A stretch of DNA of 34,219 nucleotides. Origin: Betaproteobacteria bacterium. Lineage in GTDB: Bacteria > Pseudomonadota > Gammaproteobacteria > Burkholderiales > SG8-39. The notes beneath the pieces are model-generated. The model was not told the origin of the DNA and made no database searches. It saw only the letters and a list, made by a program, of their open reading frames with translations. The stretch lies in assembly GCA_005881595.1 (NCBI GenBank), contig VBBY01000030.1, positions 1 through 34,219 on the forward strand. The letters run 5' to 3'. Made by a program: the position numbers and the translations under genes. This document shows, in pieces, positions 1 to 34,219 of the stretch. How positions within the stretch are numbered: the first letter of the stretch is position 1; every line of letters starts with the position of its first letter.

Positions 1-1
1 G

Positions 2-340
2 AAGGACACGTTCATCACCTGGATCACGCGCTGGCAGAAGCAGAACGCCGACGCGATGGAAGAAATGGTGCAGAAGCACGGCGCCCGCATCCTGCGCACT
101 CCGCCCGACATCCTGCTCGCCTCGCTCAAGGCCTGGGACGAAGTGGCGAAGGAGAACTCAGACAAGTCCCCGACCTTCGAGAAGGTCTACGAGTCGCAGC
201 GCGCGTACGCGGCCAAGGTGGTGCCTGCGAAGCGCTACATGTTTCCGCCGTATTCCTTCGCCGCGAACTACTACTGGCCCCAGGAAACAACCAAGCCTAT
301 TCATGACGGATCGAATTTGATTAAGAAGAATCCGAAATAG
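2..340 (+). CDS. TRAP transporter solute-binding protein, C-terminal part (partial)
   Basis: The open frame enters from the left edge and stops at a TAG at 338-340, leaving about 112 residues of a protein that starts outside the window. The residues resemble the C-terminal end of the DctP-like binding proteins of TRAP transporters of the mannitol/chloroaromatic type: the helical stretch around AWDEVAKENSD, then FEKVYESQRAYAAKV and the Phe/Tyr-rich PPYSFAANYYW. Such proteins bind carboxylates in the periplasm and deliver them to a DctQM membrane pair, which would lie upstream or elsewhere. The gap to the next gene is 44 bp, so co-transcription with the hydrolase is possible. The family is assigned by resemblance of the C-terminus only; the ligand cannot be inferred. 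Confidence 0.7.
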   Translation, partial: KDTFITWITRWQKQNADAMEEMVQKHGARILRTPPDILLASLKAWDEVAKENSDKSPTFEKVYESQRAYAAKVVPAKRYMFPPYSFAANYYWPQETTKPIHDGSNLIKKNPK

Positions 341-384
341 CGGCGCGCGGGCTGGTGGCTAATATTGGAAGCAACGGAGGAGAT

Positions 385-1713
385 ATGAAAAACCCCACTA
401 TCTTGCACCGCTTCGCCGCACTGCTCCTGGTCCTCGCGCTGAGCGCGCTCAGCTTCAGCGCCCGCAGCGCCCTCCAGGTGGTCATCGACGCCGATGAGAA
501 CCGTACGACGCCGGTTGCGCATCGCTACATCCACGGCGTGATTCTCGACGACGCCAAGTTCCAGATCCTCCTGCCTGCGGCGTGGAATGGAAAAGTCGTC
601 ATCCACACGCGTGGCTTCTCCGGGACGGAGTTCAGCACCGGGGCGTTCCAGACCGCGGCCCTCGCGAAGGGCTACGCCTTCGCCGCGAGCGACGAGGGAT
701 GGAACCGCGTCACGATCAAGAACGAGCCGGAAGACACGTATTACGAGTCGCGCCAGCGCATCATGGAGCTCACGCTGCACATGAACGCGACGGTGCAGCA
801 GCACTACGGCAGGGCCTCCTCGCGCACGCTGATCATGGGCGGCTCCAACGGAGGCCACCACACCAAGTGGATGCTGGAGGATTTCCCGTATCTTTATGAC
901 GGCGGCCTGGCGGGCTACGGCTACAACTCGCAAATCAGCCAATGGGGCGGGGTCGCACAGGTGGTCCGCAACTACGCCGTGATCGCCCCGCGCATCGACG
1001 ACATCATCGCCAAGCGCGCTGCCGACCCGGCGTGGGATCCGTTCAAGACGCCGCTCTCGCCGCCGCTCACCGCCGCGCAGCTCCAGGCAATGCACAACAT
1101 CTACAACATTCCCGCGCGCGTGGACTGCAATACCAGCTTCCGCTGCGACTTCAGCTACAACGCCGGCCGCTGGAAAGGCTCGGAGGCGACATGGAAGCAG
1201 CAGTATCCGGCGCTGGTCGGCTACCTGCACGACTCGATGACCCGGTTCGACCCGACCTTCAATCCGAACGGCGGCCCGCTGACCGATAGCGAGCTAGGGC
1301 TGTGGGACCCGGGCAAGAGCCCGAACTGGGTCAAGCGCGAGCTGCGCAAGCTCGACCTCACGGGGCAGCTGGAGCGGCCGCTGATCATCATGCACGGCAC
1401 GTTCGACAGCACCGTCTCGCCGGGCGAGACCGCGGGCTACAAGAGGCTGGTCGAAAGGGCCCTCGGCCGCAAGGGCGCAGAGAAGGTCCTGGCGGTGTAC
1501 TACATTCCCGGAATGGGCCACGGCGGAACGCAGTACAACGACCTGGTGGACGAGCAGATCGACGCGCTGGAGGCGTGGATCGACTATCACCAGAGCAACG
1601 GGCGCAGCGGCGCGCCGGCCCCGGCGATGCTCGGAATTTACCCGCGCGAGCCGAGCGCAAGCGGCGAGCATGACCGGGACGATGAGGACGGCGAGCACGG
1701 CCAGCGCGACTAG
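385..1713 (+). CDS. Secreted alpha/beta hydrolase, tannase/feruloyl-esterase-like
   Basis: A 442-residue protein beginning with a classic signal peptide (about residues 1-29: basic start, Leu/Ala-rich core, ARSA cleavage region). ATG 385 is chosen over ATG 355 because it sits at the signal peptide and has GGAGGAG just upstream (376-382). A full serine-hydrolase triad can be read: Ser154 in the nucleophile elbow GGSNGG, Asp341 in GTFDS, His379 in GMGHGG. The order and spacing fit large alpha/beta hydrolases related to tannases and feruloyl esterases, which hydrolyse esters outside the cytoplasm; the actual ester is unknown. The C-terminus ends in an unusual charged tail rich in Asp, Glu and His. 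It overlaps nothing if the next gene starts at 1721, and probably shares a transcript with the haem protein. Confidence 0.75.
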   Translation: MKNPTILHRFAALLLVLALSALSFSARSALQVVIDADENRTTPVAHRYIHGVILDDAKFQILLPAAWNGKVVIHTRGFSGTEFSTGAFQTAALAKGYAFAASDEGWNRVTIKNEPEDTYYESRQRIMELTLHMNATVQQHYGRASSRTLIMGGSNGGHHTKWMLEDFPYLYDGGLAGYGYNSQISQWGGVAQVVRNYAVIAPRIDDIIAKRAADPAWDPFKTPLSPPLTAAQLQAMHNIYNIPARVDCNTSFRCDFSYNAGRWKGSEATWKQQYPALVGYLHDSMTRFDPTFNPNGGPLTDSELGLWDPGKSPNWVKRELRKLDLTGQLERPLIIMHGTFDSTVSPGETAGYKRLVERALGRKGAEKVLAVYYIPGMGHGGTQYNDLVDEQIDALEAWIDYHQSNGRSGAPAPAMLGIYPREPSASGEHDRDDEDGEHGQRD

Positions 1714-1720
1714 ACAGCAA

Positions 1721-2155
1721 ATGCTGAAGACCCTGCTGACCGGCATCACGCTGCAGTGCGCGGTGGCCTCCGCCGGCGCGCAATCGCTCAACTACGACTA
1801 CGAGTTCTTCAAGGCCCGCGTCGAGCCGATCTTCCTGCAGAAGCGTGCGGGCCACACGCGTTGCGTCGTCTGCCATGCAGAGCGCAGCAACAACGCGTTT
1901 CGCCTGGAGAAGCTGCCGGCGGGAGGCCGCTGGACCGAGGAGCAGTCGCGCCGCAACTACGAGATGGCTTCCCGCCTGGTCGTGCCGGGCGAGCCAGATT
2001 CAAGCCTGCTTCTGCTGCAGCCGCTCGCGCCCGAGGCGGGCGGCAATCCGTATCATTCCGGGGGCAGGCAATTCGAGACGAAGGACGACCCGCAGTGGAA
2101 GATCCTCGCCGAGTGGGTCGCGGGCAAGGCGGCTAGGGAAGGACGAGCGTATTGA
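1721..2155 (+). CDS. Small secreted c-type haem protein (CxxCH)
   Basis: A 144-residue protein with an N-terminal signal peptide (residues 1-20, ending AGA) and one covalent haem motif, CVVCH, at residues 48-52. The flanking VEPIFLQKR and the later PGEPDSSLL and YHSGG stretches resemble the single-haem domain often called planctomycete-type cytochrome c, in which a distal His or Met completes the haem. ATG 1721 is preferred over the in-frame ATG 1670 because the latter lies inside the hydrolase gene and would bury the signal peptide. The start is 7 nt after the hydrolase stop, with only a weak ribosome-binding site, suggesting coupled translation. A role in periplasmic electron transfer is inferred. 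Its last 23 nt overlap the convergent beta-propeller gene. Confidence 0.7.
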   Translation: MLKTLLTGITLQCAVASAGAQSLNYDYEFFKARVEPIFLQKRAGHTRCVVCHAERSNNAFRLEKLPAGGRWTEEQSRRNYEMASRLVVPGEPDSSLLLLQPLAPEAGGNPYHSGGRQFETKDDPQWKILAEWVAGKAAREGRAY

Positions 2156-3176
2156 TGCGCTTCGGAACTTCGCCCACCGGGATGGTGGCCACGCTCTTGA
2201 GGGTCCTGGTATCGATCGCTGAAACGGAGCGCGCGGCGGCGTTGGAAATGTAGAGCAGCCGGCTGTCGGGCGTGAAGGTGACCCAGTTCGGCACCGCGCT
2301 GATCGGCTGGCGCCCGGGGAGCCTCAGCTCGGGCAGCGCCACGAAGCCGAGCAGCTTCAGCTCCGGCAGCGAGTAGGCAAAGACGCCGTTGGCCGTGATG
2401 CTCGTCACCCACAGCGTCTTGCCGTCGGGCGCGACGCCGATGCCGTGCGAGGGCGCGTCGGTGCGCCGCTCGATCACGCCGAATCCGCCGGGCTCGTCGG
2501 GCAGCTTCACCCGCGCCACTTCCCTGCGCGCGGCGAAGTCCACGACCGCGAAGCCGTTGAAATTGGAGAGCTGCGCGAAGATGCGGCGCGTCGAGCCGTC
2601 GGCGTTCACTTCCATCGTCATCGGCCGCACGCCCTCGTCGAGCTTGAGCTCCCAGGCGATCTGGTCGGTCCTGAGGTCGATGACGGTCAGTACCTTGCTG
2701 CGGATCGAGCCGGTGACCACGTACTTGTTGTCCGGCGTGACGTAGACGTTGTGCAGGCGGCCGTTGACGGGGATGGTCCGCGCCAGCTTCAGCGCCCGCG
2801 TATCGATGACGTCGAGCGCGCCGGGATCCTCCGCGATGCCGACCACCACCCGGCCGCCGTCCTTGGTGGCGGAGATGTTGTTGGGGTGGCCGCTCAGGCG
2901 GATCTTGGTCATCGTCTTGCCGCTCGCGCGGTCGATGACCTCGAGCGTGCTGTCGGCTTCGTTGCTGACGTAGACGCGCTGCCCGTCCGGAGAGAAATCG
3001 ATGCCGTGCGCCGCCTCGACGCCGTTGATGACCTGCACGACCTTGTTCGTGGCCGGGTCGATGACGTGGATGCTGTCGCCGGCGCTGTTGGTCACGTAGA
3101 CGCGGACCGTTTGCGCGCAGACCGGTAGTGCTGCCAGGGCGAGAAGGACAGGCAAGTACCGAATGGAGGTCGGCAT
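2133..3176 (-). CDS. Secreted YVTN-family beta-propeller protein
   Basis: A 347-residue protein with a signal peptide ending PVCAQ and several propeller repeats: VYVTNSAGDSIHVIDPATN, VYVSNEADSTLEVIDRASG, VYVTPDNKYVVTGS, LYISNAAARSVSAIDTRT. Each repeat carries the YVTN/YVSN and VID signature, predicting a seven-bladed or similar propeller in the periplasm. ATG 3176 follows an AGGAGA ribosome-binding site and starts directly at the signal peptide; the longer open frame upstream is antisense to the binding-protein gene. Such proteins often accompany quinoprotein or cytochrome systems, and here a c-type haem protein is encoded tail to tail, overlapping by 23 nt. No catalytic residues can be assigned, so the role is open (scaffold, binding or lactonase-like). 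Confidence 0.8.
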   Translation of the reverse strand: MPTSIRYLPVLLALAALPVCAQTVRVYVTNSAGDSIHVIDPATNKVVQVINGVEAAHGIDFSPDGQRVYVSNEADSTLEVIDRASGKTMTKIRLSGHPNNISATKDGGRVVVGIAEDPGALDVIDTRALKLARTIPVNGRLHNVYVTPDNKYVVTGSIRSKVLTVIDLRTDQIAWELKLDEGVRPMTMEVNADGSTRRIFAQLSNFNGFAVVDFAARREVARVKLPDEPGGFGVIERRTDAPSHGIGVAPDGKTLWVTSITANGVFAYSLPELKLLGFVALPELRLPGRQPISAVPNWVTFTPDSRLLYISNAAARSVSAIDTRTLKSVATIPVGEVPKRINTLVLP

Positions 3177-3248
3177 GGCTTTCTCCTGGAGGCAGCCAGT
3201 GTAGCACCGGCGAACATCGGCTAGACTTCGCGCTCGAGGAGGTGTCCC
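3177..3248. promoter_or_regulatory. Divergent promoter region, beta-propeller / Liv-type operon
   Basis: This 72-bp gap separates two divergent genes. On the plus strand TAGACT (3222-3227) is a plausible -10 for the ABC transporter operon, with GAGGAGGTG as its ribosome-binding site just before ATG 3249. On the minus strand TACACT (complement of 3198-3203) is a plausible -10 for the propeller gene. Neither has a convincing -35, so activators may be needed. Assigned by eye only. Confidence 0.3.
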
Positions 3249-4535
3249 ATGAAGCTTCGCCACGTGGTCGCCGCGGGGATGGCGCTTGCGTTCGCCGGTC
3301 CTGCCCCGGCGCAGCAGAAGGAAATCAAGATCGGCTTCATCTACGACGTCACCGGCCCGTTCGCCGGCGGCGGCTCCGAGCCTGCGCAGCTCGGCACCAA
3401 GGCGGCGGTCGACATGTTCAACGAGAAAGGCGGCGTCGAGGGCTACCGGATCAACGCCGTGTTCGCCGACGCGCAGTCGAAGGTCGACGTCGCGATCAAC
3501 GAGATGACGCGCCTCATCGACCAGGAGAAGGTGGACCTGATCATGGGTGTGTACTCGAGCGCGCAGTGCGTGCCCATGGTGCAGCAGATCGATGCCCGCA
3601 AGAAGTTCCTGTGGGTAAACGTGTGCATCGCTACCGCGGTGTTCAAGGACCGGCAGCTGTCCTACGTGTTCCGCCCGCAGGCGCACAGCGACCAGTTCGG
3701 CGCCGCCTCGTGCGACTACATCGATTACTACGCGCAATCGAAATTCGGCATCGCGCCGAAGAACATGAAGATCGCCATCATCTACGAGGACGGCCCCTAC
3801 GGCGCCGGCGTCGCCGCGGGCAACGAGGCGCAATGCAGGAAGCACGGCATGAACATCGTGCTCAAGGAAGGCTACTCGGCGACCGCGCCCGACCTCTCCA
3901 GCCTGGTCACCAAGCTCAAGCGCTCCCGTCCCGACGTGCTGCTGCACACCGGCTACAACCCCGACATCACGCTGTTCCTGCGCCAGGCGAAGGAGCAGGG
4001 CCTGAAGTTCAAGGCGATGGTCGGCCACGGCGCCGGGCACAGCCAGATCGACAAGCTGCGCCAGAGCTTCGGCGACGACGTCAACTATTTCCATTCCATC
4101 GATCCGGCGGCCGCGCAGCTGCTCGACCCGAAGACGCTCAAGCCGGGCATCGGCGAGCTGACGCGCGAGATGGTGAAGCGCTACCAGGCGCTGAAGGGCC
4201 CGGGCGAATTGCCGCCGCACGTTTCCATGGGGTTCAACAACACCTGGATCTTCCTCTCCGACGTGCTGCCGCGCGCCATCAGAAAATACGGCGGCTTCGA
4301 CGCCGAGGCGCTGCGCAAGGCGGCGCTCGACACCGACATCCCGCCGGGCGGCACGCTGCAGGGCTACGGCGTGAAGTTCTATCCGCCGGGCAGCCAGCTC
4401 GCCGGGCAGAACGAGCGCGCGTTCCCGGTGGTGACGCAGTACATCGCCGGCCGCGCCTATATCGCGTGGCCGCGCGCCATCCAGACGGCCGACCCCGTTC
4501 TGCCGTTCCCCAAGGGCCACGCCTTCGCGCCTTGA
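3249..4535 (+). CDS. Branched-chain-amino-acid-type ABC transporter substrate-binding protein (LivK-like)
   Basis: A 428-residue periplasmic binding protein with a signal peptide (about residues 1-21, ending PAPAQ) followed by KIGFIYDVTGPFAGGG, the start of a type-I LivK/AmiC-like fold. Further family landmarks are the AVDMFNEKGGVEGY helix and turn, DLIMGVYSS, and KIAIIYEDGPYGAG at the start of the second lobe. Start ATG 3249 has a strong ribosome-binding site (GAGGAGGTG). It heads a five-gene transporter operon. In proteobacteria such importers carry amino acids, amides, urea or aromatic acids; ligand residues cannot be read with confidence here. The neighbouring hydrolase, haem protein and TRAP component suggest an organic acid or aromatic substrate, but that is inference. 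Confidence 0.85.
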   Translation: MKLRHVVAAGMALAFAGPAPAQQKEIKIGFIYDVTGPFAGGGSEPAQLGTKAAVDMFNEKGGVEGYRINAVFADAQSKVDVAINEMTRLIDQEKVDLIMGVYSSAQCVPMVQQIDARKKFLWVNVCIATAVFKDRQLSYVFRPQAHSDQFGAASCDYIDYYAQSKFGIAPKNMKIAIIYEDGPYGAGVAAGNEAQCRKHGMNIVLKEGYSATAPDLSSLVTKLKRSRPDVLLHTGYNPDITLFLRQAKEQGLKFKAMVGHGAGHSQIDKLRQSFGDDVNYFHSIDPAAAQLLDPKTLKPGIGELTREMVKRYQALKGPGELPPHVSMGFNNTWIFLSDVLPRAIRKYGGFDAEALRKAALDTDIPPGGTLQGYGVKFYPPGSQLAGQNERAFPVVTQYIAGRAYIAWPRAIQTADPVLPFPKGHAFAP

Positions 4536-4536
4536 A

Positions 4537-5274
4537 TTGCTAAAAGTAGAACAACTCACAAAAAGCTTCGGCGGCTTCACCGCGGTCAGCAACGTCTCAT
4601 TCGAGGTCGCCGAGGGCGAGATCCTCGGCCTGATCGGCCCCAACGGCTCGGGCAAGAGCACCGTGTTCAATCTCATCGCCGGCGCGCTCAAGCCGAGCGC
4701 CGGCTCGGTGCGCTTTCGCGGCGCCGAGATCGGCTCGCATCCGGCCTATCGCGTCGCGCACGCCGGCATCGCGCGCACCTACCAGATCCCGCGCCCGTTC
4801 AGGAAGCTGAGCCTCCTTGAGAACGTTGCCCTGGCCGCATTCTATGGAGCGAATGAAAGGATCAATCGGCAAAAGGCGTTTTCTCTCGCAAGCGAGTCGC
4901 TGCAACTCGTGAACCTGCCCACTGAAGAAAGCGCGCGCGTGGAAGGGCTGGGGGCGGCGGGATTGAAAAAGCTGGAGCTTGCACGCGCGCTCGCCACGCA
5001 GCCGAAACTGCTGCTCGCCGACGAATCGCTCGGCGGGCTCGACCATTCCGAGATGGACTCGGCCGCCGACCTGCTCGCTTCGATCCGCGCGCGGCGCGGC
5101 ATCACCGTCGTCTGGGTCGAGCACATCATGGGCGTGCTGATGCGCGTGGTCGACCGCTGCATCGTCCTCGACCACGGCGAAGTCATCGCGCAGGGCAAGC
5201 CCGCCGCGGTGGCGCGCGATCCGAAGGTCATCGAGGTCTACCTGGGCACCGATGCAGATGCTTTCTCTTACTAA
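4537..5274 (+). CDS. livG: LivG-like ABC transporter ATPase
   Basis: A 245-residue nucleotide-binding subunit of the Liv-type importer. Walker A is GPNGSGKST (34-42), Walker B LLLADE (158-163, Glu163 catalytic), and the switch His lies in WVEHIMGV. The LivG-specific insert with GIARTYQIPRPF is present. The start is TTG at 4537, one base after the stop of the binding protein, with no visible Shine-Dalgarno, so translation probably depends on reinitiation. The ABC signature normally reading LSxGQ is LGAAG (138-142), and Ser replaces Pro after the Walker B Glu (DES rather than DEP). The gene is intact otherwise, so this looks like a subfamily trait. The last 23 nt overlap livF. Confidence 0.88.
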   Translation: MLKVEQLTKSFGGFTAVSNVSFEVAEGEILGLIGPNGSGKSTVFNLIAGALKPSAGSVRFRGAEIGSHPAYRVAHAGIARTYQIPRPFRKLSLLENVALAAFYGANERINRQKAFSLASESLQLVNLPTEESARVEGLGAAGLKKLELARALATQPKLLLADESLGGLDHSEMDSAADLLASIRARRGITVVWVEHIMGVLMRVVDRCIVLDHGEVIAQGKPAAVARDPKVIEVYLGTDADAFSY

Positions 5275-5962
5275 GGTCTGCGCGGGCTACAGCGGCTTCC
5301 AGGCGCTGTTCGAGGTCAGCGTGGAAGTCGAGGCGGGCGAGGCGGTCGCGGTGATCGGCCCGAACGGCGCCGGCAAGACCACGCTGCTGCGGGTCATCTC
5401 CAAGCTGATCGGGGCGACGAGCGGCGAGATCCGCATGGAAGGCGCGTCGCTCGCGCGCGTGCCGGCGCACGAGGTGGTCTCGCGCGGCATCGCGCACGTG
5501 CCGGAGAACCGGCGCCTGTTCCCGCGGCTCACGGTCGAAGAGAACCTGCGCATGGGCGCGTTTCCGCGCGCGGCGAGAAAACGCTACGGGGAAAGGCTGG
5601 AATTCGTCTACGGCCTGTTTCCGCGCCTCGAGGAGCGCCGCGGCCAGCCCGCGGGCACGCTCTCGGGCGGCGAGCAGCAGATGTGCGCCATCGGCCGCGC
5701 GCTGATGTCGGGGCCGAAGCTGCTGCTGCTCGACGAGCCCTCCGCCGGCCTCGCCCCGGTGGTGGTGCAGGCGATCTTCGACCTGGTGCGGCGCATCTGC
5801 GCGCAGGGCTACACCGTGCTGATCGTCGAGCAGAACATCCGCCAGGTGCTGAAGGTGGTCGGCCGCGCCTATCTGCTGGAGGCGGGCCGCATCAGGCTCG
5901 CGGGAAATTCAAGGGAATTCCTCGATTCGCAAGAGATCCGCAAAACCTACCTGGGCCTCTGA
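5252..5962 (+). CDS. livF: LivF-like ABC transporter ATPase
   Basis: A 236-residue second ATPase of the importer. Walker A GPNGAGKTT (36-44), canonical signature LSGGEQ (137-142), Walker B LLLLDEPSAGLAP and the His-equivalent loop region VEQNIRQ (Gln where LivG has His, normal for LivF) are all present, as is the LivF hallmark HVPENRRLFPRLTVEENL. ATG 5252 lies inside the end of livG (23-nt overlap); a second ATG two codons later is also possible. It should pair with LivG to form the two nucleotide sites energising transport. All motifs are intact, in contrast to the degenerate signature of its partner. Confidence 0.9.
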   Translation: MQMLSLTKVCAGYSGFQALFEVSVEVEAGEAVAVIGPNGAGKTTLLRVISKLIGATSGEIRMEGASLARVPAHEVVSRGIAHVPENRRLFPRLTVEENLRMGAFPRAARKRYGERLEFVYGLFPRLEERRGQPAGTLSGGEQQMCAIGRALMSGPKLLLLDEPSAGLAPVVVQAIFDLVRRICAQGYTVLIVEQNIRQVLKVVGRAYLLEAGRIRLAGNSREFLDSQEIRKTYLGL

Positions 5963-6829
5963 GTGGAAGTCTTCGACATCTTCCTCCTCGAGGCGATCCT
6001 GAACGGCCTGCTGCTCGGCGGGCTGCTCGCGCTGCTCTCGCTCGGCCTCAACCTGATCTTCGGCGTGATCGACGTGGTGTGGATCTGCTACGCCGAGCTG
6101 ATCATGTGCGGCATGTACGCGGTGTATTACCTGCACGTGCAATACCACTGGCCGCTGCTTGCCGCGATGGCGGCGGCGGTCGTGATCGTCGCAGTGCTGG
6201 GCGTGATCCTGCACCAGTTCGTGATCCGGCCGGTGCTCGGCGCCGAGCCGATCAACCAGCTGCTGGTGACCGGAGGCGTGCTGTTTTTCCTGCAGGCGGC
6301 GGCGACGCTCGCCTTCGGCATCGAGTTCAGGAACCTGGGAGTCACGCTGCCCTCGATCCGGCTGGGCGAGATGTCGTTCTCCGCGGCGCGGCTGGTCGCG
6401 TTCTGCGTCGCGCTCGCCGGGATGCTCGGCATGTACCTGTTCCTCAGCCGCAGCTACCTCGGCACGGCGATCCGCGCCATCAGCCAGGACCGCGCCATCA
6501 TGCCGCTGATGGGCGTGAGCCCGGCGCGCATCTTCGTGCTCGCCTCTGCGCTCGGCGGCGCGCTCGCCGGCCTCGGCGCCTGCCTGCTGGTGCTGCAGTA
6601 CGATGTCCATCCGGCGATCGGCCTGTCCTTCGGGCCGATCACCTTTCTCATCTGCGTGATGGGCGGCCTGGGCAGCATGGCGGGCGGCTTCATCGCGGCT
6701 TTCGTCTTCGCGCAGTTCATCTCGGTGGGCGGGTTCTTGTTCCACCTCGAGTGGGGCTATGTGCTTGCGTTCGCGTTCTTCATCGCGATGATGTTCTGGC
6801 GGCCGCAGGGAATTCTCGGTCGCAGGTGA
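5963..6829 (+). CDS. livH: LivH-like ABC transporter permease
   Basis: A 288-residue hydrophobic inner-membrane permease with about eight predicted membrane segments, beginning with ILNGLLLGGLLALLSLGLNLIFGV, the standard LivH N-terminus (the family usually reads A-L-G-L-x-L-I-F-G-V). The central SRSYLGTAIRAISQDRAIMPLMG matches the cytoplasmic coupling loop that docks on the ATPases, and FLICVMGGLGSMAGGF matches the conserved C-terminal segment. The start is GTG 5963, directly abutting the livF stop with no gap, which points to translational coupling. Length is typical for the family. Confidence 0.88.
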   Translation: MEVFDIFLLEAILNGLLLGGLLALLSLGLNLIFGVIDVVWICYAELIMCGMYAVYYLHVQYHWPLLAAMAAAVVIVAVLGVILHQFVIRPVLGAEPINQLLVTGGVLFFLQAAATLAFGIEFRNLGVTLPSIRLGEMSFSAARLVAFCVALAGMLGMYLFLSRSYLGTAIRAISQDRAIMPLMGVSPARIFVLASALGGALAGLGACLLVLQYDVHPAIGLSFGPITFLICVMGGLGSMAGGFIAAFVFAQFISVGGFLFHLEWGYVLAFAFFIAMMFWRPQGILGRR

Positions 6830-6832
6830 AAG

Positions 6833-7786
6833 ATGATCGGTAATTACCCCCTGCACCTGATGATCCTGGTCCTGCTCTGGGGCTACATCTACACCAGCTG
6901 GTCGCTGATGGGGCGCCTGGGCCTGGTGAGCTTCGGCCACGGCGCCTTCATGGGGATCGGCGCGTACACCGTGGTGATGCTGTGGAACCATTTCGGCTGG
7001 TCGCCCTGGGCCGGCGCGCTTGCCGCCCTGGCCTTCGCGGCGGCGGTCGCGATTCTGATCGGCTATCCGTGCTTCCGCTTCAGGATCGTCGGCCACTACT
7101 TCGCGCTCGTCACGCTCGCGCTGTCCGAGGTGGCGCGCCTGGTGATCGTCGCGCTGCGCGACCAGACCGGCGGCTCGCTCGGCGCCACGCCCAACTCCGC
7201 CCTGCACGGCGGGGCGACCGCGGCGCCCGGCGCGCTGCAGTTCTCGGACAAGCAGGTGTGGTTCTGGATCGTGCTCGCGTTCTGGCTGGCGGGACTCTGG
7301 GTGTGGCGCGCCGTCGACCGCAGCATGGCGCGGCTCGCGCTGCAGGCGATCAGCGAGGAAGAGGAGGCAGCCGCCTCGATCGGCATCCACGTCGCGCGCG
7401 CCAAGCTGCGCATCACCCTCATCTCGGCGCTGATGACCTGCGCGGGCGGCGTGCTCTACGCTCAGTACCAGCTCTACGTCAATCCCGACACGGTGTCGGG
7501 GATCGGCATCAGCCTGCAGATGGTGTTCGGGGCGATCGCCGGCGGCATGTTCGTGATGCTCGGGCCGACGGTCGGCGCGGCGTTCACGCTGCTGCTCGCC
7601 GAAGGGCTGCGCCTCGCCTTCGGCAACCGCTACCCGGCGCTCGACAGCACGCTCTACGGCGCGATGCTGGTGCTGTTCATCATCTACATGCCGAAGGGCA
7701 TCCTAGGCGCCGCGCTCGAGGCCTTGCGCGCGAGGACGGCGAGGCCGATAGCGCCCAGGAAGAGCAGCGGCATGCCCAGCGCGTAG
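6833..7786 (+). CDS. livM: LivM-like ABC transporter permease
   Basis: A 317-residue second permease of the importer. GRLGLVSFGHGAFMGIGAY near the N-terminus is the LivM family signature, and SIGIHVARAKLRI is the coupling-loop region. The last membrane segment ends YMPKGILGAALE, the usual LivM end, followed by about 20 extra residues. It follows livH after 3 nt. Its final 103 nt lie antisense to the end of the ABC-3 permease gene read from the other strand. With the three upstream genes and the binding protein it makes a complete Liv-type importer. Confidence 0.88.
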   Translation: MIGNYPLHLMILVLLWGYIYTSWSLMGRLGLVSFGHGAFMGIGAYTVVMLWNHFGWSPWAGALAALAFAAAVAILIGYPCFRFRIVGHYFALVTLALSEVARLVIVALRDQTGGSLGATPNSALHGGATAAPGALQFSDKQVWFWIVLAFWLAGLWVWRAVDRSMARLALQAISEEEEAAASIGIHVARAKLRITLISALMTCAGGVLYAQYQLYVNPDTVSGIGISLQMVFGAIAGGMFVMLGPTVGAAFTLLLAEGLRLAFGNRYPALDSTLYGAMLVLFIIYMPKGILGAALEALRARTARPIAPRKSSGMPSA

Positions 7787-8961
7787 CGCTGCCGCTCGCG
7801 CGCCTTCGCGCGCAGCGTCTTCAGCACCAGCTGATCGCCGGCCAGCAGCTCGCTGCGGCCGGCGAGATACTGGCGCAGGCGCTCCTGGCGCTCGGCGTCC
7901 ATCGGCTTGCTGCCCCAGCGCACGTCCTGCTCGAGGGCGCGCAGGCGCGCGAGCTCGGCGCTCGCGGCTGAGATCGAATCCACGCTGTCGCGGCGCGTCG
8001 CGCGCTCGAGCGAGGTGAGGAAGGCCTCCTGCACGGCGGGCGCCGCGTTCTCGAGCGCGTCTAGCCAGGGCTGGTCCATCCCGGGGAATGCGGCGAGCAG
8101 CAGGCCGGCGAGCCCGACGAATACGCAAAAAATCTTTGCAAAGAGGCGCCCGGATAAGCGCTTGAAGGCAAAACCGAGCGCGACCAGCGCGGTCGCCGCG
8201 CCGAAGGCGGCCACGATCGCCGGGCCGGTCGGCAGGTCCCAGGTCCACGAGGCATACAGCCCCGCGGCGCTGAGCGCCGCGCCGAGCGCCCAGGCGATGA
8301 GCAGGCGGCCGCGCACGCCGGCGGCAAAGAGAGCGGCGAGCGCTGCCGGGACGATGAGATAGGAGAACACCAGCAGCACGCCGGCGATGCGCACCGAGGA
8401 GGTGACGACCAGCGCGAAGGAGCCGTAGAACACCACGTCCCACAGGAACACGTGCCGGCGACGGGCGCCGGCGAGCAGCGGGTCGAACGAGACTTCGATG
8501 AGCGGGCGACGAAGGACCCAGTGCGCGGCGCCGATCAGGCCGTAGAGCGCGGCGAGCGCGCCGGCCTCCTGCGGCGTCACGGTCAGGATCGAGCCGATCA
8601 GCAGCTGCTTGATGTGCTCGGCGCCTTGGGGCGCGCGGTCGAGAGCGAGCACGCCGAGCGCTGCCGACACCGCGTAGACGATGCCGATCACCGCCTCCTG
8701 CCGCATCGACGCTTCGTAGGGCCGCGCGAGCGCGAACAGCACCGCGCCGCCGCCCGCGAAGGCGAGCGCGTACCAGTACGCCGCCTCGCTCTGCACCGGG
8801 TGGCCGTAGAGGATCGCCACCGTGATGCCCAGGGCGGCGACCTGCGCGAGCGCGAGGTCGACGAAGATCACGCCCCGCGCGAGCACGTGCAGCCCGAACC
8901 AGGCGTGCATGGCGGTGAGCACCAGGCCCGCCGCGAAGGGCCAGGCGAGCAGCTCGATCAT
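7684..8961 (-). CDS. ABC-3 family metal transporter permease with long C-terminal extension (ZnuB-like)
   Basis: A 425-residue inner-membrane protein. Residues 1 to about 270 form a ZnuB/MntB/TroC-like permease core, starting with a helix containing AGLVLTAMHAWFGLHVLARG, then FVDLALAQVAALG (family landmark) and VLLVFSYLIVPAA. ZnuB-type permeases are normally 260-290 residues; here about 150 residues follow, comprising a membrane helix (KIFCVFVGLAGLLLAAF), a charged helical domain (LERATRRDSVDSISAAS and onward) and a final membrane helix (LLFLGAIGLAVLA). ATG 8961 overlaps the binding-protein stop as ATGA. No ATPase gene of the ZnuC type is adjacent. The last 103 nt are antisense to livM. Confidence 0.8.
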   Translation of the reverse strand: MIELLAWPFAAGLVLTAMHAWFGLHVLARGVIFVDLALAQVAALGITVAILYGHPVQSEAAYWYALAFAGGGAVLFALARPYEASMRQEAVIGIVYAVSAALGVLALDRAPQGAEHIKQLLIGSILTVTPQEAGALAALYGLIGAAHWVLRRPLIEVSFDPLLAGARRRHVFLWDVVFYGSFALVVTSSVRIAGVLLVFSYLIVPAALAALFAAGVRGRLLIAWALGAALSAAGLYASWTWDLPTGPAIVAAFGAATALVALGFAFKRLSGRLFAKIFCVFVGLAGLLLAAFPGMDQPWLDALENAAPAVQEAFLTSLERATRRDSVDSISAASAELARLRALEQDVRWGSKPMDAERQERLRQYLAGRSELLAGDQLVLKTLRAKARERQRYALGMPLLFLGAIGLAVLARKASSAAPRMPFGM

Positions 8962-9800
8962 CGCGTCAGGCGCTTCGCGTTCTCGTCGAACAGGCCCAGA
9001 TAGTCGTCGCCCGAGGGCAGTAGCGTGACGCTGCGCGCGCCCGTCTTTGCGGCGATCTGGCGCACCAGCGACGGATTCGAATACGGGTCGGCGATCAGCA
9101 GCTTCACGCCGGCCTCGCGCATGCGCGCAAAGAGCTTCGCCAGCTCCGCAGGCGAGGGCGGCACGCCGGGCGTCGGCTCGGCGGCACCGACGATCGCCAG
9201 CCCGAAGCGCTCGGCGAAGTAGCTCCAGCTGTCGTGGATCACCACCACCTTGGTGTCGCGGAGGGGGGCGAGCCTCGCAGCCCAGTCTTTCATCCTGGTA
9301 TCTAGTTTCAGGAGAAAGGCATTCCGGTTTGCCTCGAAGCGCGGGCGGTCGGCGGGGCTGAGCCTCGAAAGCGCGTCGAGGATGGACGCGGTCATCGGCC
9401 GCGCGTTCTGCGGGTCGAGCCAGTAGTGCGGGTTGCCGTAGGCATGCGAATGCGCCTGGCGCTCGGCTCTCAGGCGCGGCGTTTCCGTCTGCAGCAGGCG
9501 CACGCCTTGCGAGGCATCGACGACCGGGCAGTCGACTTTGAGACGCGCAAGCCACGGCTCGTGATCCAGGCCGATGCGCACCAGCAGCGCCGCGTCGCGC
9601 AGGCGCGCAAGCTGCGCCGGCTTGAGCTCGATCGCGTGCGGGTCCTGGTCGGGCGCGGCGAGGCTGTGCACCTCGACCCGAGCGCCGCCGACGGCCTCGA
9701 CCAGCGACTTGAGGTCGGCCGAGGTGGTGACGACCCGCAGGGATGAAGCCTGCCCTGGCGCCGCCATCGCGAGCGCCAGGACAAGTGCAGCCGCGCGCAC
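8958..9800 (-). CDS. Zinc/manganese ABC transporter substrate-binding protein (ZnuA/TroA-like)
   Basis: A 280-residue cluster A-I metal-binding protein with a short signal peptide (GTG start, core ALVLALAMA, cleavage near GQASS). The four expected metal ligands can be seen: His55 in DPHAIELKP, His125 in NPHYWLDP, His189 in VIHDSWSYF and Asp238 in IADPYSNPS. A short His-containing loop (QAHSHAYGNPH, 115-125) precedes the second ligand, as in zinc-type ZnuA. GTG 9800 overlaps the acetamidase stop by one base (TAGTG) and is the only start that keeps the signal peptide. The gene is coupled to the permease by ATGA. Zn or Mn import is the likely role. Confidence 0.85.
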   Translation of the reverse strand: MRAAALVLALAMAAPGQASSLRVVTTSADLKSLVEAVGGARVEVHSLAAPDQDPHAIELKPAQLARLRDAALLVRIGLDHEPWLARLKVDCPVVDASQGVRLLQTETPRLRAERQAHSHAYGNPHYWLDPQNARPMTASILDALSRLSPADRPRFEANRNAFLLKLDTRMKDWAARLAPLRDTKVVVIHDSWSYFAERFGLAIVGAAEPTPGVPPSPAELAKLFARMREAGVKLLIADPYSNPSLVRQIAAKTGARSVTLLPSGDDYLGLFDENAKRLTR

Positions 9801-10885
9801 TACTTCCTGGTGAAGATGTTCTTCGGGATCATGCAGTGCACGCCCTTGCGGATGTCGACCACCTGCGACACGCGGCAGTCGCCCACGACCGAGGCGAGCA
9901 GGTAAGCTTCGGCCCTGCTCACCGGCACCGTCTTCTGCTCGGCGAGGAAATTCACCGCCTCGCGCGTGGCGTTCACCATCGCCTTGTTGAGGTCCTCGTC
10001 GAAGCCGGTGGTGATCCAGTGGGTGCGCGTCTCGAGGCGCGGCCATTCGAGCTTCATGTCCTTGCGCACGATCGGCTGCAGCACGATTTCCTTGTAGGAG
10101 CACTCCAGGGCTGTCAGCGCCACCTCGCCGTTGCCCTGGCGGCAATGCGAATCGCCGGTCCAGATCAGCCCGCCCTTGATGAACACCGGGATGAAGATCT
10201 TCGAGCCTGCCTGCAGCTCGTTGATGTCCATGTTGGAGCCGTTCTTCCACGGCCGCAGCGTCGACACCGGCGCCATCGGATCGTCCTTCACGCCGCCCTT
10301 GCGCGGAGAAGGATCGTTCGGGTCGATGCCCACCGCGAGCGTGCCCGGGAAGGGCTGCAGCTCGACCTGGATGCCCGGCTTGAACTCGGCGCTCTTCTTC
10401 GCCGGGTCTATCGACCAGAACTTGATCAAGCCCTCGGGCATCTCGGGCGCGAGCGCGCCGATGGTCGGGAAGTCCTTGCCGGGCAGGTTGAAGGTGATGC
10501 CGAAGGACTTCGGCACGATCTTGAGGATGCGGATCTCCATCACGTCGCCGGGCTCGGCGCCGTTGACGTAGATCGGCCCGGTCATCGAGTGCGGCCCGCC
10601 CCCGGGGTTCGCCTTGCGCAGCTCGACGAGCTGCTCCATCGTGATGCCCTGCTGCACCTTGTTGTGCGAATGCATCATGGTCTCGACCGAGACGGTGTCG
10701 CCGGAGTTGATGGTCAGCTTCGGCGGCTCCTTCGGATCGAGCCAGCCCCACTGCACGGTCTCGAGCGTCGCCGGCAGCGTGTGATGCTTGCCGCCCCTGG
10801 CGGCGGGCTGCTGCTGGGCGATCGCGCTGCAGGCAAACGCGGCGAGCACCGCCGCGAGAGCCGTCCTTCTTTGCGTTGGGAACAT
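9800..10885 (-). CDS. Secreted acetamidase/formamidase family protein
   Basis: A 361-residue protein with a signal peptide (residues 1-23, ending SAIAQ), placing it in the periplasm. The family pattern is clear: DTVSVETMMHSHN, GPHSMTGPIYVNGAEPGDVMEIRIL, and GGLIWTGDSHCRQGNGEVALTALE, whose Asp, His and Glu correspond to the conserved active-site region of FmdA-type amidases. Most characterised members are cytoplasmic and hydrolyse formamide or acetamide; exported ones are known from genomes but their substrates are not established. ATG 10885 has a strong ribosome-binding site, AAGGAGGGG. It is the first gene of a coupled run with the metal-binding protein and permease, an unusual partnership; the enzyme family binds metals, so the link may be zinc supply. 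Confidence 0.85.
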   Translation of the reverse strand: MFPTQRRTALAAVLAAFACSAIAQQQPAARGGKHHTLPATLETVQWGWLDPKEPPKLTINSGDTVSVETMMHSHNKVQQGITMEQLVELRKANPGGGPHSMTGPIYVNGAEPGDVMEIRILKIVPKSFGITFNLPGKDFPTIGALAPEMPEGLIKFWSIDPAKKSAEFKPGIQVELQPFPGTLAVGIDPNDPSPRKGGVKDDPMAPVSTLRPWKNGSNMDINELQAGSKIFIPVFIKGGLIWTGDSHCRQGNGEVALTALECSYKEIVLQPIVRKDMKLEWPRLETRTHWITTGFDEDLNKAMVNATREAVNFLAEQKTVPVSRAEAYLLASVVGDCRVSQVVDIRKGVHCMIPKNIFTRK

Positions 10886-10979
10886 GCGCGCCCCCTCCTT
10901 TCCGGGCAGGGCGACGGTATGGTGTGCGCGCGCCTAAACCCCGTCAAGGGAATGCCAAGGCGAAGTATCATCGGTTCGC
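10886..10979. promoter_or_regulatory. Divergent promoter region, acetamidase / M20 peptidase
   Basis: A 94-bp gap between divergent genes. On the minus strand TTGACG (complement of 10942-10947) is a good -35; at 17 bp spacing the -10 would be CACCAT (complement of 10919-10924), which is weak. On the plus strand TATCAT around 10966-10971 could be a -10 for the peptidase but leaves a very short leader. No operator repeat was noticed. Confidence 0.3.
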
Positions 10980-12104
10980 ATGAGCGAACAGGACGCCATC
11001 GCCCTCACGCGCGCGCTGCTGCGCTTCGAGACGGTCAATCCGCCCGGCCGCGAGCGCGACTGCGCGCGGCACGCCGGCGCGCTCCTCGAGCGTTGGGGTT
11101 ACCGCGTTGAGTACCACGAGTATGCCGAGGCGCGAACCAGCGTGATCGCTCGCGCCGGGGGATCGCCTGCGAAGGCGCCGCTGTGCCTGACCGGGCACCT
11201 GGACGTGGTGCCGCTCGGCGCCCGCGCGTGGACGCGCGACCCGTTCGCGGGCGAGACGCAGGGCGACCGGCTGTACGGGCGGGGGGCGTCGGACATGAAA
11301 GCCGGGGTGGCGGCAATGCTGCTTGCTTCTAGAAATATTTCAAAAAAGATATCCAACACCCCAGGAATCGTGCTCGTGCTGACGGCGGCGGAGGAGGGCG
11401 GGTGCATCGGCTCCTACCACCTGGCGCAGACACAGCTGCTCGGAAGCGCAGGAGCGATGATCGTGGGCGAGCCCACGGCGAACTATCCGTACGTCGGCCA
11501 CAAAGGCTCGCTCAAGTTCTACGCCGGGTTCCGCGGGACCTCGGCGCATGGCTCGATGCCGGAGCTCGGGGAGAATGCGATCTACAAGGCGGCGCGGGCG
11601 GTGTCGAGGCTGGAGGCGTTCGACTTCGCCCAGCCGGAGCACCCGGTGATGGGCCGGCCGACGATGAATGTCGGAACCTTCGAGGGCGGGCAAGGCGTCA
11701 ACATGGTGCCCGACGCAGCTCGCATCGGCGTCGACATCCGCACGCTGCCCGGGATGGACCACCAGGCCCTGCTCGCCAAAATAGGCAAGCTTCTGGGAGA
11801 AGAAACCAAGCTCGACGTGTTCTCCGACATGCCGGCGGTATGGACCTCGCCGGAAGAGGAATGGGTACAGGGCGTGTTCGAGATCTGCAGGCGCCATCTC
11901 GGCGCGCAGCCAGAGCCGCGCACCGCCGCGTACAACACCGATGCGGGCAACCTGCTGAAGGTGTATCGAGGCGCGCCGACCGTGGTGCTCGGCCCGGGCG
12001 AGCCGCAGCTCGCGCACCAGACCGACGAGTACTGCAGCATGGAGCGCATCCGCCAGGCGGTGGCCCTCTACGAGGAGGTCATCCGCCGCTGGTGCGGAAT
12101 CTGA
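10980..12104 (+). CDS. M20 family metallopeptidase (ArgE/DapE/CPG2-like)
   Basis: A 374-residue cytoplasmic zinc hydrolase of the ArgE/DapE/carboxypeptidase G2 family; there is no signal peptide. Metal and catalytic residues are visible in order: His73 and Asp75 in GHLDVVP, bridging Asp105 in RGASDMK, Glu138/Glu139 in AAEEGG, an acid in VGEPTA, and the last His in LAHQTDEY. The central dimerisation domain is marked by GTSAHGSMPELGENAI with its conserved His. Such enzymes remove acyl groups or C-terminal residues from amino-acid derivatives; this one resembles acetylornithine deacetylase or succinyl-diaminopimelate desuccinylase paralogues, but the substrate cannot be fixed. It stands alone between the acetamidase cluster and a small unknown gene. 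Confidence 0.88.
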   Translation: MSEQDAIALTRALLRFETVNPPGRERDCARHAGALLERWGYRVEYHEYAEARTSVIARAGGSPAKAPLCLTGHLDVVPLGARAWTRDPFAGETQGDRLYGRGASDMKAGVAAMLLASRNISKKISNTPGIVLVLTAAEEGGCIGSYHLAQTQLLGSAGAMIVGEPTANYPYVGHKGSLKFYAGFRGTSAHGSMPELGENAIYKAARAVSRLEAFDFAQPEHPVMGRPTMNVGTFEGGQGVNMVPDAARIGVDIRTLPGMDHQALLAKIGKLLGEETKLDVFSDMPAVWTSPEEEWVQGVFEICRRHLGAQPEPRTAAYNTDAGNLLKVYRGAPTVVLGPGEPQLAHQTDEYCSMERIRQAVALYEEVIRRWCGI

Positions 12105-12212
12105 GCCGGCGACAGGCGGTAGCTGTTCGTTTACATAATCTCGCGGCATTCGGCGCTATGAAAACGCCGCCGCGTGGACTACGCTCGCTGCAACATAGAG
12201 GGCGAGGCCAAC
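12105..12212 (+). other. Intergenic region with no clear signals
   Basis: This 108-bp stretch follows the peptidase stop. It holds a short AT-rich patch (TTTACATAAT near 12130-12139) and a possible -10 TATGAA (12157-12162) with no matching -35. No terminator-like hairpin with a T run was found. Confidence 0.3.
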
Positions 12213-12560
12213 ATGAATGCATCGACTGTCCAGCGCATCATTTCGCTGATCCCGGAGCGCGTGGCGCGCGCGCAGAGCGGAGCGCTTTTCACGATGATCG
12301 GCGCGTGCCGCCATCCGGAGCGGATCGCCTACCTCTCCTGCTACCTGCAATGGCTGAGTCCCCTCAACCCGGTTTCCAGGGACGACCAGAAGCTGCTCGG
12401 CCTGCTTCTGGCGAACGGCAGGACGGTGCATGCCGGAGACGTCGAAGACGAGGCCGATGCCGCGCCGGCGGACATGGAGAGCGAGCTCGACGATCTCGAC
12501 ATTCCGGTCGCGCTGCTCGATGACGAGCCTGTCGAGGACGAGCAGCGCGCCGCGCTGTAG
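12213..12560 (+). CDS. Small acidic hypothetical protein
   Basis: A 115-residue protein not recognised as a known family. The first half (MNASTVQRIISLIPERVAR to about residue 70) looks like a compact helical domain with two Cys (in IGACRHPE and YLSCYLQW). The second half, from about residue 75, is strongly acidic and low in complexity (DVEDEADAAPADMESELDDLD and a further DDEPVEDEQ). ATG 12213 is preferred over the in-frame ATG 12174 because it begins the structured part and has GAGGCC-type purines upstream. No membrane segment or signal peptide. GC-rich third positions like its neighbours support it being a real gene. Function unknown. Confidence 0.55.
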   Translation: MNASTVQRIISLIPERVARAQSGALFTMIGACRHPERIAYLSCYLQWLSPLNPVSRDDQKLLGLLLANGRTVHAGDVEDEADAAPADMESELDDLDIPVALLDDEPVEDEQRAAL

Positions 12561-12652
12561 CGAGCTACAAGGGATGTTGAACATTGGGGTTTCTCCGGAA
12601 TAAACTTCTGCGGCGCCGCGTTAGCTCAGCGGTCCTAGAAAAGGAGACCACC
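12561..12652 (+). promoter_or_regulatory. Candidate promoter region upstream of DUF5666-like/IorAB genes
   Basis: This 92-bp gap contains GGAATAAA at 12597-12604 followed about 16 bp later by CGTTAG (12619-12624), a layout reminiscent of promoters read by ECF sigma factors rather than the housekeeping one. The ribosome-binding site AAGGAGA (12640-12646) lies 6 nt before ATG 12653. The palindrome GCGGCGCCGC (12610-12619) falls inside the would-be spacer. Assigned by pattern only. Confidence 0.25.
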
Positions 12653-13258
12653 ATGATCCGTACCCTCGCCGCAGTCCTGCTCGCAGCCTTCTCAGCCGCC
12701 GCCTTCGCCCAGGCGCCGGCCAGCCCGCCGGTGAGAATCCGCGGCACGGTCCAGTCGCTCGACGGCCAGATCCTGACCGTGAAGGCCCGCAACGGCGAGA
12801 CCATGAAAGTGAAGCTCGCCGACAACTTCGTGGTGATGGGAATCACGAAGGCGGGCGTCGACGACATCGCCAGCGGCAAGTTCATCGGCACCACGACCGT
12901 GGGCCAGCGCGGAGGCTCGCTGGTCGCCGAGGAAGTCCACATCTTTCCCGAGAACATGCGCGGCACCGGGGAAGGGCACTACGACTGGGATCTCAGGCCC
13001 GACAGCAAGATGACCAACGCGAACGTCGCCAACGTCGTCAAGATGGCGAACGACCGCGTGATGAGCGTGAAGTACAAGGGCGGCGAGAAGCAGATCCTGG
13101 TGACGCCGAAGACCGCGGTGGTGTCCTACACGCCCTCGAGCCGCAGCGAGCTCAAGCCCGGCGCGCCGGTCTTCGTCAACGCGCAGCGCCAGCCCGACGG
13201 CACGCTCGCCGCGCCGCGCGTCAACGTCGGGCTGCACGGCCAGGTGCCGCCGATGTAG
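12653..13258 (+). CDS. Secreted DUF5666-like protein
   Basis: A 201-residue protein with a signal peptide (residues 1-20, ending AAFAQ) and no membrane segments. The repeated small beta units, [19 protein letters not shown] and later [14 protein letters not shown] with [12 protein letters not shown], resemble the OB-like folds grouped as DUF5666. Start ATG 12653 directly follows AAGGAGA and starts the signal peptide; an upstream in-frame ATG at 12584 is rejected. The gene stands 29 bp before the 2Fe-2S subunit on the same strand, so a periplasmic link to the molybdenum hydroxylase is plausible, but no activity is known for this fold. Confidence 0.65.
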
Positions 13259-13287
13259 CATGTAAGCGTCAATCCGGGGAGGTCCTC

Positions 13288-13743
13288 ATGGCCGTTACTT
13301 TCACCGTCAATGGCAGGCCCGTCACGAGCGCCGCCCCGGAGGGAACGCCCCTGCTGTGGGTGCTGCGCGAAGAGCTCAAGCTCACCGGAACCAAGTACGG
13401 CTGCGGCGCCGGGCAGTGCGGCGCCTGCATGGTGCACATCGAGGGCGGGCGCACGTTTTCCTGCCTGACGCCGGTGTCGAGCGTGCAGGGCAAGTCGGTC
13501 ACCACGATCGAAGGGCTGTCGCCAGGGCGCCTGAACGCGCTGCAGCGCGCCTGGCTCGCCGAGAGCGTGCCGCAGTGCGGCTATTGCCAGTCGGGCCAGC
13601 TGATGAGCGCCGCCGCGCTGCTCGCGGCGAATCCGCGCCCGACGCGCGCGCAGATCAGGGACCACATGAGCACCAACGTCTGCCGCTGCGGGACTTACCC
13701 GCGGATCATGCGCGCCATCGAGCGCGCCGCGCGGGAGGGCTAG
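13288..13743 (+). CDS. 2Fe-2S subunit of an IorA-like molybdenum hydroxylase
   Basis: A 151-residue small subunit with two 2Fe-2S clusters. The plant-ferredoxin-type N-terminal cluster uses Cys39, Cys44, Cys47 (CGAGQCGAC) and Cys59; the C-terminal helical cluster uses Cys97 and Cys100 (QCGYC) and Cys132 and Cys134 (CRC). This matches the small subunits of isoquinoline 1-oxidoreductase, CoxS and related enzymes. GGGGAGG precedes ATG 13288. It passes electrons from the molybdenum site in the partner subunit. No FAD-binding middle subunit is encoded nearby, as expected for two-subunit IorAB-type enzymes whose electrons often go to a cytochrome. The stop lies 2 nt before the large-subunit start. 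Confidence 0.92.
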
Positions 13744-13745
13744 CC

Positions 13746-15953
13746 ATGACGACACGGCGCGAGTTCATGGTCGGCGTCTCCGGCCTTACCTTCGGCATCC
13801 TCCTCGAAGGTTGTGCAGCAACCCCTGAAGCGCGTGAGCGCAGCGGGGCATCGCTCGCCCAGACCCCGGCGGGCGGCGCAAGAGCCGTCAATGCCTGGGC
13901 AAGCCTCTCCCCCGACGGCACGATCTGGATCGTCAACCCGGCGGTGGAGATGGGCCAGGGCTCGCAGACCGCGATTCCGCTCATCATCGCCGAGGAGATG
14001 GACGCCGACTGGTCGCGCGTGGTGATCGTCCCGGCGGCGCCGGACGACAAGGTCTACGGCAACCCGGGCTTCCGCGGCCTGATGTACACCGCTGGCTCGG
14101 CCACCGTGACCGGCTACTGGGATGTCGCGCGCACTTTCGGCGCCCAGGTGCGGCGCGTGATGATGGAGAACGCCGCGCGCCTCTGGAACGTGCCGCTCGC
14201 GGAGCTCTCCACCGAGCCGAGCACGGTCGTGCACGCGAAATCCGGCCGCAGGCTCGGCTACGGCGAGATCGCCGCGGTCGCGCAGCTGCCCGCGGTGGCC
14301 CCGGCGATCAAGCCCGAAGAGCTGAAACAGCCCGGGCAATACCGCCTGATCGGCAAGGACGTGATGCGCGTCGAGCTACCCAGCAAGGTGGACGGTCGCG
14401 CGCAGTACAGCATCGACGTGCAGCTCCCCGGCATGCTCTATGGCGCGGTGCTGCGCGGACCGGTCGAGGGATCAGCGCCGCTCGCGATCGACGATTCGCG
14501 CTCGCGTGCGATTCCCGGCGTGGTCTCCATCGTGCGCATGCCCTTCGGCGTCGGCGTGATCGCCGAGACGCCGTGGGCCGCGTTCGGCGCGAAGGACGCG
14601 CTCGGGGTGACCTGGGACCGGCGCGCGCGCGCGTTCGGTCACGACAGCGCCCGCGCCCCCGCGCTCTACTCGGCGGCGGCGCGCGACCTGACCCGCCCCG
14701 GCAAGCCCTGGGACAGCGCCGGCGATGCCCCCGCAGCGATGCAGAAGGCGGCGAAGACCTACGAGAGCGAGTACATCTGCGACTACACCTATCACGCGCA
14801 GATGGAGCCGCTCAACTCGGTGGCCTCGGTTTCGGCCGCCGGCGATGCCTGCGAGATCTGGTGCGGCACGCAATCGCAGACCATGGCGGTGGCCGCGGTG
14901 GCGAAAGCGCTCGGCATCGCGCCCGAGAAAGTGAAGCTCAACCTGATGCTGCTCGGCGGGGGCTTCGGCCGGCGCGGGCACCGCGACGAGGAGTTCGTCG
15001 TCGATTCCGTGCTGCTCTCGAAGGAAGTGAAGCGCCCCGTGAAAGTGCTGTGGACGCGCGAGGACGACGTGAAGAACGGCCGCTTCCGCCCGCTCTCGGT
15101 GCATTACCTGCGCGCCGGGCTGGATGGCGCCGGGCGCATCGTAGCGTGGCAGCACCGCGTCGCCTGCGACGAGATCACCGCGTTCCAGGACCCGGTGCGC
15201 TACAAGGGCGGCGGCGAGCGCGACTTCCTGGCGATGGCCGGATCGGAGCTGCGCACCTACGACATCCCGAACCGGCTCTCGGAGCAGCTTCCCCAGCAGA
15301 CCGGGATCCGCACCTCGTCGCTGCGCGGCATCGGCTTCGGGCCGAACAAGTTCGCGACCGAGGCCTTCCTCGACGAGATCGCGGTGAGGCACGGCCTCGA
15401 TCGCGTGGACCTCAGGCTGCAGCTTCTGAAGGACACGCCGCGCGGCCAGGCGGTGGTGCGCGAGGTGGTGGCGATGTCCGAGTACCGACGCGCGCGGCCG
15501 GGCCGCGGCCTGGGCTTCTCCTTCATCGACTACTCGGGGACGATGCTGGCCGCGGTGGCGGAAGCCTCGGTGGACAGAAAGAGCGGCAAGATCACCGTGC
15601 ATGACTTCTGGCTCGCGCTCGATCCCGGCATCGCGGTGCAGCCGGACAACGTCCTCGCGCAGACCGAGAGCTCGATCATCTACGGCCTGGGCCTGAGCCT
15701 CACCGAGCGCATCAGCTTCAAGGACGGCGCGGTGCAGGAGCGCAACCTCCGCGACTACGGCGTGCCGCGCCTCGAGGACATCCCGGAGCTGCACCTGAAG
15801 CTGCTGTCGACGCCGAACCGGCCGACCGGCGCGGGGCAGATGGCGACGCCGATCGTGGCACCGGTGATTGCGAGCGCGGTTTACGCGGCGAGCGGGGCGC
15901 GCGTGCGGCACACGCCCTTCCTGCCGGAGCGCGTGCTGACGGCCCTCGGTTGA
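13746..15953 (+). CDS. Molybdopterin-binding large subunit, IorB-like
   Basis: A 735-residue subunit of the xanthine dehydrogenase superfamily, IorB type. The N-terminus carries a Tat motif (Arg4-Arg5, RREFMVG) and then LLEGC (Cys23), so it may be a Tat-exported lipoprotein. WIVNPAVEMGQGSQTAI opens the first molybdopterin domain, LGGGFGRR (403-410) binds the cofactor, and RTSSLRGIGFGPNKFATEAF is the conserved Arg-containing active-site segment. In the C-terminal motif that normally reads GxGE, with Glu as catalytic base, this protein has TGAGQ, Gln698 (codon CAG, 15837-15839). The partner 2Fe-2S subunit lies just upstream. Substrate unknown: N-heterocycles or aldehydes are typical. No XdhC-type maturation gene is in view. 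Confidence 0.9.
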   Translation: MTTRREFMVGVSGLTFGILLEGCAATPEARERSGASLAQTPAGGARAVNAWASLSPDGTIWIVNPAVEMGQGSQTAIPLIIAEEMDADWSRVVIVPAAPDDKVYGNPGFRGLMYTAGSATVTGYWDVARTFGAQVRRVMMENAARLWNVPLAELSTEPSTVVHAKSGRRLGYGEIAAVAQLPAVAPAIKPEELKQPGQYRLIGKDVMRVELPSKVDGRAQYSIDVQLPGMLYGAVLRGPVEGSAPLAIDDSRSRAIPGVVSIVRMPFGVGVIAETPWAAFGAKDALGVTWDRRARAFGHDSARAPALYSAAARDLTRPGKPWDSAGDAPAAMQKAAKTYESEYICDYTYHAQMEPLNSVASVSAAGDACEIWCGTQSQTMAVAAVAKALGIAPEKVKLNLMLLGGGFGRRGHRDEEFVVDSVLLSKEVKRPVKVLWTREDDVKNGRFRPLSVHYLRAGLDGAGRIVAWQHRVACDEITAFQDPVRYKGGGERDFLAMAGSELRTYDIPNRLSEQLPQQTGIRTSSLRGIGFGPNKFATEAFLDEIAVRHGLDRVDLRLQLLKDTPRGQAVVREVVAMSEYRRARPGRGLGFSFIDYSGTMLAAVAEASVDRKSGKITVHDFWLALDPGIAVQPDNVLAQTESSIIYGLGLSLTERISFKDGAVQERNLRDYGVPRLEDIPELHLKLLSTPNRPTGAGQMATPIVAPVIASAVYAASGARVRHTPFLPERVLTALG

Positions 15954-15954
15954 G

Positions 15955-16497
15955 TCAGCCTGGCGACTCGGCCTTGACCTTTTCGAACAGCGCCTGCAGG
16001 CCGAACGAAACGTCCTGGACGGTGCCGTTAAGGAAGAACGTGGGCGTGCCGCGCACGCCGCTGCGCTCGCCGCCCTCGACCTGCTCGCGCACGCGCTGCA
16101 GGTAGAGCTCGCCCTCCATCTCGGCGTCGTAGCGCAGCATGTCGAGCTCCAGGCGCTGCGCGTAGCCGCGCAGCTGCGGCAGCTTGAGATGGCTCTGGTT
16201 GTCGAACAGCAGGTCGTGCATCGGCCAGAACTTTCCCTGCCCGGCCGCCGCTTCCGCGGCGAGCGCGGCCTGCAGGGCATGCGGATGGACTTCCTCGAGC
16301 GGAAAGTGCCGGTAGACCAGGCGCACGCGCCCCGCGAAGCGCTCGAGCAGCAGCTTGACGGCGGGTGCCGCCTGCTTGCAGTTGGGGCACTCGAAGTCGC
16401 CGTACTCCACGACCGTCACCGGCGCGTGCGAGGCGCCGAGCGCGTGATCGACGGCGCTGACCGGCACCGCCAGCTCGAATTTTCTATGCTCGTTCAT
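15955..16497 (-). CDS. DsbA-family thioredoxin-fold protein
   Basis: A 180-residue protein of the DsbA/thioredoxin_4 type. The active site is Cys37-Pro-Asn-Cys40 (FECPNC) at the end of the first strand, the helical insertion covers roughly residues 75-140, and RGTPTFFLNG supplies the cis-proline loop. ATG 16497 is chosen because the fold starts right after it; a longer in-frame start at 16551 would overlap dps. There is no signal peptide, so the protein is probably cytoplasmic, unlike true DsbA. It lies 5 nt after dps on the same strand, pointing to a shared oxidative-stress role. Its stop is one base from the stop of the convergent IorB-like gene. Confidence 0.85.
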   Translation of the reverse strand: MNEHRKFELAVPVSAVDHALGASHAPVTVVEYGDFECPNCKQAAPAVKLLLERFAGRVRLVYRHFPLEEVHPHALQAALAAEAAAGQGKFWPMHDLLFDNQSHLKLPQLRGYAQRLELDMLRYDAEMEGELYLQRVREQVEGGERSGVRGTPTFFLNGTVQDVSFGLQALFEKVKAESPG

Positions 16498-16502
16498 TCG
16501 CC

Positions 16503-17033
16503 TTAGCGGCCCGGCGTATCGGCGCGCCGGCTCGCTTCGAACAAGAACCACACCCGCCTCTCCGCCTCGTCGATCCAGACTTCGAGCAGGCTCGCGGTCG
16601 CGACGTCGCCATGCTCGTCGCAGACCACGTGGGTCTCGCGCATGTGCGCGGCCAGCCGCATGTTGTCCTCGCGCAGCTCCGCCAGCATGTCGAGGGGCGA
16701 GACGTAGTCAGCGTCGTTGTCGAGGACGCGCTGCGAGCGGCCGATCTGGCCGATCGAGCGCAGGGTCGTGCCGCCCAGCTTGCGCACGCGCTCGGCGACG
16801 GGGTCGGTGATCGCGTAGATCTGGTCCGCCTGCTCGTCGAGCAGCAGGTGATAGTCGCGGAAGTGCGGACCCGAGACGTGCCAGTGGAAGTTCTTGGTCT
16901 TGAGGTACAGGGCGAACAGGTCCGCCAGAAGAAGATTGAGCGCGCCCGAGATGTCTCGCGTCGCATCGACTCCCAGATTGGTGGGTGTTTTCAGCCCGGC
17001 TGCGCGCCGTGACTTTACTTCCGCGGTGCTCAT
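16503..17033 (-). CDS. dps: Dps family DNA-binding ferritin-like protein
   Basis: A 176-residue Dps. The intersubunit ferroxidase residues are present: His50 (FHWHVSG), His62 and Asp66 (DYHLLLDEQAD), with Asp77 and Glu81 (DPVAERV) matching the second pair. The Lys/Arg-containing N-terminal extension (residues 7-15) may contact DNA. Dps oxidises ferrous iron with peroxide, stores it in a 12-mer and coats DNA in starvation. ATG 17033 has GGAGG upstream. A DsbA-like gene follows in the same transcript. Length is in the usual range for the family. Confidence 0.93.
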   Translation of the reverse strand: MSTAEVKSRRAAGLKTPTNLGVDATRDISGALNLLLADLFALYLKTKNFHWHVSGPHFRDYHLLLDEQADQIYAITDPVAERVRKLGGTTLRSIGQIGRSQRVLDNDADYVSPLDMLAELREDNMRLAAHMRETHVVCDEHGDVATASLLEVWIDEAERRVWFLFEASRRADTPGR

Positions 17034-17159
17034 TTCAACCTCCGTCGTTAAGGGTTAACAAGTGTAACCTCGCAGAGCGGTGTATCGCTTACATTCGTAA
17101 CAAGCTGGCGCCGGCCTGATACCGTCTCGTGATGGCGGTGCGGGACATTCGGTCCTGCC
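17034..17159. promoter_or_regulatory. Divergent regulatory region between dps and PagL-like gene
   Basis: This 126-bp gap is richer in A and T than its surroundings and packed with short inverted repeats: GGTTA-N7-TAACC (17053-17069), TGTA-N5-TACA (17081-17093) and TTAC-N4-GTAA (17089-17100). On the minus strand TACACTT (complement of 17060-17066) resembles the stationary-phase sigma -10 and would give dps a leader of about 20 nt carrying GGAGG. The repeats may be sites for a regulator such as an OxyR- or Fnr-like protein, which is not established here. Confidence 0.4.
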
Positions 17160-17690
17160 ATGTCATTTTCGCGCGGAACGGTCGCGGCGATCCTGCTGGC
17201 AGGCGCAAGCAGCGTCCTCGCCGCAGAGCCGGAATTGGGCGTATCGGTCGCCCGGTCCTTCGACGCGCACGAGACCGACATCCTCAGGCTGACGTATCGG
17301 AGCCCCCTGGCGCCGCACGACGGCGCGCGGTGGTGGCCGCAGCAGCTGCAGCTCGGCGCCAGCATCTGGCGGGTTCCCGACCTTGGCGGCATCACGCGCC
17401 GGTTCGATCTGAATATCACTCCGGTGTGGCGATCGGAGAGCGCTTTCGGCGCAGCGGCGAAAGGATATGTCGAGGCAGGCCTCGGGGTCTACCTGCTGTC
17501 GCACACCATCAACAACGACAACGACCGCCTGCCGAGTTCGCTGGAGTTCGGCTCCCATCTCGGCGTCGGCCTGCAGCTCGACCCACGCCTCAGCGTGGGG
17601 CTCGCCGTGCAGCACATCTCGAACGCCGGCATCAAGCAGCCGAACGGCGGCATCAACCTCTACATGCTTACCGCGAGCTATCGGTTGTAG
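17160..17690 (+). CDS. PagL-like lipid A 3-O-deacylase (acyloxyacyl hydrolase family)
   Basis: A 176-residue outer-membrane beta-barrel enzyme with a signal peptide (residues 1-22, ending VLAAE) and a C-terminal strand ending YRL, with the alternating pattern and late Leu typical of barrels. The family motif HISNAGIKQPN holds the catalytic His152 and Ser154. The third triad residue known from Pseudomonas PagL, a Glu 14 residues after the His, is Asn166 here. PagL removes the 3-position acyl chain from lipid A and lowers endotoxin signalling. It is divergent from dps and convergent with the RND operon tail, overlapping that gene by 13 nt. Confidence 0.82.
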   Translation: MSFSRGTVAAILLAGASSVLAAEPELGVSVARSFDAHETDILRLTYRSPLAPHDGARWWPQQLQLGASIWRVPDLGGITRRFDLNITPVWRSESAFGAAAKGYVEAGLGVYLLSHTINNDNDRLPSSLEFGSHLGVGLQLDPRLSVGLAVQHISNAGIKQPNGGINLYMLTASYRL

Positions 17691-18463
17691 CGCGGTTTTG
17701 CGAGCCTGTAGAGAATCGGCATCGGCCCCGCATCGTTGGCGTCGAAGTGCGCGAGCACGAAGTCGCGGAAAGACCGCTTGAAGACGAGCGCAGGCAGGAC
17801 GTCGCCGAGGCGGTCCCAGCGGCAGTGGTTGATCAGCGTGTACTCCGACAGGTCGGCTCTCGCCGGCATGAGCACGGTGGAGTTGTCGAGCCCCGTCTCC
17901 TGCTGGAACCAGCCTGCCGTGTGTTCCCATACCGCGAGGTTCTGCGCCGGTGAATCGGCGTAGAAGTAGTTGAAAAGAAAGACGCCGTCGCGCGCGTGGT
18001 CCACTGCGCCGATGCGCTTCGCATTGCTTGCCGTCACGGTATAGACATGCCCGGCGGCGCCGCGCACGTGGGTCTCGAGCGACCGGAAGTGCGGGCTCCT
18101 GCGCAGCCCTTCGGCGCGCTCGACCGAGTCGGTCTCGATCAGCAGCGCGAGGTCGAAGCGCGCCCGATGGAACTCGTTGCGGCGCTGGCGCAGGAACGTC
18201 GTGTCGCCGAACGGTGGGATGAGGATGGCCTGAAAGGCCGCCGCTTCCAGGACGCCCGGATCTCGTGTGATGCGAGCGCACCAGCCGGCGCAGTCCTCGA
18301 TCAGGCGCCGTTTGTTGCGGCTCGCCCAGAGAAAGGGCGGATGGCTGTCGACCTCCGCGGCGAGAAGCAGGTAGCCTGAGCGCGCCGGCTCGACCAGCCG
18401 CGCTTTGCGGTATTCCTGCGCGAGAGGCAATCGCTGGAGGTTGTGCTCGACGATCTGGTTCAT
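17678..18463 (-). CDS. Unknown protein translationally coupled to the RND efflux operon
   Basis: A 261-residue protein not assigned to a family. It has no signal peptide or membrane segment and seems soluble. Two similar-looking halves can be discerned: one around FDLALLIETDSVERAEGL and a later one around FLFNYFYADSPAQNLAVWEHT, with FRDFVLAHFDANDAGPMPI near the end. These strand-helix-helix-strand patterns recall tandem dimeric alpha-beta barrels as in EthD or antibiotic-biosynthesis monooxygenases, but this is a weak structural guess. ATG 18463 overlaps the stop of the outer-membrane factor as ATGA, the same coupling used throughout the operon, so it is made with the pump. A role in handling the pumped compound would be reasonable inference. 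Confidence 0.65.
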   Translation of the reverse strand: MNQIVEHNLQRLPLAQEYRKARLVEPARSGYLLLAAEVDSHPPFLWASRNKRRLIEDCAGWCARITRDPGVLEAAAFQAILIPPFGDTTFLRQRRNEFHRARFDLALLIETDSVERAEGLRRSPHFRSLETHVRGAAGHVYTVTASNAKRIGAVDHARDGVFLFNYFYADSPAQNLAVWEHTAGWFQQETGLDNSTVLMPARADLSEYTLINHCRWDRLGDVLPALVFKRSFRDFVLAHFDANDAGPMPILYRLAKPRYNR

Positions 18464-19848
18464 TGCCAGCCGCCGCCCAGCGCCCGGACGAGCGCCACCG
18501 TGCTCTGGTACTGAGCCGAGCGCACCTGCAGGGCCTGGCGCCGGTTGCGCAGCTCGCTGCGCTGTGCGTCTAGCAGATCGAGCTGGCTGACGTAGCCGTT
18601 GCGGTAGCGCACGTCGGAGAGCGCGGTCGAGCGGCTGGCCGAAGCGACGGCGCGATCCTGCGCCTCGGCCTGCTCGGCCAGCAGGCGCAGCGAGGAGAGC
18701 TGGTCCTCGACGTCCCTGAAGGCGACGAGCACCTGCTCGCGGTAGCGCGCCAGCGCGACTTCGAACTCGCCGCCTGCGTTCTGGATGCCGGCCTCGCGGC
18801 GGCCGCCGTCGAAGAGCGGCAGCGAGGCGAGCGCGCCGATGCCCCAGGCGCGCGCCGACCATTTGAAAAGGTCGCCCAGCTCGGGCGAGGCATAGCCGCC
18901 GGTGGCGGTCAGCGTCACGCTCGGGAACCACGCCGCCTTGGCGACGCCGACGCGCGTCTGCGCGGCGAGCAGCGAGCTTTGCGCCGCGGACACGTCGGGC
19001 CTGCGGCTGAGCACCGTGCTCGGCACTCCGGCGGGGATCACGGGCAGCGCGGTGCTCCAATCGGCCACGCCGAGCGTGAAGCTCGACGACACCTCGCCGA
19101 TCAGCACCGCGAGCGCATGCTCGAGCTCGGCGCGGCGGCGGTCGAGCGCCAGGGCGTCCGACTCGGTGGCGGCGACCTCGGTGCGCGCGCGCGCAACATC
19201 GAGCTCGGCGACATCGCCCGCCCGGAAGCGGCGCTCCGTGAGCGAGAGCGTGTCGCGGTACGCGCCCACCGTGCTGCGCACCAGCGCTCGCTCCGCGTCG
19301 AGCGCGCGCAGCTCGAGGTAGGTCTGCGCCACCTCGGCCTGCACGAGAAGCCGCGCGCTCTGCAGCAAGGCCTCGCGCGCCTGCGCATCGAGCACGGCAG
19401 CGTCGGTCGCCTGCGCCAGCCGGCCGAACAGATCCACCTCGTAGGAGAGGTTGACTCCGGTGCTGTACAGGCTGCGCGCCGGTCCGGGAACGCCGTTGAC
19501 GATGCCGCCCACCCGGGCAGCGCCCGCGTCGGCGCTCACTTGCGGCGCGCGATCGGCTTGCGTCGCCTGCACGAACGCTCGCGCCTGCCTGAGCCGCGCC
19601 GCCGCGACCTGGATGCTGCTGTTGCTGCGGTTGGCGCGCTCGACCAGCTCGTCGAGCACCGGGTCGGAGAAGGACCGCCACCATTCGCCGCGCGGCTGGG
19701 CTTCGGCGGGCGCGGCAAGGGTCCATCTGCCGTCGCCTTCCTTGAAGCTCTGCGGGGCCGCGGGAAGAGCGGCAGGATCGATGGCCGGCAGCGAGGCTGC
19801 GCAACCGGCGAGAAGCAGGGTGATCAGAGACGGCGCGATGAATTTCAT
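18460..19848 (-). CDS. RND efflux outer-membrane factor, NodT/OprN-type lipoprotein
   Basis: A 462-residue TolC-family protein of the NodT lipoprotein group. The signal ends in the lipobox LLAGC (Cys about residue 16), giving a lipid anchor. WWRSFSDPVLDELVERA and the repeat of this helical hairpin pattern, the strand region LSYEVDLFGRL, SRRPDVSAAQSSLLAAQ and SLPLFDGGRREAGI are all family hallmarks, appearing in two copies as expected for the coiled-coil/beta-barrel repeat. It forms the trimeric exit duct of the pump. ATG 19848 overlaps the pump stop as ATGA. Confidence 0.92.
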   Translation of the reverse strand: MKFIAPSLITLLLAGCAASLPAIDPAALPAAPQSFKEGDGRWTLAAPAEAQPRGEWWRSFSDPVLDELVERANRSNSSIQVAAARLRQARAFVQATQADRAPQVSADAGAARVGGIVNGVPGPARSLYSTGVNLSYEVDLFGRLAQATDAAVLDAQAREALLQSARLLVQAEVAQTYLELRALDAERALVRSTVGAYRDTLSLTERRFRAGDVAELDVARARTEVAATESDALALDRRRAELEHALAVLIGEVSSSFTLGVADWSTALPVIPAGVPSTVLSRRPDVSAAQSSLLAAQTRVGVAKAAWFPSVTLTATGGYASPELGDLFKWSARAWGIGALASLPLFDGGRREAGIQNAGGEFEVALARYREQVLVAFRDVEDQLSSLRLLAEQAEAQDRAVASASRSTALSDVRYRNGYVSQLDLLDAQRSELRNRRQALQVRSAQYQSTVALVRALGGGWQ

Positions 19849-22800
19849 TCGATCTCTTTCAGTTTTCCACCCGCCATGGCGCTCGAGCCGGCGAAGGCTT
19901 CGCCATGGGGAATCTCGCCGTGCAGCTTGAGCGGCCGGTTGCCGGTGAGGCGACGAAGAAGGACATAGAACACCGGCGTGAGGAACAGCCCGAAGGCGGT
20001 GACGCCGATCATCCCCGAGAACACCGCGGCGCCCATCGCGCGGCGCATCTCCGAGCCCGCGCCTGTCGCGTAGGCGAGCGGCAGCACTCCCATCACGAAG
20101 GCGAGCGAGGTCATCAGGATCGGGCGCAGGCGCAGCCCGGCCGCCTGGATGGCCGCCTGCAGCGGCGTGCGGCCGGCGAATTCCAGCTCGCGCGCGAACT
20201 CGACGATCAGGATCGCGTTCTTCGCCGACAGCCCGACCAGCACCATCAGGCCGATCTGGGTGAAGATGTTGTTGTCGCCGTGGCCGAGCCACACCCCGGT
20301 CATCGCGGCGAGCAGTCCCATCGGCACGATCATGATGATCGAGAGCGGGAGCACCAGGCTCTCGTAGAGCGCGGCGAGCACCAGGAACACGAGCAGCACC
20401 GAAAGCGGGAACACCCACAGCGCCGAGTTGCCGGCGAGGATCTCCTGGTAGGTGAGCTCGGTCCATTCGAAGCTGATGCCCGGCGGCAGGGTCTGCGCCG
20501 CGATGCGCTCGACGGCGTCCTGCGCCTGTCCCGACGAATAGCCGGGCGCGGCGCGGCCGTTGATGTCGGCCGCGAGGAAGCCGTTGTAGCGCATCGCGCG
20601 CTCCGGCCCTGCGCTCGGCTTGACCTTCAGCAGCGCCGACAGCGGCACCATCTCGCCCGAGTTGGAGCGCACCTTGAGCAGGCCGACGTCCTCGGCGCGG
20701 GCGCGGAAGGGCGCATCCGCCTGCACCCGCACCGAGTAGGTACGCCCGAAGCGGTTGAAGTCGTTGACGTACAGGCTGCCGAGGTAGATCTGCATCGTGT
20801 CGAACACCTCGGTCACCGGCACGCCGAGCTGGCGCGCCCGGGTGCGATCGACGTCGGCGTAGAGCTGCGGCACGTTGACCTGGAAGCTGGAGAACAGGCC
20901 GGCCAGCTCGGGGGTCTGGTAGGCCTTGGCGAGGAAGCCCTTGGTCGCGGCGTCTAGGGCTTCGTAGCCGAGCGACGCGCGGTCCTCGATCTGCAGCTTG
21001 AAGCCGCCGGTCGTGCCCAGGCCCTGCACCGGCGGCGGCGGGAAGAGCGCGATGAAGGCGTCGGGAATGGCGGCGAACTCGCGGTTGAGCTGCCCGGCGA
21101 TGGCGCCGCCGCTCATGCTCGGGCTCTTGCGCTCATCGAACGACTTGAGCGCGGCGAACGCGATGCCGGAGTTCGAGCTGTTGGTGAAGCCGTTGATCGA
21201 CAGGCCCGGGAAGGACACCGCGTGCTCGACCCCCGGGTGCTTCAGCATGATCTCGCCCATGCGCCGTACTACGTCCTCGGTGCGATCGAGCGTGGCGCCG
21301 TCGGGCAGCTGCGCGAAGCCGATCAGGTACTGCTTGTCCTGGCTCGGCACGAAGCCGCTCGGCACCGCCTTGAAGAGAACCCCCGCGGCGGCGACCAGCA
21401 CCAGGTACACGCCCATCATCAAGGCCTTGCGCGACAGGACGCCGGTGACGCCGCGGCCGTACGCCTGCGCGGATGCGCCGAAGTAGCGGTTGAAGGCGCG
21501 GAAGAAGGCATTTTTCTTCCCGGAATGCGCTTTCAGAAGAAGCGCCGCCAGCGCCGGCGAGAGAGTGAGCGAATTGACCGCGGAGATGACCGTGGAGATG
21601 GCGATCGTCAGGGCGAACTGCTTGTAGAACTGGCCGGAGAGGCCGCTGATGAAGGCGAGCGGCACGAACACCGCCACCAGGGTCAGGGCGATGGCGATGA
21701 TCGGGCCGGAGACTTCGCGCATCGCGCGGTAGGTGGCATCGCGCGGGGAGAGGCCCCCCGCGATGTTGCGCTCGACGTTCTCGACCACCACGATCGCGTC
21801 GTCGACCACGATGCCGATCGCCAGCACCAGGCCGAAGAGGCTCAGGGCGTTGATCGAGAAGCCGAACAGCCACAGCACGGCGAACGTGCCGATGATCGAC
21901 ACCGGCACCGCGGCCAGCGGGATCACCGAGGCGCGCCAGGTCTGCAGGAACAGGATCACCACCAGCACCACCAGCGCCAGGGCTTCGAGCAGCGTGTGGA
22001 CCACCGCCTTGATCGAGGCGCGCACGAACTGCGTCGGGTCGTAGACGATGCTGTAATCGACGCCCTCCGGCATGGTCTTCTTGATCTCGGCCATCGTGGC
22101 GCGCACGTTGTCGGAAATCTGGATGGCGTTCGAGTTGGGGGCGGCGAAGATCGGGATCGCCACCGCCGGCTTGTTGTCGAGCAGCGAGCGCAGCGCGTAG
22201 TCCGAGGCGCCCAGCTCGAGCCGCGCGACGTCGCGCAGGCGCGTCACCGCGCCGCTGGCCTCGGTCTTGACGATGATGTCGGCGAACTCCTCCTCGCTTT
22301 GCAGCCGGCCCTGCGCGTTGATCGACAGCTGCAGGTCGACCTTGGCGAGGCTGGGAGATGCGCCTACCACTCCAGCGGCCGCCTGCACGTTCTGCTCGCG
22401 GATGGCGCGCACCACGTCATTGGCCGACAGCCCGCGCTCGGCGACCTTGCGCGGATCCAGCCACACGCGCATCGAATAGTCGCCCGAGCCGAACAGCAGC
22501 ACCTGGCCGACGCCCTCGATGCGCGCCAGGCGGTCCTTCACGTTGAGCACCGCGTAGTTGCGCAGGTAGGTCATGTCGTAACGCTCGTTGGGCGACACGA
22601 GGTGCACCACCATCGTCAGGTCGGTCGCGCCTTTCACGGTGGTAATGCCAAGCCTGCGCACCTCGTCGGGCAGCCGCGGCTCGGCCTGCGCGACGCGGTT
22701 CTGCACCTGCTGCTGCGCCTTGTCTGGGTCGGTGCCGAGCTTGAAGGTCACCGTGAGCGTCATCAGCCCGTCGGTGGTTCCCTGGCTGCTCATGTAGAGC

Positions 22801-23030
22801 ATGCCTTCGACGCCGTTGATCGCCTCCTCGAGCGGCGTGGCCACCGTCTCGGCGATCACCTTCGGGTTCGCGCCGGGGTAGTTGGCGCGCACCACGATCG
22901 AGGGCGGCACCACCTCCGGGTACTCCGCGATCGGCAGGCTGCGCAGGGCGATCAGGCCGGCGAGCAGGATCAGCAGCGACAGCACGCCGGCGAAGATCGG
23001 GCGATCGATGAAAAACCGCGACAGGTTCAT
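19845..23030 (-). CDS. RND efflux pump inner-membrane transporter, HAE1/MexF-like
   Basis: A 1061-residue proton-driven drug-type exporter. The start MNLSRFFIDRPIFAGV, the porter segment TVTFKLGTDPDKAQQQVQNRV, the two adjacent Asp of the fourth membrane helix in GIVVDDAIVVVENVERN, and the Lys of MVLVGLSAKNAILIVEFA (proton-relay partner) are all intact. LGTDPDKAQ and the later YNGFLAADINGRAAPGYS point to the MexF branch rather than AcrB. Full length, no frameshift. It sits in the order adaptor-pump-duct, coupled on both sides by ATGA overlaps. Substrates are likely amphiphilic or aromatic toxic compounds; this cannot be narrowed from sequence. Confidence 0.95.
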   Translation of the reverse strand: MNLSRFFIDRPIFAGVLSLLILLAGLIALRSLPIAEYPEVVPPSIVVRANYPGANPKVIAETVATPLEEAINGVEGMLYMSSQGTTDGLMTLTVTFKLGTDPDKAQQQVQNRVAQAEPRLPDEVRRLGITTVKGATDLTMVVHLVSPNERYDMTYLRNYAVLNVKDRLARIEGVGQVLLFGSGDYSMRVWLDPRKVAERGLSANDVVRAIREQNVQAAAGVVGASPSLAKVDLQLSINAQGRLQSEEEFADIIVKTEASGAVTRLRDVARLELGASDYALRSLLDNKPAVAIPIFAAPNSNAIQISDNVRATMAEIKKTMPEGVDYSIVYDPTQFVRASIKAVVHTLLEALALVVLVVILFLQTWRASVIPLAAVPVSIIGTFAVLWLFGFSINALSLFGLVLAIGIVVDDAIVVVENVERNIAGGLSPRDATYRAMREVSGPIIAIALTLVAVFVPLAFISGLSGQFYKQFALTIAISTVISAVNSLTLSPALAALLLKAHSGKKNAFFRAFNRYFGASAQAYGRGVTGVLSRKALMMGVYLVLVAAAGVLFKAVPSGFVPSQDKQYLIGFAQLPDGATLDRTEDVVRRMGEIMLKHPGVEHAVSFPGLSINGFTNSSNSGIAFAALKSFDERKSPSMSGGAIAGQLNREFAAIPDAFIALFPPPPVQGLGTTGGFKLQIEDRASLGYEALDAATKGFLAKAYQTPELAGLFSSFQVNVPQLYADVDRTRARQLGVPVTEVFDTMQIYLGSLYVNDFNRFGRTYSVRVQADAPFRARAEDVGLLKVRSNSGEMVPLSALLKVKPSAGPERAMRYNGFLAADINGRAAPGYSSGQAQDAVERIAAQTLPPGISFEWTELTYQEILAGNSALWVFPLSVLLVFLVLAALYESLVLPLSIIMIVPMGLLAAMTGVWLGHGDNNIFTQIGLMVLVGLSAKNAILIVEFARELEFAGRTPLQAAIQAAGLRLRPILMTSLAFVMGVLPLAYATGAGSEMRRAMGAAVFSGMIGVTAFGLFLTPVFYVLLRRLTGNRPLKLHGEIPHGEAFAGSSAMAGGKLKEIE

Positions 23031-24166
23031 GGCGCCGCCACGGGTTGCGGCTCGACCAGCGAGCCGGGCCGGATGCGCTGCAGGCCGTTGACGACGATAC
23101 GCTCGCCCGGCGCGAGGCCCGCGGTGACGATGCGCTGGCCTTCCACCGTGCCGCCGAGCGTCACTTCGCGGTAGGCGGCCTTGTTGTCCTCGCCGACCAC
23201 CATCACGAATTTCTTGCTCTGGTCGGTGCCGACCGCGCGCTCGCTCACGAGCAGCGCGGGCTCGGTCTTCGCCTGCCCCATGCGCAGCTTGGCGAACTGG
23301 CCGGGGATCAGGCTGCCGTCCTTGTTATCGAACACTGCGCGCACGCGCACCGTGCCGCTCCTTGCATTCACCTGGTTGTCGATGAGCTGCAGGCGGCCGC
23401 GGGTCGTCGTGCCGCCGGCCGTCTCCATCTCTACCGGTATTCCCTGCGGCAGGTCCTTCAGCGCGCGCAGGACCACCTGCTCATCGGCGTCGAAGCTCGC
23501 GTAGATCGGGTTGACCGAGACCAGGGTGGTCAGCACCGGCGCGCCCGGCCCGGCGGCGACCAGGTTGCCGACGGTGATCTCTAGCTTGCCGACGCGCCCG
23601 GACACCGGCGCGCGCACCTGGGTATAGCCGAGGTTCAGGCGGGCCGACAGCAGCGCGGCCTCGGCGGCGCGCAGGTTGGCGTCGGCTTCCTGCCGCGCAT
23701 TGACGCGCTCGTCGAGCTCGCGCTGCGCGATGGCGCTTTCGTTCCACAGCCGCTGCGCGCGCTCGTGCTCGCTTTTCGTGTACGTGACGCGCGCCTGCGC
23801 CGCGACCACCTGCGCCTGCGCGCGCTCGACTTCCGCGGCGTAGGGAGCCGGGTCGATCGTCACGAGCAGGTCGTCGCGCTTGACCAGCGCGCCCTCGACG
23901 AAGTGCACCGACTGCACGGCGCCCGCGACGCGCGAGCGGATGTCGACGCGCTCGACCGCCTCCAGGCGCCCGGAGAACTCGTCCCACATCGCCACGTCGC
24001 TCTGCACGACGGTGGCGACCGGCACGGGAGTCGGCCGCGGCTCGGTCGCCGACGGCTTGGTCTCGGCGCTGGAAGGCCGCAGGTACAGCGCTCCGGCCGA
24101 CAGGCCGGCGAGGGCGGCGAGCGTCGCGGCCACCACGACGCGCCTGCGCAAGGGAACGAAATTCAT
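23027..24166 (-). CDS. RND efflux periplasmic adaptor protein, MexE-like
   Basis: A 379-residue membrane-fusion protein. The N-terminus has a signal or anchor segment (VVVAATLAALAGLSAGALYL), then FSGRLEAVERVDIRSRVAG (lipoyl half 1), a coiled-coil hairpin with EVERAQAQVVAAQAR and ARQEADANLRAAEAAL, NLGYTQVRAPVSGRVGK (lipoyl half 2), and the beta-barrel region with SLIPGQFAKLRMG. There is no lipobox Cys. It links pump and duct. AGGAG precedes ATG 24166 by 8 nt. First gene of the four-gene efflux operon, divergent from tetR, whose product probably controls it. The stop overlaps the pump start by 4 nt. Confidence 0.93.
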   Translation of the reverse strand: MNFVPLRRRVVVAATLAALAGLSAGALYLRPSSAETKPSATEPRPTPVPVATVVQSDVAMWDEFSGRLEAVERVDIRSRVAGAVQSVHFVEGALVKRDDLLVTIDPAPYAAEVERAQAQVVAAQARVTYTKSEHERAQRLWNESAIAQRELDERVNARQEADANLRAAEAALLSARLNLGYTQVRAPVSGRVGKLEITVGNLVAAGPGAPVLTTLVSVNPIYASFDADEQVVLRALKDLPQGIPVEMETAGGTTTRGRLQLIDNQVNARSGTVRVRAVFDNKDGSLIPGQFAKLRMGQAKTEPALLVSERAVGTDQSKKFVMVVGEDNKAAYREVTLGGTVEGQRIVTAGLAPGERIVVNGLQRIRPGSLVEPQPVAAP

Positions 24167-24193
24167 CGGTCATGCTCCTATATCTATACCGAG

Positions 24194-24229
24194 CGCTACA
24201 GTAATGGCTTTGCTTAACAATCGCTACAG
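24194..24229. promoter_or_regulatory. Candidate TetR operator: paired direct repeats
   Basis: CGCTACAG occurs at 24194-24201 and again at 24222-24229, a 28-bp period, within the 81-bp gap between tetR and the efflux operon. The second copy lies between the -35 and -10 of the tetR promoter, the first just upstream of its -35 and near the start of the efflux transcript. Between them is a near-palindrome TTGCTTAACAA (24210-24220). Either element could be the operator; TetR proteins usually prefer inverted repeats, so the direct repeats may be bound by two dimers. Confidence 0.45.
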
Positions 24230-24238
24230 ATGTAATAT
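24210..24238 (+). promoter_or_regulatory. Predicted sigma-70 promoter of tetR
   Basis: TTGCTT (24210-24215), exactly 17 bp, then TAATAT (24233-24238): four or five of six matches in each box. The expected start site, about 7 nt downstream, is almost at the ATG (24248), so the regulator mRNA would be leaderless or nearly so. Confidence 0.55.
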
Positions 24239-24247
24239 TCGGACGCC

Positions 24248-24880
24248 ATGAAGCGCGCCAACGGCAAGCCGGTGAAGCCGCGCGGGCGTCCGCGCGAGTT
24301 CGATCGCGAAGCCGCGCTCGAGCGGGCCATCGATGTTTTCTGGCGCCACGGCTACGAGGCGACGTCGATGAGCGACCTCACCGCCGCGATGGGCATCAAC
24401 CCGCCCAGCCTCTACGCCGCTTTCGGCGACAAGGAGAAGCTGTTCCTCGAGGCGGTCGAGCGCTACCAGCAGCAGCGGCGCCGGAGCGTGACCAAGGTGT
24501 TCGACGAGGCGCCGACGGCGAAGGAGGCCGTCCACCGGGTGCTGCAGGATGCCGCTCGCGAGCTCTCCTGCTCGAGCCATCCGCGCGGCTGCCTGCTGGT
24601 GATGTCCGACACGAATTGCTCGGATGCCTCGGCGCATGTGCAGTCGGACCTCGCGCAGCGCCGCGCGGCGATGAAGGCGACCCTCAAGGCGCGCATCGAC
24701 CGGGGCGCCGCCGCGGGCGAGCTGCCGCACGGCACCGACACCGCCGCGCTGGCCGAGTTCTACTCGACCGTGTTCCAGGGCATGGTGATGCAGGCGCGCG
24801 ACGGCGCGACGCCCAAGAGGCTGCGAGCGACGGCGGAAGCGGCAATGCGCGCCTGGCCGCGCAGCGTCAAGCGCTCTTAG
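24248..24880 (+). CDS. TetR/AcrR family repressor of the RND operon
   Basis: A 210-residue regulator. The N-terminal DNA-binding domain is clear: GRPREFDREAALERAIDVFWRHGYEATSM leads into the helix-turn-helix DLTAAMGINPPSLYAAFGDKEKLF. The C-terminal ligand domain contains SSHPRGCLLV and three Cys (108, 115, 124), a pattern seen in NemR-like and related repressors that may respond to electrophiles. ATG 24248 begins the usual short basic arm; no ribosome-binding site is evident, in keeping with the predicted leaderless transcript. Divergent placement beside the efflux operon strongly suggests it represses that operon and itself. Confidence 0.9.
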   Translation: MKRANGKPVKPRGRPREFDREAALERAIDVFWRHGYEATSMSDLTAAMGINPPSLYAAFGDKEKLFLEAVERYQQQRRRSVTKVFDEAPTAKEAVHRVLQDAARELSCSSHPRGCLLVMSDTNCSDASAHVQSDLAQRRAAMKATLKARIDRGAAAGELPHGTDTAALAEFYSTVFQGMVMQARDGATPKRLRATAEAAMRAWPRSVKRS

Positions 24881-24892
24881 GGACACGCGGCG

Positions 24893-24923
24893 TAGAATCC
24901 CTCCTTCCCGCGAGGAGGGTTCC
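24893..24923 (+). promoter_or_regulatory. Candidate -10 and RBS-sequestering hairpin before the amidohydrolase
   Basis: TAGAAT at 24893-24898 is a good -10 (no good -35). It is followed by a perfect 7-bp inverted repeat, CCCTCCT (24899-24905) and AGGAGGG (24913-24919), with a 7-nt loop. The right arm is the Shine-Dalgarno of ATG 24924, so a transcript containing both arms would hide it. If transcription starts at about 24905 from this -10, most of the left arm would be lost and the site freed; read-through from tetR would retain it. Confidence 0.4.
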
Positions 24924-26687
24924 ATGCCGAAACGCCTGCCCGGTTCACGCGAAGAAGACTCCTGGCTGTCCGAGCGCCAGCTTTCCGGACTGGCGCGCGC
25001 CGATGAGGCGGACGCGCTGGGCTCGCCGGTCCCTACCCAGGTGGTGTCGAACGGCGAATACTTTCCGCTCCCGCAGACCCTGCAGCAGCGCCAGGTCGAG
25101 CTGCGCATCGCCGAGCTGGCCGGGCAGGCGAGCAGGCGGCTCGGCATTAGCCGCAGGCGGTTTCTCGCCTCGTCGGGCGGGATGGCGGCGGCTTTCATCG
25201 CCATGAACGAAGTGTTCGGCCGCTTCTTCGACGTGAATCCCCTCGAGCTGATGGGATCGGCGCACGCCCAGGGCGCCGTGCCGCGCGATCTGTTCGTGTT
25301 CGACGACCAGCTGCACATGATCCGCGAGTCGTTCAGCGGCCCGCTGGCGCTGCGCGCGATGTCGCAAGGCGCCGGCGCCGCGGCTGCCGCCGCCGGCTTC
25401 GACAAGAACCCGTTCAACGCCGAGGGCCTGCCCGATGAGCTGGGGCGTCCCTGGAGCGCGTGGAACCCGTCGCTCGGCCAGACGCCGATCACCGGCGCGA
25501 ACTTCCATCTCGTGAAGTTCATCAAGGACGTCTATCTCGACAGCCAGGTGGCGGTCGCGATCCTGAGCAATGCGCCGCTCGGGCTGTTCGAGCCGCCGGG
25601 CGGCGCCAAGCCGCGCATCCCGCGCAGCGTCGACGAGTCGCTCAGCGCGATGAACCTCACCGGCTACCAGACCGCGGCGGTGCGGGACTGGGTCAACGGC
25701 ATCGCCGGCTCCACCCGGCTGCTCGCGCACGGGCAGATCTTCCCGGGCAGGCAGAACCTCGGCTTCATGCAGCAGCAGATCGACCAGTTCCATCCCGACT
25801 CGTGGAAGGGCTACAACATCGCCTACACCGCGAAGCTCGACGACGATCCGCAGAGCGAGCTGAAGCAATGGCGGCTCGACGACGAGCAGGTCGCGTACCC
25901 GACCTTCGAGCTGATCCGCAACAACCAGAAGGAGCTCGCGGCCCATCCGGGCTTCTTCAATATCTGCATCCACAAGGGCCTCGCGCCTGCCGCGCCGGAC
26001 ACGCCGGAGCAGGGCAGCCCGAGCGACCTGCCGAAGGTGTCGCGCGACTGGCCGGAGTTCAACTTCATCATCTACCACGCCTGCTTCGGCCCGCGCTTCT
26101 TCGATGCCGAAGCGCTGCAGGCGATCCGCGCCGGGAAGCTGCGCAACGGCGTGCCGGACCTGCGCTGGCTGACCGAGTTCGCGCAGGCCTCGGCGCCCCT
26201 GAAGAACGTGTACGCCGAGATCGGCACCACCTTCGCCTCGTGCGTGGTGACGTTCCCGAGCGTGTGCGCGCACATGCTGGGGCAGCTCATGAAATACCTG
26301 GGGCCGGAGCGCATCGTGTTCGGCTCGGACTCGCTCTGGTACGGCGCGCCGCAGTGGCAGATCGAGGCCTTCTGGCGCTTCCAGATCCCGCAGGAGATGG
26401 CGAAAAAGTACGGCTATCCGCAGCTCAGCGCGCAGGACAAGCGCAAGATCTTCGGCCTCAACTCGGCGCGGCTCTACAAGCTGCCGGCCAGCGTTGCCGC
26501 GTACCAGCCGGTGCCGAGGGATTACGAGGCGCGCATCCCGGACCGCCTCAAGGCGACTCTGAACTATCCCGGACACTCCACGCCGGGAAGCGACCGCGGC
26601 GACAAGCTCTCGAAGCTGCGGGAGGACTACCTCGCGGCAGGCGGGCACCCGAGCAACCGGCGCTACGGCTGGATCGACTGCGCGTGA
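24924..26687 (+). CDS. Amidohydrolase-2-like protein with internal Tat signal
   Basis: A 587-residue protein. The first 70 residues are charged, then a Tat signal follows: SRRRFLASSGG (Arg77-79) with a hydrophobic core (MAAAFIAMN) and an AHAQG cleavage region near 114-117. The mature part is a TIM-barrel of the amidohydrolase-2 family: likely metal ligands His131 (in DDQLH), His350 (CIHKG), His385 (IIYHACFG) and Asp469 (FGSDSLWYG). The usual HxH at the first strand is Gln129-Leu-His131. ATG 24924 has AGGAGG upstream. Members are hydrolases or decarboxylases of aromatic or lactone substrates. It precedes an LLM monooxygenase gene by 12 nt and probably feeds the same pathway. Confidence 0.82.
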   Translation: MPKRLPGSREEDSWLSERQLSGLARADEADALGSPVPTQVVSNGEYFPLPQTLQQRQVELRIAELAGQASRRLGISRRRFLASSGGMAAAFIAMNEVFGRFFDVNPLELMGSAHAQGAVPRDLFVFDDQLHMIRESFSGPLALRAMSQGAGAAAAAAGFDKNPFNAEGLPDELGRPWSAWNPSLGQTPITGANFHLVKFIKDVYLDSQVAVAILSNAPLGLFEPPGGAKPRIPRSVDESLSAMNLTGYQTAAVRDWVNGIAGSTRLLAHGQIFPGRQNLGFMQQQIDQFHPDSWKGYNIAYTAKLDDDPQSELKQWRLDDEQVAYPTFELIRNNQKELAAHPGFFNICIHKGLAPAAPDTPEQGSPSDLPKVSRDWPEFNFIIYHACFGPRFFDAEALQAIRAGKLRNGVPDLRWLTEFAQASAPLKNVYAEIGTTFASCVVTFPSVCAHMLGQLMKYLGPERIVFGSDSLWYGAPQWQIEAFWRFQIPQEMAKKYGYPQLSAQDKRKIFGLNSARLYKLPASVAAYQPVPRDYEARIPDRLKATLNYPGHSTPGSDRGDKLSKLREDYLAAGGHPSNRRYGWIDCA

Positions 26688-26699
26688 GCTGCCGGCGCA

Positions 26700-27794
26700 A
26701 TGAGGCTCGGCTACTTCACGATGCCGCTGCACCCCTTGCACCGCGACCCGGCGGTCACGCTGCAGGAGGACCGCGAGGCGGTGATCCTCGCCGACAAGCT
26801 CGGCTTCCATGACGCCTTCGTCGGCGAGCACCTCACCGATCCCGAGGAGAACATCACCAACAGCTTCATTTTCCTCGCCACGCTCATCGGCGAGACGAAG
26901 GCCATCAGGCTTGGCACCGGCACCTCCAACCTCTCGCACAGCCATCCGGCGCTGATCGCGGCGCACGCCGCGATGTTCGACCACCTTGCCAAGGGCCGCT
27001 TCATCTTCGGCATCAGTCCCGGGACGCTCGCCTCGGACGCCGAGGCGCTCGGCATGAGCCTTGCGATGGAGGAGAGGAGCAGGCTTTTCTCCGAGGCGAT
27101 CGACGTGATCCTCGCCATCTGGGCGCGCGACGCGCCGTATGACATCGACTTTCCGGGCAACCGCTTCAAGGTCTCCACCGCGAAGACGCAGGTGCCGGCG
27201 GTCGGGCGCGGCCGGATGTACAAGCCCTACCAGAAGCCGCGGCCGGAAATCGTCGGCACGGTGGTGGCGCCGCATTCGAAGGGGGCGATCGCCATGGGCG
27301 AGCGCGACTTCCATCCGATGTCGGCGAATTTCCTGCTGCCGCACTGGCTGCCGTCGCATTGGAAGAACTACGCCGAAGGCAAGGCCAGGGCCGGCGCGAA
27401 GGCGGACCCGGCGGACTGGCGCATCGCCCGCACCATCTTCGTCGCCGACGACGACAAGCTGGCCGAGGCCTACGCGCGGCGCGATGCGAATAGCCCTTAC
27501 CGCTATTACTGGGATAAGCTGCGCGGAAACATGATGCGCGCCAAGCGCCACGTGATCTTCAAGCGCCACGAGCAGGAGGACGACAGCGCGGTCACGCTCG
27601 AACGCCTGGTCGATGAGCTGGTGATCGCCGGCAGCGTGGGCAAGGTTGTCGACGGCATCCTCGCCCTGCGCGAGCAGGCTGGCGAGTTCGGCGAGATCGT
27701 CTATGCGGGCATGGACTGGGTCGATCCGGCGCTGGCGCGCCGCTCCATGGAGCTGATGGCGACGCAAGTCATGCCGCGGGTCAATTCCCGGTGA
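26700..27794 (+). CDS. LLM-class flavin-dependent monooxygenase
   Basis: A 364-residue luciferase-like monooxygenase. Landmarks: LGYFTMPLHPLHR at the first strand, GFHDAFVGEHLTDP (strand 2, with the conserved Glu-His), IRLGTGTSNLSHSHP (third strand, near FMN), and DHLAKGRFIFGISPGTLASD (flavin phosphate loop). These enzymes use reduced FMN and oxygen to hydroxylate, desulfonate or Baeyer-Villiger-oxidise organic substrates. A flavin reductase is not seen in the window. No signal peptide; cytoplasmic. Its stop overlaps the next start (GTGA). It heads the tightly coupled part of the operon. Confidence 0.9.
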   Translation: MRLGYFTMPLHPLHRDPAVTLQEDREAVILADKLGFHDAFVGEHLTDPEENITNSFIFLATLIGETKAIRLGTGTSNLSHSHPALIAAHAAMFDHLAKGRFIFGISPGTLASDAEALGMSLAMEERSRLFSEAIDVILAIWARDAPYDIDFPGNRFKVSTAKTQVPAVGRGRMYKPYQKPRPEIVGTVVAPHSKGAIAMGERDFHPMSANFLLPHWLPSHWKNYAEGKARAGAKADPADWRIARTIFVADDDKLAEAYARRDANSPYRYYWDKLRGNMMRAKRHVIFKRHEQEDDSAVTLERLVDELVIAGSVGKVVDGILALREQAGEFGEIVYAGMDWVDPALARRSMELMATQVMPRVNSR

Positions 27795-28486
27795 GCCTCG
27801 CCGGCCGGATGCTGAAGGTCATCTCTTCCCTGGCGATCAAGGCGGCCTACCTGGAGCTGGTGCCGCAGTTCGAAAAATCGAGCGGCTGCCAGGTCGCGAC
27901 CGAATGGGCCGGAATGGTGGACATTCGGAAGCGCGTGCAGGCGGGCGAGCCCGCCGATGCGCTCATCGCCTCGGCGGCGCTCATCGACGAGCTGACGCAG
28001 CTCGGCAGGATCGTGCCCGGCAGCCGCGTCGACCTCGCGAAATCGGGCGTCGGCGTGGCCGTGCGCTCGGGCGCGCCCAGGCCCGACATCGGCTCGGTCG
28101 AGGCGCTCAAGCGCGCGCTGCGCGCGGCGAAATCGATCGGCTATTCCAGCGGACCGAGCGGCGTCTATCTGTCGGGGCTGTTCGAGCGCCTGGGGATCGC
28201 CGGGGAGCTCAAGCCGAAGCTCACCCAGACGCCGCCGGGCGTATTCGTCGGCGAGCTGATCGCGCGCGGCGAGTTCGAGATCGGTTTTCAGCAGGTGCCT
28301 GAGCTGCTCGCGGTCGCCGGCATCGACCTGGTCGGCCCGCTGCCGCGCGAGATCCAGGCGATCACGGTGTTCTCAGGCGGCATCCCGGTCGCCGCCAGGG
28401 AGCCGGAGAGCGCGCAGGCTCTGCTCGGGTTTCTCGCCTCGCCGCAGGCCGCCGCGGTCAAGCGCAAGACCGGCTTTCTCGGCTAG
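27791..28486 (+). CDS. ModA-like solute-binding protein lacking a signal peptide
   Basis: A 231-residue type-II periplasmic-binding fold resembling molybdate-binding ModA: LKVISSLAIKAAYLELVPQFE at the start, then a lobe with PADALIASAALIDELTQLG (the ModA-like A-D-x-x-I-x-A segment), SKSIGYSSGPSG-like turn residues, and GEFEIGFQQVPEL near the second lobe. It starts almost directly at the first strand, so there is no export signal, unlike true ModA. The start GTG 27791 overlaps the monooxygenase stop by 4 nt, leaving no room for a longer N-terminus in the same frame. It is likely a cytoplasmic binding protein or a repurposed enzyme or sensor. The ligand is unknown. Confidence 0.75.
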   Translation: MSLAGRMLKVISSLAIKAAYLELVPQFEKSSGCQVATEWAGMVDIRKRVQAGEPADALIASAALIDELTQLGRIVPGSRVDLAKSGVGVAVRSGAPRPDIGSVEALKRALRAAKSIGYSSGPSGVYLSGLFERLGIAGELKPKLTQTPPGVFVGELIARGEFEIGFQQVPELLAVAGIDLVGPLPREIQAITVFSGGIPVAAREPESAQALLGFLASPQAAAVKRKTGFLG

Positions 28487-28497
28487 GGAGGATCGGC

Positions 28498-29301
28498 ATG
28501 CCGGTCCAGGTCCGCGACATCGTCCGCAATCCAGTCAAGGAGAAGCTCGCGCGCGGCGAGCTGGTGTCGTCGATGACCGCGCGGCTGGTGTCGAGCATCG
28601 AGATCGTGCGCATCGCCAAGAGCGCGGGGTTCGACTCGCTCTACATCGACCTGGAGCACTCGAGCTTCTCCATGGAGACGACCAGCCAGATCTGCGTCAT
28701 GGCGCTCGAGGCGGGGATCCCTGCGTTCGTGCGCGTGCCGGCGAATACGCCGGAGTACATCTCGCGCGTGCTCGACGGCGGGGCGCTTGGGGTAATAGCG
28801 CCGGGGGTGCGCTCGGCCGGGGAGGCGCGCGCGGTGGTAGCGGCGGCGAAGTATCCGCCGCTAGGCGAGCGCGGGCTGTCGGCCGGGCTGCCGCAGCTGC
28901 AGTTCCGCGCTTTTCCGGCGGCGGAGAGCCTGCCCGCGCTCAACGACGCGACGCTGGTGAGCGTGCAGTTCGAGTCGAAGGCGGCGCTCGAGGCGATGGA
29001 CGAGATCGTCGCGGTCGACGGCGTAGACCTGGTGCTGATCGGGACGAACGACCTGATGGTGGACCTCGGCATTCCCGGGCAGTACGACCATCCCAGGGTG
29101 CGCGACGCCTATGAGCGCACCATCGCCGCGTGCAGCAAGCGCGGCAAGCACGTCGGCGTCGGCGGCCTGGGCTCGCGGCCCGACCTGATGGCGCAGTACG
29201 TGAAGATGGGCGCGCGCTACGTCTCCACCGGAACCGATCTCGCGTTCCTGATGGCGGCGTGCACGCAGCGGGCGAAGCAGGTGCGGGATCTCCAGCTCTG
29301 A
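28498..29301 (+). CDS. HpcH/HpaI family aldolase
   Basis: A 267-residue class-II pyruvate aldolase. DLEHSSF (Asp51, Glu53, His54) gives the catalytic His, Glu159 (QFESKAA) and Asp185 (GTNDLMVDLG) are the metal ligands, and RVPANTPEYISRVLDGGALGVIAPGV holds the substrate Arg and the conserved VLDxGAxG stretch. Such enzymes cleave 2-keto-4-hydroxy (or 3-deoxy) acids to pyruvate or a related oxo-acid plus an aldehyde. GGGAGGATC precedes ATG 28498. It would be a late step in the operon's pathway. The stop overlaps the next start by one base (TGATG). Confidence 0.92.
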   Translation: MPVQVRDIVRNPVKEKLARGELVSSMTARLVSSIEIVRIAKSAGFDSLYIDLEHSSFSMETTSQICVMALEAGIPAFVRVPANTPEYISRVLDGGALGVIAPGVRSAGEARAVVAAAKYPPLGERGLSAGLPQLQFRAFPAAESLPALNDATLVSVQFESKAALEAMDEIVAVDGVDLVLIGTNDLMVDLGIPGQYDHPRVRDAYERTIAACSKRGKHVGVGGLGSRPDLMAQYVKMGARYVSTGTDLAFLMAACTQRAKQVRDLQL

Positions 29302-30254
29302 TGAGATTTGTACTGGTTCTCCTGCTGTTTTTCAGTGGCGCAGCCGGCGGGCAAGGGTACCCCTCAAAACCCATCAGGATCGTCGTACCGCTGGTGCCGG
29401 GCGGGAACCAGGACATCATGGCGCGCGCGGTGGCCGAGGAGCTGTCGAAAGGCCTCGGCCAGCAGATCGTGGTCGAGAACCGCCCGGGCCAGAGCGCGAT
29501 CATCGGCACTCAGGCCGTGAAGGCCGCCGCGCCCGACGGCTACACGCTGCTCTCGGTGGCGATCACTTTCGCGCGCGTGCCCGCGATCGTGAAGAGCGCC
29601 GGCTACGACCCGGCGAAGGACTTCGCCGGCGTCAGCCTCATCTGCCGCATCCCGCAGGTGCTGGTGGTGAATCCCGGCGTTGCGGCGCGCTCGGTGCAGG
29701 AGCTGATCGCGCTCGCGCGCTCGCAGCCCGGCGGGCTGAGCTATGCCACCTCCGGAAACGGCTCCACCGGCCACGTCGCGGGGGAGATGTTCATGCGCAG
29801 GGCGGGAATCCGCATGCTGCAGGTGCCGTACAAGGGCAACGCGCAGTCGCTGGTCGACGTGATGGGCGGGCAGGTGGCGATGATGTTCGACCAGGTGAGC
29901 ACCTCGGCCGCGCACATCAAGGCGGGCAAGCTGCGCGCCCTCGGCGTGACGACGCTCACGCGCTCGCCGCTCTTTCCCGACGTGCCGACGCTCGACGAGT
30001 CCGGGCTCGCCGGGTTCGAAGACGTGACCTGGAACGGCTACGTCGCGCCCGCCGGCACACCGCCCGAGGTCCTGACGAGGCTGCACGCGGAAATCGCGCG
30101 CGCGGTGAACCGGCCGGAGTTCAGGCAGCGCTACCTCGAGCGCGGCATCGAGACGCGAGCGAGCGCCTCGCCGCAGGAATTTTCGGCGTACATAAAGTCG
30201 GAAGCCGAGGCCTTTGCCGCGCTCGCGCGTGAAGCTGGGATCAAAGCGGAATGA
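29301..30254 (+). CDS. Bug/TctC-type tricarboxylate binding protein, copy 1
   Basis: A 317-residue periplasmic binding protein of the tripartite tricarboxylate transporter family. Signal peptide residues 1-18, then YPSKPIRIVVPLVPGG, the first Bug signature (Gly loop for carboxylates), VVENRPGQSAIIGTQAV, YDPAKDF and VPYKGNAQSLVDVMGGQ. ATG 29301 is set by the signal peptide and overlaps the aldolase stop. Such proteins bind carboxylates and work with TctA/TctB, neither of which is encoded in the window. Together with the next two Bug genes it is one of three divergent copies. Confidence 0.93.
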   Translation: MRFVLVLLLFFSGAAGGQGYPSKPIRIVVPLVPGGNQDIMARAVAEELSKGLGQQIVVENRPGQSAIIGTQAVKAAAPDGYTLLSVAITFARVPAIVKSAGYDPAKDFAGVSLICRIPQVLVVNPGVAARSVQELIALARSQPGGLSYATSGNGSTGHVAGEMFMRRAGIRMLQVPYKGNAQSLVDVMGGQVAMMFDQVSTSAAHIKAGKLRALGVTTLTRSPLFPDVPTLDESGLAGFEDVTWNGYVAPAGTPPEVLTRLHAEIARAVNRPEFRQRYLERGIETRASASPQEFSAYIKSEAEAFAALAREAGIKAE

Positions 30255-31213
30255 AACTGTTTTTTCGCACCGTTGCACTTGCCTTGGTTTTCCTTTCGGG
30301 GGTAACGCAAGCACAACCTTATCCCTCGCGCCCAGTCCGCCTGATCGTCCCCTTCCCGCCGGGCGGCAGCAACGACATCGTCGCGCGCATGGTGGCGACG
30401 CAGCTTGGCGAGCGCCTCGGCCAGCAGGTCGTGATCGACAACCGCGGCGGCGCCGGCGGCGTGCTCGGCACCGACCTCGCGGCGAAGTCTCCGCCCGACG
30501 GTTACACGCTGCTGCTGATCTCCGTCGCGTACGCCTTCGGCCCGGCGCTCTACAAGAATCTGCCTTATGACCCTGAGAAGGCGTTCGCTCCGGTTGGCAT
30601 CCTCGGCAGCGGCGCGGCGGCGCTGACCGTGCATCCGTCGCTGCCGGTCAGCACGGTGCGCGAGCTGATCGCGCTCGCAAAGGCGAAGCCAGGCGCGCTC
30701 AATTACGCCTCGGCCGGCGTCGGCAGCCTGCAGCATCTCGCCTGCGCGCTGTTCATGATCCAGGCCGGAATCGACGTGGTGCACGTGCCGTACAAGGGAG
30801 GCGGACCGGCGATGGCCGACGTCATCGCCGGCCAGGCGCAGATCGTGATGCCGTCGCTGATCCAGGTCGTGCCGCACATCAAGAGCGGGCGGCTGAGGGT
30901 GCTGGGCACGAGCGGCACCCGGCGCAGCGCAGTCCTGCCCGACGTGCCGACCATCTCCGAGTCGGGCGTTCCTGGCTACGAGGCGCACAACTGGTGGGGC
31001 CTGCTCGCGCCCGCCGGCACGCCTGCGCCGGTGATAGAGAGATTACACAGGGATCTGACTAGCGTGCTCGCTTCGCGGGAGACGGAAAAGCGCTTCGAGA
31101 CGGAAGGCGCCGAGGTGGTGCGAATGACGCCCGCCGAGTTCGGCGGCTTCATCTCCGCCGAGCTCGTGAAGTGGTCCAGGGTGGCGCGCGAAGTCGGCAT
31201 CAAGGCGGAATGA
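30251..31213 (+). CDS. Bug/TctC-type tricarboxylate binding protein, copy 2
   Basis: A 320-residue second Bug protein. Signal peptide residues 1-21 (TQAQ), then YPSRPVRLIVPFPPGGSNDIVAR, VVIDNRGGAGGVLGTD, DPEKAFAPVG and VPYKGGGPAMADVIAG. It differs from copy 1 through most of its length, so this is not a recent duplication. ATG 30251 overlaps the preceding stop by ATGA; it ends IKAE, as does copy 1. Its ligand is probably different from that of the other copies, and a TctAB membrane pair must come from elsewhere. Confidence 0.93.
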   Translation: MKLFFRTVALALVFLSGVTQAQPYPSRPVRLIVPFPPGGSNDIVARMVATQLGERLGQQVVIDNRGGAGGVLGTDLAAKSPPDGYTLLLISVAYAFGPALYKNLPYDPEKAFAPVGILGSGAAALTVHPSLPVSTVRELIALAKAKPGALNYASAGVGSLQHLACALFMIQAGIDVVHVPYKGGGPAMADVIAGQAQIVMPSLIQVVPHIKSGRLRVLGTSGTRRSAVLPDVPTISESGVPGYEAHNWWGLLAPAGTPAPVIERLHRDLTSVLASRETEKRFETEGAEVVRMTPAEFGGFISAELVKWSRVAREVGIKAE

Positions 31214-32136
31214 CGGTGAGCCTGTTCGCGCCGCCGGAGCGGATCGAGACCAAGGTGTTCGCCGAAGTGCCGGCGAAGCTGCGCAAGAGCAAGGCGCCGC
31301 CCGAGCGGCTCGCCGCGGGCAAGGGCCCGACGCCCGCCGGCTCCTTCCTGGAGGGGCCGGCGTTCGACCGCGAGGGCAATCTCTACGTGGTCGATCTCGC
31401 CTTCGGCCGTATTTTCAAAATCACCCCCCGCGGCGAGTTCCACGTGGCAGCCGAGTACGACGGCGAGCCGAACGGCATCGCCATCCACAAGGACGGCCGG
31501 CTCTTCGTCGCCGACCACAAGCTCGGCATCCTGACGCTCGACCCGCAGAGCGGCCGCATCGCCCCCGTGGTATCGCGCTACCACCAGCAGGCGTTCAAGG
31601 GCGTGAACGATCTGACCTTCGCGATGAACGGCGATCTGTACTTTACCGACCAGGGGCAAAGCGACCTCGCCGATCCGAGCGGCTGCGTCTACCGCTACAC
31701 CGCGGATGGCGTGCTGCACCGGCTTGCGAGCTGCATCCCCAGCCCCAACGGCCTGGTTCTAAGCAAGGCTGAAACCACTCTCTTCGTGGCGGTGACGCGG
31801 GCCAATGCAGTCTGGCGGCTGCCCTTTGCGCCCGACGGCACGGTGGTGCGCATGGGCGTGCAGATCACCCTGTCCGGCGGCCGCGGGCCCGACGGCATGG
31901 CGATGGACGAGGCCGAGGGTCTCGCCGTGGCGCACCCCGACATGGGCGCGGTGTGGATCTTCAACCATCGCGGCGAGCCGCTCTATCGCGTGCAGTCCTG
32001 CGGCAGCGACCTCGTCACCAACCTCGCGTATGGCGGCCCGGAGCGCCAGACGCTCTACATCACCGACTCGGGCATGGGCCTGATCCTGATCGCCCGCGTG
32101 CCGACTGCCGGGCGGGTGCTTTTCTCCCATTCATGA
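31210..32136 (+). CDS. SMP-30/gluconolactonase family lactonase
   Basis: A 308-residue six-bladed propeller enzyme without a signal peptide. The divalent-metal ligands can be read: Glu48 (FLEGPAFD), Asn180 (SPNGLVLS) and Asp228 (GPDGMAMD), with Asn133 (GVNDLTF) the usual fourth site. Such lactonases hydrolyse sugar or organic lactones to hydroxy acids; this one is cytoplasmic and lies within the carboxylate-uptake run. ATG 31210 is coupled to the Bug copy 2 stop by ATGA; the stop likewise overlaps Bug copy 3. Confidence 0.9.
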   Translation: MTVSLFAPPERIETKVFAEVPAKLRKSKAPPERLAAGKGPTPAGSFLEGPAFDREGNLYVVDLAFGRIFKITPRGEFHVAAEYDGEPNGIAIHKDGRLFVADHKLGILTLDPQSGRIAPVVSRYHQQAFKGVNDLTFAMNGDLYFTDQGQSDLADPSGCVYRYTADGVLHRLASCIPSPNGLVLSKAETTLFVAVTRANAVWRLPFAPDGTVVRMGVQITLSGGRGPDGMAMDEAEGLAVAHPDMGAVWIFNHRGEPLYRVQSCGSDLVTNLAYGGPERQTLYITDSGMGLILIARVPTAGRVLFSHS

Positions 32137-33083
32137 AGAGTTTTCTTCTGGCTTTGCTGCTGCTGGCGGGGGTGGCAGAAGCCTTTCCCACCAAGCCCGT
32201 GAGAATCGTCGTCGCCTTCCCGCCGGGCGGCGGCACCGACATCGTCGCGCGCGTCGTCGGCCAGAAGCTCGGCGAGGGGTGGAATCAGGCGGTCGTGGTA
32301 GAGAACCGCGCCGGCGCGAGCGGCACCATCGGCACCGAGAGCGCGGCCCGCGCCGAGCCCGACGGGCACACGCTGTTCATGGCGACGATGGGCAACATGA
32401 CCGCCAACCAGCATCTCTACCCGAAGATGGCGGTGGACCCGCTGCGCGCCTTTGCGCCGATCACCAAGGTGGTCGACGTCCACTTCGTCTTTCTCGCGAA
32501 TCCGGCGCTCGCCGCGAACAGCGTCGGCGAGCTGATCGAGCTGGCGAAGAGGCGGCCCGGCGACATCGCCTACAGCTCCTCGGGCCCGGGCGGCGCGCCG
32601 CACCTGGCGATGGAGCTCTTCAAGCGCCAGGCGAACGTCGATCTCATCCACATCCCGTACAAGGGCAGCTCGCCGAGCATCAGCGACCTGATCGGCGGGC
32701 GCGTCATGCTCAGCATGGACAGCCTGGTGCAGTCGTTCCCTCACCTCAAGGCGAAGAGGTTGAAGGCGCTCGCCGTGCTCGGGTCCAGGCGCGCCGCGCT
32801 GCTGCCCGAGGTGCCGACGATCGCCGAATCCGGGCTTCCCGGCTACGCGCTCACCAACTGGTTCGGCCTTCTTGCGCCCGCGGCGACACCGAAGGAAACG
32901 GTTTTGAAGATCCACGCCGACGTGATCCGGGTGCTGAGGGATCCGGAAGCGAAAAAGCGCATCACCGACCTCGGTGCCGACGTCGTCGGCAATTCGCCGG
33001 AAGAGTTCGGCGCCGCCATGCGCGCCGAGTCGGCGCAGTGGGCCGAGATCATCAAGGCGGCGAATATCCGCGCCGAGGAATGA
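32133..33083 (+). CDS. Bug/TctC-type tricarboxylate binding protein, copy 3
   Basis: A 316-residue third Bug protein. Signal peptide residues 1-17 (VAEAF), then FPTKPVRIVVAFPPGGGTDIVAR, VVVENRAGASGTIGTES, DPLRAFAPITK and IPYKGSSPSISDLIGG. Divergent from copies 1 and 2. ATG 32133 overlaps the lactonase stop by ATGA and the stop overlaps the Ldh start by ATGA. As with the others, it needs a TctAB partner not in the window. Its embedding between lactonase and dehydrogenase suggests it binds a hydroxy- or oxo-acid, by inference. Confidence 0.93.
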   Translation: MKSFLLALLLLAGVAEAFPTKPVRIVVAFPPGGGTDIVARVVGQKLGEGWNQAVVVENRAGASGTIGTESAARAEPDGHTLFMATMGNMTANQHLYPKMAVDPLRAFAPITKVVDVHFVFLANPALAANSVGELIELAKRRPGDIAYSSSGPGGAPHLAMELFKRQANVDLIHIPYKGSSPSISDLIGGRVMLSMDSLVQSFPHLKAKRLKALAVLGSRRAALLPEVPTIAESGLPGYALTNWFGLLAPAATPKETVLKIHADVIRVLRDPEAKKRITDLGADVVGNSPEEFGAAMRAESAQWAEIIKAANIRAEE

Positions 33084-34165
33084 ACGTCCCTGCAGAGCGT
33101 GTTGGCGAGCAGATCGTCACGTTGCTGACGGCGTGGGGGATGGACAGGGAATTGGTGCGCATCACTGCGGAAGTGATGGTCGAGACCGATCTCGCCGGCG
33201 TCGACTCGCACGGCGTGTCGATGCTGATGGACTACGAGAGCTCGAAATCCAGGGGCAAATTGAATCTGCGGGCCGTTCCCAGGGTGGTGCGCGAGAGCGC
33301 CGCCACCGCCCTGGTCGATGCCGACGCCGGCCTGGGCCATCCCGCCGCGGTGATGGCGATGGGGATCGCCATCGAGAAGGCGAAGGCGATGGGCGTCGGC
33401 GTGGCGAGCGTCTTCAACTCGCACCACTTCGGCGCCGCCGGCTATTACGCGGCGATGGCGTCGAAGGAGGGCCTGGTCGGCATGGTGACGAGCGCCACGC
33501 GCTCCATCGCCGTCGTGCCGACGCGCGCCGCCGTGCCGGTGCTCGGGACGAACCCGATCGCCTTCGCCGCGCCGGCGCGCCGCAACGCGCCGTTTCTCCT
33601 CGACATGGCGACCTCCACCGTCGCCAACAACAAGATCAAGGTGCACGAGCTGAACGGCAAGCCGCTGCCGCCGGGCTGGGTGCTGGACGAGCGCGGCCGG
33701 ACGGTCACCGATCCGACGTCTGCTTTGCAGATTATTTATGACAAAAAGAGCGGGGGCGGCCAGACCCCGCTCGGCGGCACGGCGGAGCTGTCGAGCCACA
33801 AAGGCTACGGCCTCGCGCTGATGGCGCACATCCTCGGCGGCACGCTCTCCGGGGCGTCGTTTTCGCCGATTCGAGTCAAGACACAGGGACCGGGCGATCC
33901 CGACCGCCTCGGCCACTTCTTCCTCGCCATCGATCCGAAGGCGTTCCGCCCCGAGGGCGCGTTCGAGGACGATCTCGACGCGGTGATCGACGTGCTGCAC
34001 GCGACCCGGCCGGTCGACGCGGCCCTGCCGGTGCTCGTGCCGGGGGACCCGGAGAACGCGGCGCGCGCCCGGCGCCTGCGCGAGGGGATCCCGATTCCAC
34101 CCGGTCTTGCCGAAAAGATCAGGCAGATCTGCCATCGCGCCGGCGTTCCGTTCCTTCTCGAATGA
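33080..34165 (+). CDS. Ldh family (malate/L-lactate/ureidoglycolate type) NAD(P)-dependent dehydrogenase
   Basis: A 361-residue cytoplasmic oxidoreductase of the family grouping malate, sulfolactate, ureidoglycolate and 2,3-diketogulonate dehydrogenases. SHGVSM with His44 (the catalytic His region), VFNSHHFGAAGYYA (His115-His116) and LGTNPIAFAAP plus DMATSTVANNKI are landmarks, and HKGYGLALMAHILGG is the C-terminal dinucleotide motif. It is unrelated to classical Rossmann LDHs. In this operon it probably interconverts a 2-hydroxy and 2-oxo acid upstream of the aldolase. Coupled on both sides by ATGA overlaps. Confidence 0.92.
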   Translation: MNVPAERVGEQIVTLLTAWGMDRELVRITAEVMVETDLAGVDSHGVSMLMDYESSKSRGKLNLRAVPRVVRESAATALVDADAGLGHPAAVMAMGIAIEKAKAMGVGVASVFNSHHFGAAGYYAAMASKEGLVGMVTSATRSIAVVPTRAAVPVLGTNPIAFAAPARRNAPFLLDMATSTVANNKIKVHELNGKPLPPGWVLDERGRTVTDPTSALQIIYDKKSGGGQTPLGGTAELSSHKGYGLALMAHILGGTLSGASFSPIRVKTQGPGDPDRLGHFFLAIDPKAFRPEGAFEDDLDAVIDVLHATRPVDAALPVLVPGDPENAARARRLREGIPIPPGLAEKIRQICHRAGVPFLLE

Positions 34166-34219
34166 AGATCTACATCCTTGACGCGTTCCACCGGGCGGGA
34201 GTCGACTATGCCGCGCAGC
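34162..34219 (+). CDS. Start of a probable D-2-hydroxyacid dehydrogenase (partial)
   Basis: ATG 34162 overlaps the Ldh stop by ATGA and 19 codons follow before the window ends. MKIYILDAFHRAGVDYA resembles the N-terminal strand of D-isomer-specific 2-hydroxyacid dehydrogenases (KIxILDxFHxxG). Too short to assign firmly; the position fits a second dehydrogenase of the pathway. Confidence 0.4.
   Translation, partial: MKIYILDAFHRAGVDYAAQ

Follow-up and report, generated by a model that had tools for sequence, protein, structure and literature searches.

Does a molybdenum hydroxylase need the glutamate that, throughout its superfamily, is regarded as the indispensable general base? This question is raised by a gene pair in the window, as we call the whole 34,219-nucleotide stretch analysed here (contig VBBY01000030.1, from a betaproteobacterial assembly), whose large subunit (P0001) has Gln at the corresponding position. 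The first-pass annotation of this DNA had offered two readings of that residue, a subfamily trait with changed chemistry or an inactivated enzyme.

The gene pair and its catalytic position

The two genes (Table 1) are separated by two bases, with the [2Fe-2S] gene first. All eight cluster cysteines of the small subunit are present (C39, C44, C47, C59, C97, C100, C132 and C134), and P0001, the AF2 model of which has a mean pLDDT of 91.5, matches the Pfam domains MoCoBD_1 and MoCoBD_2 (PF02738 and PF20256) above cut-off. The segment with the GQG loop is N-terminal, ahead of MoCoBD_1, in the same segment order as in 8gy3_C, an IorB-like layout; residues 52-121 and 325-565 of P0001 align with residues 464-534 and 163-397 of 1rm6_A, respectively. 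P0001 carries a twin-arginine motif (RREFM) at its N-terminus, and a Pfam scan of neighbouring genes found no FAD domain. The pair shares MoCoBD domains, fold and a two-cluster [2Fe-2S] subunit with the xanthine oxidase family, but P0001 lacks the catalytic Glu of the C-terminal GxGE motif; it is therefore placed in this family by descent and fold only, which makes it less safe to assume that it performs the family's usual chemistry.

Table 1. Features of the gene pair, in positions of the window
Feature	Position	Strand	Evidence
[2Fe-2S] small subunit, 151 aa	13288..13743	+	Pfam Fer2_2 and Fer2
Mo (molybdopterin) large subunit P0001, 735 aa, Gln-type (Q1)	13746..15953	+	ORF, translation, Pfam, PDB 8gy3_C match
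GQG cofactor loop, residues 70-72, kept	13953..13961	+	
GGGFGRR cofactor loop, residues 404-410, kept	14955..14975	+	
Residues 411-413 (G-H-R), just past the FG loop	14976..14984	+	
Codon GAC, Asp482, candidate substitute base (inferred)	15189..15191	+	
Codon CAG, Gln698, at the site of the family's catalytic Glu	15837..15839	+	Translation, alignments

The Gln698 codon lies in the reading frame opened by the ATG at 13746, and the surrounding residues read PNRPTGAGQMATPIVAP (residue 698 of 735). In phmmer alignments PTGAGQMATPIVAP of P0001 stands opposite PTGLGEPGVTVVAP of 8gy3_C, with Gln698 on its Glu, a match reproduced by a profile search, and Gln698 is likewise aligned to the Glu in GVGE of PaoC. 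The alignment to 8gy3_C together with the fold match places Gln698 on the catalytic Glu, as the first-pass annotation had claimed. A nearby Glu was considered as a stand-in and rejected, there being no Glu in residues 690-712 of P0001, and with this the alternative that another Glu occupies the catalytic position falls away.

Among 19 further matches read in the window's own genome, seven have Glu at the aligned position, two have it by eye (GMGE in L010, where the aligner was offset, and GAKE in L014, where the aligner gave a Q three residues on) and ten stop short. This genome (3.8 Mb) matches the large subunit at 24 places with E 1e-5 or better, some of them fragments of one gene, and represents a strong expansion of molybdenum hydroxylases.

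Gln698 as a subfamily trait

Relatives were sought in 200 genomes of the order, 369 of the class and 98 of the family, and in the genome_contigs collection, from which the best 80 matches were used; loci with fewer than 600 aligned residues, exact duplicates and three near-duplicates were omitted before counting. In the 100-row family alignment, 41 rows have Gln, 56 have Glu and three (L064, L071 and L127) stop before the motif. The share of Gln among the rows reaching this column (41/97) is no natural frequency, since the genome_contigs scan was seeded with Gln-type sequences, and the main point of the survey is the sharp boundary between the two types rather than their proportion. All but two of the Gln rows (39/41), too many for a chance event, form one clade with the window's gene (SH-aLRT 99 in the 100-row tree, 100 in a second tree), hereafter Q1, in which all 39 rows reaching the motif carry GQM and identity to P0001 is at least 54%. 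The relatives just outside Q1 are mostly 42-47% identical and, L030 and L031 apart (see below), invariably have Glu, and the 50 nearest Glu-type relatives have Glu without exception (50/50). Among the matches listed, Q1 comes from beta- and alphaproteobacterial MAGs and from Bradyrhizobium erythrophlei GAS478. One further Q1-type gene (L069:5355-7511) lies in two frames in a single MAG, through assembly error or decay; its C-terminal piece also reads GQM and was excluded from the Gln counts.

Both Gln codons are used at position 698 (33 CAG and 8 CAA in 41 rows), in proportion to all Gln codons (975 and 222), and NG86 dN/dS values of 0.057-0.204 over 12 pairs, with 0.13-0.19 in the three comparisons made within the group closest to the window's gene, indicate purifying selection. 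The Fe-S subunit is found directly upstream in all 34 Q1 loci having at least 898 bp of upstream sequence; where less is available (five loci) it is partial in three cases and absent in two. The GQG, GGGFG and HAxMEP loops are intact in Q1, and a pattern search found the twin-arginine motif in 38 of 39 rows, the exception (L073) being truncated by a contig end; judging by this motif, the Q1 large subunit is probably exported by the Tat system.

The first of the two readings offered earlier, that of a subfamily trait, is supported by the unbroken conservation of Gln among the close homologues, by purifying selection and by the use of two codons. As far as the compared sequences tell, the Gln replacement is a fixed, conserved property of the whole Q1 subfamily and no one-off mutation. 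The fragmented state of the window's assembly (257 contigs) could suggest a base-call error or a decayed gene in one MAG, an artefact to which we give practically no credence: the frame is open, dN/dS is low, and the same residue, encoded by either codon, recurs throughout the clade (39/39 rows) in independent assemblies.

Gene neighbourhoods and a second Gln-type subunit

The two exceptions mentioned above, L030 and L031, belong to a separate clade, Q2, with the motif SG[AG]GQ[ILV]. A Q2-like subunit adjoins Q1 in seven of the 39 Q1 loci (L025, L054, L055, L057, L060, L061 and L062). Five of these seven loci include the end of the subunit that bears the motif; the motif is drifting in L060, where the aligner put G at the column and reading by eye gives RAAQIAGLPQAP, against GAGQIAGLPQAP in L062; the L060 copy probably keeps Gln, on this reading, and was counted as uncertain. 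Of 399 genomes of the order searched with a Q2 profile, 16 gave matches at E 1e-170 or better; 12 loci were read, and only those in G131, G718 and G175 were Q2 by score and reading, the others being Q1, Glu-type or incomplete.

A single origin of Gln in Q1 and Q2 was considered and rejected, as Q1 (20 rows, support 100) and Q2 (7 rows, support 100) are separated by Glu types in the tree, which thus requires two changes, and as an AU test rejected the constraint forcing them into one clade (p 0.024, a moderate support only, since the group was defined after the tree had been seen). It therefore seems from the tree that the Gln of Q2 is probably of independent origin, and two independent swaps in enzymes sharing an operon favour selection rather than decay.

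Other positions also set Q2 apart: the otherwise invariant Arg527 (P0001 numbering) is replaced by Asn in 7/7 rows and, within positions 409-412, the RR of the FG loop by AK or LK; position 412 is Glu in 7/7. Taken at face value, these residues make the Q2 active site seem more deeply reworked than that of Q1. Two tandem [2Fe-2S]/Mo pairs, both Gln-type, are followed by a propeller-like protein in L054 (6797-14665) and also in L055, L057, L060 and L062, with an ATP-grasp ligase further along in L054, L060 and L062.

The genes surrounding Q1 were taken from our own gene caller (based on GC by codon position), which missed some short or overlapping genes, including Fe-S genes, the latter being recovered through direct search. 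Of the 39 Q1 loci, 17 are followed by a co-directional ATP-grasp gene (D-Ala-D-Ala-ligase-like), compared with none of 56 Glu-type loci (14/29 against 0/27 where at least 2.5 kb of downstream sequence is available), a propeller-like protein (weak LVIVD/choice-of-anchor matches) occurs in 9/39 against 0/56, an M24 peptidase nearby in 6/39 against 0/56 and TctC receptors in 19/39 against 10/56, a contrast partly confounded by taxonomy because the Glu-type set is taxonomically broader. A cytochrome c was dropped as a distinguishing partner: a CxxCH protein is found in three of 39 Q1 loci and, within 3 kb, is equally rare in Gln-type loci (2/23, these being Q1 or Q2 with flanks of at least 1.4 kb) and Glu-type loci (2/30). 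No CxxCH protein adjoins the gene pair in the window.

The pair's neighbours in the window (an M20 deacylase and ExtJ/DUF5666-like, DsbA-like, ferritin-like and PagL proteins) give no clue to the substrate, and in the gene clusters none of them recurs at other loci of the Gln type. Close to the gene pair, the partners typical of other Q1 loci are missing from the window's own lineage. The ATP-grasp partner has no close copy in the window's genome (best match 26%), propeller homologues are present elsewhere in that genome but not near the gene pair, and no relatives were found in IMG/VR. Directly upstream of the Fe-S gene, 12584-13258 encodes a protein that weakly resembles, below the cut-off, both DUF5666 and ExtJ, a protein of selenite/tellurite reduction operons. 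Farther away lie genes for a branched-chain amino acid type ABC transporter (4537-7786; two ATPases and two permeases) and a tannase/feruloyl-esterase-like gene (355-1713), which possibly mark an aromatic-acid catabolic region.

A proposed replacement base, rival readings and known systems

The first-pass remark that the rest of the subunit looks intact holds for the cofactor loops, which are kept, but not for the subunit as a whole, in which the clade differs consistently at further positions (G411, R413, F417, D482, L526, M699 and A700). Defining as clade-specific those columns with one residue in at least 90% of the 41 Gln-clade rows and in at most 15% of the 50 Glu-type rows, we found all of these, the first three being past the FG loop, along with D475, T519 and T523. 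G411 and R413 hardly vary within the Gln clade but do so among Glu-type relatives, and the position of L526 is mostly Trp in the latter. Some of the Q1-specific positions adjoin the cofactor loop and what is presumed to be the pocket for the substrate.

Position 482 is acidic in 41/41 Gln-clade rows and in 2% of Glu-type rows. In bovine xanthine oxidase numbering we take the 475-485 stretch to precede the substrate-channel arginine and 411 to fall near Glu802, which would put Asp482 near the molybdenum. Asp482 cannot be a general answer for both Q1 and Q2, as the seven Q2 rows have no acid there (six R, one H). Asp475 was rejected as a substitute base: it is Asp in 40/41 Q1 and 7/7 Q2 rows but an acid in 76% of Glu-type rows, and so does not discriminate between the types.

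With somewhat more confidence than doubt, we infer that the gene pair encodes a working, exported oxidoreductase of the Q1 subfamily in which the base is supplied by another group. It would be a two-subunit [2Fe-2S]/molybdopterin enzyme belonging, within the xanthine oxidase family, to the IorAB-like branch, with a predicted location in the periplasm. Gln698 would still hold the Mo-OH and the substrate through hydrogen bonds, while the Mo-OH proton could be taken by Asp482 (invariant, and only in Q1) or by a basic atom of the substrate; hydride would pass to the Mo sulfido group and electrons would leave via the two [2Fe-2S] clusters as usual. PMC8305194 describes the catalytic Glu as strictly conserved and KdhL E748A as inactive, and gives a computed mechanism for Kdh in which the Mo-OH proton goes first to substrate N1, so that substrate-assisted proton transfer is thinkable. 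As mouse AOX1 E1265Q is also inactive, aldehydes included (PMC2671166), either something presumably compensates for the natural Gln of Q1 or the enzyme works by another chemistry; changed chemistry in Q1 is plausible.

The behaviour of that AOX1 mutant could be read in favour of a pseudoenzyme that kept fold and cofactor but no longer hydroxylates, its role being that of a partner, sensor or electron-transfer subunit, and the Mo subunit adjoining Q1 in seven of 39 loci is what a non-catalytic partner might be expected to have beside it. That subunit, where readable, is however also Gln-type, and hence no active partner by the same rule, and the other 32 loci have no such neighbour within the sequence covered. 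Furthermore, a scaffold would be expected to lose its redox parts, contrary to the conserved cofactor loops and Fe-S subunit and the low dN/dS. The inactivated enzyme of the first-pass annotation is disfavoured on these grounds, together with the conservation of the Gln itself, and we regard a pseudoenzyme as rather unlikely. Less likely still is an ordinary hydroxylase in which Gln suffices, with no replacement base, for a highly activated substrate such as an aldehyde hydrate or a lactol. Relatives in this branch do oxidise aldehydes (8gy3) and sugars (deoxyribose, as deduced from mutant fitness in PMC6365646), but the AOX1 mutant failed on aldehydes too, and the clade-specific changes at several pocket-like positions point beyond mere tolerance of Gln.

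Going further than the working oxidoreductase that we prefer, one might suppose, much more tentatively, a molybdenum chemistry that dispenses with the catalytic Glu, lost twice in paralogues that stand side by side in one operon in several genomes, frequently accompanied by a propeller protein and an ATP-grasp ligase; the reaction would be an undescribed one, with another residue or the substrate as base. Q1 offers a natural test of the need for the base and would direct attention to substrates or a proton route not yet described, and caution is called for when automatic annotation labels its genes isoquinoline or xanthine oxidoreductases. In the mainly open-access literature searched on the residue, the family, the Gluconobacter enzyme and the neighbourhood, no naturally occurring subfamily of the Gln type was found described.

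The large-subunit layout of P0001 is that of IorAB, the isoquinoline 1-oxidoreductase of Pseudomonas diminuta, a two-subunit [2Fe-2S]/Mo hydroxylase that is expected to carry the catalytic Glu. The best solved relative is 8gy3_C, the large subunit of the membrane-bound aldehyde dehydrogenase of Gluconobacter oxydans, which resembles P0001 in its full-length architecture (Z 46.9, rmsd 2.2 A over 685 residues, 29-32% identity) and in its arginine-rich start, also aligned, but carries Glu, in PTGLGEPG, at the position of Gln698. By description, Q1 can also be likened to the iorAB-like Mo enzyme of Pseudomonas simiae, a deoxyribose dehydrogenase (its activity inferred from mutant fitness; PMC6365646) whose large subunit may bear a Tat signal and whose operon, unlike all but a few Q1 loci, includes a cytochrome c gene. 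Mouse AOX1 E1265Q has the same swap at the same catalytic position, made in the laboratory and inactive according to PMC2671166, whereas the Gln of Q1 is natural and conserved.
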